NCBI GenBank assembly: GCA_029866205.1
Contig: JARWZT010000016.1
Coordinates: 62,001 to 126,000, forward strand
DNA: 64,000 nt
DNA from: Rhodoferax sp.
Lineage (GTDB): Bacteria; Pseudomonadota; Gammaproteobacteria; Burkholderiales; Burkholderiaceae_C
Direction of reading: 5' to 3'
The notes under the pieces were generated by a model. It was not told where the DNA came from. It worked only from the letters and a program-made list of their open reading frames with translations, and searched no databases. Position numbers and translations under genes: made by a program. The number at the start of each line of letters is the position of its first letter. Within the stretch, counting starts at the first letter, position 1. Below, in pieces: positions 1 through 64,000 of this stretch.

Positions 1-642
1 GTCGCCCTGACGGTGACGCTGATGTGCATTTTGTTGGGCTTTCCGCTGTCCTACCTGCTGGCCCACTTGCGTGACAAAACCGCCAACTTGCTGCTGATTT
101 TGGTACTGCTGCCGTTTTGGACCTCGCTGTTGGTCCGTACCACCGCCTGGATGGTGGTGTTGCAAAAAGAAGGGGTGATCAACTCCTTGCTGCAATCCAT
201 CGGCCTGATTGCTGAGCCGCTGCCGCTGGTGTTCAACCGCTTTGGCGTGGTGGCAGCCATGACGCACATTTTGCTGCCCTTCATGATCTTGCCGATGTAC
301 TCGGTCATGCGACAAATTCCGCCGTCGTATGTGCGCGCGGCGCGCTCGCTGGGGGCGAGCCCCACCACCGCTTTCCTGCGGGTGTACCTGCCCCAGTGCG
401 TGCCGGGTGTGGGCGCAGGTGCCTTGCTGGTGTTCATTCTGGCGCTGGGCTACTACATCACGCCCGCGCTACTGGGGGGTTCGACCGACCAGATGATCAG
501 CTACTTTGTGGCCGACAACATGGGCCGTTCGCTCAACTGGGGTTTGGCCTCGGCACTGGCGGCGATTTTGTTGGGCGCGGTGCTGGTGCTCTACGCGATT
601 TACGACCGGATTGCCGGTCCTGGCAACCTCAAACTCGGATGA
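1..642 (+). CDS. potB: ABC transporter permease, PotB-like (5' truncated by window edge)
   Basis: The reading frame is open from base 1, so the N-terminus lies outside the window; 213 residues are visible. It is an inner-membrane permease of the spermidine/putrescine (PotB) type with several hydrophobic segments. A clear EAA loop ([19 protein letters not shown]) is the docking site for the ATPase subunit in this family. The stop overlaps the start of the next permease gene by 4 bp (ATGA), so the two are translationally coupled. Substrate cannot be read from sequence: polyamines, or other cationic solutes handled by Pot-like systems, are possible. The ATPase and binding protein are presumably upstream, outside the window. 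Confidence 0.88.
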
Positions 643-1475
643 GCAACTCTTCTTTACCCCTTTACACCACGCCAGTGCAGCGCATTGGCCATTGGTCCCT
701 GCAGCTGTTTAGCGCCGCCGTGTTGCTGTTCCTGATTGCACCGGTCTTGGTGGTGGTGCCGCTGGCGTTCAACAACGAACCTTACTTTCATTTCCCGGTG
801 CAGGAATACAGCCTGCGCTGGTTTCGCGACCTGTTTGGCAACCCGGTGTGGCTGCATGCCATCTACAACAGCGTGGTGACCGCCGTACTCGCCACACTGC
901 TGGCGACCACCCTGGGCACCCTGGCCGCCGTGGGCCTGAACCGCAGTAACCTTCCGGGCAAACGCTTCATCATGGCGGTGCTGGTGTCCCCCATGATCGT
1001 GCCGGTGGTGGTGCTGGCGGTGGGCTCCTACTTCTTCTTCTCCAAGCTGGGCATTGCCAACAATCTGTTGGGCATTGTGCTGGTGCATGCGGTCTTGGGC
1101 ATGCCGTTTGTGGTGATCACCGTGACGGCCACCTTGGGCGGCTTTGACATGAACCTGATTCGCGCCGCACGCAGCCTGGGCGCCTCGCAGTTTCTGGCCT
1201 TTCGCAAGGTGATGCTGCCTATCGTCTGGCCGGGTGTGCTCTCAGGCGCGCTGTTTGCCTTTGCCACCTCGTTTGACGAGGTGGTGGTGGTGCTGTTCTT
1301 GGGCGGGCCCGAGCAGACGACCTTGCCGCGCCAGATGTGGACCGGCTTGCGGGAGCAGCTCTCGCCGACCATTCTGTCGGCCGCTTTCATGCTGATTTTG
1401 TTTGCCATCAGCATGCTTTTGCTGCTGGAGATGCTGCGTCGACGCAGCGTGGCCTTGCGCGGAGTCGTGGAATAA
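639..1475 (+). CDS. potC: ABC transporter permease, PotC-like
   Basis: A 278-residue inner-membrane permease, the second half of the heteromeric channel begun by the preceding gene. The start is the ATG that overlaps the upstream TGA; the longer track ORF only adds out-of-family residues. An EAA loop ([19 protein letters not shown]) and about six hydrophobic helices fit PotC/YdcV-type permeases in length and order. The pair with the upstream permease is the usual potBC layout. Substrate remains inferred from family only. Confidence 0.9.
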
Positions 1476-1486
1476 ACCACGGGTCA

Positions 1487-2506
1487 ATGGCTAAAACTCC
1501 GGCCAATCCACTGCCGGAGCGTCCGGTGCAAGCCCTGCGCTTTGGCTTTGTGCTGGCACCCAAATTTACGCTGGTGGCTTTTGCCGCCTTTGTGGACACC
1601 TTGCGCCTCGCGGCAGACGATGGCGATCGCAGCCGACCCATCGAATGCAGCTGGACCGTGGTCAGCCACGACATGCAAGCCATCCCATCCAGCTGTGGCG
1701 TACGGGTCCAGCCAACCGGCGGTTTACTTGACCCCTCCGAACTGGACTATCTGGTGGTGGTGGGTGGCCTGCTGGACGCGCTGCATTTGCCCACGCAACT
1801 GCAACACTACCTGGCGCACTGCGACACCTTTGGCGTGCCCCTGGTGGGCGTGTGCACGGGCAGCTTTGTACTGGCGCAACTGGGCTTGCTGCAGGGCTAC
1901 CGGGCTTGCATCAGCTGGTTCCATGTGGCCGAATTCCAGCGCCGCCACCCGCATATTGCCGCCAGCGCGGACACGCTGTACCTGGTCGATCGCAAGCGGC
2001 TGACGTGCGCCGGTGGAACCAGCGTGGTGCATCTGGCCGCGCACCTGCTGGGCCAGCACGACGGTGCCTCGAGAGCGCAAAAAGCCCTGCGCATCATGAT
2101 TGCCGAAACACCCCTGCCGTCCAAGGCGACCCAGCCCCAGCCCTTGGTGGGCGTGCAAACGCAGGAGGCTCGGGTCCGAAAAGTGATGCTGCTGCTCGAA
2201 CGCAACCTGAGCCGCCCCTTGCCGACCGAATACCTGGCACGCCATGTCGGTTTGAGCGTGCGCCAGTTGCAGCGCTTGTTCAAGCTCGAGCTTGGGATGG
2301 GACCGACCGAATTTGCCCTCAAGCTGAGGCTGGCGCACGCACACCAGCAAATCGGCCACAGCCAGGCCACGCTTTTGGAGGTGGCGCGCCAGTGCGGATT
2401 TACCAACCCGTCGCATTTCACGCGCAGTTTTCGCACCGCCTACGGCCAGAGCCCGGGTGCGCTCCGCAAGACCGCCGCCAAGAGCGCAGTGTCAGCCCGG
2501 CCGTAG
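1487..2506 (+). CDS. GlxA-type AraC-family transcriptional regulator
   Basis: A 339-residue regulator with an N-terminal DJ-1/PfpI-like domain (about residues 18-190, with the Cys-containing elbow GVCTGSFVLA) and a C-terminal AraC helix-turn-helix pair (about 235-330, including LSVRQLQRLFK and CGFTNPSHFTRSFR). This architecture matches GlxA/CdhR/GbdR-like activators of amino-acid, betaine and polyamine metabolism. ATG at 1487 lies only 11 bp after the permease stop, so it probably shares that operon and may regulate the transporter; that role is inferred. Its last 15 bp overlap the end of convergent glcF. Confidence 0.85.
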   Translation: MAKTPANPLPERPVQALRFGFVLAPKFTLVAFAAFVDTLRLAADDGDRSRPIECSWTVVSHDMQAIPSSCGVRVQPTGGLLDPSELDYLVVVGGLLDALHLPTQLQHYLAHCDTFGVPLVGVCTGSFVLAQLGLLQGYRACISWFHVAEFQRRHPHIAASADTLYLVDRKRLTCAGGTSVVHLAAHLLGQHDGASRAQKALRIMIAETPLPSKATQPQPLVGVQTQEARVRKVMLLLERNLSRPLPTEYLARHVGLSVRQLQRLFKLELGMGPTEFALKLRLAHAHQQIGHSQATLLEVARQCGFTNPSHFTRSFRTAYGQSPGALRKTAAKSAVSARP

Positions 2507-3742
2507 CGCCGCGTCCAGCACTTCCACCCAATGGCGCACCGGCGTATCGGTGCCGCTTTGCAAATGGGTGATGCAGCCGATATTGGCGCTGCAGATACCC
2601 TGCGGCTGCAAGGCCTGCAGATGGCCCAGCTTTCGATCGCGCAGTTCGTAAGCAATCTTGGGGTTGAGCACCGAGTACGTGCCTGCGGAGCCGCAGCACA
2701 GGTGCGCTTCGTTTTGCGCAACCTTGACCGCAAAACCCAGGGCCTCAAAGTGCTGCTCCACACCGCCACACAGTTTTTGACCGTGCTGCAGAGTACAGGG
2801 CGCATGAAATGCCTGCAGTCCCGCCGCCTGCACGCCGGCCGGGTCCAAACGCGGTTTGAGCGCTTCCACCAGGTCGGGCAGCAACTCACTCAGATCACGT
2901 GTGAGCGCGCTCACACGCTGCGCTTTGGCTGCGTAGACAGGGTCATCGTGCAGCACGTGCCCGTAGTCCTTAACCATCACACCACAGCCCGAGGCATTCA
3001 TCACGATAGCCTCGACCCCCGCCCCCTGGGCTGGCGCAATGTGCGGCCACCAGGCGTCGATATTGGCGCGCATGGCCTGCTTGGCCCCGTCTTGGTCGTT
3101 CAGGTGAAACTTGACCGCGCCGCAGCAGCCCGCCTTAGGCGCGACCACCGTCTGGATGCCCGCGGCGTCCAGCACGCGGGCCGTGGCGCTGTTGATATTG
3201 GGCGACATGGACGGCTGCACGCAACCGGCCAACATCAGTACTTTGCGTGCGTGCAATGCCACCGGGACCGACCCCGCGTCCCGGGGCGCAGGGACCTTGG
3301 ATCGGAGGGACTGCGGCAGCAAGCCACGCACCGCTTGGCCCACCTTCATGGCCGGGCCAAACAAGGGCGAGGGCAGACCTTCCTTGAGCGCCCAGCGTAG
3401 CGCACGCTCGGGCAAGGGACGCTCCACCTTGGCGTCCACCAGCTTGCGGCCCAGGTCAATCAGATGGCCATATTCCACGCCGCTGGGGCAGGTGGACTCA
3501 CAGTTGCGGCAGGTCAGGCAGCGGTCCAGGTGTTGCTGGGTCTTGCGCGTGGGCTCGGCGCCTTCAAGCACTTGCTTGATGAGATAGATGCGCCCACGCG
3601 GGCCGTCCAGCTCGTCGCCCAACAGCTGGTAGGTGGGGCAGGTGGCAGTGCAAAAGCCGCAGTGCACGCAGTTGCGCACGATGGCTTCTGCCGCCTGGCC
3701 GTCGGCGGTGTTTTGGTATTCAGGGGAAAGCGTGGTTTGCAT
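2492..3742 (-). CDS. glcF: Glycolate oxidase iron-sulfur subunit GlcF
   Basis: A 416-residue iron-sulfur subunit of glycolate oxidase, passing electrons from glycolate oxidation to the quinone pool at the inner membrane. Two 4Fe-4S motifs are near the N-terminus (CVHCGFCTATCP and CLTCRNCESTCP), followed by two CCG domains (AGCCGAVKFH and CCGSAGTYS). Length fits GlcF. It lies 15 bp downstream of glcE on the same strand, so they form an operon. The catalytic GlcD subunit is not in the window. Its 3' end overlaps the convergent regulator gene by 15 bp. Confidence 0.93.
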   Translation of the reverse strand: MQTTLSPEYQNTADGQAAEAIVRNCVHCGFCTATCPTYQLLGDELDGPRGRIYLIKQVLEGAEPTRKTQQHLDRCLTCRNCESTCPSGVEYGHLIDLGRKLVDAKVERPLPERALRWALKEGLPSPLFGPAMKVGQAVRGLLPQSLRSKVPAPRDAGSVPVALHARKVLMLAGCVQPSMSPNINSATARVLDAAGIQTVVAPKAGCCGAVKFHLNDQDGAKQAMRANIDAWWPHIAPAQGAGVEAIVMNASGCGVMVKDYGHVLHDDPVYAAKAQRVSALTRDLSELLPDLVEALKPRLDPAGVQAAGLQAFHAPCTLQHGQKLCGGVEQHFEALGFAVKVAQNEAHLCCGSAGTYSVLNPKIAYELRDRKLGHLQALQPQGICSANIGCITHLQSGTDTPVRHWVEVLDAALRPG

Positions 3743-3757
3743 GGCAGTTGTCGAGGC

Positions 3758-4942
3758 TTAAACCACGGAGTTCAGGCGGCGCGTGTTGAACACGCCGTCC
3801 GGGTCAAATTGGTGTTGCAGTGCGCTTTGGATGCGGGCCTGCGCAGCGTCTTGCGGGGCAAACACCGGCACACCGGCGTTGACCTGGGCGAGCGCACCCG
3901 CCGGTCGCCGAAACAGCGTGGCGTGCCCGCCCGCCCGCTGCGCCAGCGCATGCAATTGCGGGGCTGCCGAGGCCGGAGCCCAGAGCCAACGTTGGCCTCC
4001 ATGCCATTCAATGAACGGCGCGTAGGGCAAATCGAGTACCGGTGTGGTCTGCGCAACCGACAGGCGCCAAAGGCAGAGGTCGGGCGCGGTGGGTGCGCTG
4101 AAAAATGGCAAGCGCTGGTCGCGCGCGGCAGCCCAATCCGGGCCGGCTTGGGCGTTGTCCATGACCTGGGTATCGCCGCCCAGCGCCCGCACGTCGGCAC
4201 GCATGCGCGGCAGTGCCGCCTGCACGGCCGCCACCGCGCCGCGCAGGCGCACAAACAGCTTGTCCGCGCCACTGCTGGGCACGCTGGCATCGGCAGGGTC
4301 GTGCACCCAGCAACTGGCATTCAGGGGCAGGGGCTGAGAACCCCAACGCTGCAAAAGATCAAGCGCCGGGCCTTGGGCCAGATCGCAGGCCAATGTGGCT
4401 TCGCACGGTGCAAAGGACAGGACCTTGAGCGACACCTCGGTGATCACACCCAAGGTGCCCCAACTGCCAGCCATCAGGCGACTGACGTCGTAGCCGGCCA
4501 CGTTTTTCATGACCTGGCCGCCAAAGGTCAGGTGCTCGCCCCGGCCGTTGACAAAGCGCGCACCCAGCACAAAATCTTTGACCGCACCTGCACTGGCGCG
4601 TGCAGGCCCGCTCAGCCCGGCGGCCACCGTGCCGCCGACCGTACCCGAGCCGGCCAGGCCCTCGCCAAAATGCGGTGGCTCGAAAGGCAGGCATTGGTTC
4701 TTTTCCTGCAATGCGGCTTCAAGTTCAGCCAAGGGCGTACCGGCACGCACCGTGACCACCAGTTCGGAGGGTTCGTAGCTGACGATGCCATGCAAACCAC
4801 CCGTTTCCAATACCTCACCACCCAGGCCGCTGCCGAAGAAGTCTTTGCTGCCGCCACCGCGCACCCGCAAGGGTTTGTCGGCGCCGCGCGCTTGGCGAAT
4901 CTGGTCGATGATCGCGTCAAGCGCGTGGGAGTGGGTGGACAT
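3758..4942 (-). CDS. glcE: Glycolate oxidase FAD-binding subunit GlcE
   Basis: A 394-residue protein with a PCMH-type FAD-binding domain (FAD_binding_4) in its first half, containing RGGGSKDFFG and the glycine-rich GSGTVGGTVAAGLSGPAR; the C-terminal half is a FAD-linked oxidase cap. It pairs with GlcF in the glycolate oxidase complex. The track ORF opens upstream, but the ATG at 4942 (MSTHSHALD) is where family-like sequence begins. Normally glcD precedes glcE; here the upstream neighbour is a divergent nucleotidyltransferase gene, so glcD must be elsewhere if the enzyme works. Confidence 0.9.
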   Translation of the reverse strand: MSTHSHALDAIIDQIRQARGADKPLRVRGGGSKDFFGSGLGGEVLETGGLHGIVSYEPSELVVTVRAGTPLAELEAALQEKNQCLPFEPPHFGEGLAGSGTVGGTVAAGLSGPARASAGAVKDFVLGARFVNGRGEHLTFGGQVMKNVAGYDVSRLMAGSWGTLGVITEVSLKVLSFAPCEATLACDLAQGPALDLLQRWGSQPLPLNASCWVHDPADASVPSSGADKLFVRLRGAVAAVQAALPRMRADVRALGGDTQVMDNAQAGPDWAAARDQRLPFFSAPTAPDLCLWRLSVAQTTPVLDLPYAPFIEWHGGQRWLWAPASAAPQLHALAQRAGGHATLFRRPAGALAQVNAGVPVFAPQDAAQARIQSALQHQFDPDGVFNTRRLNSVV

Positions 4943-5082
4943 AGACTGAATGGTAATTGGGGCGATCGGCCCTGGCCGTGAATTTTTTGAACGCCGTCTG
5001 GTTGAAAACTTGGTGCCTGGTGGGGAGCTCAGCCTGTGAAGCGGGACAATGTGCAGGCCCCTCCAATAAGATCGCCTCTCCC

Positions 5083-5628
5083 ATGTCCAACTCACCCACC
5101 GTCATCGTGCTTGCCGCCGGGCGCAGCGAACGCTTTCGCGCTGCCAGTGGCGGAATCGACAAACTCCAGGCGCCTCTGCACGGACGCGCCGTGCGCGACT
5201 GGGTACTGGCCGCCGTGCGCGCCAGCGGCTTGCCCTGGCACGTGGTGGAGCGCAGCCACACGGCGCATCTGCCGCTGCCAGGCATGGGCGACAGTATTGC
5301 GTGCGGCGTGGCCGCCACGTCGCAGGCGCAAGGCTGGCTGGTGCTGCCCGCCGATCTGCCCCTGATCCAGCCTGGCACGCTGCTGGAAGTCGCCCAGGCA
5401 CTGCAAACGCATGCCATTGTCGTGCCCACCTGGCAAGGCACCCGCGGTCACCCGGTGGGCTTTGCGGCCCCCTTCCGAGATGCGCTGTTGGCGCTGACCG
5501 GTGACAGTGGTGCCCGCGCGCTGGTGCAAGGCCATGGGGCGCATCTGCTGGCGGTCAACGACGCGGGCTGCATTCACGATGTGGACACGCCGCAAGCGTT
5601 GGAAGAGGCGCACCGCCGCCTGCGCTGA
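5083..5628 (+). CDS. MocA/MobA-like nucleotidyltransferase
   Basis: A 181-residue NTP_transf_3 protein. It shows the signature loop VLAAGRSERF, a downstream Lys-Leu pair, the metal-site motif PADLP and RGHPVGF, which together fit CTP:molybdopterin cytidylyltransferase (MocA) and relatives. Such enzymes attach CMP to the molybdenum cofactor used by xanthine-dehydrogenase-family enzymes, and a coxSLM operon of that family lies about 45 kb away in this window. The ATG at 5083 was chosen because the LAAG motif follows a short natural N-terminus. GTP-specific MobA activity cannot be excluded. Confidence 0.75.
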   Translation: MSNSPTVIVLAAGRSERFRAASGGIDKLQAPLHGRAVRDWVLAAVRASGLPWHVVERSHTAHLPLPGMGDSIACGVAATSQAQGWLVLPADLPLIQPGTLLEVAQALQTHAIVVPTWQGTRGHPVGFAAPFRDALLALTGDSGARALVQGHGAHLLAVNDAGCIHDVDTPQALEEAHRRLR

Positions 5629-5647
5629 GGCCACCAACGGCCGGGCT

Positions 5648-6577
5648 TCAGGCGGCCGAATAAAAGTTAACGCCCAAACCGGCGACATCCACACGCATTG
5701 AAAACACGCAGCCCGACTGCGGGTACTGCGCCAACTCGGCCGCACTGCGGCCATGGCGCGCCGTGGTGACGAACAGCGTTTTCAGGTCAGGCCCGCCAAA
5801 ACAGGGCATGGTCGGGCACTGCGCCGGTGTGGCGTACTGCGCCAGCAGCGAACCGTCCGGGGCAAATTGGCAAATACGCGCGCCCTCAAACATGGAGACC
5901 CAGTAATTGCCTTGCACGTCAACGGCTGCGCCGTCCGGTCGACCTTGGTAGAGCGCATCCTGAAAAGTCCAGCCCGACGGCTTGGGCGCAAATTGCAAAT
6001 GCGTGCGGTGGCCGCTTAAAACATTGGTGTCCAGTGCGTAGTCCCAGGCATGCACGACGTGGTTTGGCGTGTCAGCCCAATACACGCTGCGGTTGTCTGG
6101 CGCCCACGCCAGCCCATTGCCGGTCAGTGCGCCGGAGGCCTGCTGCGTGACCACTGCGGCACCCGCTGCACGCGCGTCGATGCTGTACAGCGCGGCGGCG
6201 TGGCTGGCCTTGGGTTCGTCGATGGTGCCGACCCAAAAACGCCCCAGGGCGTCGCATTTGCCGTCATTGGCACGCACCGTGGCGGTGTCGTAGGGCAGCA
6301 CCGCCACCGGCTCGAGCGGGCCGCCCCAAGTGCGCGCGCGAAATACGCCGTGGCGCAAGGCCACCACCAGACCGCCCGCGTGCGCGGGGGCAATGCAACC
6401 GGGCTCGGTCGGCATGTCCCAGACCTGCAGGGAGCCCCCATCAGCTTCCGCCCGCAAGACTTTTTTACCGGGAATGTCCACCCAGTAGAGCAGCTGCTCC
6501 TGCGGGTGCCAGAACGGAGATTCGCCCAGCGCATAGGGCGTGGGATGCAGGGTTTTCCAGTCAGGGTGTTGGATCAT
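5648..6577 (-). CDS. SMP-30/gluconolactonase family protein
   Basis: A 309-residue soluble six-bladed beta-propeller lactonase of the SMP-30/regucalcin/gluconolactonase family, which hydrolyses sugar lactones with a divalent metal. Family landmarks are GESPFWHP near the N-terminus, RFWVGTIDE in the middle, and the NGLAW...VYWADT segment. The ATG at 6577 (MIQHPDWK) is preferred; the track extends into unlikely Arg/Cys-rich sequence. It is convergent with the nucleotidyltransferase gene. Real substrate is unknown; no sugar catabolic operon is visible beside it. Confidence 0.85.
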   Translation of the reverse strand: MIQHPDWKTLHPTPYALGESPFWHPQEQLLYWVDIPGKKVLRAEADGGSLQVWDMPTEPGCIAPAHAGGLVVALRHGVFRARTWGGPLEPVAVLPYDTATVRANDGKCDALGRFWVGTIDEPKASHAAALYSIDARAAGAAVVTQQASGALTGNGLAWAPDNRSVYWADTPNHVVHAWDYALDTNVLSGHRTHLQFAPKPSGWTFQDALYQGRPDGAAVDVQGNYWVSMFEGARICQFAPDGSLLAQYATPAQCPTMPCFGGPDLKTLFVTTARHGRSAAELAQYPQSGCVFSMRVDVAGLGVNFYSAA

Positions 6578-6660
6578 GGTGCGGACGGGCAATACGAAAA
6601 AAGGGCGACACGGCGGCGAAAAGGCCACTAAAGGGGTGCATTGTGACGCGCACCGCAGGA

Positions 6661-6705
6661 CCAAAAACAAAACCGCCCGGCAAAACCGAAGTCTTGCCAG
6701 GCGGT
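6661..6705 (-). terminator. Rho-independent terminator of glnK-amtB
   Basis: Read on the minus strand, a long hairpin (ACCGCCTGGCAA pairing with TTGCCGGGCGGT, one mismatch inside) is followed at once by a T-rich run (TTTTGTTTTTGG). It sits about 40 bp past the amtB stop codon, in the right orientation. A further GC-rich hairpin (CAGGGGC-TCC-GCCCCTG, 6711-6727) lies between stop and terminator. Confidence 0.8.
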
Positions 6706-6742
6706 GTGCGCAGGGGCTCCGCCCCTGGATGCCAGAACCGGA

Positions 6743-8278
6743 TTAACGGTTGTAAGCAGTCTCGCCGTGCGAAGTGATGTCCAGACCTTCACGCTCGTCT
6801 TCTTCGCTGACACGCAGGCCAATGACCATGTCCACCAGCTTGAATGCAATGACCGACACCACACCAGACCAGAGCACCGTAATCAACACGGCCTTGGCCT
6901 GAACCCAGACTTGGGCGGCAATCGAATAGTCTGCGCTGGTGACCATGGTGGCAGTCGTCCAGTCGGCCACGTAGCCAGGTCCACCCAGGGCAGGCGAGTT
7001 GAACACGCCGGTCAACAGCGCACCCAAGATGCCGCAGACGCCGTGCACGCCAAACACGTCAAGCGTGTCGTCCGCACCGAGCAGTTTCTTCAGACCATTC
7101 ACACCCCACAGGCCGGCAAAGCCCGACAGGAAACCGATCACCAAGGCGCCGCCGATACCGACATTGCCAGCCGCCGGCGTAATCGCCACCAGACCGGCGA
7201 CAGCGCCAGACGCCGCACCAAGCATCGAAGCCTTGCCACGCATCAGCGTCTCACCGATGCACCAAGCCAGCACCGCCGCCGCAGTGGCACCAAAGGTGTT
7301 GATAAAGGCCAGAGCCGCGAAGCCGTTGGCTTCGAGCGCGGAGCCGGCGTTGAAGCCAAACCAGCCCACCCAAAGCAGAGATGCACCCACCATCGTCAGG
7401 GTCAGGCTGTGAGGCGCCATGGCTTCCTTGCCGTAACCAATGCGCTTGCCAACCATGTAGGCACCGACCAGACCGGCCACAGCGGCGTTGATGTGCACCA
7501 CGGTACCGCCGGCAAAGTCCAGCGCGCCGGTTTGCCACAGGTAACCTGCTTTGGCGTTCATGGCGTCGACGACCTCTTTGCCGGTGTAGGCGTCAGGTCC
7601 CATCCAGAACCAGACCATATGGGCAATCGGGGCGTAGCTGAACGTGAACCACAGCACCATGAAAGCCAATACCGCAGAGAACTTCATGCGCTCCGCAAAA
7701 GCGCCCACGATCAGTGCGCCGGTGATGCCAGCAAAAGTCGCCTGGAAAGCGGCAAACACGATCTCAGGAATGACCACGCCCTTGCTGAAGGTGGCAGCAT
7801 TGGCAAAAGTGCCCGCCGCGTTGTCCCAGATGCCCTTCATGAACAGCCGGTCCCAACCCCCAAAGAAGGCGCCGCCCTCAGTGAACGCCAGGCTGTAGCC
7901 GTAAATGAACCACAGCACCACGATCATCGAGAAGGTCACCATCACCTGCATCAGCACCGACAGCATGTTCTTGCTGCGCACCAGGCCGCCGTAGAACAAT
8001 GCCAAGCCCGGCACCGTCATCAGGATCACCAACAGGGTGGAGACCATCATCCAGGCGGTGTCGCCTTTGTTGGGCACCAGTGCCGGCGCGGCCGGTGCGG
8101 CTGCCTCAGCCGCTGCGGGTGCAGCAGCGGGTACTGCGGCGGCGGCGGCGTCAGCAGGAACGGCTGCCTTGGCTTCAGAGGCCGTGGCAGCGGGTGCCTC
8201 GGTTTGGGCCAGCGCGAACGAGCCTGCGGTCAACAAACCTAGACCAAGCGCAAGGGAGAGAAGTAATTTTTTCATCAT
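6743..8278 (-). CDS. amtB: Ammonium transporter Amt
   Basis: A 511-residue ammonium channel of the inner membrane. The N-terminus is a signal peptide (MMKKLLLSLALGLGLLTAG...AQ) followed by an Ala/Pro-rich linker of about 45 residues, then about eleven membrane helices with Amt family landmarks such as GLALFYGGLVRSKN and GDVFGVHG-like sequence (DTLDVFGVHGVCG). The double ATG at 8278/8275 has a good ribosome site (GAAAGGA) just upstream. It is 22 bp downstream of glnK, whose PII protein blocks the channel when nitrogen is sufficient. The long plus-strand ORF antisense to it is a shadow. Confidence 0.95.
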   Translation of the reverse strand: MMKKLLLSLALGLGLLTAGSFALAQTEAPAATASEAKAAVPADAAAAAVPAAAPAAAEAAAPAAPALVPNKGDTAWMMVSTLLVILMTVPGLALFYGGLVRSKNMLSVLMQVMVTFSMIVVLWFIYGYSLAFTEGGAFFGGWDRLFMKGIWDNAAGTFANAATFSKGVVIPEIVFAAFQATFAGITGALIVGAFAERMKFSAVLAFMVLWFTFSYAPIAHMVWFWMGPDAYTGKEVVDAMNAKAGYLWQTGALDFAGGTVVHINAAVAGLVGAYMVGKRIGYGKEAMAPHSLTLTMVGASLLWVGWFGFNAGSALEANGFAALAFINTFGATAAAVLAWCIGETLMRGKASMLGAASGAVAGLVAITPAAGNVGIGGALVIGFLSGFAGLWGVNGLKKLLGADDTLDVFGVHGVCGILGALLTGVFNSPALGGPGYVADWTTATMVTSADYSIAAQVWVQAKAVLITVLWSGVVSVIAFKLVDMVIGLRVSEEDEREGLDITSHGETAYNR

Positions 8279-8300
8279 GGATTCCTTTCGGTGCGGGGCT

Positions 8301-8648
<348 letters not shown>

Positions 8649-8726
8649 TCAGCTTCAAAAGAGTGGTTAGCAGGCACACCGAAATACTGCGCTGCCTCTC
8701 CACGGATGTGGGAGATAAGCCGTGTT

Positions 8727-8743
8727 AGCAGAAGGCGTGCCAA
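8727..8743 (-). promoter_or_regulatory. Sigma-54 (RpoN) promoter for glnK-amtB
   Basis: The minus strand reads TTGGCACGCCTTCTGCT, which matches the sigma-54 consensus YTGGCACGrNNNTTGCW at all but two positions, with the GG and GC doublets at exact spacing. Predicted transcription start is near 8716, giving a leader of about 77 nt before glnK. Confidence 0.85.
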
Positions 8744-8899
8744 CTGCAGCGCCCGAATACACCGCCCACAGCGCAAACCCCTCTGTTCAAACCTCCAAAA
8801 TTGCGTTATCGTGGCTGTATAAATAAACAGCTTGCACAAAATAAGTGCAGCGACGGCCGGCAGAACCTGGGTTCGCGCACCGTTTCAGGGAGTTTCATC

Positions 8900-10441
8900 A
8901 TGGGTTTGTCTTTGGTTCAGAGCCGCGTCTTGCTGGGGCTCGATGCCCTCAAGGTCACCGTCGAGGTGCACATGGCCAATGGCTTGCCCAGCTTCACGCT
9001 GGTGGGCTTGGCCGACGTGGAGGTCAAGGAGGCGCGGGAGCGGGTGCGCTGCGCCATCCAAAATTCGGGCCTCGAGTTTCCGCACAACAAGCGCATCACG
9101 GTCAATTTGGCCCCGGCAGACTTGCCCAAAGACTCTGGCCGGCTGGACCTGCCGATTGCGCTGGGCATTTTGGCGGCCAGCGGCCAACTGGACGGCAGCC
9201 GCCTTGCGGACTACGAGTTTGCGGGGGAGCTCTCACTCTCGGGCGCGCTGCGTCCGGTTCGCGGCGCGCTGGCCATGGCCCTGGCGCTGCACATGGCGCA
9301 AGTCAATACGCGCCTGGTGCTGCCTCCGGGCAGCGCCGAAGAAGCCGCATTGGTACCCGGTGCCCAGGTCTATCGCGCGGTCCACTTGCTGGATGTGGTG
9401 CGTCAGTTTGCCCCGGAGGGCGCGGTTGCTGCACAAGACAGTCCTCCAGGCGAGGAAGGCTGGTTACGGGTCTGCCCGGCACCGGTCTGCGAAGGCGATG
9501 CGCTGGCCGACCTGGCCGATGTCAAAGGCCAGATCGGCGCCAAGCGGGCCCTGGAAATTGCAGCCGCCGGAGGCCACAGCATGCTGCTGGTGGGCCCTCC
9601 AGGATCGGGCAAGTCCATGCTGGCACAGCGTTTTGCGGGTTTGCTCCCTCCCATGTCCACCGACGAAGCCTTACAAAGTGCGGCCATTGGCAGCCTCAGC
9701 GGTCGCTTTGACATCCGCCGCTGGGGCCAGCGCCCGACCGCAAACCCGCACCATTCGGCCAGCGCCGTGGCCTTGGTGGGCGGGGGCTCGCCCCCGCGGC
9801 CCGGTGAGATATCGCTGGCACATCACGGCGTGCTGTTTCTTGATGAATTGCCCGAGTTCCCCCGCAGTGCGCTTGAGGCACTGCGTGAACCGTTGGAGAC
9901 CGGCACCATCACGATCTCGCGTGCGGCGCGCCGGGCCGAGTTTCCGGCGCGCTTTCAGCTGATTGCGGCCATGAACCCCTGCCCCTGCGGCTACCTGGGT
10001 GCCACCACCCGCACTTGCCGCTGCACCCCCGACCAGGTGAGCCGCTACCAAGGCAAGCTCAGTGGCCCGCTGATGGACCGCATCGACTTGCATGTGGAAG
10101 TGCCCGCCTTGCCCGCACACGAACTATTGGGCGCGCCCGCCGGAGAGTCGACCGGCAGTATTCGCGCACGCTGCACACAGGCCCGTGCCTACGCCCACGC
10201 GCGCCAGGGCAAGACCAATCAGGCGCTCACCGGTGGCGACATCGACCTGCATGCGCGGCTCGAACCCACCGCGGCCAAATTTCTGCAAAGTGCGGCCACC
10301 CAGTTGGGTTGGTCCGCGCGCGGCACCCACCGCACACTCAAGATCGCCCGCACCATTGCCGATCTGGCCGGATCTGACACCACCACCCTGACGCACGTGG
10401 CAGAAGCCATGCAGTACCGCCGGGCGCTGAAAAACGCCTGA
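8900..10441 (+). CDS. comM: YifB/ComM-type AAA+ ATPase (Mg-chelatase-like)
   Basis: A 513-residue protein with an N-terminal ChlI/Lon-like domain (MGLSLVQSRVLLGLDA), a central AAA+ module with Walker A GPPGSGKSML at about residues 232-240 and Walker B GVLFLDELPEF, and a C-terminal Mg_chelatase_C region. In naturally competent bacteria ComM is a hexameric helicase that promotes branch migration during integration of transforming DNA. The ATG at 8900 has an AGGGAG ribosome site; the ORF track runs upstream of it. pilT/pilU are also in this window, consistent with but not proof of competence. Confidence 0.93.
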   Translation: MGLSLVQSRVLLGLDALKVTVEVHMANGLPSFTLVGLADVEVKEARERVRCAIQNSGLEFPHNKRITVNLAPADLPKDSGRLDLPIALGILAASGQLDGSRLADYEFAGELSLSGALRPVRGALAMALALHMAQVNTRLVLPPGSAEEAALVPGAQVYRAVHLLDVVRQFAPEGAVAAQDSPPGEEGWLRVCPAPVCEGDALADLADVKGQIGAKRALEIAAAGGHSMLLVGPPGSGKSMLAQRFAGLLPPMSTDEALQSAAIGSLSGRFDIRRWGQRPTANPHHSASAVALVGGGSPPRPGEISLAHHGVLFLDELPEFPRSALEALREPLETGTITISRAARRAEFPARFQLIAAMNPCPCGYLGATTRTCRCTPDQVSRYQGKLSGPLMDRIDLHVEVPALPAHELLGAPAGESTGSIRARCTQARAYAHARQGKTNQALTGGDIDLHARLEPTAAKFLQSAATQLGWSARGTHRTLKIARTIADLAGSDTTTLTHVAEAMQYRRALKNA

Positions 10442-10490
10442 GTGCGGCCAAAACCGCCCATTGCGGGTGACAAATGCCGAAACTTTCAAA

Positions 10491-10517
10491 CCCCGCGGCG
10501 GTTGACTCGCCGTGGGG
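10491..10517. terminator. GC-rich hairpin after comM
   Basis: CCCCGCGGCG pairs with CGCCGTGGGG (one G-T wobble) across a 7-nt loop, about 50 bp after the comM stop. Only four T residues follow (GGTTTTAGG), so termination would be weak. Confidence 0.4.
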
Positions 10518-10609
10518 CACGGTTTTAGGCGGGACAATAGGCAGTTGCCCGAAAAGCAGGACGGCGGCGTCCCTAGCAACTCCTGTCCCTGTATCCAGCG
10601 TCTTATTCA

Positions 10610-12466
10610 GTGTCCTATTCCCATATCCTGCATGAAGTGTTTGGCTACGACCGCTTTCGTGGCCCGCAACAAGGCATCATTGAACATGTAGGCGGTGGCG
10701 GAGATGCCCTGGTGCTGATGCCCACCGGCGGCGGCAAATCGCTGTGCTACCAAATTCCAGCCATCGCGCGCCACCGCAACGGGCAAGGCGTGACGATCGT
10801 CATTTCCCCCCTGATTGCGCTGATGCACGACCAGGTGGGTGCCCTGCATGAAGCCGGTGTCAGCGCCGCATTCTTGAATTCGACGCTCTCGGGCGAGGAA
10901 GCCTACCAAGTCGAACAGCGCATGCTGCGCGGTGACGTCACGCTCTTGTATGCCGCGCCCGAGCGCATCACCACGCCCCGCTTTCTGGCGCAGCTAGATG
11001 CCCTGTTCGAACGCGGCCAACTCAGCCTCTTTGCCATTGACGAGGCCCATTGCGTGAGCCAATGGGGGCACGACTTCCGCCCCGAATACCGGGCGCTCAC
11101 GGTGCTGCACGAGCGTTTTCCGGGCGTGCCACGCATGGCACTCACGGCCACTGCCGACGATCTGACGCGCGCCGACATCCTGGAACGTCTGCAACTGCAA
11201 GACGCGCGCGCCTTTGTCAGCAGTTTTGATCGCCCGAATATCCGCTACACGATTGTCGAAAAGCGCGAGGCCACGGCGCAGTTGCTGCGCTTCATGGAGC
11301 GTGAACATCCGGACGATGCGGGCATCGTCTATTGCCAATCGCGCAAGAAGGTCGAGGACATTGCCCAAACCCTGTGCGAGGCTGGCATCGACGCACTGCC
11401 CTACCACGCCGGGCTGGACGCCAAACTGCGCCAAACCCACCAAGACCGGTTTTTGCGCGAAGACGGCGTGGTCATGGTGGCCACGATTGCTTTTGGCATG
11501 GGCATCGACAAGCCTGACGTGCGTTTTGTGGCGCATCTGGACATGCCCAAAAATATTGAGGGCTATTACCAGGAGACGGGGCGCGCCGGACGCGATGGCC
11601 TGAGCGCCGACGCCTGGATGTGCTACGGCCTGAACGACGTGGTCAACCAGCGCCGCATGATTGACGAGGGTCCGGCAGAAGAAGAATTCAAGCAAGCCAT
11701 GCGCGGCAAGTTGGAAGCGCTGCTCGGCCTGGCCGAGGCGATTGACTGCCGGCGCACCCGCCTGCTGGCCTATTTCGGCGAGGCCAGCCAGCCCTGCGGC
11801 AACTGCGACAACTGCCTGCATCCGCCCGCCGTGTGGGATGGAACCCAGGCGGCACAGATGCTGCTCTCCACCATGTACCGCATCCACAAGCTCAGCGGCA
11901 TCAGCTTTGGCGCGGGCCAGTTGATGGACATCGTGCGTGGCAAAAAAACCGAAAAAGTGGCCCAACACGGGCACGAGCGCCTCAGCACCTTCGGCGTGGG
12001 TGCCCATTTGAGCGAGCTGCAACTGCGCGGCGTACTGCGCCAATTGCTGGCCATGGGCGCGGTGATGGTCGACGTGCAAGCCTTCAATACCCTGGTCCTG
12101 ACCGAGCAGTCGCGCGCCGTACTCAAGGGCGAGGTGCAGGTGCGCCTGCGTGAATCGGTATCGCTGCCCAAGGCGGCCAAATTGGTCAAGGGCAAGGCGT
12201 CAGGCGGGCACAGCAGCGTCAAAGCACCCATCGAACTCGATGGTCTGGCGCTCCAGCGCTATGCCGAACTCAAGGCCTGGCGCGCCGAGGTGGCGCGGGA
12301 ACACAATTTGCCCGCCTATGTGATTTTTCACGATGCCACGCTGGCGGCCATTGCGCAGCGCGCCCCCCATTCCTTGGAGGACTTGCAGGGCATTAGTGGC
12401 ATGGGGGTCAAAAAGCTCGAAGCCTATGCGCATGAGGTGCTTCGGGTGGTGGCGCTCAGCGCCTGA
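10610..12466 (+). CDS. recQ: ATP-dependent DNA helicase RecQ
   Basis: A 618-residue superfamily 2 helicase that unwinds DNA 3'-5' in recombination and fork repair. Motif I is MPTGGGKSLCYQ (residues 38-48), motif II IDEAHCVSQWGHDFRPEY, motif VI QETGRAGRDG; a zinc-binding CGNCDNC follows in the RQC region, and an HRDC domain closes the protein (ISGMGVKKLEAYA). Length matches E. coli RecQ. The start is GTG at 10610; the next codons (SYSHILHEVFGYDRFR) are typical for the family. Confidence 0.95.
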   Translation: MSYSHILHEVFGYDRFRGPQQGIIEHVGGGGDALVLMPTGGGKSLCYQIPAIARHRNGQGVTIVISPLIALMHDQVGALHEAGVSAAFLNSTLSGEEAYQVEQRMLRGDVTLLYAAPERITTPRFLAQLDALFERGQLSLFAIDEAHCVSQWGHDFRPEYRALTVLHERFPGVPRMALTATADDLTRADILERLQLQDARAFVSSFDRPNIRYTIVEKREATAQLLRFMEREHPDDAGIVYCQSRKKVEDIAQTLCEAGIDALPYHAGLDAKLRQTHQDRFLREDGVVMVATIAFGMGIDKPDVRFVAHLDMPKNIEGYYQETGRAGRDGLSADAWMCYGLNDVVNQRRMIDEGPAEEEFKQAMRGKLEALLGLAEAIDCRRTRLLAYFGEASQPCGNCDNCLHPPAVWDGTQAAQMLLSTMYRIHKLSGISFGAGQLMDIVRGKKTEKVAQHGHERLSTFGVGAHLSELQLRGVLRQLLAMGAVMVDVQAFNTLVLTEQSRAVLKGEVQVRLRESVSLPKAAKLVKGKASGGHSSVKAPIELDGLALQRYAELKAWRAEVAREHNLPAYVIFHDATLAAIAQRAPHSLEDLQGISGMGVKKLEAYAHEVLRVVALSA

Positions 12467-12551
12467 GGGGCTGGGGGACGGCCGATGTGCGCGGGTCGGA
12501 CGCCCTGTGGAGCGCGGGATCGGCGGGCCTGCCGCTGATCCCGGCGCAGCG

Positions 12552-12854
12552 TCAATGGCGCTGGAAGCTGCTTTCGTACGCCATGGCGGCGCCGCTCAGG
12601 GTGTTTTGCAAACGCTGGATGGCGCGATGGTGGCGCTCGCCGCAAGCCGCGTCGGTCGCGTGCTGGCGGTGGTGTTGCATCAAAGCCTGAAGTTTGCTGC
12701 GGCAAACGTCCAAGGCGCCCGCAAAATTAAGCGCGATATAGGCCGAATGGTCGGCGCGGGTCTGGCGGTACTCGTCCGACCAATAACTGAACAACTGCCA
12801 CTTGTACGTGCCTTTTTCGGGCATTTCAATCGGTGTTTTTTGCATAAACGTCAT
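12552..12854 (-). CDS. Hypothetical protein
   Basis: A 100-residue ORF with codon use like its neighbours and a protein-like N-terminus (MTFMQKTPIEMPEKGTYKW). It is aromatic-rich in the first half and His/Gln-rich in the second (LQALMQHHRQH), predicted soluble and mostly helical. I do not recognise the family. It faces recQ and lies in its own space. The start is uncertain: GTG codons at 12896 or 12890 would extend it by 12-14 residues, and no candidate has a strong ribosome site. Confidence 0.6.
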   Translation of the reverse strand: MTFMQKTPIEMPEKGTYKWQLFSYWSDEYRQTRADHSAYIALNFAGALDVCRSKLQALMQHHRQHATDAACGERHHRAIQRLQNTLSGAAMAYESSFQRH

Positions 12855-13098
12855 GGTGATAAAGCGAGGCAAAAGGTTGATGTTGCTCACGCCCACCTAT
12901 CACGCACCAGTCACAAGCCCGGTTGACAAGTCGGCTGCAAATTTACAAAAAGACACAAAAAGAGCTCTTTTTAGGGGGGTTGCGGAGGTCCGTAGCCCTG
13001 ACGTTTGGCCCCAGCCGGGTCATTTCTCGGCCTTGTGGGTAAAATCCGCGACTGGTTGCGCCCGGCCTGAGCGCACCCCGTTTTTGAAAGAAACCTCC

Positions 13099-13251
13099 AT
13101 GTCCGCTCCCCACGCCGCTTCTAACGACAGCAACCACGACGCCCCCCACGATGTGGTGGAAGAAATTGTGCCCATGATGCCGATCGTCTTGCCCATCGCC
13201 GGTGCGGTGCTCATGTTCTTGTTGGCTTTCATTGCCGTCTCGATGGCCTGA
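13099..13251 (+). CDS. Small single-pass membrane protein (50 aa)
   Basis: This ORF is too short for separate listing in the track but sits in frame at the end of a longer one. It encodes a polar, His/Asp-rich N-terminus (NDSNHDAPHD) followed by one long hydrophobic helix (IVLPIAGAVLMFLLAFIAV). A GAAAGAAA purine stretch precedes the ATG at normal distance. It lies 50 bp upstream of the glutathione peroxidase gene and could share its transcript. Function unknown. Confidence 0.6.
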   Translation: MSAPHAASNDSNHDAPHDVVEEIVPMMPIVLPIAGAVLMFLLAFIAVSMA

Positions 13252-13301
13252 AGCCGAACGACCTCCGCCTCACCAACCGCGCACGATTTTTGGCAACCGC
13301 C

Positions 13302-13880
13302 ATGCGTCCGATCCTTTTGTTGGCGCTGAGCGCACTGACCGGCGCTTTGTTGCTACCGCCTGCAACGGCGGTAGCCGCCGAGGCAGCCCCGGCGGCCTGC
13401 CCGGCGCTGCTGCAAAAAACCTTTAATCGCCTGCAAGACGACGCACCCCAAAACCTCTGCCAGTACGCCGGCAAAGTGCTGCTGGTGGTCAATACCGCCA
13501 GCCACTGCGGTTTTACGCCCCAGTACGAAGGGCTGGAAAAGTTGTACGCCACCTACAGCGCCCAAGGCTTGGTGGTGCTGGGGTTTCCGTCCAACGACTT
13601 TGGCCAACAGGAACCCGGCAAAGGCAAGGACATCGCCGACTTTTGCTTCAACACCTATGGTGTGAAGTTTCCGATGTTTGAGAAGTCCGTCGTTACTGGC
13701 AAAAAGGCCAATCCGCTGTTTCTGGAGCTGGCCAAGGCGGGCGGCGGATCGCCGCGCTGGAACTTCTACAAGTACCTGGTTGGACGTGATGGCAAGCTGA
13801 TCGACAGCTACTCCAGCATGACCTCACCCGACGGCAGCGCCATCGTCTCTGACGTCAAGAAAGCGCTGGCGCAACGCTAA
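13302..13880 (+). CDS. Glutathione peroxidase family protein, exported
   Basis: A 192-residue peroxidase with a signal peptide (MRPILLLALSALTGALLLPPATAVAA) followed by the mature domain. The peroxidatic Cys is in NTASHCGFTPQYEGL, and the GFPSNDFGQQEP and WNFYKYLV segments supply the Gln and Trp of the catalytic tetrad. It reduces hydroperoxides, probably using thioredoxin-like reductants as most bacterial members do; the signal peptide places it in the periplasm, less common than the cytoplasmic form. The ATG at 13302 gives the cleanest signal peptide; a TTG four codons earlier is possible. Confidence 0.88.
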   Translation: MRPILLLALSALTGALLLPPATAVAAEAAPAACPALLQKTFNRLQDDAPQNLCQYAGKVLLVVNTASHCGFTPQYEGLEKLYATYSAQGLVVLGFPSNDFGQQEPGKGKDIADFCFNTYGVKFPMFEKSVVTGKKANPLFLELAKAGGGSPRWNFYKYLVGRDGKLIDSYSSMTSPDGSAIVSDVKKALAQR

Positions 13881-13907
13881 TTGCCCTGGGTGCGGCCAGC
13901 AGCATGG

Positions 13908-14129
13908 CTAGACCCAACCTTGGCGCCACAAGGCCGGGTCGCGCAACAGGCGCCAATCCATGCGAATCACGGTCTTGGAGAACACCGCTTCAAGCTCCAC
14001 CGCCTCAATACCCTGCAAGGGCGGCTCCAGAGCAATGACTTTGGACACCAAAAAATGCTTGTTCTTGGCCACCGGTGCCACCGCAGTCCATTTGCTCAAG
14101 AGCAGCTTTTTGGGGTGCAGCGGGTTCAT
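13908..14129 (-). CDS. Small Trp-rich protein (TIGR02450 family)
   Basis: A 73-residue protein beginning MNPLHPKKLLLSKWTAV and ending RLLRDPALWRQGWV. The start pattern KKLLLSKWTAVxPxxKxKHF is that of the TIGR02450 small Trp-rich family, whose function is unknown. Its ATG overlaps the stop of the upstream DUF2237 gene by 4 bp, so the two are coupled. The track lists it only as the tail of a longer spurious ORF. Confidence 0.75.
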   Translation of the reverse strand: MNPLHPKKLLLSKWTAVAPVAKNKHFLVSKVIALEPPLQGIEAVELEAVFSKTVIRMDWRLLRDPALWRQGWV

Positions 14130-14506
14130 GCGGGCGCCTGTGGCGTGCGCAGCGCATGGGCCTGCAATTGGGCCAGAGTCACGATCTCGAGCGCTTTGGC
14201 ATGGGTGGCTTCCAGTTGCACCGGCGGTGCCACACCGGCCAGCAGGGCTTCTTTCCAACGGCGTGCGCACAGGCACCAGCGGTCGCCTGGCTGCAGGCCA
14301 ACAAAGCGGTATTCGGGCCGGGGCGTGGACAAATCGTTGCCGCGCTGGCGCGAATAAGCCAAAAATTCGGCCGTAACGCGGGCGCACACCACGTGGGTGC
14401 CATGGTCTTCCGTATCGGTGTTGCAGCACCCGTCCCTGAAAAACCCCGTCAACGGGTCAAAAGAACAGGCTTGCAGTTCGGTACCCAAAACATTCAGTGC
14501 AGTCAT
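14126..14506 (-). CDS. DUF2237 family protein
   Basis: A 126-residue protein with the DUF2237 pattern MTALNVLGTELQACSFDPLTGFFRDGCC, then VCARVTAEFLAYSRQRGNDLSTP and GDRWCLCARRWKEA. Conserved Cys pairs (GCC, CLC) suggest metal or redox roles, but none is proven. It heads a two-gene operon with the Trp-rich protein and is divergent from the DUF3429 gene. Confidence 0.85.
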   Translation of the reverse strand: MTALNVLGTELQACSFDPLTGFFRDGCCNTDTEDHGTHVVCARVTAEFLAYSRQRGNDLSTPRPEYRFVGLQPGDRWCLCARRWKEALLAGVAPPVQLEATHAKALEIVTLAQLQAHALRTPQAPA

Positions 14507-14689
14507 AAATCAGTGCCCCATACAAGGGGCCAAAGTTAAGGTGAAAACCGAGGTGGTGCCGCCACCCGCCAAGAGGCGGCAAAATCAGGCGTGGCAAAGA
14601 ATGCCGCTGCCGGATACTGCCACAGGCCCGCTGGCCCCGCCCTTTGGCGGGAATTGGAATCACCCTTGCTTCATTGACCGAGACACCCC

Positions 14690-15154
14690 ATGCAAGACCT
14701 TGCCCCCACCGACGACCCGACCCCAGCCGCGCCATCGCCATTGGTCAGCGCCCTTGGCTATGGTGGCTTGCTGCCCTTTGGCCTGTTGGCTTTGGCCGTC
14801 TTTTGGCCCGGGGAGAGCGGACCGGCTTTTTACGGCTTTGCGCTGCTGGCCTATGGCGCCACGATCGCCAGTTTTTTAGGCGCGATTCACTGGGGTCTGG
14901 CCATGCGCAGCGGCACGCCGCAGCCGCTCGCCTACCTGTGGGGTGTGGCACCCAGTCTGGTTGCGTGGACGGCCCTGCTGCAGCCCACGCCGTGGGGCTT
15001 GCTGCTGCTGACGGGCTTGCTCTTGCTGTGCTACGGGGTGGACCGGCGCCTTTACCGGCACCACCAGTTGCAGGGCTGGCTGCCCATGCGCGCGCGCCTG
15101 ACCACCGTGGCCTGCGCCAGCTGCCTGGCTGCGGCCTGGGGGCTGCTGCGATGA
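14690..15154 (+). CDS. DUF3429 family membrane protein
   Basis: A 154-residue inner-membrane protein with about four to five hydrophobic helices after a Pro-rich N-terminus. GYGGLLPF and the FLGAIHWG segment are typical of DUF3429. Biochemical role unknown. Its stop overlaps the ATG of the following cupin gene, indicating translational coupling. Confidence 0.8.
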   Translation: MQDLAPTDDPTPAAPSPLVSALGYGGLLPFGLLALAVFWPGESGPAFYGFALLAYGATIASFLGAIHWGLAMRSGTPQPLAYLWGVAPSLVAWTALLQPTPWGLLLLTGLLLLCYGVDRRLYRHHQLQGWLPMRARLTTVACASCLAAAWGLLR

Positions 15155-15819
15155 ACACCCTGCAACTGCATGCCGACGAAACCCAGCGCTGCGTGGTCGA
15201 CAGCGGGCAACTCGCTTGGCTGGAATCACCGTCGCCGTTGGTGCAGCGGCGCATGCTGGCCCGCGACGGGGGCGAAGTGGCACGGGCCACCAGCATCGTG
15301 CGCTACGCCCCCGGCGCGCGCTTTGAGGCCCATCTGCACGCGCTGGGCGAAGAAATATTGGTGCTGGAGGGCACGTTCAGCGATGAGTCGGGCGATTACG
15401 GACCCGGCAGCTACCTCAAGAATCCGCCGGGCTCCAGCCACGCGCCTTTTTCAGAAGATGGCTGCACCCTGTTCGTCAAGCTACGTCACCTGCAAGCGCA
15501 GGACAGCGAGCGCGTGGTCGTGGACACCCGGCACGCGCGCTGGCGCCAGGGCATGGTGCAGGGTTTGACGGTGCTGCCGCTCTCCGAGTTTGGTACCACG
15601 CACACCGCCTTGGTGCGCTGGGCGCCGGGCACGTTTTTCAACCCGCACCGCCATTACGGGGGCGAAGAGATTTTTGTGGTCGAGGGCGTGTTTGAGGACG
15701 AACACGGTCGCTACCCGCAAGGCTGCTGGATCCGCAGCCCGCACCTGAGCCAGCACCAGCCCTTTAGCCGCGAAGGCTGTCTGATTCTGGTCAAGACAGG
15801 GCATTTGCTGGACGCCTGA
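15151..15819 (+). CDS. Double-cupin protein (ChrR-like cupin fold)
   Basis: A 222-residue protein with two similar cupin halves, each carrying a HxH...E metal pattern: FEAHLHALGEEILVLEG and FNPHRHYGGEEIFVVEG. The halves resemble the C-terminal cupin of ChrR-type anti-sigma factors, but the N-terminal zinc-binding anti-sigma domain is missing, so a sensor or enzyme role is more likely than anti-sigma activity. ATG at 15151 overlaps the stop of the DUF3429 gene. Confidence 0.75.
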   Translation: MNTLQLHADETQRCVVDSGQLAWLESPSPLVQRRMLARDGGEVARATSIVRYAPGARFEAHLHALGEEILVLEGTFSDESGDYGPGSYLKNPPGSSHAPFSEDGCTLFVKLRHLQAQDSERVVVDTRHARWRQGMVQGLTVLPLSEFGTTHTALVRWAPGTFFNPHRHYGGEEIFVVEGVFEDEHGRYPQGCWIRSPHLSQHQPFSREGCLILVKTGHLLDA

Positions 15820-15848
15820 GGCGCCGGTACCGGCAACACGCACGAGCT

Positions 15849-15893
15849 GTGCGCTAGCGCACCTGCGGCCGCGCGGGCCCATGCACCATGGGC
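15849..15893. promoter_or_regulatory. Two perfect palindromes upstream of the broken exporter operon
   Basis: GTGCGCTAGCGCAC (15849-15862) is a perfect 14-bp palindrome, and GCCCATG-CAC-CATGGGC (15877-15893) is a perfect 7-bp inverted repeat. They fill the gap between the cupin gene and the ABC ATPase remnant. They could be an operator of a lost regulator or a hairpin terminator for the cupin operon; no T-run follows. Confidence 0.35.
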
Positions 15894-15924
15894 GATTGTT
15901 GTTTTTGCCAAAAGGCACCCGCGC

Positions 15925-16557
15925 TTGTCTGCCGACCCGACCGAAACCCCAATCGCCCGGCCGCTTGAATGCCCACCATCGCCTGAGCCGCCCGCGCCCG
16001 CGCGCACCGCCGTATTTACCGCACAAGGCCTGCGCAAGACCTACCAGATGGGCGAGGTACAGGTGCACGCGCTGGTGGACGTGGACCTGGTGATTTACCG
16101 GGGCGAATTCATCGTGCTGTTGGGGCCTTCGGGCAGCGGCAAATCCACGCTGCTCAACATCTTGGGCGGGCTGGACCGGCCCAGCGGGGGCGTGGCGCGT
16201 TTTGCGGAACACGACCTGACGGCGGCCACCGACGCCCAACTCACCCAGTACCGCCGCGAGCACGTGGGCTTTGTATTTCAGTTCTACAACCTGATCCCGA
16301 GCCTGACGGTGCGAGAAAACGTCGAGCTAGTGACCGACATTACTACCCACCCCATGCCCGCCACCGAAGCCTTGGGACTGGTGGGTTTGTCGGAGCGCCT
16401 GGACCACTTTCCCTCGCAACTCTCCGGCGGCGAGCAACAACGCGTGGCCATTGCACGCGCCATCGTCAAGCGCCCCGAGGTGCTGCTGGGCGGTGGACGC
16501 ATTCAGCGCATTGAACACAACGCGCACAAGCTGCGTCCGGCGGAGCCGTCGTGGTGA
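15925..16557 (+). pseudogene. ABC exporter ATP-binding protein with internal deletion
   Basis: A MacB/LolD-like ATPase of 210 residues. Walker A ([14 protein letters not shown]), Q-loop region and signature [23 protein letters not shown] are intact, but the sequence then jumps straight to the normal C-terminal tail [16 protein letters not shown]. Walker B, D-loop and H-loop are missing: about 60-70 codons lost, in frame. Without Walker B glutamate and H-loop histidine it cannot hydrolyse ATP normally. The start is an uncertain TTG. The next two genes are also broken, so this is a decaying operon. Confidence 0.85.
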
Positions 16558-16591
16558 AGGGCGGCACGCGCGCGTGCCCGACGGAGCGCCG

Positions 16592-16702
16592 ATGCAGGCC
16601 TTGAATCACAAGCTGCTGTGCGACCTGCGCCTGATGTGGAGCCAGGCTCTCACGATTGCACTGGTGGTAGGCAGCGGGGTGGCGGGCTTTGTGTACCAAG
16701 GT
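16592..16702 (+). pseudogene. ABC exporter permease, N-terminal fragment
   Basis: About 37 residues (MQALNHKLLCDLRLMWSQA then a hydrophobic stretch ALTIALVVGSGVAGFVYQG) match the N-terminus of an FtsX-like permease of exporter operons. Downstream sequence abruptly changes to an adaptor protein in another frame, so nearly the entire permease is deleted. Confidence 0.75.
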
Positions 16703-17045
16703 GTCGGCGCTCGGCATTGAAGAACAGCGGGTGCACGCCGTGATCGACATTACGGCGCCACCGGCCCAGTGGCATGGTTTGGGCGACGGTTTCAAGGTCG
16801 AAGTGCGCGTGCTGGTGCAGGTGCTGGAGGGCGCCACGCTGGTGCCTGTGAGCGCCCTGTTCCCCATGGGCAGCCGCTGGGGCCTGTTTGTGATGGAGCA
16901 AGGCCGCGCCCGCCTGCATGAAGTAGACGTCGCGAGCCGCAACGGCGTAGACGCCTGGCTGCGCAGCCCACTGGCAACGGGCACCCCGGTGGTGGTGTAC
17001 CCGGACAGCAAGTTTCAGGATGGGGCGCGGGTGAAGGGACGGTGA
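16703..17045 (+). pseudogene. Periplasmic adaptor (HlyD/MFP family), C-terminal fragment
   Basis: About 115 residues of a membrane-fusion protein tail: VSALGIEEQRVHAVIDI, VEVRVLV, TLVPVSALFPMG and a final GTPVVVYPDSKFQDGARVKGR. The N-terminal membrane anchor, lipoyl and hairpin domains are absent. The order ATPase-permease-adaptor is that of a complete exporter operon, so one deletion joined the permease start to the adaptor end. Confidence 0.75.
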
Positions 17046-17253
17046 CGGAGGCTGGGATGTCTTTTACCTGAGAAGAGATGCGGCTTCGGTAAGCGATGAC
17101 AGCTACCTGGCCATTGCAGACGGTGGCTACGCTGCTTTGGGCGGCGCTGATGCAGCGCAAGCCGACGTTAAATCCAAACACGATTAACTCGTGGGTGGGC
17201 CATCTCCAGAGGTGGCCAATGACTGGAACCGGGACCTTTTCAAAAACGCCCAA

Positions 17254-17293
17254 TTGACTGTTGCGGAGCTGCAATATACACTTGCTATATACA
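17254..17293 (+). promoter_or_regulatory. Candidate vapBC promoter with direct repeat
   Basis: TTGACT (17254-17259) and TATACA (17275-17280) resemble -35 and -10 boxes with a short 15-bp spacer. ATATACA occurs twice (17274-17280 and 17287-17293), 13 bp apart, just before the vapB ribosome site, a plausible binding site for the VapB-VapC autorepressor. Confidence 0.4.
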
Positions 17294-17311
17294 TTTCCTC
17301 AGGAGGTCGAC

Positions 17312-17545
17312 ATGTCCATCGGCACTGTTTTCGTCAATAACCGTACCCAGGCCGTTCGCCTCCCTTTGGACGTGCGTCTACCCGAGGGTGTCCAAAAGGT
17401 AGAGATACGCGTCAAAGGTAACGAGCGCATCATCGCCCCCCTAGGCCAATCCTGGGACAGCTTCTTTCTGGGTGGCCCCACCGTTAGCGACGACTTCCTG
17501 CCCGAGCGCGCCACCCAGCACCAGCCGGAGCGGGAGGCTCTCTGA
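17312..17545 (+). CDS. vapB: Antitoxin VapB
   Basis: A 77-residue antitoxin with an N-terminal AbrB/SpoVT-type DNA-binding segment (TVFVNNRTQAVRLP) and a C-terminal toxin-binding tail (SWDSFFLGGPTVSDDFLPER) typical of VapB. A perfect AGGAGG ribosome site fixes the ATG at 17312. VapB neutralises VapC and represses the operon. The stop overlaps the vapC start by 1 bp. Confidence 0.92.
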   Translation: MSIGTVFVNNRTQAVRLPLDVRLPEGVQKVEIRVKGNERIIAPLGQSWDSFFLGGPTVSDDFLPERATQHQPEREAL

Positions 17546-17955
17546 TGCTGCGTTACCTGCTGGACACCAACATCGTCATCTACGTGTTGAAGCGCCGACC
17601 CGTCGAGGTGCTTTCCACCTTCAACGCCAATGCCAGCCGCATGGCAATTTCCTCCATTACCCTCGCCGAACTCTTGCACGGTGCGGAGAAAAGCAGCCGC
17701 GTGAGCGAGAACTTGGCCGCTATCGAGGACTTTTGCAGTCGCCTGCAAATTCTGTCCTATGGCACCAAGGCCGCGCAGCATTACGGAGCCATTCGCGCCG
17801 CCTTGGAAAAACTCGGCCAGCCTATCGGTGTGAACGACATGCACATTGCAGCGCACGCCCGCAGCGAAGGCCTAGTGCTGGTGACGAACAACATGGGGGA
17901 GTTCACACGGGTGCCTGCGCTGGAAGCAGAGAACTGGGTCCACACGGCGCAGTAA
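17545..17955 (+). CDS. vapC: Ribonuclease toxin VapC (PIN domain)
   Basis: A 136-residue PIN-domain endoribonuclease. Acidic active-site residues are visible in YLLDTNIVIY, in TLAELLHGAE, and in the NDMHIAAHARSEGLVLVTNN segment. Family members cleave initiator tRNA or rRNA; the target here is not predictable. The reading frame is intact and full length. Being next to a decayed exporter operon, the module looks like part of an acquired patch. Confidence 0.92.
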   Translation: MLRYLLDTNIVIYVLKRRPVEVLSTFNANASRMAISSITLAELLHGAEKSSRVSENLAAIEDFCSRLQILSYGTKAAQHYGAIRAALEKLGQPIGVNDMHIAAHARSEGLVLVTNNMGEFTRVPALEAENWVHTAQ

Positions 17956-18010
17956 GTCACGCGTTGTCGTGCATCAATCGCACAAAAGTGCGGCAACTGC
18001 CACGCCAAGT

Positions 18011-18031
18011 TTGCCGCGATAGCTGCGGCAA
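18011..18031. other. Hairpin between vapC and ybaL
   Basis: TTGCCGC-GATAGCT-GCGGCAA is a perfect 7-bp inverted repeat in the 170-bp convergent gap. It may end transcription from either side, but no T-run follows. Confidence 0.35.
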
Positions 18032-18125
18032 GGGGCGACCGGCGGTCGTTGGAGACTTCTAAAAGACAGAGTTTGTGACAGGCTGCTAACACTGCACCGA
18101 GGGTCACGGCAACACCTCCCCCGCA

Positions 18126-19817
18126 TCACCCCGAAAACCGGCTCCCCACATGGGCGGACATGCCTTTGGCGAGTTCTTCTTCGCCAAAGAACACCATGCC
18201 GATGCCTTCTTTGGTGAGCAGCAAGGTGTCGTCTTCGCTGTGCGATCGCAGCAGGATTTCGATGTCGGGGTTGAGCGCGCGAGCGGTGTCTGCCATGTGC
18301 CGAAAGTGCAGCGTGTCGGGAGTGGCCACCACCAGCATTGCGGCCTTGGCGATGTGCGCCTGAATCAGCACTTCGGGCTCGGCGGCGCTGCCTGAAACGG
18401 CCGCACGGCCGGCGTTGCGCAGGCTTTCCACCACCTCGCGGTTTTGCTCCACCACCACATACGGAATGCTGCGCGCGTCCATAAACTCGGCGATGCGCCG
18501 GCCCACGCGGCCGTAGCCCACCAGCACCACCTGGCCTTCCAGAAACTTGCGGTCGGTAGACATGGGCAACTCGGCAAACGGGTCTTGGCGCAGCTCCAGG
18601 CGGCGCGCCACGGCCGACTTGCGCAACACCCAGCGGCGCAACGGCTCAATCGCGGAAAACAAAAAAGAATTGACCGAGATGGAAATCAGCACCGCCGCCA
18701 AAATCAGGCTCACGCCTTCGGTTTGCATAAGGCCCAGGCTCAGGCCCAAGCCCGCCAAAATAATCGAAAACTCGCCAATCTGTCCCAAGCTCACCGCAAT
18801 GGACAGCGCCGTGTTCAAGGGGTACTTGAGCAACAACACCACCACGAGTGCGGCAATCAGGTTTCCAAAAATCGCGATCAAGACCACCAGCATCAGCTTG
18901 AACGGATGGTCTATAAAAATACAGGGGTCCACCACCATGCCGATGGAGACAAAAAAGAGCACCGAGAACGCGTCGCGCAAGGGCAGCGTTTCTTCGGCGG
19001 CGCGGTGGCTGTACTCCGACTCACGCATCACCACGCCGGCCACAAACGCACCCAGCGCAATCGACACGCCAAAAAATTTGGACGCGCCAAAGGCGATACC
19101 AATGGCGGTGGCAATCACGGCCAGCGTAAACAGCTCGCGCGAGCCGGTCTTGGCCACTTGCCACAAAAACCAGGGCAAAACACGCTTACCCACAATGAAC
19201 ATGAGTGCGATGAAGGCACACACTTCCAGCAGCGTTTTGCCCACCGTCATCCACAAGGGCGAGTTCCCGGCCTGAGCCCCTGCCGAGTCGCCCAGCACAC
19301 CGGCCAGCGGTGGCAGCAGCACCAGCGCCAGCACGGTTACCAGGTCTTGCACCACAAGCCAGCCCACGGCGATGCGGCCGTTCATGGTGTCGAGCTGGCC
19401 GCGGGTTTCAAGCGCCTTGAGCAGCACCACCGTACTGGCGCAGGCCAGCGACAGGCCCAAAATCAAGGCGCCACCCAAAGACCAGTTCCAGAACCAGCCC
19501 ACCCCCATCCCGGCAGCAGTGGTAAGGCCCATCTGAATCAGCGCGCCCGGAACCGCAATCTTCTTGACCGACCACAGGTCTTGCGGTGAAAAGTGCAGGC
19601 CCACGCCAAACATGAGCAGCATGATGCCGATCTCGGACAGTTGCGCGGCGATTTGTGTGTCCGCCACAAAGCCAGGTGTCGCAGGGCCAATCAAAATGCC
19701 GGCCACCAGATAGCCCACCAAAGATGGAATCTTGACGCGCTCGGCCAAAAAGCCCAGCACCATGGCCACGCCAAAGGCGGCAGCCACGGTCGAGATCAGG
19801 GAGACATCATGGTCCAT
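18126..19817 (-). CDS. ybaL: Monovalent cation:proton antiporter, YbaL/KefB family (CPA2)
   Basis: A 563-residue inner-membrane antiporter, close in length to E. coli YbaL. An N-terminal Na+/H+ exchanger domain of about 12 helices (starting VLGFLAERVKIPSLVGYLVAGILIGP) is followed from about residue 415 by a cytoplasmic RCK/TrkA-N domain with the dinucleotide motif VLVGYGRVGRRIAEF. The RCK domain gates potassium or proton exchange in response to a nucleotide. It lies 48 bp downstream of rpe on the same strand. Confidence 0.9.
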   Translation of the reverse strand: MDHDVSLISTVAAAFGVAMVLGFLAERVKIPSLVGYLVAGILIGPATPGFVADTQIAAQLSEIGIMLLMFGVGLHFSPQDLWSVKKIAVPGALIQMGLTTAAGMGVGWFWNWSLGGALILGLSLACASTVVLLKALETRGQLDTMNGRIAVGWLVVQDLVTVLALVLLPPLAGVLGDSAGAQAGNSPLWMTVGKTLLEVCAFIALMFIVGKRVLPWFLWQVAKTGSRELFTLAVIATAIGIAFGASKFFGVSIALGAFVAGVVMRESEYSHRAAEETLPLRDAFSVLFFVSIGMVVDPCIFIDHPFKLMLVVLIAIFGNLIAALVVVLLLKYPLNTALSIAVSLGQIGEFSIILAGLGLSLGLMQTEGVSLILAAVLISISVNSFLFSAIEPLRRWVLRKSAVARRLELRQDPFAELPMSTDRKFLEGQVVLVGYGRVGRRIAEFMDARSIPYVVVEQNREVVESLRNAGRAAVSGSAAEPEVLIQAHIAKAAMLVVATPDTLHFRHMADTARALNPDIEILLRSHSEDDTLLLTKEGIGMVFFGEEELAKGMSAHVGSRFSG

Positions 19818-19865
19818 GCGAGCAATAGGCGTCGACTGCGGGTTGACGCCCCAAGGCCTCGGGGT

Positions 19866-20540
19866 TTAGGCCAGCGCCTGGCGCATCTGGCCGATCACGG
19901 CCTTGTAGTCTGGCTTGCCAAAAATCGCGCTGCCCGCCACAAAGGTGTCGGCACCCGCGTCGGCCACGCGGCGGATGTTGTCGGTCTTGATGCCACCGTC
20001 CACCTCGAGGCGAATGTCCTTGCCACTCGCGTCAATACGCCGGCGCACGTCTTCGATCTTGCGCAAGGCCGAGTCAATAAAGCTCTGGCCGCCAAAGCCA
20101 GGGTTCACGCTCATGATGAGCACCAGGTCAATGTCGTCAATCACCCAGTCCAGCACATCCAGCGGCTCGGCCGGGTTGAACACCAGGCCAGCTTTCACGC
20201 CTTTGCTCTTGATGGCCTGAATGCTGCGGTGCACATGGCCCGCGGCGTCGGGGTGAAAACTGATCAGGTCGGCGCCCGCGTCCGCAAAGGACGCTGCCAG
20301 CGCATCCACGGGCGAAATCATCAAATGCACGTCGATGGGCACCGCCACGCCGGCGGCCGTCTTGGCGTGGGGCTTCAGGGCGCTGCAGATCATGGGGCCG
20401 AAGGTCAGGTTGGGCACGTAATGGTTGTCCATCACGTCAAAGTGGATCCAGTCGGCGCCGGCATCAATGACGTTTTTGAGCTCCTCGCCCAGACGGGCAA
20501 AGTCGGCGGACAGCAAGGACGGGGCGATGCGGTAGTTCAT
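19866..20540 (-). CDS. rpe: Ribulose-phosphate 3-epimerase
   Basis: A 224-residue TIM-barrel enzyme that interconverts ribulose 5-phosphate and xylulose 5-phosphate in the pentose phosphate and Calvin cycles. Signature pieces are [43 protein letters not shown] and EVDGGI. It is full length and divergent from apaG with an 86-bp gap that must carry both promoters. Confidence 0.96.
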
Positions 20541-20626
20541 GGTTTCGCTTTCTGCAGCAGGGTCAGGGCTAGGGGATTACGGACAAGCGCCTGAACATAC
20601 CCGATTTTCGGCAGTAGCATCGCGGC

Positions 20627-21037
20627 ATGTCCAAGCCAAACCACCCCTACCGGTTTTCTGTTGAAGTGTTTCCGCAGTACCTGCCAGAGCAATCGTCGCC
20701 CGAAAAGGGTTTGTACCTGTTTGCGTACACCATCACCATTGCCAATACCGGCAGCGTGACGGCCCAGCTGATATCGCGCACCTGGAACGTGAACGATGCC
20801 AACGGCCACACCGAAAAGGTGAAAGGTTTGGGCGTGGTCGGGCAGCAGCCCTTGCTCCAGCCCGGCCAGGCGTTTGAATACACCAGCGGCACCCGCTTGC
20901 GTACGCCCACCGGCACGATGCATGGCAGCTTTTTTTGTGTGGCCGAGGACGGTGAAAAATTTGACGTGGACATCCCCATGTTTGTGCTGGATGCCCTCAG
21001 CAGCAGCGGCGCCAGCGGCAAACGCACCCTGCACTAA
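20627..21037 (+). CDS. apaG: ApaG protein
   Basis: A 136-residue ApaG, an immunoglobulin-like (FN3-like) fold protein. Landmarks are FAYTITIANTGSVTAQLISRTW, then GQQPLLQPGQAFEYTSG and GSFFCVAEDGEKFDVDIP. ApaG is linked genetically to Co2+/Mg2+ resistance and Ap4A levels in enterobacteria, mechanism unclear. It leads a six-gene plus-strand run with thiL 15 bp downstream. Confidence 0.92.
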   Translation: MSKPNHPYRFSVEVFPQYLPEQSSPEKGLYLFAYTITIANTGSVTAQLISRTWNVNDANGHTEKVKGLGVVGQQPLLQPGQAFEYTSGTRLRTPTGTMHGSFFCVAEDGEKFDVDIPMFVLDALSSSGASGKRTLH

Positions 21038-21052
21038 GGCCAAAGGTGCGCC

Positions 21053-22117
21053 GTGGGCGAGTTTGACCTGATCCGCCGTTTTTTTACCCGGCCCACGCCC
21101 CACGCGGTGCTGGGCGTGGGCGACGATTGCGCCCTGCTCCAAAGTGCACCCGGCATGCAAATGGCCATTTCCACCGACATGCTGGTCAGCGGTCGGCACT
21201 TTTTTGCCGATACCGATCCGCAGGCGCTGGGCCACAAATGCCTGGCGGTCAACCTGAGTGATCTGGCAGCCTGCGGTGCGCGGCCGCTGGCGTTTACGCT
21301 GGCGCTGGCGCTGCCCGAGGCCGACGAAGCCTGGCTTGCACCTTTTGCCCAAGGGCTGTTGGCGCTGGCGGACGCCCATGGATGCGAGCTCATTGGCGGC
21401 GACACCACGCGCGGGCCGCTAAGCATTTGCATCACCGTGTTTGGCGAAGTGCCGGCGCAGAGCCGCAACCCACGCCACCCGCTGGTACCGACCAGCGCCT
21501 TGCTGCGCAGTGGCGCGCAGGCGGGCGACGACATTTATGTCAGCGGCACCCTGGGCGACGCGGCGCTGGCCCTGCAGGCGCTGTGGGGCCAGGTGGCGCT
21601 GCCGCCCGAGGTGCTGGTACAGGCCCGCCAGCGTCTGGAGCGCCCCAGCCCGCGCGTGGCTTTGGGCCAGGCGCTGCGCGGTGTGGCCAGCGCCTGCGCT
21701 GATGTGAGCGATGGCCTGATCGGCGATCTGGGCCACATCCTGGAGCGCTCGGCCTTGGGCGCGCGGGTAGACACCGAACGTGTCTTGCCACTCTTGGCCG
21801 CCCGCAGCCATTTCCCGGGCGGCAGTGTGCAGTTTGACCAACAGCTAAGCCATGCGCCAGACGCCCAACATCCCGCCGCCTTGGCACTGCAGTGCGTGCT
21901 GGCCGGGGGCGACGACTACGAGCTGGTGTTTTGCGCGGCGCCCGCCCAGCGCGACGCGGTACAGGCGGCCGCCACGCAGAGCGGCACACCGGTGACCCGC
22001 ATTGGTACCATGCAGGCCGCGCCAGGGCTGCACCTGGTGGACGGCCAGGGCCGCACCGTAGCGCCCCAATTCGCGTCTTTTGACCATTTTTCTGCCTCTC
22101 GCTCCCGCCCCGCATGA
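21053..22117 (+). CDS. thiL: Thiamine-monophosphate kinase
   Basis: A 354-residue ThiL that phosphorylates thiamine monophosphate to the active diphosphate. The GTG start at 21053 leads directly into GEFDLIRRFF, the normal ThiL beginning; VLGVGDDCALL supplies the Mg-ATP Asp pair, and DVSDGLIGDLGHI and GGDDYELVF are conserved. Its end overlaps pgpA by 4 bp. Confidence 0.95.
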   Translation: MGEFDLIRRFFTRPTPHAVLGVGDDCALLQSAPGMQMAISTDMLVSGRHFFADTDPQALGHKCLAVNLSDLAACGARPLAFTLALALPEADEAWLAPFAQGLLALADAHGCELIGGDTTRGPLSICITVFGEVPAQSRNPRHPLVPTSALLRSGAQAGDDIYVSGTLGDAALALQALWGQVALPPEVLVQARQRLERPSPRVALGQALRGVASACADVSDGLIGDLGHILERSALGARVDTERVLPLLAARSHFPGGSVQFDQQLSHAPDAQHPAALALQCVLAGGDDYELVFCAAPAQRDAVQAAATQSGTPVTRIGTMQAAPGLHLVDGQGRTVAPQFASFDHFSASRSRPA

Positions 22118-22683
22118 CTGACGCCCAAACCGTTCACCCCACCAACGCCGGAGGCACCCGTTTTAGCGCCCGCCCGACGCTGCGCTTCATGCTGGCGAAC
22201 CCGGCGCATTTGCTGGCGCTGGGTTTTGGTTCGGGTTTGAGCCGTTTTGCGCCGGGCACGGCGGGCACGCTCTGGGCGTGGGTGTTTTATCTGGCGCTTT
22301 CGCCCTGGATGAATGACCTGCGTTGGGCCTTGCTGATTGGCGCGTCGGTGCCGCTGGGGTGGTGGGTCTGCACCGTGACCGCCCGCAATATGGGCGTGCT
22401 CGATCCTGCCAGCGTGGTGTGGGACGAAGTCGTGGCGTTCTGGCTCATCCTGTGGCTGGTGATGCCCACCGGGCTGCTGGGCCAATTGGTGGCTTTTGGC
22501 CTGTTCCGGTTTTTTGACGCGGTCAAGCCCGGCCCCGTGGGCTGGGCAGACCGCCTGTACCACGGCCTAGACCCCAGCACCGACCGATGGGCTTGGGCCA
22601 AGGCCGGCTGGGGCATCATGCTCGACGACCTGGTGGCCGCAGGCTGCACACTCCTGGTGATTGCGCTGTGGCGGGCATGGTGA
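22114..22683 (+). CDS. pgpA: Phosphatidylglycerophosphatase A
   Basis: A 189-residue inner-membrane phosphatase that dephosphorylates phosphatidylglycerophosphate to phosphatidylglycerol. Recognisable parts are FGSGLSRFAPGTAGTL, the acidic WDEVVAFW and FRFFDAVKPGP, plus a C-terminal LDDLVAA segment. It is coupled on both sides: 4-bp overlap with thiL and a short overlap with cinA. Confidence 0.94.
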   Translation: MTDAQTVHPTNAGGTRFSARPTLRFMLANPAHLLALGFGSGLSRFAPGTAGTLWAWVFYLALSPWMNDLRWALLIGASVPLGWWVCTVTARNMGVLDPASVVWDEVVAFWLILWLVMPTGLLGQLVAFGLFRFFDAVKPGPVGWADRLYHGLDPSTDRWAWAKAGWGIMLDDLVAAGCTLLVIALWRAW

Positions 22684-23225
22684 CGGCGGGACCAACAGCC
22701 GCTGGCGCAGCGCCTGCCGAGGGCGACACCGCGCAACTGGTGCAAGCGCTGGCAGATCAGCTGCTGGCACGCGGCTGGATGCTGGCGGCTGCCGAGAGCT
22801 GCACCGGTGGCCTGATTGCGGCGGCCTGCACCGATCTGGCGGGGTCGAGCCAATGGTTTGAGCGCGGCTTTGTCACCTATTCCAACGCCGCCAAAGCCCA
22901 GATGCTGGGCGTGGACGCGGCGCTCATCGCACAACACGGCGCCGTGAGCGAAGCGGTGGCCCGGGCCATGGCGCAGGGCGCATTGCCGCATTCCCAGGCC
23001 CAAGTCGCCTTGGCGGTTTCTGGGGTGGCCGGCCCCGGGGGTGGCAGCGCAGACAAACCGGTGGGCACGGTGTGGTTTGCCTGGGCATGGGCCGGACAGG
23101 TGATCGCTGAAAAACAAACTTTCGCCGGAGACCGCGCCACCGTGCGCCAAGCCACGGTGCAGCACAGCCTGCGCCGTCTGCTGGAACTGCTGCCCTCGCA
23201 CGGTACCGGTCGCGCGGCTGCATGA
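22677..23225 (+). CDS. cinA: CinA C-terminal domain protein (nicotinamide-nucleotide amidase)
   Basis: A 182-residue stand-alone CinA C-terminal domain (PncC type), which deamidates NMN in the NAD salvage route. AAAESCTGGLIAA carries the catalytic Ser/Thr region, and GVAGPGGGSADKPVGTVW is the second signature. The ATG at 22677 overlaps pgpA by 7 bp; the next codon, GTG at 22680, is an equally plausible start. The end overlaps argO by 4 bp. Confidence 0.9.
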   Translation: MVTAGPTAAGAAPAEGDTAQLVQALADQLLARGWMLAAAESCTGGLIAAACTDLAGSSQWFERGFVTYSNAAKAQMLGVDAALIAQHGAVSEAVARAMAQGALPHSQAQVALAVSGVAGPGGGSADKPVGTVWFAWAWAGQVIAEKQTFAGDRATVRQATVQHSLRRLLELLPSHGTGRAAA

Positions 23226-23848
23226 ACGCCGATTTCTGGAGCGGCTTTGCCACCAGCCTGGCGCTGATCGTGGCCATCGGCTCCCAGAATGCTTTTGTAC
23301 TGCGCCAGGGCATCTTGCGCCAGCATGTGGCCGCGCTGGTACTGTTTTGCGCCGCATCGGACGCGCTGCTGATCGTGGCGGGCATCGCGGGCGCCGGGGC
23401 ACTGGTGCAAGGCAATCCTTTGTTTATGGAAATCACCCGGATCGGCGGCACGCTGTTTCTGCTGAGCTACGGTCTGCTGGCGGCACGGCGGGCGGCGGGC
23501 ACGGGCGCCTTGCAGGTGGCGGACACGCCGGGCCTGACCTTGGGCGCGGCGCTGGCGAGTTGCTTTGCGTTTACCTTTTTAAACCCGCACGTCTACCTGG
23601 ACACCGTGGTGGTGTTGGGGTCGGTCGCCAACCAGCGTGGCGAGGACGGGCGCTGGCTGTTTGCCGGTGGCGCCGCGCTGGCCAGTGGCGCGTGGTTTGC
23701 GGCCCTGGGCTTTGGCGCGCGCTTGTTGCAACCCCTGTTTGCACGACCGCTCGCCTGGCGCGTGCTGGACGCCCTGATTGCACTGACGATGCTGGCGCTG
23801 GCGGCGATGGTATGGTTCAGTGGGGCCGCAGTTTCGAGCCCCGCATAA
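23222..23848 (+). CDS. argO: LysE/ArgO family amino acid exporter
   Basis: A 208-residue exporter with about six helices. The N-terminal pattern IVAIGSQNAFVLRQGILRQHV and FTFLNPHVYLDTVV are those of the LysE/ArgO branch that exports basic amino acids, rather than the RhtB branch. It is coupled to cinA by a 4-bp overlap. Confidence 0.85.
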   Translation: MNADFWSGFATSLALIVAIGSQNAFVLRQGILRQHVAALVLFCAASDALLIVAGIAGAGALVQGNPLFMEITRIGGTLFLLSYGLLAARRAAGTGALQVADTPGLTLGAALASCFAFTFLNPHVYLDTVVVLGSVANQRGEDGRWLFAGGAALASGAWFAALGFGARLLQPLFARPLAWRVLDALIALTMLALAAMVWFSGAAVSSPA

Positions 23849-23864
23849 CAAAGAGGAACAAACC

Positions 23865-25484
23865 ATGTTGAAGTTGCTGCATTTTGTGTACCCCATGCGG
23901 TATTTGGCCTTCACGCTGTGCGTGCTGGGATTCTTATTCAGTGCCACGCTGTGGGCCGGCGGTGGACACATCGTGCCGGTGCTGGTGCTGGGTTATTTGA
24001 GCGGCGTAGGGGTGCACGACTTGCTGCAGTCCAAGCGTTCGATTTTGCGCAACTACCCGGTCATTGGGCACCTGCGTTTTTTACTCGAATTTATTCGGCC
24101 GGAGATTCGCCAGTACTTCATTGAGAGCGACAACGAGGCCGCACCGTTTTCGCGTGCGCAGCGCTCGCTGGTGTACCAGCGCGCCAAGGGCGACTCTGAC
24201 AAACACCCCTTCGGCTCCCAAATGGACGCCTACGCTAACGGCCACGAATGGATGACGCACTCGGTAGCGCCCACGTCCGTGGCCAGCCACGACTTTCGGA
24301 TCACCATTGGACCCGACACCGCGCAACCCTACAGCGCCAGCGTGTTCAACATCTCAGCCATGAGCTTTGGCGCGCTCAGTGCCAACGCGATCCAGGCACT
24401 CAACGCGGGCGCCAAGCGTGGCGGCTTTGCCCATGACACGGGCGAGGGCTCGATCTCGGTACACCACCGCAAGCATGGCGGCGATTTGATTTGGGAAGTG
24501 GCATCAGGCTACTTTGGCTGCCGCAATGAAGATGGCACCTTCAACGCCGAAAAGTTCAAGGCCAATGCCTGCGACCCACAGGTCAAGCTGATTGAGATCA
24601 AGCTCAGCCAAGGCGCCAAACCGGGCCACGGCGGCGTGCTGCCCGGCCCCAAAGTAACAGCCGAAATTGCCCAGGCACGCGGCGTTCCCATGGGGGTGGA
24701 CTGCGTCTCTCCGGCGGCCCACAGCGCATTTGGCAGCCCGGTGGAAATGATGCATTTCATTGCCCGTCTGCGCGAACTCTCGGGTGGCAAGCCCACCGGC
24801 TTCAAGCTGTGCATTGGCCACCCTTGGGAATGGTTTTCCATGGTCAAGGCCATGTTGCAAACCGGCATCACGCCCGACTTTATTGTGGTCGATGGCACCG
24901 AAGGCGGTACCGGCGCGGCACCGGTCGAATTTATTGACCACGTAGGCTCCCCGCTGCAAGAAGGCCTGATGCTGGTGCACAACACCTTGCGCGGTGCCGG
25001 GCTGCGTGATCGCATCAAGATTGGCTGCGCGGGCAAGGTGATCACCGCGTTTGACGTGGCGCGCCTGATGGCGCTGGGCGCCGATTGGTGCAACAGTGCG
25101 CGCGGCTTCATGTTTGCGCTGGGGTGCCTGCAAGCCCAGACCTGCCATACCGGCCACTGCCCCACCGGCGTAGCCACGCAAGACAGCCTGCGCCAGCAAG
25201 CGCTGGTGGTGCCCGACAAAGCCGAGCGTGTCTACCACTTCCACCAGCAGACACTGCATGCGCTGCAAGAGTTGGTACAAGCCGCGGGCGTGCAGCACCC
25301 CAACCAAATCACGGCCCACCACATCGTGCGGCGTACCGGCGACCACACCGTGGCCAGCCTGGCGCAAGCCTTGTTGAACGAAATTCCGGTAGGCAGCCTG
25401 TTGGGTGAAAGCCTGGACGAGTTGCCGCTGCTCTACCGTCGCCACTGGGCACAAGCCCGCGCCGAGAGCTTCGCCTTGGCCTGA
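23865..25484 (+). CDS. FMN-binding glutamate-synthase-like protein
   Basis: A 539-residue protein with two N-terminal hydrophobic helices followed by an FMN/ferredoxin-type GltS domain. It shows SAMSFGALSANAIQALNAGAK, GTEGGTGAAPVEF and a cysteine cluster for a 3Fe-4S centre (CLQAQTCHTGHCPTG). The glutaminase domain of classic GltB is absent, so it belongs to the stand-alone, archaeal-type family found widely in bacteria, probably membrane-anchored; its electron partner and real substrate are unknown. AGAGGAAC precedes the ATG at 23865. Confidence 0.85.
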   Translation: MLKLLHFVYPMRYLAFTLCVLGFLFSATLWAGGGHIVPVLVLGYLSGVGVHDLLQSKRSILRNYPVIGHLRFLLEFIRPEIRQYFIESDNEAAPFSRAQRSLVYQRAKGDSDKHPFGSQMDAYANGHEWMTHSVAPTSVASHDFRITIGPDTAQPYSASVFNISAMSFGALSANAIQALNAGAKRGGFAHDTGEGSISVHHRKHGGDLIWEVASGYFGCRNEDGTFNAEKFKANACDPQVKLIEIKLSQGAKPGHGGVLPGPKVTAEIAQARGVPMGVDCVSPAAHSAFGSPVEMMHFIARLRELSGGKPTGFKLCIGHPWEWFSMVKAMLQTGITPDFIVVDGTEGGTGAAPVEFIDHVGSPLQEGLMLVHNTLRGAGLRDRIKIGCAGKVITAFDVARLMALGADWCNSARGFMFALGCLQAQTCHTGHCPTGVATQDSLRQQALVVPDKAERVYHFHQQTLHALQELVQAAGVQHPNQITAHHIVRRTGDHTVASLAQALLNEIPVGSLLGESLDELPLLYRRHWAQARAESFALA

Positions 25485-25985
25485 TCAGCCGCCTTGGGCC
25501 CGGATTTTTTTCAGGAGCGCGGTAGTGGAGTAGCCCGACACAAAGGGCAGCGCCAGCGCGTGACCACCCCAAGATTCGACCAGCGCGGTTTCAGGCAGAC
25601 GCGCCATGTCGTAGTCCCCGCCCTTGACCAAAATATCAGGGCGTATTTCAGCAATCAGCGCCTCGGGCGTGTCTTCGTCAAACCAGGTCACCAGGCTAAC
25701 GGCCTGTTGGCCGGCCATGACCACGGCGCGGTCATCCTGCGCATTGAGCGGCCGATCGTCACCCTTGCCCAGGCGGCGCACCGACGCGTCGGTGTTCAGT
25801 GCCACGATCAGGCTGGCACCCAGTGCCCGCGCTTGCGCCAGATACAGCACGTGGCCACGGTGCAATACGTCAAACACCCCATTGGTAAACACCCAGGGAC
25901 GCGGCAGCTTTTCGAGAGCGGCTGCCAGGTCGGAACGTGGGCAAATCTTGTCCAGCAAATCGGGGGCTGGATACGTGGCGCTCAT
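25485..25985 (-). CDS. rfaE2: D-glycero-beta-D-manno-heptose 1-phosphate adenylyltransferase
   Basis: A 166-residue nucleotidyltransferase with the HxGH-type motif NGVFDVLHRGHVLYL and KGGDYD, making ADP-heptose for the LPS core. It is the single-domain form (HldC/RfaE2), not the kinase fusion of E. coli. waaF, which uses ADP-heptose, is also in this window. It overlaps the upstream ferritin-like gene by 4 bp, and its stop abuts that of the convergent glutamate-synthase-like gene. Confidence 0.93.
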   Translation of the reverse strand: MSATYPAPDLLDKICPRSDLAAALEKLPRPWVFTNGVFDVLHRGHVLYLAQARALGASLIVALNTDASVRRLGKGDDRPLNAQDDRAVVMAGQQAVSLVTWFDEDTPEALIAEIRPDILVKGGDYDMARLPETALVESWGGHALALPFVSGYSTTALLKKIRAQGG

Positions 25986-26851
25986 GCCATGCCGGCCGGG
26001 GCGGGCGGGGCTACCGCGCCAGCCAGATCGCGCGCAAGCTCTTTGCGGTATTTGTTGAGTTCTTGCACCGTGGCAAAACTGCGCTCAAGCAGCAGACTCA
26101 TGTTGTGCAAAATCCGCTCCACCACCTTGGTCTCCCAGACATCGTCAAACTTGATTTGCTGGTCGAGCCAGTGCTCCAGCCACTGCGGATTGGGCAGGCG
26201 GCTTTGAATCGTATCGTTAGGAAACAAAGCCTTGCTGACGTGCAGATTGGTAGGGTGCAGGGCCTGTGCGGTGCGCCGGGCGCTGGCCATCAACACGCCC
26301 ACTTTGGCAAATGCGCTTTTGGCCTCGATTCCGACGTTTTGAATCGCGCGCTTCATGTACTTGAGGTAGGCGCCACCGTGGCGCGCTTCGTCCTGGCTCA
26401 GGCGGGTATAAATCGCCTTGATGACGGGTTCGGTGTGCCATTCGCTAGCGCGGCGGTACCAGTGGTTGAGGCGGATTTCGCCGCAAAAGTGCAGCATCAG
26501 GGTCTCGAGCGCGGGCGCAGGGTCAAACTCAAAGCGGACGTTGTGCAGCTCGGCTTCGGTGGGCACCAGGTCGGGCCGGAAGCGGCGCAAGTATTCCATC
26601 AGCACCAGTGCATGCTTTTGCTCTTCAAAAAACCAGATCGACATAAAGGCCGAAAAGTCGCTGTCGCCCTGGTTGTCGCGCAAGAACATCTCTGTGGCCG
26701 GCAGCGCAGACCACTCGGTAATCGCGTTCATCTTGATCGTGGTGGCCTGTTCGTCGGTGAGCGCGCTGGCGTCAAAACTGTCCCAGGGAATGTCGCGCTC
26801 CATGTCCCAACGCACGGCTTCCAGCTGACGAAAAAGTTCGGGGTAAAGCAT
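25982..26851 (-). CDS. Ferritin-like di-iron protein
   Basis: A 289-residue helical protein carrying the complete di-iron carboxylate fingerprint: a first Glu around TEWSALPATEMF, EEQKHA (ExxH), GEIRLNHWY, and DEARHG (ExxH). This [E..ExxH]x2 pattern is that of acyl-ACP desaturases, RNR R2 and related oxygenases. I do not know its substrate. It is translationally coupled to rfaE2 and lies head to head with the lipid-modification operon (166-bp shared upstream region), so an oxidative step on lipids or LPS is a guess worth testing. Confidence 0.75.
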   Translation of the reverse strand: MLYPELFRQLEAVRWDMERDIPWDSFDASALTDEQATTIKMNAITEWSALPATEMFLRDNQGDSDFSAFMSIWFFEEQKHALVLMEYLRRFRPDLVPTEAELHNVRFEFDPAPALETLMLHFCGEIRLNHWYRRASEWHTEPVIKAIYTRLSQDEARHGGAYLKYMKRAIQNVGIEAKSAFAKVGVLMASARRTAQALHPTNLHVSKALFPNDTIQSRLPNPQWLEHWLDQQIKFDDVWETKVVERILHNMSLLLERSFATVQELNKYRKELARDLAGAVAPPAPAGMA

Positions 26852-27017
26852 GTCAATCTTTCAAAAGTGTTGCGATTTTAGGCCGCACCCATGACAACTT
26901 TCATGGTGGGGGCTTGTGATTGCCTGTCAACACGGTGCCGTTAAAACCGCAAACTTCATTTAAATACTACCCAGTCACAAAATTACCGTATAGTTACAAG
27001 CCTATGGTTATCGTCTT

Positions 27018-28316
27018 ATGAAAATCGCAATCATCGGGTCCGGCATCGCCGGTCTGGCCGCGGCGCATCGCCTGAAAGGCCATGCCGCGCTCACCTTGTT
27101 TGAAGCGGGCAGCTACTTTGGCGGCCACACCCACACCGTTGACATTACGCTGGACACGCCCGATGGACCCCGGAGCCACGGCGTTGACACCGGATTTTTG
27201 GTGTTCAACGAGCGCACCTATCCGCAGCTTATTGCCTTGTTTGCCGAGCTGGAGGTGCAGACCGCACCCTCGGATATGTCTTTTTCTGTGCAGGTGCCCG
27301 CCAGCAGCGGTCAGAAGCGCCTGGAGTGGAGCGGCACTTCGCTCAGTTCGGTTTTCAGCCAGCGCAGCAACCTGCTGAATCCCCGTTTTTGGCGCATGCT
27401 GCGCGACGTGGTGCGCTTTAACCGCCTGGCCACCGACATCGCGCTGCGCAACGCCGAAGGGGAGCTGATGCAACCGCTGAGCCGCTTTTTGCAGGCCCAC
27501 CAGTTCTCGTCTGAATTCACGGATTGGTATTTCTTGCCCATGCTGGGCTGCATCTGGAGCTGCCCAACCGCGCAGATGCTGGAGTTTCCGGTGGCCACGA
27601 TGATCCGCTTTTGCCACAACCACGGACTGATACAGATCAGCAACCGACCGCAGTGGCACACGGTGGCCGGTGGTGCGCGCCACTATGTGGAGAAAATTGT
27701 GGCGGGCATCGCCGACAAACGCTTGAACTCCCCGGTACAGGCGATCCACCGCGATGCACAAGGCGTCAGCATCACCAGCGCGGGTCAGACCGAGCGCTTT
27801 GACAAAGTCATCATTGCCACCCACAGCGACCAGGCGCTGGCCCTTTTGGCGGACCCGTCGGCGCAGGAACGCGCAACGCTGGGGGCCATTGGTTACCAGG
27901 AAAACCACGCTGTGCTGCACACCGATGCCTCGGTCTTGCCCCAGCACAAGCGGGCCTGGGCCGCCTGGAATTACGAGCGTGCACCGCAGGCTGCGGCACC
28001 TGAGGGTGCTGGCGAAAGCCAGCGGGTGTGCCTGCACTATCTGCTCAATCTGCTGCAGCCGCTGCCGTTTGCGCAGGCCGTGGTGGTCTCGCTCAACCCC
28101 CTGAACCCGATTGACCCACAGCATGTGCACGGCAGTTTTGACTACGCGCACCCGGTGTTTGACCTGGCCGCCATCCGCGCGCAGGCCGATGTGCCCGCGC
28201 TGCAGGGCCAGCAGCACAGCTACTTCTGTGGCGCCTGGACTGGCTATGGTTTTCATGAAGATGGCCTGAAATCAGGTCTGGACGTTGCGGCGCGACTGCG
28301 TCCGTTGTTGGCCTGA
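27018..28316 (+). CDS. FAD-dependent oxidoreductase (amine-oxidase fold), lipid cluster
   Basis: A 432-residue flavoprotein with an N-terminal dinucleotide fold (IAIIGSGIAGLAAAHRL, then FEAGSYFGGHT) and an amine-oxidase/desaturase-like body; YFCGAWTGYGFHEDGLKSG near the end is the second FAD-binding segment. In many proteobacteria this family sits next to DUF1365 and cyclopropane-fatty-acid-synthase-like genes, as here, and is thought to act on unsaturated or methylated acyl chains. It is first in an eight-gene run. A TATAGT at 26989 could be its -10 box. No good ribosome site is visible before the ATG. Confidence 0.85.
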   Translation: MKIAIIGSGIAGLAAAHRLKGHAALTLFEAGSYFGGHTHTVDITLDTPDGPRSHGVDTGFLVFNERTYPQLIALFAELEVQTAPSDMSFSVQVPASSGQKRLEWSGTSLSSVFSQRSNLLNPRFWRMLRDVVRFNRLATDIALRNAEGELMQPLSRFLQAHQFSSEFTDWYFLPMLGCIWSCPTAQMLEFPVATMIRFCHNHGLIQISNRPQWHTVAGGARHYVEKIVAGIADKRLNSPVQAIHRDAQGVSITSAGQTERFDKVIIATHSDQALALLADPSAQERATLGAIGYQENHAVLHTDASVLPQHKRAWAAWNYERAPQAAAPEGAGESQRVCLHYLLNLLQPLPFAQAVVVSLNPLNPIDPQHVHGSFDYAHPVFDLAAIRAQADVPALQGQQHSYFCGAWTGYGFHEDGLKSGLDVAARLRPLLA

Positions 28317-29113
28317 TGCACAACGCCCCCGCAGTACCCAGCACGCCGGCCAAGGCCTTGATCGGCTTTGGCCAGGTGCGTCACACGCGGCTCAAACCGG
28401 CACGGCACGCCTTTGCCTACCGCACCTACTTTCTGATGCTGCCGATGCGCAGTCTGCAACACGCCGACGCCAGCGCCACGCCGCTGGCCCGCAACCGATT
28501 TGGCCTGGTGAGCTTTTACGACCAGGACCATGGCGACGGACGCAGCCCAGAAGCCGGCGGTGCGCTGGCCTGGCTGGACGAGCTGCTGGCCCTCGAAGGC
28601 ATTGCAGACGCCGATGGCGAGGTCTGGCTGCACTGCTACCCGCGCGTGCTGGGATTTACTTTCAAGCCCGTGAGTTTTTGGTACTGCCACCGCGCCGATG
28701 GCAGCCTGCGGACCGTGGTGGTGGAAGTCAATAACACCTTTGGCCAGCGCCACTGCTACGTGCTCGACCCCGCAGGCTATGGCACCGAGCTGCAGGCGCA
28801 AAAGGTGTTTCATGTCTCGCCGTTTTGCCCGGTCGAGGGCCACTATCGCTTTCGCTTTATGGTGGACTCCGCGCGGGCCCGCACGGTGGCACGCATTGAC
28901 TACGACGATGCGCTGGGGCCGCTGTTGCAGACCAGCGTGAGTGGAAGCCTGCAGCCCATTACCGCGCAATTGCTGCGCCGCGCAGTGCTGGGCTACCCGC
29001 TGATGACGCTGGCGGTAGTCTGGCGTATCCACTGGCAGGCGCTGCGGCTTTTTATCAAGCGCGTCCGGTTTTTCCGTTTGCCCGCACCGCCGCCGAGCGC
29101 TGTGAGCCGCTAG
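28316..29113 (+). CDS. DUF1365 family protein
   Basis: A 265-residue DUF1365 protein. Typical segments are GQVRHTRLKPARHAFAYR, YPRVLGFTFKPVSFWYCH, VVVEVNNTFGQRH and KVFHVSPF. The conserved His, Arg and aromatic residues suggest an enzyme, but no reaction is established. ATG overlaps the preceding stop by 1 bp. Always or nearly always found with CFA-synthase-like genes, so a role in modified fatty-acid synthesis is inferred. Confidence 0.88.
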   Translation: MHNAPAVPSTPAKALIGFGQVRHTRLKPARHAFAYRTYFLMLPMRSLQHADASATPLARNRFGLVSFYDQDHGDGRSPEAGGALAWLDELLALEGIADADGEVWLHCYPRVLGFTFKPVSFWYCHRADGSLRTVVVEVNNTFGQRHCYVLDPAGYGTELQAQKVFHVSPFCPVEGHYRFRFMVDSARARTVARIDYDDALGPLLQTSVSGSLQPITAQLLRRAVLGYPLMTLAVVWRIHWQALRLFIKRVRFFRLPAPPPSAVSR

Positions 29114-29160
29114 ACACCACTTTCATAGCCCCCACTTTTTGATCTTTGTTGCTCGCGCCC

Positions 29161-30402
29161 ATGAACCGCTCCACCACTTCAAACCGCACCACCCACCCCA
29201 GCGCGACAGCCGCCATTCCGGCTTCAGCGCGTACTGTGCTCCAGCTGCTGCAAAAGCTACGCCATGGCAGCCTGACGCTGCATTTTCCTGATGGCCAAAT
29301 GCAGCGTTTTGGGGGCGAGGCTCTGCCGCACGCCACGCTGCATCTGAACAACTGGAATGCGTTTTCTGCGGCGCTCAAGTCGGGCGACATTGGCTTTGCC
29401 GAGAGCTTTATCGACGGCGACTGGACTACGCCCGACCTCACCGCGCTGCTGCGGGTACTGATAAAAAACCGGGCCGAAGTGGAGCAGGTCATTTTTGGCA
29501 GCTGGTGGGGCCAGCTGGCGTACCGCGTCAAGCATTGGCTCAACCGCAATACCCGCGCCAATAGCAAAAAAAACATCCACGCCCATTACGACCTGGGCAA
29601 CGCTTTTTATACCCGCTGGCTGGACCCCAGCATGAATTACTCGTCAGCGCTGTTTGCAGGCAATCTGCAGCAAAGCCTGCAACAGGCCCAGACCGCCAAA
29701 GTGCGCAGGGTGCTGGAACAGGTCCGCACCCGGCCCGGCGACCGGGTGTTGGAAATTGGCTGCGGCTGGGGTGCCCTGGCTGAAATGGCCACCGCGTCTT
29801 TTGGCGCGCACCTGACCGGTGTGACTCTGAGCACCGAGCAACTCGCCTTTGCCCAGGAACGCATGCAGCGTCTGGGCATGGTCAGCCGCGCAGACCTGCG
29901 CCTGCAGGACTACCGCGACATTGACGATGCGCCCTTTGATGCGATTTGCTCGGTGGAGATGATTGAGGCGGTGGGCAAAGACTACTGGCCCACGTACTTT
30001 GCCAGCGTGGCCAAGTTGCTCAAACCCGGCGGCCGGGCCTGCATCCAGAGCATCGTGATCGACGATGCGCTTTTTGCGCGCTACGTCAACTCCACCGATT
30101 TCATACAGCAGTACATTTTCCCGGGCGGTTGCCTGCCCAGCCCCAGTGCCTTTCGCGCGCAGGCGGCGGCCGTGGGCTTGCAGGTGGAACAGGAACACGC
30201 GTTTGGGCTGGACTATGCCGAAACGCTCAAGCGCTGGCGCGGCGCATTTTTGGCCCAGCGATCCGAGGTGCTGGCACTGGGTTTTGACACGCGGTTTATG
30301 CACATTTGGGAGTTTTACCTTTGCTACTGTGAGGCTGCCTTTATGGAAAAAAATATCGACGTCGTGCAGTACACCTTGCGCAAGCCGGGTCCGGCGGCCT
30401 GA
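29161..30402 (+). CDS. Cyclopropane-fatty-acyl-phospholipid synthase family methyltransferase
   Basis: A 413-residue SAM-dependent enzyme acting on double bonds of membrane phospholipid acyl chains. Motif I is VLEIGCGWGALAE (about residue 195), preceded by HYDLGNAFYTRWLDPSMNYS, which is the lipid-binding signature; SVEMIEAVGKDYWP, YIFPGGCLPS and a conserved acidic C-terminal half follow. Within the UfaM/CfaS superfamily the product may be a cyclopropane ring or a methylated chain; sequence alone does not decide. The ATG at 29161 is preferred over the TTG at 29146. Confidence 0.9.
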   Translation: MNRSTTSNRTTHPSATAAIPASARTVLQLLQKLRHGSLTLHFPDGQMQRFGGEALPHATLHLNNWNAFSAALKSGDIGFAESFIDGDWTTPDLTALLRVLIKNRAEVEQVIFGSWWGQLAYRVKHWLNRNTRANSKKNIHAHYDLGNAFYTRWLDPSMNYSSALFAGNLQQSLQQAQTAKVRRVLEQVRTRPGDRVLEIGCGWGALAEMATASFGAHLTGVTLSTEQLAFAQERMQRLGMVSRADLRLQDYRDIDDAPFDAICSVEMIEAVGKDYWPTYFASVAKLLKPGGRACIQSIVIDDALFARYVNSTDFIQQYIFPGGCLPSPSAFRAQAAAVGLQVEQEHAFGLDYAETLKRWRGAFLAQRSEVLALGFDTRFMHIWEFYLCYCEAAFMEKNIDVVQYTLRKPGPAA

Positions 30403-30407
30403 CGCCC

Positions 30408-30989
30408 ATGGCATCGGTATCCGCGCCTTGGCCTCGCCGCGCAGTGCTGCGCATGGCGCTGGCGGGTGCCGTGGCCCTGCCCCTCAGAGCGCAGGCTGAG
30501 CCACCGACGGTCGAAGTTCCGCCCGAAGTAGCACAGGCTTTACCGCAAGGCCAGCCCCACGGCGCGGGGCGCCTGCGCTACCTGCTGTGGGATGTATTCG
30601 ACGCCACGTTGTGGACCTTGCAGGGCTTTCGCGGCGCACAGTACTTTGACCATGCATTTGCACTGGAGCTGCGCTACCTGCGCAAGCTCTCAGGCGCCTC
30701 GCTGGTAGAAAGCTCAGTGCAAGAGATGCGACGGGTGGGCAGCCTGGACCCCAACAAGGAGGCGGCTTGGACGGCCGCGATGCAGACCGCCTTTGTCGAT
30801 GTGCAAGCGGGTGACCGCATTACCGGGGTTCACCGCCCGGGCGCTGGGACGCGGTTCTTTTTCAATGGCCGCCTGCGCGGCACCGTCGACGATGCGGCGT
30901 TCGCCCGCGCCTTTTTTGGCATTTGGCTGGGTGCCACCACCAGCGAGCCGAGCCTGCGCAGCGCTTTGTTGGCTGGCAGCGCGCTTTAG
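30408..30989 (+). CDS. Chalcone-isomerase-like exported protein
   Basis: A 193-residue protein with a Tat-like signal (WPRRAVLRMALAGAVALPLRAQA) and a chalcone-isomerase-fold core (LRYLLWDVFDATLWTL, FALELRYLRKLSG, FFFNGRLRGTVDDAAFARAFFGIWLG). Bacterial members bind fatty acids or act as periplasmic carriers; isomerase activity on flavonoids is unlikely. It starts 5 bp after the methyltransferase stop, within the same operon. Confidence 0.8.
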   Translation: MASVSAPWPRRAVLRMALAGAVALPLRAQAEPPTVEVPPEVAQALPQGQPHGAGRLRYLLWDVFDATLWTLQGFRGAQYFDHAFALELRYLRKLSGASLVESSVQEMRRVGSLDPNKEAAWTAAMQTAFVDVQAGDRITGVHRPGAGTRFFFNGRLRGTVDDAAFARAFFGIWLGATTSEPSLRSALLAGSAL

Positions 30990-31012
30990 GCCCGACTTTG
31001 GTGACTCCACCC

Positions 31013-32320
31013 ATGCCCACTCCGGCCATCGCTACCGTAGCCGGTACGGACCCTGGCATCCGCTGGTCCCAGGGCTTGCGCTATGGGCTGCTGGGCTTGC
31101 CGCTGGCTTTTGCCGCACTGCCTTTGTATGTGCTGCTGCCCAATTTCTATGCGCGCAACTTTGGGGTCCCGCTGGCGGGACTGGGCCTCTTGTTGCTCAG
31201 TGCACGCCTGTTCGACGCCGTCATTGATCCATTGCTGGGCCGCTGGGCCGATGCCTTGTTTGCGCGTTCGCTCAGCGCGGTGCTGGCCGTTGGGGCTTTG
31301 GCGGCACTGCTGTTGGGCGCGAGCTTTTGCGCCCTGTTTTTTCCGCCACGCACGACGCTGTCGTTTTTGTGGGTCTGGGCTGGCGTCTGCCTGGTGTTGT
31401 GTTACCTGGCCTTCAGCACCTTGACCATCTTGCACCAATCCTGGGGCGCCTTGTTGGGTGGCGATGCGCTTCAGCGCAGCCGCATCGTGGCCTACAGAGA
31501 AGGTCTGGGCCTGGTCGGCGTGGTGCTGGCCTCACTCAGTCCGGTGTTGTTTGGCATGCCGTTCACACTGGCACTGTTGTGGCTGGGACTGCTGCTGGGC
31601 TGTGCGGCCTGGCGCCTGTCACCCCGGCCCGTGCTGGAGATCCGGGCAGCGGTGCCGGCGTCAATACCCTGGGCTATGGGTGCCGAGCTGCTTGCCCCCT
31701 GGAAAACACCCGCGTTTCGCGCGCTGTTGGCGGTGTTCATGGTCAATGGCATTGCGACGGCCCTGCCGGCCACGCTGATCCTCTTTTTTGTTCAGGATCG
31801 TTTGCAAGCGTCCCCGCAAAGTGAGGCCTGGTTCTTGGGTGTCTATTTCATCGCCGCCGCCGCCGCACTGGCGCCTTGGTTGCGGGCAGTCAAACGCTGG
31901 GGGCTCGAACGGGCTTGGCTCGCGGGCATGGTCTTGGCGGTTGCCGTGTTTGCCTTTGCGGCCCAATTGGGGCCCGGGGACACGGGCGCCTTCTTGGTGG
32001 TCTGCGCACTCTCGGGCTTGGCCATGGCGGCCGATTTGGCATTGCCCGGCGCGTTGCTGGCCGGTGTCATTGCCCGCCAGAGCGGGGCCAGCAGCGCCAG
32101 CGGCCGCTTTTTTGGCTGGTGGAACCTGGCCACCAAACTCAATCTGGCCTTGGCCGCGGGCTTGGCCTTGCCGTTATTGGCAGCCTTTGGCTACGCACCC
32201 GGCAGCCGTACACCTGAGGGCCTGCAAGCACTCACCTGGGCCTATTGCCTTGTGCCCTGCGCCCTGAAGCTGCTGGCCGCAGCCCTGCTTTATTTCCTCC
32301 TTCTCCGAAAGTCACCATGA
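31013..32320 (+). CDS. MFS transporter, GPH (MelB/MFSD2A-like) family
   Basis: A 435-residue transporter with about 12 helices. The early segment SARLFDAVIDPLLGRWAD is the GPH-family signature shared by sugar-cation symporters and the animal lysolipid flippase MFSD2A. Given that all neighbours handle lipids, lipid movement across the inner membrane is a reasonable hypothesis. ATG at 31013 lies 23 bp after the preceding stop; the end overlaps the DUF3833 gene by 4 bp. Confidence 0.82.
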   Translation: MPTPAIATVAGTDPGIRWSQGLRYGLLGLPLAFAALPLYVLLPNFYARNFGVPLAGLGLLLLSARLFDAVIDPLLGRWADALFARSLSAVLAVGALAALLLGASFCALFFPPRTTLSFLWVWAGVCLVLCYLAFSTLTILHQSWGALLGGDALQRSRIVAYREGLGLVGVVLASLSPVLFGMPFTLALLWLGLLLGCAAWRLSPRPVLEIRAAVPASIPWAMGAELLAPWKTPAFRALLAVFMVNGIATALPATLILFFVQDRLQASPQSEAWFLGVYFIAAAAALAPWLRAVKRWGLERAWLAGMVLAVAVFAFAAQLGPGDTGAFLVVCALSGLAMAADLALPGALLAGVIARQSGASSASGRFFGWWNLATKLNLALAAGLALPLLAAFGYAPGSRTPEGLQALTWAYCLVPCALKLLAAALLYFLLLRKSP

Positions 32321-32865
32321 AACGACGCTTGATTCTTGGCGGTGCCGCCAGCGCCCTGGGCCTGTCTGCTTTGGGCAGCCTGAGCGGCTGTGCCAGCCAA
32401 AACCTGGACAATTACCGCAACGAAAAACCAGTGCTGGATCTGCAGCAATATTTCAATGGCACGCTGGATGCCTACGGCGTTTTCACCGACCGTTCGGGCA
32501 CCGTGGTCAAGCGCTTTACGGTAGTCATGCGGTGCAGCTGGAAGGACGGCCAGGGCGTGCTTGATGAAGACTTCCTGTACTCCGACGGCAGCCAACAAAA
32601 ACGCATTTGGCGCCTCAGTGCGCTAGGCGATGGGCGCTATACCGGACGGGCCGACGATGTGGTGGGCGTGGCCCAGGGCCAAACGCAGGGCAACGCCTTT
32701 CACTGGAACTACACCTTGGCACTGCCGGTGGACGGCACGGTGTACGAGGTGCAGTTTGACGACTGGATGTACCAGATCAATGACCGGGTCATGTTGAACA
32801 AGGCCAGCATGCGCAAGTTCGGCATTTTCCTGGGTGAGGTCACCTTGAGCTTTAGCAAGCGCTAG
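32317..32865 (+). CDS. DUF3833 family lipoprotein
   Basis: A 182-residue lipoprotein: signal peptide with lipobox LSGC (Cys at about residue 28), then a DUF3833 body (LQQYFNGTLDAYGVFTDRSG, WKDGQGVLDEDFLYSDG, FDDWMYQINDRVMLNKASM). The beta-rich body suggests a lipocalin-like lipid binder, but this is inference. Its Asp-free +2 residue (Ala) fits outer-membrane sorting. ATG overlaps the MFS stop. Confidence 0.85.
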   Translation: MKRRLILGGAASALGLSALGSLSGCASQNLDNYRNEKPVLDLQQYFNGTLDAYGVFTDRSGTVVKRFTVVMRCSWKDGQGVLDEDFLYSDGSQQKRIWRLSALGDGRYTGRADDVVGVAQGQTQGNAFHWNYTLALPVDGTVYEVQFDDWMYQINDRVMLNKASMRKFGIFLGEVTLSFSKR

Positions 32866-32868
32866 CCC

Positions 32869-33648
32869 ATGGTCTGGTTAAAAACACTGAACCCCCGGCA
32901 AACCCACTGGCAGGGCAAGTCGGTCTGGGTGATTGGCGCAAGCAGCGGCATCGGCCGGGCCACGGCATCCGCACTGCATGCCCAAGGAGCGCGCGTGACC
33001 GTTTCGGCCCGCAATTTGGCAGCGCTCGAGGCTTTCGTGCAGGAGCATCCGGGCAGCGTCGCGCTGGCCTTGGACTGTACCGACCGATCTGCAATGCATG
33101 CCTGCGTCAACACAATGCAAGCCACGGCATTGCCCGACTGCGTGATGTACTGCGCCGGCCACTACCAGGCCATGCGCGCCAGCGCCATGGACGTCGACGA
33201 CATGCTGCGCCACCTCGAGGTGAACTACCAAGGTGCGCTGTATATGCTGGAAGCCTTGCTTCCCGCCTTGCGCCAACGCGGCAGTGGTCACTTGGCTTTT
33301 GTCAGCAGCGTGGCCGGTTACCGGGGCTTGCCCAACAGTCTGGCCTATGGCCCAACCAAGGCCGCGTTGACCAACCTGGCTGAAACCCTGCACCTGGACT
33401 TGCAGGCCGACGGCATTGGCATCTCGGTGATCAACCCAGGCTTTGTGGAGACGCCGCTGACCGCCGGCAACACCTTCACCATGCCCGGCCTGATCACGCC
33501 AAAGCAAGCGGCCCAAGCCATCTTGCAAGGCTGGGCGCACGGTGCGTTTGAGATCCACTTTCCCAAGCGATTTACCGCTTGGATGAAGGCGCTGCGGATC
33601 ATGCCCAACCGCTGGTACTTTTTTCTGGTGCGAAAGACCACTTTATGA
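32869..33648 (+). CDS. Short-chain dehydrogenase/reductase
   Basis: A 259-residue classical SDR: cofactor loop GASSGIGRATA, NAG-equivalent CAGHY, catalytic Ser in FVSSVAGY and YxxxK in AYGPTKAAL. The C-terminus is basic and hydrophobic (ITPKQAAQAILQG then KRFTAWMKALRIMPNRWYFFLV), as in SDRs that act on membrane lipids. It follows the DUF3833 gene by 3 bp and overlaps the next gene by 4 bp. Confidence 0.88.
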   Translation: MVWLKTLNPRQTHWQGKSVWVIGASSGIGRATASALHAQGARVTVSARNLAALEAFVQEHPGSVALALDCTDRSAMHACVNTMQATALPDCVMYCAGHYQAMRASAMDVDDMLRHLEVNYQGALYMLEALLPALRQRGSGHLAFVSSVAGYRGLPNSLAYGPTKAALTNLAETLHLDLQADGIGISVINPGFVETPLTAGNTFTMPGLITPKQAAQAILQGWAHGAFEIHFPKRFTAWMKALRIMPNRWYFFLVRKTTL

Positions 33649-34094
33649 ACCCCCTGTCTGCTTCGCCCTCCACCAGCATCGCGCCTTTGGTCGCCTATTT
33701 CGAAAATTTGGCGCCGGACAATCTGGCGCAATTGCACCAGCACTACACGGCGCAAGCCCGTTTCAAAGACCCCTTCAACGACGTCACGGGACTGGCAGAA
33801 ATCAGGCGCATCTTTGAACACATGTTTGTCGCCCTGGTACGGCCGCGCTTTGTGGTGACACAGCAAATCTGCCAGGGCAGGCAATGCTTTCTGACCTGGG
33901 AATTTCGCTTTGGATTCCGCAACTTCCACAAGGGGAAAGAGCAGGTGATTTTGGGGGCCTCCCACCTTGTGCTGGACGACCAAGGTCTGGTCGTGTTGCA
34001 CCGGGACTACTGGGATGCGGCCGAAGAGCTCTATGAAAAGCTGCCCGGGGTGGGCAGCCTGATGCGCTGGCTCAAGCGCCGGGCCAACAGCTGA
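33645..34094 (+). CDS. SnoaL/NTF2-like protein
   Basis: A 149-residue NTF2-fold protein (YTAQARFKDPFNDVTGLAEIRRIFEHMF, then a curved sheet ending HRDYWDAAEELYEKLPGVG). Such proteins with the DPFNDVxG motif recur in CFA-type lipid clusters. It may be a small hydrolase, isomerase or carrier of the pathway product. Last gene of the eight-gene run. Confidence 0.82.
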   Translation: MNPLSASPSTSIAPLVAYFENLAPDNLAQLHQHYTAQARFKDPFNDVTGLAEIRRIFEHMFVALVRPRFVVTQQICQGRQCFLTWEFRFGFRNFHKGKEQVILGASHLVLDDQGLVVLHRDYWDAAEELYEKLPGVGSLMRWLKRRANS

Positions 34095-34107
34095 TGCGCA
34101 AGCCGCG

Positions 34108-34118
34108 CACCGCCCCGC

Positions 34119-34128
<10 letters not shown>
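34108..34128. terminator. Hairpin between convergent lipid operon and GST gene
   Basis: CACCGCC-CCGCTTA-GGCGGTG is a perfect 7-bp inverted repeat; the GST stop codon lies in its loop. It could terminate both converging transcripts, though no T-run follows. Confidence 0.4.
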
Positions 34129-36178
<2,050 letters not shown>

Positions 36179-36182
36179 GCGT

Positions 36183-37103
36183 TCAGTCCTGAGGCGCTGC
36201 CTTCAGGGCCAGCGCCCGCTCGTACAAGGCGTTGCGCGGCTCGCCACTGATATCGGCAGCCAGCTTGACAGCGGTCTTGAGCGGCAGTTGTTCGAGCAGC
36301 AACTTGAGCACACGGTCGTCCTGCCCGGACTCTGCCACCGCCAGGCGAGGGTGCAACACCAGCACAAACTCGCCACGCAAGCGGTTTGCGTCGGCCGCAA
36401 GCCAAGCCACCAGCGCATCGGCGCGCAGCGTGGCGATTTCTTCAAACTGCTTGGTCAGCTCACGGCCTACCGTGATTAGGCGCTCGCCCAACACGGACAG
36501 GGCCAGCGCCAGCGCTTCAATACGGTGGGGCGCCTCCAGCAGCACGGTCGCCATGGCCTGGGTCGCCAATAGCTGCACCGCATGCGCGCGCTCGGTCGCC
36601 TTGGAGGGCAAAAAACCCGCAAACACAAATCCGCTGCTGCCGGCATCGTCCTGTGCCACGCCGGCCGCACTGAGTGCGGTGGTCACGCTGCTGGCGCCCG
36701 GCAAGGGCACCACCCGCAAACCCTGGGCGCGCACCTGCGCCACCAGTCGGGCACCGGGGTCGCTGACGCCGGGTGTGCCCGCGTCACTGACATAGGCCAC
36801 ACGCAAGCCCGCGTGCAAAAGTTCGACCACGGTATGGGCCGCCTGCGCCTCGTTGTGCTGGTGCACGGCCAGCAACTGGGCATTGGGCTTGTCAATGCCA
36901 TAGGCGCGCAGCATGGCCTGCGTGTGGCGGGTGTCTTCGCAGGCCACACGGTCGGCCAGCGCCAACAGGTGCAATGCGCGCAGGCTGATATCGGCCAAAT
37001 TGCCAATCGGTGTGGCCACCACATACAACGCGCCCTGCGGATAATGCTGTGAACCGGCCGCCTCCAGGGCGGCCCCCAGGGCAGAGGAAAAAGAGGCACT
37101 CAC
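36183..37103 (-). CDS. rsmI: 16S rRNA (cytidine(1402)-2'-O)-methyltransferase RsmI
   Basis: A 306-residue tetrapyrrole-methylase-fold enzyme that 2'-O-methylates C1402 of 16S rRNA. Landmarks are LYVVATPIGNLADIS, CEDTRHTQ, VSDAGTPGVSDPG and FLPSK. I take the GTG at 37103, which has an AAGGA site 9 bp upstream, over the TTG at 37121. That puts its start only 2 bp from the divergent yraN start, so each gene's leader lies in the other's coding region. Confidence 0.93.
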   Translation of the reverse strand: MSASFSSALGAALEAAGSQHYPQGALYVVATPIGNLADISLRALHLLALADRVACEDTRHTQAMLRAYGIDKPNAQLLAVHQHNEAQAAHTVVELLHAGLRVAYVSDAGTPGVSDPGARLVAQVRAQGLRVVPLPGASSVTTALSAAGVAQDDAGSSGFVFAGFLPSKATERAHAVQLLATQAMATVLLEAPHRIEALALALSVLGERLITVGRELTKQFEEIATLRADALVAWLAADANRLRGEFVLVLHPRLAVAESGQDDRVLKLLLEQLPLKTAVKLAADISGEPRNALYERALALKAAPQD

Positions 37104-37105
37104 GG

Positions 37106-37492
37106 ATGGGTTTCCTTCCAAACAACACCAAGCAGGCGAGCACCAAAAAAGTCGGTGACGCAGCCGAAGACGAAGCCTTGCTTTTTTTGCAGCAGCAAGG
37201 CCTGCGCCTGGTATGCCGCAATTATCGAACCCCCGGCCGGGGCGGCGGCGAAATTGACCTGATCATGCGGGACCCGGATGGCACGCTGGTGTTTGTCGAG
37301 GTCCGCCGGCGCACCTCCAGCTTGTATGGCGGTGCGGCCGCCAGCGTGGGGCGCACCAAGCAGCGCCGCGTGGTGTTTGCGGCGCAGCATTACCTCTTGC
37401 AGGTTAAAACACTGCCGCCTTGCCGCTTTGATGTATTGGAGGTCACCCCTGCGGGTTGCCAATGGCTGCGCGCGGCCTTTGATGCGCAATAG
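37106..37492 (+). CDS. yraN: YraN/UPF0102 family protein
   Basis: A 128-residue protein with a restriction-endonuclease-like fold: GDAAEDEALLFLQQQGLRLVCRNYR, then GEIDLIMRDPDGTLVFVEVR, which carries the D...ExK-type acidic positions. Role unproven; possibly Holliday-junction or DNA processing. Neighbours rsmI, diaA and dolP match the E. coli yraL-yraM-yraN-diaA-yraP region minus lpoA. AGAGG precedes the ATG. Confidence 0.92.
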   Translation: MGFLPNNTKQASTKKVGDAAEDEALLFLQQQGLRLVCRNYRTPGRGGGEIDLIMRDPDGTLVFVEVRRRTSSLYGGAAASVGRTKQRRVVFAAQHYLLQVKTLPPCRFDVLEVTPAGCQWLRAAFDAQ

Positions 37493-37539
37493 TGCGGGCC
37501 ATCAGCGGGCCGAAATACGCGCGCGGTATCATCCGCGAC

Positions 37540-38139
37540 ATGCTTGAACAAAGAATTGAACAACATTTCATCGACAGCGCCGACCTGAAATACCAGTCGG
37601 CCCAGGTGCTGAGCAAACCGATTGCGCAAGCGATCCAGGCGATCTTGGCCTGTGTCACCAGCGGAGGCAAAGTGCTGGCCTGCGGCAACGGCGGCTCAGC
37701 GGCGGATGCACAGCACTTTTCAGCCGAATTTGTGGGCCGCTTTGAGCGCGAGCGCCCCGAACTGGGCGCGATCGCCCTGACCACTGACACGTCCATCATC
37801 ACGGCGATCGCCAACGACTACGACTTCACCTCGATTTTTTCGCGCCAGGTCCGCGCTCTCGGCCAAAGTGGCGATGTCTTGCTGGCCATTACCACCAGCG
37901 GCAACTCGGCCAATGTGCTGGCCGCGATTGAAGCCGCACACCAGCGCGACATGGTGGTCGTAGCACTCACCGGACGCGGTGGCGGCAAGATGACCCAGGC
38001 CCTGCGCGATACCGATGTGCATATCTGCGTGCCCCATGACCGTACTGCTCGCGTGCAGGAAGTCCATCTTTTGACACTCCATTGCATTTGTGATGGGGTT
38101 GATGCCCAGCTCATGGGCGACCAGGAAACCCCTCTATGA
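37540..38139 (+). CDS. diaA: SIS-domain protein, DiaA/GmhA type
   Basis: A 199-residue SIS-domain protein (KVLACGNGGSAADAQHFSAEFVGRFERERP, then LLAITTSGNSANVLAAI). The sequence alone could be phosphoheptose isomerase GmhA or the DnaA-initiator-associating DiaA. The position between yraN and a dolP-like gene supports DiaA, which promotes DnaA assembly at oriC; but heptose genes rfaE2 and waaF are nearby, and the catalytic-looking residues are retained, so GmhA activity is possible. Confidence 0.85.
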   Translation: MLEQRIEQHFIDSADLKYQSAQVLSKPIAQAIQAILACVTSGGKVLACGNGGSAADAQHFSAEFVGRFERERPELGAIALTTDTSIITAIANDYDFTSIFSRQVRALGQSGDVLLAITTSGNSANVLAAIEAAHQRDMVVVALTGRGGGKMTQALRDTDVHICVPHDRTARVQEVHLLTLHCICDGVDAQLMGDQETPL

Positions 38140-38795
38140 AAAACCAACGATCAACCCCCTCTTGCCTCTTGCTGTCCGGCTTTCGCCCGCTGGTGTTGGG
38201 CACCGCGCTCTTGGGCAGTGTGCTGTCCCTGAGCGGCTGCTTTCCACTGGCCGCCGGTGGCGCGGTGATGACCGGCTTTGTGGCCGCCGACCGGCGCAGC
38301 TCGGGTACGCAACTCGAAGACCAGAATATCGAGATCAAGGCGGCCAACCAGATGCGCATCAATATCGGTGAGGAAGCGCATATCAACGTCACCAGCTACA
38401 ACCGCCAGGTCCTGATTACCGGCGAGGTGCCCACCGAAAAAGACAAGGCCTTGGCTGAACGACTGGTCAAGGGCGTGGACAACGTCAACACCGTACTCAA
38501 CGAACTTGCGATCAGGGGCAACTCGACATTTACCGAGCGCGCCAATGACGCCGTCACCAGCGGACGCGTCAAAGCGGCCATTTTTGACGCCAAAGACCTG
38601 ACGACCAACGCTTTCAAAATCGTGACCGAACGGGGCGTGGTGTACCTCATGGGCCGCGTCACCGCACGCGAAGCCAAGCGCGTGACCGATGTCGTCACCA
38701 CCACACCCAGCGTGAAGAAGGTGGTGCGCGTACTGGACGTGATTTCTGAAGAAGAGCTGGCGCGCATTGCGCCGCCCGCCGAAGTCAAAAAATAA
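38136..38795 (+). CDS. dolP: BON-domain lipoprotein, DolP (YraP)-like
   Basis: A 219-residue lipoprotein with a signal peptide ending in the lipobox LSGC, a Gly/Ala-rich linker and two BON domains (about residues 60-135 and 140-208). DolP supports outer-membrane integrity and BamA activity in E. coli by binding anionic lipid. It overlaps diaA by 4 bp, completing the conserved set. Confidence 0.9.
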   Translation: MKNQRSTPSCLLLSGFRPLVLGTALLGSVLSLSGCFPLAAGGAVMTGFVAADRRSSGTQLEDQNIEIKAANQMRINIGEEAHINVTSYNRQVLITGEVPTEKDKALAERLVKGVDNVNTVLNELAIRGNSTFTERANDAVTSGRVKAAIFDAKDLTTNAFKIVTERGVVYLMGRVTAREAKRVTDVVTTTPSVKKVVRVLDVISEEELARIAPPAEVKK

Positions 38796-38811
38796 AACGC
38801 TTGCGGCGGCA

Positions 38812-38867
38812 CTGGGCGCGTGACGCCCAGCCGGTCAGCCGGTCAGCGCCAGGTTCAGGCGCTGACC
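38812..38867. terminator. Double hairpin between dolP and a convergent gene
   Basis: Two perfect inverted repeats: CTGGGCG-CGTGA-CGCCCAG (38812-38830) and GGTCAGCGCC-AGGTTCA-GGCGCTGACC (38841-38867). Between them is a short direct repeat CCGGTCAG-CCGGTCAG. Placed 17 bp after dolP and 19 bp after the convergent gene's stop, they likely terminate both transcripts, despite lacking T-runs. Confidence 0.6.
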
Positions 38868-38885
38868 TCAGCCATTCATCAGCCC

Positions 38886-39803
38886 TTATTTCAGGCGTTT
38901 GATCAGGCTGGAAGTGTCCCAGCGCTTGCCGCCCATTTGCTGCACGTCGGCGTAAAACTGGTCGACCAGCGCTGTCACCGGCAGGCGTGAACCATTGCGT
39001 TTGGCCTCGTCGAGTACCAGGCCCAGGTCTTTGCGCATCCAGTCCACGGCAAAGCCAAAGTCAAATTTGTCCGCCACCATGGTCTTGCCGCGGTTGTCCA
39101 TTTGCCAGCTTTGTGCTGCGCCCTTGCCAATCACGTCGAGCACCTGGTTCATGTCCAAACCGGCATGCTGACCAAAGGCGACCGCTTCGCTCAAGCCTTG
39201 CACCAAGCCAGCAATCGCGATCTGGTTCACCATTTTGGCCAGCTGACCTGCACCACTCTCCCCCAGCAAGGTAAAGGCCCGCGAAAACGCCATGCCCGCG
39301 GCGTGCACCGAGGCAAAGGCGCTTGCGTCGCCACCGCACATGACCGTCAACATGCCGTTTTGCGCCCCGGCCTGGCCACCGCTGACGGGTGCGTCCAAAA
39401 ACTGCAGGCCCAGGTTGCGGGCGGCGGCGCTGAGCTCCCGTGCGATGTTGGCGGAGGCGGTGGTGTGGTCGACGAAGACCGTGCCCTCACGCATACCCGC
39501 AAACGCACCATTGGCACCCAGCGTGACGCTGCGCAAGTCGTCGTCGTTGCCAACGCAGCAGAACACGATATCGGCGCTCATTGCGGCCTCACGCGGCGTC
39601 GCAGCCTGTCCGTGGCCCGCACCAAACTCCGCCACCCAGGCGGCGGCCCGGGCGCTGGTGCGGTTGTACACGGTGACCCGGTGACCCGCGCGCGCCAGGT
39701 GGCCGGCCATGGGGTAGCCCATCACACCCAAGCCCAAAAAGGCGACGTTGCGCGGCTCCACTGCCTCGTAGGGCTTGGCGTTGACAGAAGATGCTTGGGT
39801 CAT
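38886..39803 (-). CDS. NAD(P)-dependent beta-hydroxyacid dehydrogenase (HIBADH/GarR family)
   Basis: A 305-residue dehydrogenase with Rossmann loop FLGLGVMGYPMAGHLARAGH, substrate-binding DAPVSGGQAGAQNG, and catalytic Lys in GAGQLAKMVNQ. Family members oxidise 3-hydroxyisobutyrate or reduce tartronate semialdehyde (2-hydroxy-3-oxopropionate); the second would connect to glycolate/glyoxylate use by the glcEF genes, but they are 35 kb away, so this is only a suggestion. Confidence 0.88.
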   Translation of the reverse strand: MTQASSVNAKPYEAVEPRNVAFLGLGVMGYPMAGHLARAGHRVTVYNRTSARAAAWVAEFGAGHGQAATPREAAMSADIVFCCVGNDDDLRSVTLGANGAFAGMREGTVFVDHTTASANIARELSAAARNLGLQFLDAPVSGGQAGAQNGMLTVMCGGDASAFASVHAAGMAFSRAFTLLGESGAGQLAKMVNQIAIAGLVQGLSEAVAFGQHAGLDMNQVLDVIGKGAAQSWQMDNRGKTMVADKFDFGFAVDWMRKDLGLVLDEAKRNGSRLPVTALVDQFYADVQQMGGKRWDTSSLIKRLK

Positions 39804-39856
39804 GGTGAAGTTTCCAGGGTTGAGGGGACGCAGAGCTAAGGAAGGGTCGATCGGGT

Positions 39857-40993
39857 TCAGACGATCTCGAGGTGTTCGGTACCCGCGCTCAGGTCATGGT
39901 CGCGGGTGTCCTTGCCGTGTAGTTTAATTTCAAGCCGCAAGTCGTTGATCGAGTCCGCGTTGCGCAAGGCGTCCTGGTAACTGATGGCGCGCGCCTCGTA
40001 CAGTTCAAACAAGGCCTGATCGAAGGTCTGCATGCCGATGCCGCGGCTCTTTTTCATGACCTCTTTGACCTCGAGCACTTCACCCTTCTGAATCAGGGCC
40101 GCAACGGTCGAAGAGTTGAGTAACACCTCCACCGCAGAGGTGCGGCCCCGACCGCCTACACACGGAACCAGCCGCTGCGACACGATGGCGCGCAAATTGA
40201 GCGACAAATCCATCAGCAATTGCGGTCGGCGCTCGTCGGGCAGGAAATTAATGATGCGATCCAAGGCCTGGTTGGCGCTGTTCGCATGCAAAGTAGCGAT
40301 CACCAGGTGTCCGGTTTCGGCAAAAGCAATGGCCAGCTCCGTGCTTTCACGGTCGCGCAGCTCGCCCATGACGATCACGTCCGGGGCTTGGCGCAAGGTG
40401 TTTCTCAAGGCGGATTCCCAGCTTTCGGTGTCCAAGCCCACTTCCCGCTGGGTGACGATGCAGTTTTTGTGCGGGTGAACAAACTCCACCGGGTCTTCCA
40501 CCGTGATGATGTGACCAAAGGTTTTCTCGTTGCGCCAGTCAACCATGGCCGCCAGGGCGGTGGATTTTCCTGACCCGCTCGCGCCGACCAACACGCACAA
40601 ACCGCGGCTGTAGAGCGCTACGTCTTTGAGCACCGACGGCAAGCCCATTCCGTCAATCGTCGGCGGCGTGGTGGGTATGACGCGCAGCACCATGCCGACC
40701 TTGCCCAACTGCACGAAGGCGTTGACGCGAAAGCGTCCCAGGCCGGTCGGGGAGATGGCAAAGTTGCTTTCCTTGGTGCGCTCAAAATCTGCCGCCTGGC
40801 GATCGTTCATCAGGGCGCGCACTAGCATGACGGTGTGCTCAGGCTGAAGGTTTTGGGCGGATGCGCGCGTCATGGTGCCGTCAATCTTGATGGCGGGCGG
40901 AAAGTCGGCCGTAATAAAGAGATCGCTGCCTTTTTTTGTGACCATCAGTTTGAGCAGGTCAGAAATCAATTGCGAGGCTTGGTCGCGGGTCAT
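39857..40993 (-). CDS. pilU: Type IV pilus retraction ATPase PilU
   Basis: A 378-residue hexameric ATPase accessory to PilT in pilus retraction. Walker A VGASGSGKSTALAAM, Asp box VEDPVEFVH, Walker B VIVMGELRD, His box FAETGHLVIATLHANS. The C-terminal extension past the core (ending HLEIV) is typical of PilU compared with PilT. It lies 50 bp after pilT. Confidence 0.94.
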   Translation of the reverse strand: MTRDQASQLISDLLKLMVTKKGSDLFITADFPPAIKIDGTMTRASAQNLQPEHTVMLVRALMNDRQAADFERTKESNFAISPTGLGRFRVNAFVQLGKVGMVLRVIPTTPPTIDGMGLPSVLKDVALYSRGLCVLVGASGSGKSTALAAMVDWRNEKTFGHIITVEDPVEFVHPHKNCIVTQREVGLDTESWESALRNTLRQAPDVIVMGELRDRESTELAIAFAETGHLVIATLHANSANQALDRIINFLPDERRPQLLMDLSLNLRAIVSQRLVPCVGGRGRTSAVEVLLNSSTVAALIQKGEVLEVKEVMKKSRGIGMQTFDQALFELYEARAISYQDALRNADSINDLRLEIKLHGKDTRDHDLSAGTEHLEIV

Positions 40994-41043
40994 GAGCGCT
41001 CTCCTAAATGGGCGTAAATGTGGCGGTGCAGCGGCGCTGCAGG

Positions 41044-42087
41044 TCAGCCGGGGAAGTTGGCGGGGATCTTGGCCTTGCTGCGCGCCTCAGACGGGTGGAT
41101 GCGTTTGGCGCGGACCAGATCGGTCAGATGTTGGTCCAGGGTTTGCATGCCCACGCTGTTGCCGGTCTGGATGGCCGAGTAAATTTGTGCGACCTTGGAT
41201 TCGCGAATCAGGTTACGCACGGCGTTGGTACCGATCAGAATTTCATGCGCGGCAATGCGGCTGTCGCCCCCGACCGTCTTGCACAGGGTTTGCGAGATCA
41301 CGGCCTGCAATGACTCCGACAGCATGGCGCGCAGCATTTCTTTTTCGTCGCCAGGAAAGACGTCGATGATGCGGTCAATGGTCTTGGCGGCGCTTGAGGT
41401 GTGCAAGGTGCCAAAGACCAAATGCCCGGTTTCGGCCGCTGTCATCGCCAGGCGAATCGTCTCCAGGTCGCGTAACTCGCCCACCAGGATCACGTCCGGG
41501 TCTTCGCGCAGGGCTGAGCGCAAGGCTTGGGAAAAACCTTGGGTGTGTGCGCCAATTTCACGTTGGTTAATCAGACAGTTTTTGGACTGGTGCACGAACT
41601 CGATCGGGTCCTCAATCGTCAGCACGTGGCCGCTGTGGTTTTCATTGAGGTGGTTGACCATGGCGGCCAGTGTGGTCGATTTACCCGACCCGGTGGGCCC
41701 GGTCACCAGCACCAGACCACGGGGTTTGAGCGCCAACTCCGCAAAAATCGGTGGCGCACCGAGCTCGACCAGATTCAGGATCGTGCTGGGAATCGCGCGA
41801 AACACAGCACCCGCCCCGCGCAAATGGTTGAACGCGTTGACCCGAAAGCGCGACAAGCCCTCCAATTCGAACGAAAAGTCGAGCTCCAGCTCTTCTTCGA
41901 AGCGCTTGCGCTGCAAATCGTTCATGACGTCATAGGCCATGGCCTGCACTTCCTTGTGCGATAGCGGTGGCAAATTGAGGCGCCGGATATCGCCATGAAT
42001 ACGCACCATGGGTGGCAAACCTGCCGACAAATGCAAGTCTGAGGCCTTGTTTTTGACACTGAATGCCAGCAGTTGTGCAATGTCCAC
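41044..42087 (-). CDS. pilT: Type IV pilus twitching motility ATPase PilT
   Basis: A 347-residue retraction motor. KNKASDLHLSAGLPP opens the N2 domain; Walker A is VTGPTGSGKSTTLAAM, Walker B ILVGELRD, His box ETGHLVFGTLHTSS, and NAVRNLIRE is the PilT-specific AIRNLIRE motif needed for retraction. The start is GTG at 42087. Divergent from yggS, the same arrangement seen around pilT in many proteobacteria. Confidence 0.96.
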   Translation of the reverse strand: MDIAQLLAFSVKNKASDLHLSAGLPPMVRIHGDIRRLNLPPLSHKEVQAMAYDVMNDLQRKRFEEELELDFSFELEGLSRFRVNAFNHLRGAGAVFRAIPSTILNLVELGAPPIFAELALKPRGLVLVTGPTGSGKSTTLAAMVNHLNENHSGHVLTIEDPIEFVHQSKNCLINQREIGAHTQGFSQALRSALREDPDVILVGELRDLETIRLAMTAAETGHLVFGTLHTSSAAKTIDRIIDVFPGDEKEMLRAMLSESLQAVISQTLCKTVGGDSRIAAHEILIGTNAVRNLIRESKVAQIYSAIQTGNSVGMQTLDQHLTDLVRAKRIHPSEARSKAKIPANFPG

Positions 42088-42175
42088 GGCAAGCCACTCC
42101 CTTGGGTTGGCGCCCGTGCCATTTGCAGGCCTGGCGCTTTTGTTAATCTAGCGAACGATTATCACCACCTTCACC

Positions 42176-42862
42176 ATGACAATTGCATCCAATTTGCAGA
42201 CCGTTCAGGCCCGTATTGCCCAAGCCTGCCACAGCGCAGGGCGCCCCAGCGACACGGTAAAGCTGCTGGCGGTGTCGAAAACCTTCCCACCCGAATCTGT
42301 GGTGCAGGCCGCCGATTGCGGGCAACGCGACTTTGGCGAGAACTACATTCAGGAAGGCGTGGAAAAAATCGCCACGCTGGCCCATCGCGGACTGGTTTGG
42401 CATTGCATCGGGCCGATCCAGAGCAACAAAACCCGGTTGGTCGCGGCGCACTTTGACTGGGTGCACTCGGTCGACCGCCTCAAAATTGCGCAACGGCTGA
42501 GTGAACAGCGTCCCCCTGAGGTGGCGCCGCTCAATGTGTGCATTCAGGTCAATATCGACGGGGGTGCGGGCAAGGCCGGCGTTGCGCCAGAAGAGGCGCT
42601 GGTCTTGGCCCAAGAAGTGGCTGTGCTGCCCAGACTGCGCTTGCGGGGACTGATGACCATTCCCGAACCCAGCGATGACTTTGCCACCAATCTGGCGGTG
42701 CACCGCCAAACCAAAGCGCTTTATGACCAGCTGTGCGCCAGTGGTCTGGTGCTGGACACCCTGTCCATGGGCATGAGCGCCGACCTGGAGGCGGCCATTC
42801 ACGCCGGCAGCACCCTGGTCCGGGTCGGGTCCGCGATTTTTGGGGGGCGAACTGCCGCCTAG
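42176..42862 (+). CDS. yggS: YggS/PLPBP family pyridoxal-phosphate homeostasis protein
   Basis: A 228-residue PLP-binding TIM-barrel protein. VKLLAVSKTFP contains the PLP Lys, FGENYIQEGVEK and WHCIGPIQSNKTR are conserved, and LSMGMSADLEAAIHAGSTLVRVG binds the phosphate. It buffers free PLP rather than catalysing a defined reaction. Confidence 0.95.
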   Translation: MTIASNLQTVQARIAQACHSAGRPSDTVKLLAVSKTFPPESVVQAADCGQRDFGENYIQEGVEKIATLAHRGLVWHCIGPIQSNKTRLVAAHFDWVHSVDRLKIAQRLSEQRPPEVAPLNVCIQVNIDGGAGKAGVAPEEALVLAQEVAVLPRLRLRGLMTIPEPSDDFATNLAVHRQTKALYDQLCASGLVLDTLSMGMSADLEAAIHAGSTLVRVGSAIFGGRTAA

Positions 42863-42869
42863 CCCAAAG

Positions 42870-43352
42870 TTAGCCGGCGGGCAAGGGCAAGTGGCTGGTG
42901 TTTTTCACTTCTTCCATCACCGGGTAGGTACGGGTTTCCCGCACGCCGGGGAGTTGCCACAGCACGGTGCCGGCAAATTCGCGGTAGGCCCCCATGTTGG
43001 CCATGCGGGTTTTGAGCAGGTAGTCAAAACCTCCGGCCACCATATGGCATTCCATGATTTCGGGTCGCACCTGGACGGCGGCCTTGAAGGCCTCAAACAC
43101 ATTGGGCGTGGTGCGGTCCAGCAGCACCTCGACAAACACCATCAGGCCGGCGCCTAGCCTGAGCGGATTCAGCCGCGCCTCGTAGCCCAGGATATAGCCC
43201 TCTTTGCTCAGGCGCTGCACGCGTGCGAGCACGGCTGTCGGAGACAAAGACACGCTCTCGGCGAGTTTGAGGTTCGACATGCGGCCATCGGCTTGGAGAC
43301 AGCGCAAGATCTTCAGGTCTGTTCGATCCAGATCAGGCGAAATGGAACTCAT
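42870..43352 (-). CDS. Lrp/AsnC family regulator, likely of putA
   Basis: A 160-residue Lrp-family protein: N-terminal HTH (LDRTDLKILRCLQADGRMSNLKLAESVSLSPTAV is the region) and C-terminal RAM ligand-binding domain (GAGLMVFVEVLLDR onward). It is divergent from putA, as PutR/BkdR-type activators often are, so proline-responsive control of putA is the simplest reading. ATG at 43352 (MSSISPDL) is chosen over the longer ORF. Confidence 0.88.
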   Translation of the reverse strand: MSSISPDLDRTDLKILRCLQADGRMSNLKLAESVSLSPTAVLARVQRLSKEGYILGYEARLNPLRLGAGLMVFVEVLLDRTTPNVFEAFKAAVQVRPEIMECHMVAGGFDYLLKTRMANMGAYREFAGTVLWQLPGVRETRTYPVMEEVKNTSHLPLPAG

Positions 43353-43365
43353 GCTTAATTTATCT

Positions 43366-43397
43366 CCGAATATCAACAATATTTTGGTGAAATATTA
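43366..43397. promoter_or_regulatory. AT-rich Lrp-type binding region between regulator and putA
   Basis: In an otherwise GC-rich window this 102-bp gap holds AATATC and two AATATT half-sites (43369, 43378, 43391) spaced 9 and 13 bp, plus further TATATG downstream. Such AT-rich repeated half-sites suit Lrp-family octamer binding and divergent control of both genes. Confidence 0.45.
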
Positions 43398-43454
43398 ACT
43401 GATATATGCAAGAACATAGCGGTTTCTACATCCACTACTTTTGCGGAGCCCGCC

Positions 43455-46400
43455 ATGACCGTTGCCCAACGCCTGCCCCACCCCTACCGCCCTGAAACTG
43501 AAGTCGTGGCCCAGCGACTGCAAAGCCTGCAAGATACGCTGGACTGGGCCAGCGCGGCCCAGATGGCGGCTCCCTGGGTCCAAGCCGTGCGCGACAACCC
43601 TCCGCCGTTTTGGGCCATGGAAAGCCTGTTGAAGGAATATCCGATTTCCAGTGCCGAAGGGCTGGCCCTGATGCGGCTGGCCGAGGCGCTGCTGCGTGTG
43701 CCCGACATGGACACCGCCATTGCACTGACCGCCGACCAATTGGGACGCGCTGACTTTGCCAACAGCGGTGACCAGCTCCTGTCGCGCATCTCCAGCGCGG
43801 CCATTGCACTGTCCAAGCACTTTCTGCCAGGCACCGAGGGGGCCAATTCGGCGCCCGGGCTGATGGGCAAGCTGGGGGCCAAAACCGTGGTGGCAGCCAC
43901 CCTGCGCGCAGTACAGCTACTGGGCCGGCAGTTTGTGCTGGGGCAGACCATGACCGAGGCCCTGAAAGAGGCCAACGCGGCACGCAACCAACACCGCACG
44001 GGCCAAGGCAGCCGCGGCCTGACCTATTCTTATGACATGCTGGGCGAGGGCGCACGCACCGATGCCGATGCGCTGCGCTACCTGCAAAGCTATAGCGATG
44101 CTATCGCCCACATTGCCCGGCACGCCAATGCCGCGGCTGCGCCTGAGCGCAACGACGGCATCAGCATCAAGCTCAGCGCCCTGCACCCGCGCTACGAAGA
44201 AGCGCAAAGCCAGCGGGTGATGCAAGAACTTGTACCGCGCGTCTGGGGCCTGTGCGAGCAGGCCGCCCGCGCCAACATCAATCTCACCATCGATGCCGAA
44301 GAGGTGGATCGCCTGGAGTTGTCACTCGAGGTGCTGGAAGTGCTGGTGGTACGCGTCGCCCAGCACCACCCGCAGTGGCGCGGCCTGGGACTGGCGCTGC
44401 AGGCTTACCAAAGCAGGGCGCTGGAGCTGGTGGCCCACGTCACCGCGCTGGCCCGCAAATACCAGGTCCGCCTGATGTGCCGGCTGGTCAAAGGCGCGTA
44501 CTGGGATGCTGAAATCAAGCGCGCGCAAGAGCTCGGCATGCCGCACTACCCGGTTTTCACGCACAAGCACCACACTGACGTGTCCTACCTCGCATGTGCG
44601 GGCGCGCTGCTCGATGCCCCTGACGCGATTTTTCCGCAATTTGCGACGCACAACGCCGCCACCATTGCGGCGATATTGCAGCTGTCACTGCGCGTGAACC
44701 CCACGCGGGTCGCTGCGCCTGGAGGGGCAACGCAGCCCAGCCCCCGCTTTGAACTGCAGCGCCTGCACGGCATGGGCGAGGGCGTGTACCGCGAGGTCCT
44801 CAAGAATCCCCTGGTCGCGTGCCGGGTCTACGCGCCGGTGGGAGCGCACAAAGACCTGTTGGCCTACCTGGTGCGCCGATTGCTGGAAAACGGCGCCAAT
44901 TCCTCGTTCGTGCACCAACTGGCGGACGAATCCGTGGGCCTGCGCGAGCTGCTGATTTCGCCGCTGCAGCTGGAGCCCCATCCCTCGCTGCCCTTGCCGT
45001 CGGATCTTTTCGGGGCGCCACTGGGCGGGCGGCGCAACAGTGACGGCGTGGACCTGACAGTGCCGGCCATGCGCGAACCCCTGTGCGCGGGCTGGGACCA
45101 GAGCGCCGTGCCGCAAGTGCCGGTCGCATTGGCCACGGCGATTGCACCCGCCTTTGCCGCCAGCCAGGCCTGCTTCCCCGCATGGAGCACCACTCCCGTA
45201 GCAGAGCGCGCCCGGGTGCTGTACCGCGCGGCCGACAGCCTGCAGGCGCACGCCCGTGCACTGTGTGGGCTGCTGGTACAAGAAGCCTTCAAGACCTGGG
45301 GCGATGCGGTGGCGGAACTGCGGGAAGCCATCGACTTTGTGCGCTACTACGCCCAAGAGGCCGAACGCATCATGCAGCCCTTGGCCATGCCGGTCGTGCA
45401 CGGGGCTGTGTTTACGTCGACTCCGCCACAGGCCTACGGCGTCACCGGCGAAACCAACACGCTCACCTTGACCGCGCGCGGTGTCTGGGTCTGCATCAGC
45501 CCCTGGAATTTCCCGCTGGCGATTTTTATGGGCCAGGTCGCAGCCGCCCTGGCCACGGGCAACACCGTACTGGCCAAGCCCGCTGAACAAACCCCCGCCA
45601 TCGCTGCGCTCGCGGTGCGTCTGCTGCACGAAGCCGGGGTGCCCGCGGGCGCGCTGCAACTCTTGCACGGTCCGGGCGAAACCGTGGGCGCAGCGCTGGT
45701 GGCACAACCGGGCGTGGCCGGTGTGGTGTTCACCGGCTCCACCGAGGTGGCCAAGATCATCCAGCGTGCACTGGCCGCCAAAGACGGTCCGATCGTCCCG
45801 CTGATCGCTGAAACCGGGGGCATCAACGCCATGCTGGTGGACTCCAGCGCACTGCCCGAACAGGTCGTGGACGCGGCGGTGGTCAGCGCTTTTCGCTCAG
45901 CCGGCCAGCGCTGCTCGGCCTTGCGCCTGTTGTGCGTGCACGAAGAAATTGCCGATGGCGTGATCGAAATGCTGCGCGGCGCAGCGGGTGAATTGCGTGC
46001 GGGAGACCCCGCCGACCTGGCCACCGATGTAGGCCCGGTAATCGACCAGGAGGCGTTTGACAACATCACGCGCCACATCGCACGTCTGCGGGCGCAGCAC
46101 ACGCTGCTGATCGGCCCGGATGCCATGTCCGACCCCAAAGGCGCGACCACCGCGCACCTTGTTGCGCCGCACGCCTTTGAGGTGAAACGCATCGCCGACG
46201 TGAATGCCGAAATCTTTGGCCCGGTGCTGCAGGTCGTGCGCTGGAGCGGCGACCCGGCCCAGGTAATCGCGCAAATCAACGCGTTGGGGTACGGCCTGAC
46301 TTTGGGCATCCAGACCCGCATCGACAGCCGCGCCCAAGCGCTGGCGCAGGCTGCCCATATTGGCAACATCTATATCAACCGCAACATGATTGGCGCGGTG

Positions 46401-46547
46401 GTTGGAGTGCAGGCTTTTGGCGGAGAAGGCCTGAGCGGTACCGGCCCCAAAGCTGGCGGACCGCACTATTTGTACCGCTTTTGCGCGGAACGCACGGTGA
46501 CGGTGAATACTACGGCGGCGGGGGGAAATGTCGGGCTGGTGGCCTGA
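43455..46547 (+). CDS. putA: Bifunctional proline dehydrogenase/P5C dehydrogenase PutA
   Basis: A 1030-residue bifunctional enzyme oxidising proline to glutamate. The first half is the FAD-linked proline dehydrogenase barrel (SYDMLGEGARTDADALRY, ISIKLSALHPRYE, MCRLVKGAYWDAEIKRAQ); the second is an aldehyde dehydrogenase (SPWNFPLAIFMGQ, AETGGINAM, catalytic Cys820 in SAGQRCSALR). The N-terminal ribbon-helix-helix DNA-binding domain of E. coli PutA is missing, so it cannot repress its own gene; the divergent Lrp-type regulator takes that role by inference. Confidence 0.95.
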   Translation: MTVAQRLPHPYRPETEVVAQRLQSLQDTLDWASAAQMAAPWVQAVRDNPPPFWAMESLLKEYPISSAEGLALMRLAEALLRVPDMDTAIALTADQLGRADFANSGDQLLSRISSAAIALSKHFLPGTEGANSAPGLMGKLGAKTVVAATLRAVQLLGRQFVLGQTMTEALKEANAARNQHRTGQGSRGLTYSYDMLGEGARTDADALRYLQSYSDAIAHIARHANAAAAPERNDGISIKLSALHPRYEEAQSQRVMQELVPRVWGLCEQAARANINLTIDAEEVDRLELSLEVLEVLVVRVAQHHPQWRGLGLALQAYQSRALELVAHVTALARKYQVRLMCRLVKGAYWDAEIKRAQELGMPHYPVFTHKHHTDVSYLACAGALLDAPDAIFPQFATHNAATIAAILQLSLRVNPTRVAAPGGATQPSPRFELQRLHGMGEGVYREVLKNPLVACRVYAPVGAHKDLLAYLVRRLLENGANSSFVHQLADESVGLRELLISPLQLEPHPSLPLPSDLFGAPLGGRRNSDGVDLTVPAMREPLCAGWDQSAVPQVPVALATAIAPAFAASQACFPAWSTTPVAERARVLYRAADSLQAHARALCGLLVQEAFKTWGDAVAELREAIDFVRYYAQEAERIMQPLAMPVVHGAVFTSTPPQAYGVTGETNTLTLTARGVWVCISPWNFPLAIFMGQVAAALATGNTVLAKPAEQTPAIAALAVRLLHEAGVPAGALQLLHGPGETVGAALVAQPGVAGVVFTGSTEVAKIIQRALAAKDGPIVPLIAETGGINAMLVDSSALPEQVVDAAVVSAFRSAGQRCSALRLLCVHEEIADGVIEMLRGAAGELRAGDPADLATDVGPVIDQEAFDNITRHIARLRAQHTLLIGPDAMSDPKGATTAHLVAPHAFEVKRIADVNAEIFGPVLQVVRWSGDPAQVIAQINALGYGLTLGIQTRIDSRAQALAQAAHIGNIYINRNMIGAVVGVQAFGGEGLSGTGPKAGGPHYLYRFCAERTVTVNTTAAGGNVGLVA

Positions 46548-46660
46548 TGTTTTTGGGGCTGGGTGCGTGATGCGCGGCTTGGTTTGATTTGGTGTGGTTT
46601 GGTTTGCCCCACTCTCTCCCCCGGCCCCTCTCTCGCCCCACCGGGCGAGAGAGGGGGGCG

Positions 46661-46691
46661 AAGTCCACATTTGATTTCGTCGCTTCGGCTA
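46661..46691 (+). repeat. Left arm of the 31-bp inverted repeat
   Basis: Begins AAGTCCACATTTGATTTCGT and matches the reverse complement of the right arm at 30 of 31 positions. Confidence 0.9.
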
Positions 46692-46798
46692 GCCTTCTAC
46701 TGGCGTGGCACTGCCGCGATTTGAAGATGGATATTTCGCTAAGAAATGACTCCAAACAACGGTCCATCCAGCGCACCGCACGGCGCCCTGTGGTGCGG

Positions 46799-46829
46799 TA
46801 GCCGACGCGACGAAATCAAATGTGGACTT
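46799..46829 (-). repeat. Right arm of the 31-bp inverted repeat
   Basis: Reverse-complement copy of the left arm with one mismatch (C for A at the eighth base of the plus strand). A 4-nt linker separates it from the right hairpin, as on the left side. Confidence 0.9.
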
Positions 46830-46888
46830 GGCTCCCCCTTTCCACCGGCGGGTGGAAAGGGGGCTGGGGGGATAGGCGGGGAAAACAG

Positions 46889-47461
46889 TTACTTCAACTG
46901 CGAAACAGCCACAGCCACCAGCACCGCTCCTACCACCCAAGCCCAGCCAGGCACAGAAAAACCACTTTCCGGCGCCGTGTCCTGCACCACCGGGGCAGCT
47001 GGGGCCTCGGCCGGGGGATATTGCTTTTGCATCTCCTGGTCAAAGCGCTTGAAAAAGTCCTCGGCCATGGACTTGGCCACGCCATCGATCAGGCGCTGTC
47101 CGAGCTGGGCAATTTTGCCGCCCACCGAGGCTTGAACGCTGTAGCTGAGCTCAGTGCCACCGGTGGTCGGGGTGAGCTGCACCTTGGCCGTGCCTTTGCC
47201 GAAGCCGGCCGGGCCGCCTTGGCCCTCAAAGCTCAGGGTGTAGCTGTGCGGCGGTGCCATGTCGGCCAGCGCAATCTTGCCGCTGAACTTGGCAGACACG
47301 GGCCCGATCTTGATGGCTACGCCCACGACAAACGCGTTTTCACCACTGGGCTCGACTTTGTCGCAGCCCGCGATACAGGCTTTAAGTACCTCCGGGTCGT
47401 TAAGGGCATCCCACGCTTGTTGCTGGGTGATGGCGAGTAATCGGCTGCCTTGCATTTCCAT
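46889..47461 (-). CDS. coxG: CoxG family protein (SRPBCC fold, membrane-anchored)
   Basis: A 190-residue CoxG. The START/SRPBCC domain covers about residues 1-145 (MQGSRLLAITQQQAWDALNDPEVLKACIAGC is the region), followed by a Pro/Ala linker and a single C-terminal membrane helix (VPGWAWVVGAVLVAVAVSQ). In CO-dehydrogenase systems CoxG recruits the enzyme to the membrane. Last gene of the cox operon. Confidence 0.9.
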   Translation of the reverse strand: MEMQGSRLLAITQQQAWDALNDPEVLKACIAGCDKVEPSGENAFVVGVAIKIGPVSAKFSGKIALADMAPPHSYTLSFEGQGGPAGFGKGTAKVQLTPTTGGTELSYSVQASVGGKIAQLGQRLIDGVAKSMAEDFFKRFDQEMQKQYPPAEAPAAPVVQDTAPESGFSVPGWAWVVGAVLVAVAVSQLK

Positions 47462-47543
47462 GGTTTTGCTCCTAAATCCAAAAAGTCACACTAAAAAATC
47501 ATTCTGCCCGAGTTGCCAGCCCGCTTCGACGTGGTGCGCCCCA

Positions 47544-48728
47544 TTAACGTTGCATGACCCCTGCCAAACTGGCGGCCAGCTGCTCCAAGCTGCTCAGGTT
47601 GTGCACTGCCAGCATCGCGTCTGCGGCGCGGTGCAGTTCGGCGGCGCCTTGGGCCAACGGGGCGTAGCCCTCAAATCGCAACAAGGGGTTGAGCCAGAGT
47701 AGCCGCCGACTATGGCGCTTGAGCCACAGCAGTTCTTGCGCCAGCGCCGCGGGCTCACCCGTGTCCAAGCCGTCGGTGATCACGAGCACCATGGTGCGCC
47801 GCCCCACCAGTTTGCGCGCGTGCTGCAGGCGCAACTGGGCAATCGAGGCGCCCAACTGCGTGCCTCCGGCAAAGTCTTCAATGGCCACGCTGGCATGGGC
47901 CAGCATGGCATCGGTGTCGGCCATCCGAAAAGCCGGCGTCAGATCGGTGAGCTGGGTGCCAAAGGCGAACACATCGCGCCGGGGGTGACGCCGCGTGGCC
48001 GCATGCAAAAACGCGAGCAGCAGGCGGGCATAGCGTTCCATGGAGCCTGACACGTCCACCAGCACCAAAAGCGGCAAGGGCTGGCGCTTGGGGCTCAGGC
48101 GGGGCAGCACCATGGGTTCGCCCCCGGTGCGCACGCCCTGGCGCAGCACGCCAGCCCAATGCAGCGCCGCACCGCGCGCGCCCTGCTGGCTGCGGCGCGA
48201 GGCAAAAGTGGGCAGTGGCATGCGGATGTCGCGCGCCAAGCGCTCGACCAGGCGGTATTCGGTGGCCGAAAGCGCGTTGAAGTCTGCGTGTTTCAGCCGC
48301 TGGGCATCACTGGCCGTCATGGCGGCGTCAAAGTCCACCTTTTGGTCTTCTTGCTTGGGTGCCGCCTGTTTGCCAAAGGCCTGCTGGGGTGACAGCGCCT
48401 CGCGCACGCGCGGTCTTCGCTTGCTGGGCTCGGCTTTGCCCTCGGCACTGGGCAGCAGTTGCGACAGCAGCTTATGCGCCATGTTGGGATTGCGAAAAAA
48501 AGCCTCAAACAGCTCGCGAAACACCATGCGGTCTTGTTCTCGGCTCACCAGCACAGCCTCGAGTGCGGCACTCAGATCGTCCTGGCGGGACAGACCCACC
48601 GCCAAGGCCGCCTGCGCAGACAAGGCAATACGCGCGCTGTCCACCCGCACCCCAGCGCGGCGCAGACTGCGCCCAAAAGCGACCAGGTTGTCGGCCAGTT
48701 TGCCGGTGCGGGAGTCACCCAGTTCCAT
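47544..48728 (-). CDS. coxE: CoxE-like VWA domain protein
   Basis: A 394-residue CoxE. The C-terminal half is a von Willebrand A domain with the MIDAS motif LVDVSGSMERYARLLLAF; an Arg-rich, charged N-terminal half precedes it. With the MoxR ATPase CoxD it forms a chaperone pair that in Oligotropha matures the metal site of CO dehydrogenase. It follows coxD by 17 bp. Confidence 0.92.
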   Translation of the reverse strand: MELGDSRTGKLADNLVAFGRSLRRAGVRVDSARIALSAQAALAVGLSRQDDLSAALEAVLVSREQDRMVFRELFEAFFRNPNMAHKLLSQLLPSAEGKAEPSKRRPRVREALSPQQAFGKQAAPKQEDQKVDFDAAMTASDAQRLKHADFNALSATEYRLVERLARDIRMPLPTFASRRSQQGARGAALHWAGVLRQGVRTGGEPMVLPRLSPKRQPLPLLVLVDVSGSMERYARLLLAFLHAATRRHPRRDVFAFGTQLTDLTPAFRMADTDAMLAHASVAIEDFAGGTQLGASIAQLRLQHARKLVGRRTMVLVITDGLDTGEPAALAQELLWLKRHSRRLLWLNPLLRFEGYAPLAQGAAELHRAADAMLAVHNLSSLEQLAASLAGVMQR

Positions 48729-48745
48729 GACGACGGTCGGCGGGA

Positions 48746-49669
48746 TTAGCGGCTGGAGTCGTCCGCCTCGGGCGGCGCGAGCAGGTCGGTGGCCAGCGCG
48801 TGCGTCAGGGCGGACACGTCTTCGCGCTGCTTAAACAAGATACCGGCGGTGTCGCTCATCACCTCGGGGTCCAGCGCCAGCGTGTCCAGCGCGATCAGGG
48901 CCTTGGCCCATTCCACACTCTCGGCAATCCCTGGCGCACGTTGAAACGCGCTGACAAAAGGCTGGTTACGCAGACGGGTGACGACCGTGGCCACCTGTTC
49001 TGCCAGCGCCTCGCTGGCCCCTGGCACCTGGGCACGGATGATTTCAAGCTCGCGCTCGCGCTCGGGGTAGTCCAGCCAGTGGTACAGACAGCGGCGCTTG
49101 ACGGCGTCGTTGAGCTCGCGGGTGCGGTTGCTGGTCAGAATGGTGACCGGTTTGAACTGTGCGCTGATGGTGCCGATCTCGGGCACGCTGACCTGGTACT
49201 CGCCCAGGTACTCGAGCAAGAAAGCCTCAAAGGGTTCGTCGGCGCGATCGACTTCGTCAATCAGGAGCACGGCGCCGGGCGCGCCGGCCTGCAGGGCCTT
49301 GAGCAGGGGGCGGCGAATCAAATAGCGCTCCTGGTAGACCTCGCGCTCGACCCGCGCCGCGTCCAGCTCGCCGCCGGCACCGCTTTGCGCGGCACGCATG
49401 TGCAGCAGTTGGGCGGCGTAATTCCACTCGTACAGGGCTTCGCGTTGCTCCAACCCGTCGTAGCACTGCAAGCGGATCAGGGCGCGGCCCAGGGCGGTGG
49501 CCAGCGCTTTGGCAAGCTCTGTCTTGCCCACGCCGGGCTCACCTTCAAGCAGCAGCGGGCGCTGCAGTTTGAGGGCCAGAAACACCGCCGTAGCGAGGCG
49601 ACGCTCGGCGAAATAACCGGCCTGTCGCAAGGCCTCTATGAGAGCGTCAACAGATGAAAAAGTGAGCAT
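48746..49669 (-). CDS. coxD: CoxD-like MoxR-family AAA+ ATPase
   Basis: A 307-residue MoxR ATPase: Walker A EGEPGVGKTELAKAL, Walker B VLLIDEVDRAD, sensor 1 ILTSNRTRELNDAVKRRCL. It works with the VWA protein CoxE in post-translational active-site assembly of the molybdenum enzyme. ATG at 49669 has GGAAAG 6 bp upstream; the track extends further without support. Confidence 0.92.
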   Translation of the reverse strand: MLTFSSVDALIEALRQAGYFAERRLATAVFLALKLQRPLLLEGEPGVGKTELAKALATALGRALIRLQCYDGLEQREALYEWNYAAQLLHMRAAQSGAGGELDAARVEREVYQERYLIRRPLLKALQAGAPGAVLLIDEVDRADEPFEAFLLEYLGEYQVSVPEIGTISAQFKPVTILTSNRTRELNDAVKRRCLYHWLDYPERERELEIIRAQVPGASEALAEQVATVVTRLRNQPFVSAFQRAPGIAESVEWAKALIALDTLALDPEVMSDTAGILFKQREDVSALTHALATDLLAPPEADDSSR

Positions 49670-49751
49670 GTTCTTTCCAAAAAAAAGGCCCCGCGTGCGC
49701 CGACACGGAGCCTTCGCTTCAGGCGGCACAGGCCGCCCGAGGCACCCGGTG

Positions 49752-50543
49752 CTAGCCCAATAGCTTAGCGACTGCGCGCTGCGCTTGCACGCTGATCAGG
49801 TTGGCACGGTACGCACTCGAAGCGTGGATGTCGTGGTTGAGCTCGGAGGCGTCAATCGCCACCGAGGCCGCCGACGCCACGGTGAAGCTTTGGTTGAGCG
49901 CCGCCTCCAGGCCCGCGTGACGGTGTACGCACTGGCCTGCACCGGTGATAGCCACCCGCACACCCGCATCGGTTTGCGCCACAAACACGCCTACCAGCGC
50001 AAAGCGCGATGCCGGTTGTACAAATTTCATGTACACCGAACGCTTGGGGATAGGAAAGCTGATGGCGGTGATGATCTCGCCGTCATGCAAAGCGGTGCTA
50101 AACATGCCGGTAAAGAAATCGTCTGCCGCAATCTGGCGCTGGTTGGTGCGAATAGTGGCGCCCAAAGCCAGAACCGCGCTGGGGTAGCAGGCTGACGGGT
50201 CGTTATTGGCCACCGAGCCACCAAGCGTGCCCATGGCGCGCACCTGGCGGTCGCCAATGTGCGCAGCCAGGTCGGCCAGGCCGGGAATGGTGGACTGCAC
50301 CTCGGCGCTGCCGGCCACGTCCATGTGGCGCGTCATGGCACCAATGACGATGGCATTGCCCTCGCGGCAGATACCGACGAGCTCGGGAATGCCCGCCAAA
50401 TCCGCCAATTGGCCGGGTTGGGACAGGCGCAGTTTCATGGAAGCCAGCAGGGTTTGTCCGCCAGCCAAGGGCTTGGCGCCCGCGCTGGCCAGTTTCGCGG
50501 CGTCCGCAATGGTGGCGGGACGGTCTAGGGTGAATGCATACAT
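49752..50543 (-). CDS. coxM: Molybdenum hydroxylase FAD subunit (CoxM)
   Basis: A 263-residue FAD-binding subunit of the xanthine dehydrogenase family. FAD-pyrophosphate loops are KPLAGGQTLLASMK and MGTLGGSVANNDPSAC. It transfers electrons from the 2Fe-2S clusters of CoxS to the acceptor. AAGGAGA precedes the ATG at 50543. It lies 20 bp after coxL. Confidence 0.93.
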   Translation of the reverse strand: MYAFTLDRPATIADAAKLASAGAKPLAGGQTLLASMKLRLSQPGQLADLAGIPELVGICREGNAIVIGAMTRHMDVAGSAEVQSTIPGLADLAAHIGDRQVRAMGTLGGSVANNDPSACYPSAVLALGATIRTNQRQIAADDFFTGMFSTALHDGEIITAISFPIPKRSVYMKFVQPASRFALVGVFVAQTDAGVRVAITGAGQCVHRHAGLEAALNQSFTVASAASVAIDASELNHDIHASSAYRANLISVQAQRAVAKLLG

Positions 50544-50563
50544 GTTGTTGTCTCCTTGGGGCT

Positions 50564-52936
<2,373 letters not shown>

Positions 52937-52948
52937 GTTGTTGACTCC

Positions 52949-53419
52949 TTAAGCGCCAGCCATGGCCGCCTGGCCTTGCTGCACGGATTTGACGATGTTC
53001 TGGTACCCGGTGCAGCGGCAAATATTGCCTTCGAGCAGGGCGCGAATCTCGCCTGCGTCTGCCTTGGGGTGGTGGGTGCACAAGTCGATGGAACTCATGA
53101 CCATGCCGGTGGTGCAAAAACCACATTGCAGGCCGTGGCACTCTTTGAACGCGGCTTGCATGGGGTGCATGGTGCCGTCCGCCTGGGCCAGGCCTTCGAT
53201 GGTGGTGATCTGGCTGCCGTTGGCCTGGGCGGCCAGGACGTTGCAAGACTTGATGGCGCGGCCGTCTTTGATCACCGTGCAGGCGCCGCACTGTGCCGTA
53301 TCACACCCGACATGGGTGCCTGTGAGTTGCAGGTGCTCGCGTAGCACCTGCACCAGCAGCGTATGGGGCGGCACATCGACCGACTTGTCGTGGCCATTGA
53401 CCTTGAGATGAACTTGCAT
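52949..53419 (-). CDS. coxS: Molybdenum hydroxylase 2Fe-2S subunit (CoxS)
   Basis: A 156-residue iron-sulfur subunit with a plant-type cluster ([12 protein letters not shown], later Cys in IKSC) and a C-terminal helical cluster (CGFCTTGM and [10 protein letters not shown]). It moves electrons from the molybdenum site to the FAD subunit. First gene of the cox operon, 12 bp before coxL. Confidence 0.95.
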
Positions 53420-53502
53420 GCGGCGTCTCCGATGGGTTTGCAGTTGGAAAAATCACGACAGTATTCGCTGAAACCTCGTCCTGCAAGTTGGGATAAACCC
53501 TC

Positions 53503-53517
53503 GTAACGCACTGTTAC
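53503..53517. promoter_or_regulatory. Inverted repeat upstream of coxS, candidate operator
   Basis: GTAAC-GCACT-GTTAC is a perfect 5-bp inverted repeat containing a T-N11-A pattern typical of LysR-type sites, 84 bp upstream of the coxS start. A TTGCAG-N15-AATACT pair lies between it and the gene. No LysR gene is adjacent. Confidence 0.35.
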
Positions 53518-53527
53518 ATACACTGGG

Positions 53528-54307
53528 TCAACGCCGGTAACTAAGCATGCGGCCTTTGTACGCCGCTACACCCGCGAGTGCCCTGCGATCGATGTTTTGC
53601 TCGCTCAGGGCAAAGCCCAGGGCGGTCATGTTGCGGTGGAAGTGCGCGCGGTTGCCCCGGTTCGGGTCGACCACCCAAATTTCAGCCTGTGGGGCGGCGT
53701 GGCTGTCAATAAAGTCCGCCAGCGCGCCTGCCTCGTCGCGTTCATACAGGATATCGCTGCCAATAATCAGCTCAAAGCGCCCGCTGATGGCCAGATCGGG
53801 CGGCGCCAGTGCTTGGCGGGACACCGGTGGCGGTCCGTCAAAATCGCTGGCCGGTGGCATGCGGCCCCATTGCCCATGGCGGTATTTGAGCGGCAACAGG
53901 CCGTTCAGACGCACGTTTTCGGCCAAAAACGCCCCCGCCAAGGGGTGGCAGTCGCTCGCCGTCATGTCCGCGCCGCGCCGGTGCCCGACCAGGCTGGAGA
54001 GTGCCAGACCACAGCCGATCTCCAAAATCCGCTCACCAGCGCGCACCGGCCGCGTGGCCAAACGCTCGGCCAGGCGGGCGCCCGAAGGCCACAACAAGCC
54101 AAACAGCGGCCAGGTCGCCGACGAGATTCCCAGCCGCAGCGCCGCCTCCAGCGGATCATGAAATTGCTGCTTGTCCAGTAGCGAGCGAATCACCACGTCG
54201 GCCACGCCCGCCACAGCGATGTTTTCTTGTTTGGTGAAGTATCCGGGTGGGGAGTGGGGCATGGGGGCTTGGGTGGATGCGCTCCCAAGGTGTGAGGAAC
54301 CCCCCAT
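53528..54307 (-). CDS. Class I SAM-dependent methyltransferase (METTL21/Methyltransf_16-like)
   Basis: A 259-residue methyltransferase with SAM motif I ILEIGCGLALSSLVGHRRGADMT region, the ATWPLFGLLWPSG segment and FELIIGSDILYE, features of the protein-lysine methyltransferase family related to METTL21. Substrate unknown. The ATG at 54307 is preferred because AGAGGG lies 8 bp upstream; a shorter start at 54262 lacks a ribosome site. Confidence 0.8.
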   Translation of the reverse strand: MGGSSHLGSASTQAPMPHSPPGYFTKQENIAVAGVADVVIRSLLDKQQFHDPLEAALRLGISSATWPLFGLLWPSGARLAERLATRPVRAGERILEIGCGLALSSLVGHRRGADMTASDCHPLAGAFLAENVRLNGLLPLKYRHGQWGRMPPASDFDGPPPVSRQALAPPDLAISGRFELIIGSDILYERDEAGALADFIDSHAAPQAEIWVVDPNRGNRAHFHRNMTALGFALSEQNIDRRALAGVAAYKGRMLSYRR

Positions 54308-54356
54308 TAAGCCCTCTTTTCCCTGCGCGGCCGGCAGAGCCCCGCCACAAGCGGCG

Positions 54357-55274
54357 TCAAGCCTTCACAAAAGCCGCGAGATGCTCGGCCACTTCGGCCC
54401 CTTTGTCCTCTTGCAAAAAGTGGCCGGCACCGCGGATTTTGGTGTGGGGCTGGCCTTGGGCACCGGGGACGTTTTTTTGCCACAGGACTTCACCGCCCTT
54501 GGTGATCGGGTCACGGGTGCTGAAAAGGGTGATGAACGGCTTGTCCCAGCGTTTGAATACCTGCCAGGCGGCTTCGTTGCGCTCGCGCTCGGGGTCTTGC
54601 GGGGTGCTGGGCACAAAACCCGGAAACACGCGGGCAGCGATGCGGTACTTGCTGCTTGGAAAAGGCGCATCGTAGGCGGCCGCTTCCTGAGGCGTCAGGC
54701 CCTGGACGCAACCCGCTTTGACGATCCGGCCGATCGGAAACCAGGGGCTGTAGCGGGAAAAGGCACGCCATATCTTGAACGCCCGGGGCAGTTCGAGTGT
54801 GCCCGTGGGCAGGCCGCCGTTGGCCAGGGCGACACGGTCAAAGCGCTCGGGCATTTCAGCCACCAGACGCAGGCCCACCAAAGAACCCCAGTCTTGCCCA
54901 AAAAACGTGACGTGCTGGAAATCGTTGGCCTGTACCCAGGCCTTCATCCATTGCACGTGGTTGAAATAGGAGTAATCACAGGCACGGGCAGGCTTGTCGG
55001 AGCGCCCAAAGCCCACCAGGTCGGGTGCGATCACCCGAAGGCCTTGGGCCACCAGCACCGGAATCATCTTGCGGTACAAAAATGACCAGGCGGGCTCCCC
55101 ATGCATCAAAAGCACGATCGGGCCATCGCGCGGGCCTTCGTCAATGTGCGCAATGCGCAGGCCGCCCACCTCGGTGTAGTGCGGTGGGTATGCAAAATCG
55201 GGCAGATTGGAAAAACGTTCATCGGGCGTGCGCAGCACACGCGGAACATTGGGCAACGAGATAGCAGCAGACAT
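54357..55274 (-). CDS. Alpha/beta hydrolase, haloalkane dehalogenase-like
   Basis: A 305-residue hydrolase of the haloalkane dehalogenase I family: oxyanion HGEPAWSFLYRKMIP, nucleophile elbow FGQDWGSLVG (Asp followed by the halide-holding Trp), acid near ITLFSTRDPI and His in GAGHFLQED. Haloalkane dehalogenase activity is plausible; related enzymes have epoxide hydrolase or unknown activity. ATG at 55274 (MSAAISLP) starts the family-like sequence. Confidence 0.8.
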   Translation of the reverse strand: MSAAISLPNVPRVLRTPDERFSNLPDFAYPPHYTEVGGLRIAHIDEGPRDGPIVLLMHGEPAWSFLYRKMIPVLVAQGLRVIAPDLVGFGRSDKPARACDYSYFNHVQWMKAWVQANDFQHVTFFGQDWGSLVGLRLVAEMPERFDRVALANGGLPTGTLELPRAFKIWRAFSRYSPWFPIGRIVKAGCVQGLTPQEAAAYDAPFPSSKYRIAARVFPGFVPSTPQDPERERNEAAWQVFKRWDKPFITLFSTRDPITKGGEVLWQKNVPGAQGQPHTKIRGAGHFLQEDKGAEVAEHLAAFVKA

Positions 55275-55372
55275 GACAGGCCTTTCGGGCGATGCGCTAA
55301 ACATCAGGTGAGGCGGCCTTGCAGGCGCGCAGAGTGACCAGTGTAGCCGCAGTCCATACACGAATGTATGGA

Positions 55373-56275
55373 CTAATGGTCGTCCAAAAATCTCCGCAAA
55401 ACCCCATTGACCTCGCTGGCATGGGTGCGCGCCAACCAATGCCCGGCCCCTTCGACGCGGTGAACCCGCAAGTCAAGCACCTGCTGCTCCAGCCCTTGCA
55501 GCAACACCGGGCGCAGCGCCGTGTCGGCGGTGCCCCAAATCACCTGGGTGGGAACGGTCACCCGAAAATCTCCGGGCGACAGCTTGGCCGCCAAAGCGGC
55601 CATCCGCCCGGCCTGCTCCGGCTGCCCTGGATCGTCGGGGTGCAGGGGCGAGGCGCGGTAGTAATTGCAGCCCCCGGTCAGGCCCTGACTCCAGCAGTCG
55701 CGGTACGCGGCCTTGTCGTCCTCGGTTTGCAAGTCGGCAAAAGCGCACAGGCGCTGAAACTGGTTTTGCGCCAGCGCGCCCTCGCTGCCGGGACGGCGCA
55801 GCCAGTTCATGTACTGGCTGGCGGCGATTTGCTCAGAATCATGCGCCAGCGCATGGGCAAACGCCAGCGTGTGGGGGGCATTGAGTACCGCAAACCTCTT
55901 CATCAGATGGGGAAACTGCGCCGCCAGACCCCAGGCCAATGCCCCGCCCCAGTCATGCGCCACCACCGCATGCAGCGGTGCGCCCAAGGCCGCAATCACC
56001 GCACACAAGTCGCCCAGCAAGGCGGCGGGTTTGTAAGCCTCTACGGCCAGTGGCTGCGAGGACCGGTTAAAACCACGCAAGTCCAGTGCCACGCAGCGGT
56101 AGTCGGCGCCAAAATCCGCGAGCTGCGCCCGCCAGGCGTACCAAAACTCCGGGAAACCATGAATAAACAGCAGCACCGGCGCGCCCACCGGTCCGCAGGC
56201 CTTGGCGTGCAAGCGAATCCCGGGCGCGGTGTCAAAGTAAATCGATTCGAACAGTGCGCCGGTCGCATCGGTCAT
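55373..56275 (-). CDS. Alpha/beta hydrolase, epoxide hydrolase/haloacetate dehalogenase-like
   Basis: A 300-residue hydrolase with oxyanion motif HGFPEFWYAWR, Asp nucleophile in VAHDWGGALAW, acid in WGTADTAL, and His in EGAGHWLA. It resembles epoxide hydrolases and fluoroacetate dehalogenases; the two cannot be told apart by eye. ATG at 56275 overlaps the M48 peptidase stop, so it is cotranscribed with that gene. Confidence 0.82.
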   Translation of the reverse strand: MTDATGALFESIYFDTAPGIRLHAKACGPVGAPVLLFIHGFPEFWYAWRAQLADFGADYRCVALDLRGFNRSSQPLAVEAYKPAALLGDLCAVIAALGAPLHAVVAHDWGGALAWGLAAQFPHLMKRFAVLNAPHTLAFAHALAHDSEQIAASQYMNWLRRPGSEGALAQNQFQRLCAFADLQTEDDKAAYRDCWSQGLTGGCNYYRASPLHPDDPGQPEQAGRMAALAAKLSPGDFRVTVPTQVIWGTADTALRPVLLQGLEQQVLDLRVHRVEGAGHWLARTHASEVNGVLRRFLDDH

Positions 56276-57144
56276 GGGGGGTTGCTTTCTTGGGGTTCGG
56301 TGGTTTTGGGCCGCTTGGCGCGCTCGTACAGCGGCATGACCTGGGGCAGGTGGGCTTCGATGTCGGCAATCCGGGTGGTGCCTGACGGGTGGGTCGACAG
56401 CCACTGCGGCGGGGCGCCCTTGTTGGCCGCAGACATTTTTTCCCACAGGGTGACACCGGCGCGCGGATCAAAACCCGCCCGCGCCGCGAGCTCCATGCCC
56501 ACCAGATCGGCTTCGGACTCGTCTTCACGGCCAAATTTGAGGGTCAGCAAATTGGCACCCTGCTGTGCCACGGTATCGGTCAGGCGCGGATCAATTCCCA
56601 GCCAACCCGACAACAAGGCGCCGCCCAGGCGCGCCGCGCCCGTGGTCACCGTGGACTTGCCCATGCGTTCGCGCGCATGCTCGCGCAAGGCGTGGGCAAT
56701 CTCGTGGCCCATCACCATAGCCACTTCGTCGTCGCTGAGTTGCAGGGTTTTCAGGATGCCGGTGTAGAAAACAATCTTGCCGCCCGGCATGCAAAAGGCG
56801 TTGATCTGGTTGGAGCCAATCAGGTTGACCTCCCATTTCCACTGGCGCGCGCGCTCGTTCCATTCAGCCGCAAGCGGGGTGATTTTTCGGGCAATCGCGC
56901 GCAGACGCCGGAGCTGCGCGTGGTCCGCTGGGGCCAGGGCCTGGTGCTCGGCGGCCGCTTTGAGGGTTTGCTGGTACTGCAATGCGGCCTGGCGCTCGAC
57001 CTGCTCCGCGCTGACCAGGTCGGCAAATACCGAGCGCTCCCCCACCTCCACGCCCTCGCGCGCCTGAGCCAGCGGGCTGGCCAACGCGCACAGCAGCAGG
57101 GCCAGCCCGCTGCCGCGTTTAAGAATCCCGCCCTTGATTGCCAT
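56272..57144 (-). CDS. M48 family metallopeptidase, exported
   Basis: A 290-residue zinc peptidase with a signal peptide (about residues 1-28), the zinc motif HEIAHALREHARE and the third ligand in ESEADLVGMELAARAGFDP. It resembles periplasmic BepA/LoiP-like proteases for envelope quality control. The gene is divergent from the AmpG-like permease with starts 47 bp apart. Confidence 0.9.
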   Translation of the reverse strand: MAIKGGILKRGSGLALLLCALASPLAQAREGVEVGERSVFADLVSAEQVERQAALQYQQTLKAAAEHQALAPADHAQLRRLRAIARKITPLAAEWNERARQWKWEVNLIGSNQINAFCMPGGKIVFYTGILKTLQLSDDEVAMVMGHEIAHALREHARERMGKSTVTTGAARLGGALLSGWLGIDPRLTDTVAQQGANLLTLKFGREDESEADLVGMELAARAGFDPRAGVTLWEKMSAANKGAPPQWLSTHPSGTTRIADIEAHLPQVMPLYERAKRPKTTEPQESNPP

Positions 57145-57191
57145 GCCGCACGCCTCCCATTTTTTGCAAACCCAAGCGCTATTATTCCCCG

Positions 57192-58562
57192 ATGGTCTCC
57201 TCTTTGCCCCCTCGCCCCGCAGCGTCTGCCGACATCACCGCCAAAGTGGGCTGGCTGCAGTCGCTCAAGGCCTACGCCGAGCCGGCTTCGCTGCGCATGT
57301 TGTCGCTGGGGTTTTCTGCCGGTTTGCCGCTCTTGCTGGTGTTTGGGACACTGGGGTTCTGGCTGCGCGAAGCGGGTATTGACCGCACCACCATCGGCTT
57401 TTTGAGCTGGGTCGGTTTGGCCTATGGTTTCAAATGGGTTTGGTCGCCGCTGGTGGACCGCATGCCGATTCCCTTGCTTACCCGAACGCTGGGACGCCGG
57501 CGCAGCTGGCTGCTTGCCTCCCAGGCGGTGATCATGGTTGCGCTCGTTTGCATGGCACTGACCGACCCGCAACGGTCTTTGGCGCCCATGGTCTGGTGCG
57601 CGATCGCCGTGGCGGTGGGTTCTGCCACCCAAGACATCGCGCTGGACGCTTTTCGCATTGAATCGGCCGACACCGGCCACCAGGCGGCGCTGGCCGCCAC
57701 CTACCAAACGGGCTACCGGCTGGCCATGATCTGGGCCGGTGCCGGCGCCCTGTGGATCGCTGCCCGCGCAGAAGCGCCCGCCGCGCTGGCGGGCGCCGCC
57801 GTGCCCTACCAACACGGCCCCTGGCAAACCGCCTACCTGGTGATGGCGCTGAGCATGTTGCCTGGCGTGCTGACCGTGTTGTTTTCCAAAGAGCCGATAC
57901 CTGCACCGATGGCACCCGCCAGAAACCTGCGCGAGTGGCTGCGGGGTGCCCTGGTGGCGCCCTTTGCCGATTTTTTGGGCCGCTACGGCTGGCACGCGGC
58001 GCTGATTCTGGGTTTGATTGCCACTTACCGCATCAGCGATGTGGTGATGGGCATCATGGCCAACCCGTTTTATGTGGACATGGGCTTTAGCAAAGACGAA
58101 GTGGCTGCGGTCACCAAGGTGTTTGGCGTGGTCATGACGCTCGTGGGCGCTTTTGTCGGTGGTCTGCTGTCGCTGCGCTTTGGGGTCATGCGGGTGCTGA
58201 TGCTGGGTGCCGTGCTCAGTGCCGCCAGCAACCTGCTGTTTGCCTGGCTGAGCACGCGCGGCCATGACCTGACCGCATTGGTGTGGGTGGTGTCGGCCGA
58301 CAACCTGGCCTCGGGCATTGCGTCCTCGGCTTTTATTGCCTATTTGTCGTCGTTGACCAATGTGCAGTACTCGGCCACACAGTACGCGCTGCTGAGCTCC
58401 ATGATGCTGTTGCTGCCCAAATTTGTGGCCGGTTTTTCAGGCAAATATGTCGATGCCTTTGGTTATGCCCACTTTTTTTCGGCCACGGCACTCTTGGGGG
58501 TTCCCGTACTGCTGCTGGTGGCGCTGGCGGCACGCTTGCAGGCCGTGCCGCCCAAACCTTAG
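57192..58562 (+). CDS. ampG: AmpG-like muropeptide MFS permease
   Basis: A 456-residue transporter with about 12-14 helices. LGFSAGLPLLLVFGTLGFWLRE, then GFKWVWSPLVDR and SATQDIALDAFRIE are AmpG hallmarks. It imports anhydro-muropeptides for peptidoglycan recycling. The ATG at 57192 is preferred. Its end is 28 bp before a CTAGC tandem repeat. Confidence 0.92.
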   Translation: MVSSLPPRPAASADITAKVGWLQSLKAYAEPASLRMLSLGFSAGLPLLLVFGTLGFWLREAGIDRTTIGFLSWVGLAYGFKWVWSPLVDRMPIPLLTRTLGRRRSWLLASQAVIMVALVCMALTDPQRSLAPMVWCAIAVAVGSATQDIALDAFRIESADTGHQAALAATYQTGYRLAMIWAGAGALWIAARAEAPAALAGAAVPYQHGPWQTAYLVMALSMLPGVLTVLFSKEPIPAPMAPARNLREWLRGALVAPFADFLGRYGWHAALILGLIATYRISDVVMGIMANPFYVDMGFSKDEVAAVTKVFGVVMTLVGAFVGGLLSLRFGVMRVLMLGAVLSAASNLLFAWLSTRGHDLTALVWVVSADNLASGIASSAFIAYLSSLTNVQYSATQYALLSSMMLLLPKFVAGFSGKYVDAFGYAHFFSATALLGVPVLLLVALAARLQAVPPKP

Positions 58563-58590
58563 CTCCGTCGGCGCAGTGTCCCCGTCTGGC

Positions 58591-58620
58591 CTAGACTAGC
58601 CTAGCCTAGCCTAGCCTAGC
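58591..58620. repeat. CTAGC pentanucleotide tandem repeat
   Basis: Six consecutive 5-bp units: one CTAGA then five CTAGC. CTAG is normally rare in proteobacterial DNA, yet occurs six times here in 30 bp. It abuts the TTTAC box upstream of the two-component operon. Confidence 0.95.
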
Positions 58621-58635
58621 TTTACGAAACTTTAC
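58621..58635 (+). promoter_or_regulatory. CpxR-type box (TTTAC-N5-TTTAC)
   Basis: TTTAC-GAAAC-TTTAC; the minus strand reads GTAAA-GTTTC-GTAAA, an exact match to the CpxR consensus of two GTAAA half-sites 5 bp apart. It lies 56 bp upstream of the response regulator start, so autoregulation is likely. A TAGACT at 58679 could be a -10 element, which would give an almost leaderless mRNA. Confidence 0.6.
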
Positions 58636-58690
58636 CTGAGCTTCGAGTGCGCCCCATGCGAAGTGGAGCCCGCACCACTAGACTGCATCG

Positions 58691-59416
58691 ATGAAAAAAC
58701 ACCTGTTGATGATCGAAGACGACGCCCGCCTGGCGGCCATGGTGGCGGAGTATTTAGAACTCAATGATTTCAGTGTTGAACGTGTGGGCGACGGACTTTC
58801 GGGTCTGGAGCGACTGCGCCAGGTGCCGAACGGGGCGGCTTCCATCGACCTGGTGGTGCTGGACCTGATGCTACCCGACATGGACGGCCTGGAAGTGTGC
58901 CGCCGCATTCGCGCCCTGAATGGGCCGCTGGGACAAACCCCGGTGCTGATGCTGACCGCCAAGGGCGACCCGATGGACCGCATCGTGGGCCTGGAACTGG
59001 GTGCCGACGATTACCTGCCCAAGCCCTTTGAGCCGCGTGAATTGCTGGCACGCATCCGCGCCGTACTGCGCCGCAAAACCGAGCCCGACAGCGCCGCCGA
59101 CGGGCATCCGGTCATGCGCTACGGCACGCTGGAGATTGACCGCGACGCCCGCACCGTGACCGTGGCGGGCCTGCCATGCGAGCTCACGTCTTACCAATTT
59201 GACCTGCTGGTGACCTTGGCTGAGCGTGCCGGGCGGGTGCTCACGCGTGACCAGATCATGGAGGCGGTGCGCGGACGCGAGCTCGACGCTTTTGACCGCT
59301 CAATTGACGTGCACATGGGCCGCATCCGCGCGGCGATCGAGCAAGACCCCAAGGCCCCCAAACGCATCCTGACCGTGCGCGGTGTGGGCTACGTGTTTGC
59401 CCGCCAGCAAGACTGA
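58691..59416 (+). CDS. OmpR-family response regulator (CpxR/RstA-like)
   Basis: A 241-residue response regulator. Receiver domain: acidic pocket EDD at 9-11, phospho-acceptor Asp58 in VVLDLMLPDMDG, Thr89 and Lys111 in YLPKPF. The C-terminal winged helix (about 140-238) ends KRILTVRGVGYVFA. Upstream GTAAA boxes support a Cpx-like binding specificity. No ribosome site precedes the ATG. The partner kinase follows 15 bp later. Confidence 0.93.
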   Translation: MKKHLLMIEDDARLAAMVAEYLELNDFSVERVGDGLSGLERLRQVPNGAASIDLVVLDLMLPDMDGLEVCRRIRALNGPLGQTPVLMLTAKGDPMDRIVGLELGADDYLPKPFEPRELLARIRAVLRRKTEPDSAADGHPVMRYGTLEIDRDARTVTVAGLPCELTSYQFDLLVTLAERAGRVLTRDQIMEAVRGRELDAFDRSIDVHMGRIRAAIEQDPKAPKRILTVRGVGYVFARQQD

Positions 59417-59431
59417 GGCGGTCGCGTCGCG

Positions 59432-60724
59432 ATGCTGCAAAAACTCTATGTGCGCATCTGGCTGGCCGTGGTGCTGGCCGTGGTCCTGCTGAGTTTGTTG
59501 GTCGGCATGGTCTGGCGCATGGCGGCCGATCCGCCCTTGCGGCAAGTGGTGGTGCGCAACACGCAGGGCGATGTGATTGGCGGCGCCAGTGCGCGTGCCC
59601 TGCGCCCGGGCATGTTCCACCACGATGGCGAAGGCCACGAGCGCATGGAGCACGCGCCCGCCCAGCAAGCCTCAACCGAAGACGACCGGCCCGGCGCGGA
59701 CGACGATCCCATCGGCCCCTTCGGCCGGGGTCCCGAGTTCGAAGTGCGCCTGCAAGACGGGCAAACCCTGCATTTGCACCTGCCCCGACCGCCGCGCAGC
59801 CCCTGGATTGCGCCCTTTGGATTTTTGGGCGCACTGGCCTTGGTGGCGGTGGCGGTGGCCCTGGGAACCTATCCCATCGTGCGCCGCCTGACGCGCCGCC
59901 TGGAGAGTCTGCAAGCCGGCGTGCAACGCTGGGGCGATGGCGACCTCAGCGTGCGTGTGCCCATGGCCGGTGACGACGAGGTGGGGTATTTGGCCCAACG
60001 CTTTAACCATGCAGCCGAGCAAATCGAAACGCTGGTCAAGGCGCGAGATGCGCTCTTGGCCTCGCAGAAATCGCTTCTGGCCAACGCCTCGCACGAACTG
60101 CGTTCTCCGCTGGCCCGCATTCGCATGGGGCTTGAGCTGATGGGCCGGGGATCGCCCGAGGCGCTGGCGCAGCGCAAACCCGAGATCGAGCGCAACCTGG
60201 CCGAGCTCGACCAGCTGATTGATGAAATTTTGCTCGCCAGCCGCCTGGACGCCCGCGAGGCCGATATGGGCACGGTGGAGCGCCTGGACCTGGTGGGTCT
60301 GGCTGCTGAAGAGTGTGCACGCAGCGGAGCCACGCTGGACACCCAAAGCACCGCGGTGCTGGTGCCCGGCGTTGCCAAACTGCTGCGCCGCGCGGTGCGC
60401 AACTTGCTGGAAAACGCCTCCCGCCACGCCGCTACGCCAGCCGAGCTGACGCTCTACCCGGACGGAGAGTTTGCAGTGCTCGAGGTGAAAGACCACGGCC
60501 CCGGAATCCCCGAAGACCTGCAGACACGCATTTTTGAGCCTTTTTACCGCCTGCCGGGTGCCTCCGAGGGAGACGGCGGTGTCGGCCTGGGGCTGGCGCT
60601 GGTGCGATCCATCGCGCTGCGTCACGGTGGTAGCGCAACTTGCCACAACCGTGCCGGCGGCGGCGCCTGCTTTACGCTGCGCCTGCCTTTGGCAACCGTG
60701 CCTTCGTCTGCCGACGCCCGTTAA
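59432..60724 (+). CDS. Sensor histidine kinase with His-rich periplasmic loop
   Basis: A 430-residue inner-membrane kinase. Membrane helix about residues 9-29; periplasmic region 30-125 with the His/acid-rich stretch FHHDGEGHERMEH (62-74); second helix about 127-147; HAMP to about 200; phospho-acceptor His221 in ASHELRSPLARIRM; N-box NLLENASRHA; G-boxes DHGPGIP and GGVGLGLALV. The CpxA/RstB-type architecture suggests envelope stress or metal sensing. The stop overlaps the convergent ROK gene by 4 bp. Confidence 0.92.
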   Translation: MLQKLYVRIWLAVVLAVVLLSLLVGMVWRMAADPPLRQVVVRNTQGDVIGGASARALRPGMFHHDGEGHERMEHAPAQQASTEDDRPGADDDPIGPFGRGPEFEVRLQDGQTLHLHLPRPPRSPWIAPFGFLGALALVAVAVALGTYPIVRRLTRRLESLQAGVQRWGDGDLSVRVPMAGDDEVGYLAQRFNHAAEQIETLVKARDALLASQKSLLANASHELRSPLARIRMGLELMGRGSPEALAQRKPEIERNLAELDQLIDEILLASRLDAREADMGTVERLDLVGLAAEECARSGATLDTQSTAVLVPGVAKLLRRAVRNLLENASRHAATPAELTLYPDGEFAVLEVKDHGPGIPEDLQTRIFEPFYRLPGASEGDGGVGLGLALVRSIALRHGGSATCHNRAGGGACFTLRLPLATVPSSADAR

Positions 60725-61995
60725 GCCATCGCTTTGAGAAACAGGTCGCGGTCGGGGGCAAAATTTTCGTGCAAGGGCAGCAGTGCGCCGCCCAGCGCGC
60801 GGGCGTCGGAGCCGATATCGCCAGCAATCAGCCGGGTACGCCACAAACCTTCCCAGTTGTAGTCCTCCAGCGCCTGCGTGGTCTGCGCCAACAGCGTCGC
60901 CAACATGGCCCGCGAGAACGAGCCGTCGATCACCACCGCATCCAGATCAAGAAAAGCGGTGCCACTGACCACGCACTGCGCCAAGCCCCGTGCCGCATTG
61001 CCAATCCAAAGCGCCGTGTGTTCGAGGTAGGGTGCGCTGGTGGCGCGGTCGTCGTAGGCGGCGCTGGGTTCCAGGCCGGCAGCGCCAAACCGCTGCTCCA
61101 ACTCCCACAGCGACGCGTGGCCAATCAGCTGCTCCGGCGCCGCTGCAGACGGCTCGCCCACGTGGGCACGCGCCAGGTGCAAGGGCAGCGAGGCCACCGC
61201 CCCGGCGTTGCCATGCACACCGCCATGCAAGTGCGAGTTGATCACCACGCCACCGCCGACAAAGGTGTCCACAAACAGGTACAAAAAGCTCTTCAGATCG
61301 CGCCCGCGACCAGCCACCAGCTCAGCAACGCAGGCGGCCTGCGTGTCTTTGGCAAAACTGACCGGCACGCTGGTCATGGACTGCACTTCGGCGGCCAGAT
61401 CAATCCGGTTCCATTGGTCTGAGGTGGCGTCTGACAAGCCCAACATCTTGTGCCAGCCACCCAAATTAAAGGGCGCCGCCACGCCCGCACCCACCAGGCG
61501 CGGAGCGAGCTCGCCCATGCCGCCTTCGATGGCCTTCATGCGGGCGGCAATGGTCGGCAACAAGGTGGCGGCATCAGGAAAGTCATAGCCGACTGTTTCA
61601 CGCTGGCGTACCTGACCGGTAAAGTCGACCAACAAGCAGTCCGTGCTGCGGCGACCGAGCTTGATGCCCAGGGCAAAAGCGCCGTCCGGGTTGAGTGCCA
61701 GCGGGACCGAGGGCTGGCCAATGCGGCCGCGCACCGGCGCGTGGCGCAGCAGCAGACCGTCGTCTTCCAGGCGGGTAGTGATGAGCCCGATGGTCTGGGC
61801 GCTCAAGCCCGTCAGGCGGGCCAGTTCGGCCTTGGGCACGCTGACGTTCAGGCGCACCGCCTGCAGCACAACGCGCTCATTGAACTGGCGCATACCCACG
61901 TGGTTGGAACCCCGCGGTCGCAATATCTGGGGAGGGCTCGGGTCGGGCGCGTTCTCAAAATCAGCTTTTTTCATCGTGGGCTGATTTTCACTCAT
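60721..61995 (-). CDS. ROK-family transcriptional regulator
   Basis: A 424-residue ROK protein with an N-terminal winged HTH (FNERVVLQAV, then AELARLTGLSAQTIGLITTRLEDDG) and a two-lobed sugar-kinase-like body (GNAGAVASLPL). The usual DxGGT phosphate loop and the Cys zinc cluster of active ROK kinases are not evident, so it is most likely a sugar-responsive repressor without kinase activity. No sugar operon is next to it. Confidence 0.87.
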   Translation of the reverse strand: MSENQPTMKKADFENAPDPSPPQILRPRGSNHVGMRQFNERVVLQAVRLNVSVPKAELARLTGLSAQTIGLITTRLEDDGLLLRHAPVRGRIGQPSVPLALNPDGAFALGIKLGRRSTDCLLVDFTGQVRQRETVGYDFPDAATLLPTIAARMKAIEGGMGELAPRLVGAGVAAPFNLGGWHKMLGLSDATSDQWNRIDLAAEVQSMTSVPVSFAKDTQAACVAELVAGRGRDLKSFLYLFVDTFVGGGVVINSHLHGGVHGNAGAVASLPLHLARAHVGEPSAAAPEQLIGHASLWELEQRFGAAGLEPSAAYDDRATSAPYLEHTALWIGNAARGLAQCVVSGTAFLDLDAVVIDGSFSRAMLATLLAQTTQALEDYNWEGLWRTRLIAGDIGSDARALGGALLPLHENFAPDRDLFLKAMA

Positions 61996-62094
61996 CCCTT
62001 GATTTAGTCGGCCAAGCCTCGGCTTCAGGAAAAGAGAAAAAACTCCGCAAAACTCACCTGTCTGGGGGATGCACAGCCGGGCTGAGGCGGTTTA

Positions 62095-62230
62095 CAGTCT
62101 CCCCACCGGACTTTACAAGTCCTTTGTCAATGACGCACCGCACAAGGTCCGCTGGCAAAAACCTGGTTTTCCTGTTCCAACGAAGTCTCTTCGGAGATAT
62201 TTACAAGTCACCTTCGGGTGGCTTTTTTTT
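62095..62230 (+). ncRNA. Candidate small RNA with strong terminator
   Basis: The 259-bp gap between two minus-strand genes contains plus-strand structure: hairpin GGACTT-TAC-AAGTCC (62108-62122), hairpin CGAAG-TCT-CTTCG (62181-62193) and a textbook terminator (62205-62230). TTTACAAGTC appears in two places. No plus-strand gene lies within 1.3 kb upstream that would need this terminator. Start and promoter are not identified, and no known RNA family was recognised. Confidence 0.45.
62205..62230 (+). terminator. Rho-independent terminator, plus strand
   Basis: AAGTCACC-TTCG-GGTGGCTT (one G-T wobble, stable UUCG loop) followed by a run of eight T residues. On the minus strand the downstream sequence is not T-rich, so it acts on plus-strand RNA. 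Confidence 0.8.
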
Positions 62231-62254
62231 GGCTTTTTTGGCCTTTTTTGGGTT

Positions 62255-63274
62255 TTACGGCGCCAGCAATTCCAACACCCGCTGTGGTGTCACATCGCGC
62301 AGGCAGCGGGTGTGACCGAGCGGACATTCACGCGCAAAGCAGGGCGCACAGTCCAGCGGCGGTTGGTACGCCGGATCGTCTTTGAGCCACAGCACGCGGG
62401 CGTGCGGGCTTAAGGGGGGCGTATGCAGCGGGCTTGACGACCCAAAAATCGCCACCTGTGGCACCCCGAAAGCTGCGGCCACGTGCATCATGCCGGAGTC
62501 GTTGCTCACCACGCCCAGGGATGCGCTGACCAACGCCAAAGCCTCGGCCAGATCGGTGCGGCCCGACAAGTCGAGGCAGCGCCCGGACCCGGCTTGCACC
62601 ACCGCCTGCGCGATCTCGGCACACACCGGCGCGTCTTTGGCCGAACCCAACAACACGATGGCACGCCCACGGGCCTGCCCGAGCTGACGGGCCAATGTGG
62701 CGAAATGGGCGGTGGGCCAGCGCTTGGCCGGCCCATATTCAGCGCCGGGCACCAGTACGTAATAATTTTTCCGCTGCAGACTCCGTGCCTGAAGCACCGT
62801 CTCCACCGAAGCGGCAGAAACGGCGAGTTGAGGCCGTTCGGCGGCAAAACCGTCCTCGCCACTCAGGGCGCCATAAAACTCCACCATGGGAGGACGCTGG
62901 GTTTTGGACGGGTTGGGCAGGCGCCGGGTCAGCAGGCCCCAGCGGGCCTCACCCTGATAGCCCCAACGCTCAGCCGCCCCGGCCCACCAAGGGATCAGGG
63001 CACTTTTCCAGGAGTTCGGACAGACAATCGCCCGGTCAAACTGGCCCCTCAATTCGCGCGCCAGCGCGCGGCGGGCGGCCCACTGCAAGCCGCCGTGGGC
63101 AAAAGGAAACTCAATCACCCGCTCCACCTGCGCCATGGCCCGGTAAACCGGCGCGACCCAGGGCAAAGCACCCACCGTGAGGCGTTCACCCCGCGCGTGC
63201 AAGCGTCGCAACAGCGGCTCGGTCATCACCGCGTCGCCAATCCATTGCGGCGCAATGATCAAAGTAGAAGTCAT
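62255..63274 (-). CDS. waaF: Lipopolysaccharide heptosyltransferase II
   Basis: A 339-residue GT9 glycosyltransferase that adds the second heptose to the LPS inner core, at the cytoplasmic face of the inner membrane. IIAPQWIGDAVMTEPLLRRL at the start, VLVPGAEYGPAKRWP and NDSGMMHVAAAFGVPQVAIFGSSSP in the C-terminal ADP-heptose domain are the WaaF landmarks. Works downstream of rfaE2 in this window. Confidence 0.94.
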   Translation of the reverse strand: MTSTLIIAPQWIGDAVMTEPLLRRLHARGERLTVGALPWVAPVYRAMAQVERVIEFPFAHGGLQWAARRALARELRGQFDRAIVCPNSWKSALIPWWAGAAERWGYQGEARWGLLTRRLPNPSKTQRPPMVEFYGALSGEDGFAAERPQLAVSAASVETVLQARSLQRKNYYVLVPGAEYGPAKRWPTAHFATLARQLGQARGRAIVLLGSAKDAPVCAEIAQAVVQAGSGRCLDLSGRTDLAEALALVSASLGVVSNDSGMMHVAAAFGVPQVAIFGSSSPLHTPPLSPHARVLWLKDDPAYQPPLDCAPCFARECPLGHTRCLRDVTPQRVLELLAP

Positions 63275-63296
63275 GGCCTAAACCGCCCCCAAGCAA

Positions 63297-63433
63297 GGGA
63301 CACCCCCTCGGGGGGCAGCGACCCCAACGCAGTGGGGGAGCGTGGGGGCACCACCCCTTGCGCCGGGCCGCCCCAAGCATGGGACACCCCCTCGGGGGGC
63401 AGCGACCCCAACGCAGTGGGGGAGCGTGGGGGC
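63297..63433. repeat. Two direct copies of a 53-bp GC-rich repeat
   Basis: Identical 53-bp copies at 63297-63349 and 63381-63433 (84-bp period), each starting GGGACACCCCCTCGGGGGGC and containing two small hairpins (CCCCC-TC-GGGGG and CCCC...GGGG). The bases before each copy (CCGCCCC..AAGCA) are nearly the same too. Together they fill the gap between waaF and the zinc-finger gene. Confidence 0.9.
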
Positions 63434-63439
63434 TCCACC

Positions 63440-63643
63440 CTAATGGGCTTCGAAATGCTCGCCGTCCTTGAGTTGGTACACGGTACCGCAGTACGGACAT
63501 TTGGCTTGGCCGGTACGGGCCACGTCGAGATAGACCTTGGGATGGGTATTCCAGGTTTTCATGTCCGCCAAGGGACTGGGGCAAAACACGCCACCTTGGG
63601 GATTAAGGTCTTTGGCCAGCAGGGAGACGAGCGATTTGGACAT
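63440..63643 (-). CDS. Zinc-finger domain protein (zf-CHCC, NDUFS6-like)
   Basis: A 67-residue protein with a zinc site formed by a first Cys/His region (GGVFCPSP, NTHPKVYLD) and AKCPYCGTVYQL. It is the bacterial zf-CHCC family related to complex I subunit NDUFS6; function unknown. Between ilvE and waaF in many Burkholderiales. Confidence 0.85.
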   Translation of the reverse strand: MSKSLVSLLAKDLNPQGGVFCPSPLADMKTWNTHPKVYLDVARTGQAKCPYCGTVYQLKDGEHFEAH

Positions 63644-63676
63644 AGCGGTAAGAGATGGAAAAAAGGGGGTCCGCTC

Positions 63677-64000
63677 TTAGACCAAGGTCAGCCAGTGCGC
63701 GTATTTGGAGTTGCGGCCGTTGACGATGTCAAAGAAAGCCGCCTGGATTTTTTCGGTGATCGGGCCGCGGGTGCCGGCATAGTCGTCTTTACCCAGGGCA
63801 ATACGGTCGAGTTCGCGGATGGGCGTCACTTCAGCGGCGGTACCGGTAAAGAAGGCTTCGTCACAGATGTACACCTCGTCGCGGGTAATGCGCTTTTGCA
63901 CCAGTTCCAGACCCAGGTCTTTGCAGATGTGCATGACCGTGTTGCGGGTGATGCCGTTGAGCGCACCGGCCGACAGGTCGGGCGTGTAGACCACGCCGTC
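63677..64000 (-). CDS. ilvE: Branched-chain amino acid aminotransferase, C-terminal part (5' end outside window)
   Basis: The frame stays open to base 64000, giving the last 107 residues of a class IV PLP aminotransferase: LSAGALNGITRNTVMHICKDL, then EVYICDEAFFTGTAAEVTPIRELD, which binds the PLP phosphate, and the family-typical end KIQAAFFDIVNGRNSKYAHWL. It interconverts branched-chain amino acids and their keto acids. Confidence 0.93.
   Translation of the reverse strand, partial: DGVVYTPDLSAGALNGITRNTVMHICKDLGLELVQKRITRDEVYICDEAFFTGTAAEVTPIRELDRIALGKDDYAGTRGPITEKIQAAFFDIVNGRNSKYAHWLTLV

Follow-up and report, generated by a model that had tools for sequence, protein, structure and literature searches.

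The closest described system is the Ufa pathway, the enzymes of which turn ordinary acyl chains of membrane phospholipids into methylated furan fatty acids (PMC7380195). Such acids shield cells against singlet oxygen produced by light. For Rhodobacter sphaeroides and Rhodopseudomonas palustris, Lemke et al. (2020) showed that UfaM methylates vaccenoyl chains, that UfaD, which carries FAD, makes the diene, and that UfaO, a DUF1365 protein, forms the furan ring with O2; together the three were sufficient in vivo for furan fatty acid formation (PMC7380195). On exposure to singlet oxygen 9M5-FuFA is lost quickly, and cells unable to make the furan acid are killed (PMC7380195). In R. sphaeroides, operon RSP1091-1087 encodes UfaD, UfaO, a 402-aa protein (RSP1089), a listed lipoprotein (RSP1088) and a short-chain dehydrogenase/reductase, or SDR (RSP1087), and genes RPA2569-2571 of R. 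palustris suffice for production of 9M5-FuFA in R. sphaeroides (PMC7380195). In Pseudomonas, ufaM is light-induced 25- to 33-fold, a response assigned to LitR-type regulators (PMC9758184).

Analysis of the window, a stretch of 64,000 nucleotides, by open reading frames and Pfam profile search identified eight co-directional genes on the + strand at 27018-34094 (Table 1). All eight genes of the original prediction were present, in the families claimed and all on one strand, and GC content at third codon positions backed coding in 8/8. Junctions in gene order were -1, +47, +5, +23, -4, +3 and -4 bp, so that neighbouring genes overlapped by 1-4 bp or lay 3-47 bp apart. The tight packing described earlier was thus borne out for the overlaps and short gaps, although two gaps (47 and 23 bp) were longer than the 1-4 bp given.

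Table 1. Coordinates of the operon genes and neighbouring features in the window.
Feature	Coordinates	Strand	Details
ferritin-like gene	25982-26851		divergent; upstream neighbour of operon
tandem 19-bp direct repeat	26964..26997	+	ATACTACCCAGTCAC-AAAA-TTACCGTATAGTTAC; just upstream of ufaD
ufaD-like FAD-dependent oxidoreductase	27018..28316	+	432 aa; Pfam Amino_oxidase/NAD_binding_8
ufaO-like DUF1365 protein	28316..29113	+	265 aa; Pfam DUF1365 E 4e-80
ufaM-like SAM-dependent methyltransferase, CFA/CMAS superfamily	29161..30402	+	413 aa; Pfam CMAS E 9e-84
chalcone isomerase-like protein (CHI)	30408..30989	+	193 aa; Pfam Chalcone_3 E 5e-14
MFS_2 (GPH-superfamily) transporter	31013..32320	+	435 aa; Pfam MFS_2 E 1e-48
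DUF3833 lipoprotein	32317..32865	+	182 aa; Pfam DUF3833 E 8e-70
short-chain dehydrogenase/reductase (SDR)	32869..33648	+	259 aa; Pfam adh_short E 1e-37
SnoaL_2/NTF2-like protein	33645..34094	+	149 aa; Pfam SnoaL_2 E 7e-14
glutathione S-transferase (GST)	34119-34736		convergent; downstream neighbour of operon
purB	34796-36178		downstream of operon; name given by eye from sequence

The UfaD-, UfaO- and UfaM-type genes, which encode the three enzymes of the Ufa pathway, were all adjacent. The product of the cluster had been described as unassigned. For the core this is wrong, since the combination of FAD oxidoreductase, DUF1365 protein and CFA-like methyltransferase is that of the published UfaD-UfaO-UfaM pathway (PMC7380195). 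We put the probability that the cluster serves to make furan fatty acids (FuFA) in a member of the Comamonadaceae at roughly 0.8. What had been an unknown lipid thereby becomes a concrete prediction, namely furan fatty acids in freshwater Comamonadaceae.

The ufaD-like protein matched the amine oxidase LkcE in the PDB over its full length (E 3e-36), carried a GxGxxG motif at residue 7, and is predicted to desaturate the acyl chain once it has been methylated. It was 38-49% identical to the products of Azospirillum, Qingshengfaniella and Paracoccus genes, in ufaD-ufaO sets that have RpoE-ChrR-type pairs nearby. The DUF1365 protein was only 33-40% identical to its Paracoccus and Azospirillum proxies, and its structure model (pLDDT 90) gave no convincing match to PDB folds despite its quality; by analogy with UfaO, it is predicted to be the O2-dependent furan-forming enzyme (PMC7380195). 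Orthology to the R. sphaeroides and R. palustris enzymes is suggested by way of the Paracoccus and Azospirillum proxies, together with the shared architecture. Judging from homology and gene order, UfaM would transfer a methyl group from SAM to the cis-vaccenoyl chain of an existing phospholipid, and UfaD, with its FAD, would add a second double bond. UfaO would then insert an oxygen atom from O2 and close the methylfuran ring, and the furan chain, lying in the membrane, would scavenge or report singlet oxygen.

GTDB genomes were scanned for relatives of the DUF1365 protein, giving 80 named loci, nearly all from Burkholderiales, of which 66 were long enough for gene order to be judged. The full eight-gene order was kept in 50 of these 66 loci of other Burkholderiales, and the same eight genes occurred in the same order on a Rhodocyclales plasmid, that of Azoarcus sp. 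KH32C. Such a grouping is far beyond chance, and the set stands as a real, widely conserved operon of a type already described. Presence of individual genes in the 66 loci was 64 for ufaM, 63 for SDR, 62 for DUF3833, 60 for GPH, 57 for CHI and 56 for SnoaL; DUF1365 was present in every locus by construction, since the loci were chosen for it. The pairing of DUF1365 with a GPH transporter, for which a neighbourhood survey had been proposed, was therefore found at 60/66 loci. The nearest named locus was that of a Comamonadaceae metagenome bin (L015; UfaO 86%), and one locus (L070) held the ufaD-ufaO-ufaM core without accessory genes. Many Comamonadaceae copies of the operon were bordered by the ferritin-like gene and by GST-purB. 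Across the GTDB family Burkholderiaceae, ufaD was found in 240 of 301 genomes.

The five accessory genes are probably not needed for ring formation, by analogy with R. sphaeroides, where deleting any one of three counterparts (RSP1089, RSP1088 or RSP1087), scored by total fatty acid profile and not by lipid location, had no effect (PMC7380195). To judge from its length and its place in the operon, RSP1089 would be the counterpart of the transporter. The CHI-like protein began with a signal-peptide-like segment (MASVSAPWPRRAVLRMALAGAVALPLRAQA-E), is probably exported, and had no match among PDB sequences. The transporter matched the MFS_2 Pfam model, though it fell far below the GPH symporter model TIGR00792 (57.7 bits, curated cut-off 231 (231.35)). 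In the DUF3833 protein, a lipobox-like LSGC near residue 25, within a signal peptide with its lipobox cysteine (MKRRLILGGAASALGLSALGSLSGCAS), was read by eye. Its structure model (pLDDT 89) gave Foldseek matches to the lipocalin-like barrels BFA1, CpeS, Ycf58 and OssO, with E-values of about 1e-5 to 1e-3 and TM-scores of about 0.6 to BFA1 and CpeS. The protein is thus modelled as a lipocalin-like beta barrel lipoprotein, so that it could plausibly bind a hydrophobic ligand and may have a part in lipid handling. The SDR carried GASSGIG at residue 23 and YGPTK at residue 160. We infer a role for the accessory proteins in the envelope, where they would handle, position or recycle the furan lipid or the reactive products of its oxidation. 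As conserved companions of the pathway, they have a role that is directly testable.

Two narrower roles were considered for these proteins. A tentative one is that electrophilic products, left once singlet oxygen has oxidised the furan ring, are detoxified or recycled by the SDR together with the SnoaL-like and lipocalin-like proteins. The rapid loss of 9M5-FuFA after singlet oxygen would fit such a role, as would the SDR being the most constant accessory gene and recurring in Salinivibrio and Pseudomonas clusters, although SnoaL-like proteins have many functions. The other, put forward in the original prediction, is that the modified acyl chain goes on to cross the envelope with the help of the MFS_2 transporter, a periplasmic CHI-like protein and the DUF3833 lipoprotein. 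Taken as active transport that enriches the outer membrane in furan lipid, this is less likely than not. Most loci retained the accessory genes SDR, DUF3833, GPH and CHI beside the core, the eukaryotic lysophospholipid carrier MFSD2A belongs to the MFS_2 superfamily, and the predicted fold of the DUF3833 lipoprotein would suit such traffic; however, the three R. sphaeroides deletions were without effect on the total fatty acid profile, and some loci, such as L070, have the core and no accessory genes.

The methyltransferase was examined at the positions of C139, E239, H266, I268 and Y317 of E. coli CFA, which we take to be its catalytic and bicarbonate-site residues. Window UfaM carried SEQIY at these positions, not CEHIY, with Cys139 replaced by Ser and His266 by Gln (E. 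coli CFA numbering). CEHIY was present both in E. coli CFA and in a second CMAS protein of the same assembly, on contig C2. SEQIY was found in 63 of 67 related loci, the other four having GEQIY or AEQIY, and also in Azoarcus, Paracoccus, Salinivibrio and one of two Cupriavidus copies. Window UfaM was 46% identical to a Paracoccus UfaM-like protein and 36% identical to E. coli CFA, within a range of 34-36% for the two canonical synthases (E. coli and contig C2). On its residues, window UfaM falls outside the canonical cyclopropane synthases, and the change may turn ring closure into methylation with a double-bond shift. A cyclopropane or plain methyl-branched fatty acid without a furan, as membership of the CMAS superfamily might suggest, is very improbable as the operon's product, given the loss of the canonical Cys139 and His266, a canonical CFA synthase encoded elsewhere in the assembly, and a DUF1365 gene, of the UfaO type required for the furan step only, adjoining that of the methyltransferase. 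Of the modified chains first proposed, the furan is thus supported, while the cyclopropane is made unlikely by the active-site signature. SEQIY offers a signature separating UfaM-type methylases from many proteins annotated as cyclopropane synthases.

A second ufaD-ufaO-ufaM-CHI set, truncated where the contig stops, was present on contig C10 of the assembly, together with the assembly's only LitR, a second ferritin-like gene and a copy of the RNA element described below. In the 12 other genomes having one, the ferritin-like gene was single-copy. The C10 copy was 80% identical, compared with 86-96% for same-genus copies and 74-79% for those of other families, and GC content of C10 was 64-68%, against about 57-64% in most contigs sampled (C13 being an outlier at 48%). 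On copy number, identity and GC content, the set was rejected as a paralogue and contig C10 was judged to be probably misbinned, which is a judgement and not proof.

RpoE-ChrR (ECF11) or LitR control is frequent but not required for the Ufa pathway, and neither was found adjacent to the operon. This agrees with the original prediction, which had noted no RpoE-ChrR alongside; LitR and photolyase were likewise absent there, photolyase genes lying on other contigs. A profile search found no ChrR in the window's genome. A double-cupin protein at 14644-15819 and a cupin on contig C21 (about 43 kb) were rejected as ChrR, each falling below the ChrR cut-off or giving no match to it; the upstream neighbour of the former (13290-13880) is a glutathione peroxidase, not a sigma factor. 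No ECF11 promoter (TGATCC/CGTA) was found upstream of ufaD by eye at the expected spacing. A LitR-type regulator was present in 37 of the 80 relatives, typically divergent from ufaD and, where a ferritin-like gene occurred, between that gene and ufaD. It was absent from the window locus and from its nearest relatives, the only LitR of the assembly being that on the suspect contig.

With up to 3 mismatches allowed, the tandem 19-bp repeat upstream of ufaD occurred nowhere else in its genome; it is accompanied by TATAGT, a possible -10 box. Most of the nearest LitR-less relatives (L015, L017-L021, L028) likewise had repeat units, single or paired, ahead of ufaD. The repeat is a candidate operator/promoter.

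In relatives, the survey also turned up a candidate RNA family with strong support at the ufa locus; the element measures about 105 nt and precedes ufaD in 32 of their loci. Changes on both sides that keep pairing were seen at 19 of 21 pairs; 94.5% of cells paired, against 80.3% in shuffles and 38-53% with partners slid. Folded singly, three of four sequences formed an outer stem, a small hairpin and a third stem that bears a CU-rich loop; in the remaining one, L068, the third stem was not the minimum-energy choice. The CU-rich loop is complementary to Shine-Dalgarno sequences. A resemblance of this loop to CCUCCUCCC loops, found in small RNAs of alphaproteobacteria, is recorded as a lead only. 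An Rfam identity was rejected, as Rfam 15 gave no match even at weak thresholds. A conserved upstream peptide was rejected as well: the frame is open, but the stem changes are compensatory and alter amino acids.

When the RNA model was run on 301 genomes of the GTDB family Burkholderiaceae, 217 had one copy each. In an order-wide sample of 200, matches were confined to that family, under filters strict enough to miss weak ones. The window's own genome had no copy except that on the probably misbinned contig. Fifteen of 20 listed ufaD-negative genomes were among the RNA-positive ones (counted by hand), and some copies lay beside GST-purB with no ufaD nearby. The RNA was therefore rejected as a mere ufaD leader, since copies persist without the gene. 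A GGAAC[TC] motif occurred within 150 bp upstream in 62 of 66 RNA copies (4.9 expected from mononucleotide shuffles), and 36 of the 66 also had TCnnA at 14-18 bp spacing (0.3 expected), which together take the form of a sigmaE promoter. These counts overstate the evidence, since the motif was first noticed by eye in the same 66 sequences and the copies are related by descent, a few being duplicates. From these sequence patterns, the element quite probably represents an undescribed family of small RNAs of envelope stress in the GTDB family Burkholderiaceae, lying beside the furan fatty acid operon.

Among known systems, R. sphaeroides RSP1091-1087 resembles the window operon in encoding UfaD, UfaO, the 402-aa protein, the lipoprotein and the SDR in the same order. 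That operon, however, has five genes and neither a CHI-like nor a SnoaL-like gene, both of which the window has, and UfaM is encoded apart (RSP2144), whereas ufaM lies inside the window operon. In R. palustris the core (RPA2569-2571, ufaM-ufaO-ufaD) is contiguous, as in the window, and a separate FufM serves for a second methyl group (PMC7380195). The LitR/PplR-controlled phrB-SDR-FAD-ufaM clusters of Pseudomonas share the SDR, FAD oxidoreductase and UfaM with the window but differ in gene order and in including photolyase and LitR (PMC9758184). In Salinivibrio, MerR-phrB adjoins the ufa set. Plasmid pAZKH of Azoarcus has a divergent MerR/LitR-type regulator on the promoter side, where the window has none, yet its eight-gene order is identical to that of the window.

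Divergently transcribed from ufaD, the first gene of the predicted furan fatty acid operon, is a ferritin-like gene, which accompanies the operon in 39 of the 80 loci. A tandem 19-bp repeat, TTACCnnnnAGTnAC, is common to the window and to relatives without the regulator LitR, and occurs nowhere else in the window's own genome. Contig C10 of the same assembly carries a second ufa set, the assembly's only LitR and a second ferritin-like gene (80% identity); its GC content is higher, and it is probably misbinned.

On the Cupriavidus sp. USMAHM13 plasmid, ufaD-ufaO lies near two CFA-like genes, one with the signature of the methyltransferase UfaM and the other with CEHFY, and a lipocalin family gene adjoins the chalcone-isomerase-like gene. 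Upstream of the window's double-cupin gene is a glutathione peroxidase gene (13290-13880), not a sigma factor gene.

A candidate, undescribed structured RNA of ~105 nt with a CU-rich loop was found at the four tabulated loci and about 30 more; the window has no copy. It had no Rfam match. A putative sigmaE-like promoter, GGAACTT, usually lies upstream. Covariation was seen in 19/21 pairs, and 217 of the 301 genomes of the GTDB family hold a single copy each.

Coordinates of the features discussed
Feature	Location	Strand	Remark
Structured RNA	L008:4318-4422	(-)	
Structured RNA	L023:7521-7628		
Structured RNA	L068:7388-7498		
Structured RNA	L121:1501-1610		
Tandem 19-bp repeat	window 26964-26997		upstream of ufaD
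Two CFA-like genes, DUF1295 gene between	L010:9689-12785		Cupriavidus plasmid
Locus L008	C10:1-20000		own assembly
Ferritin-like protein	window 25982-26851	(-)	weak AurF/FA_desaturase_2 matches
Protein with two ChrR-type cupin domains	window 14644-15819	(+)
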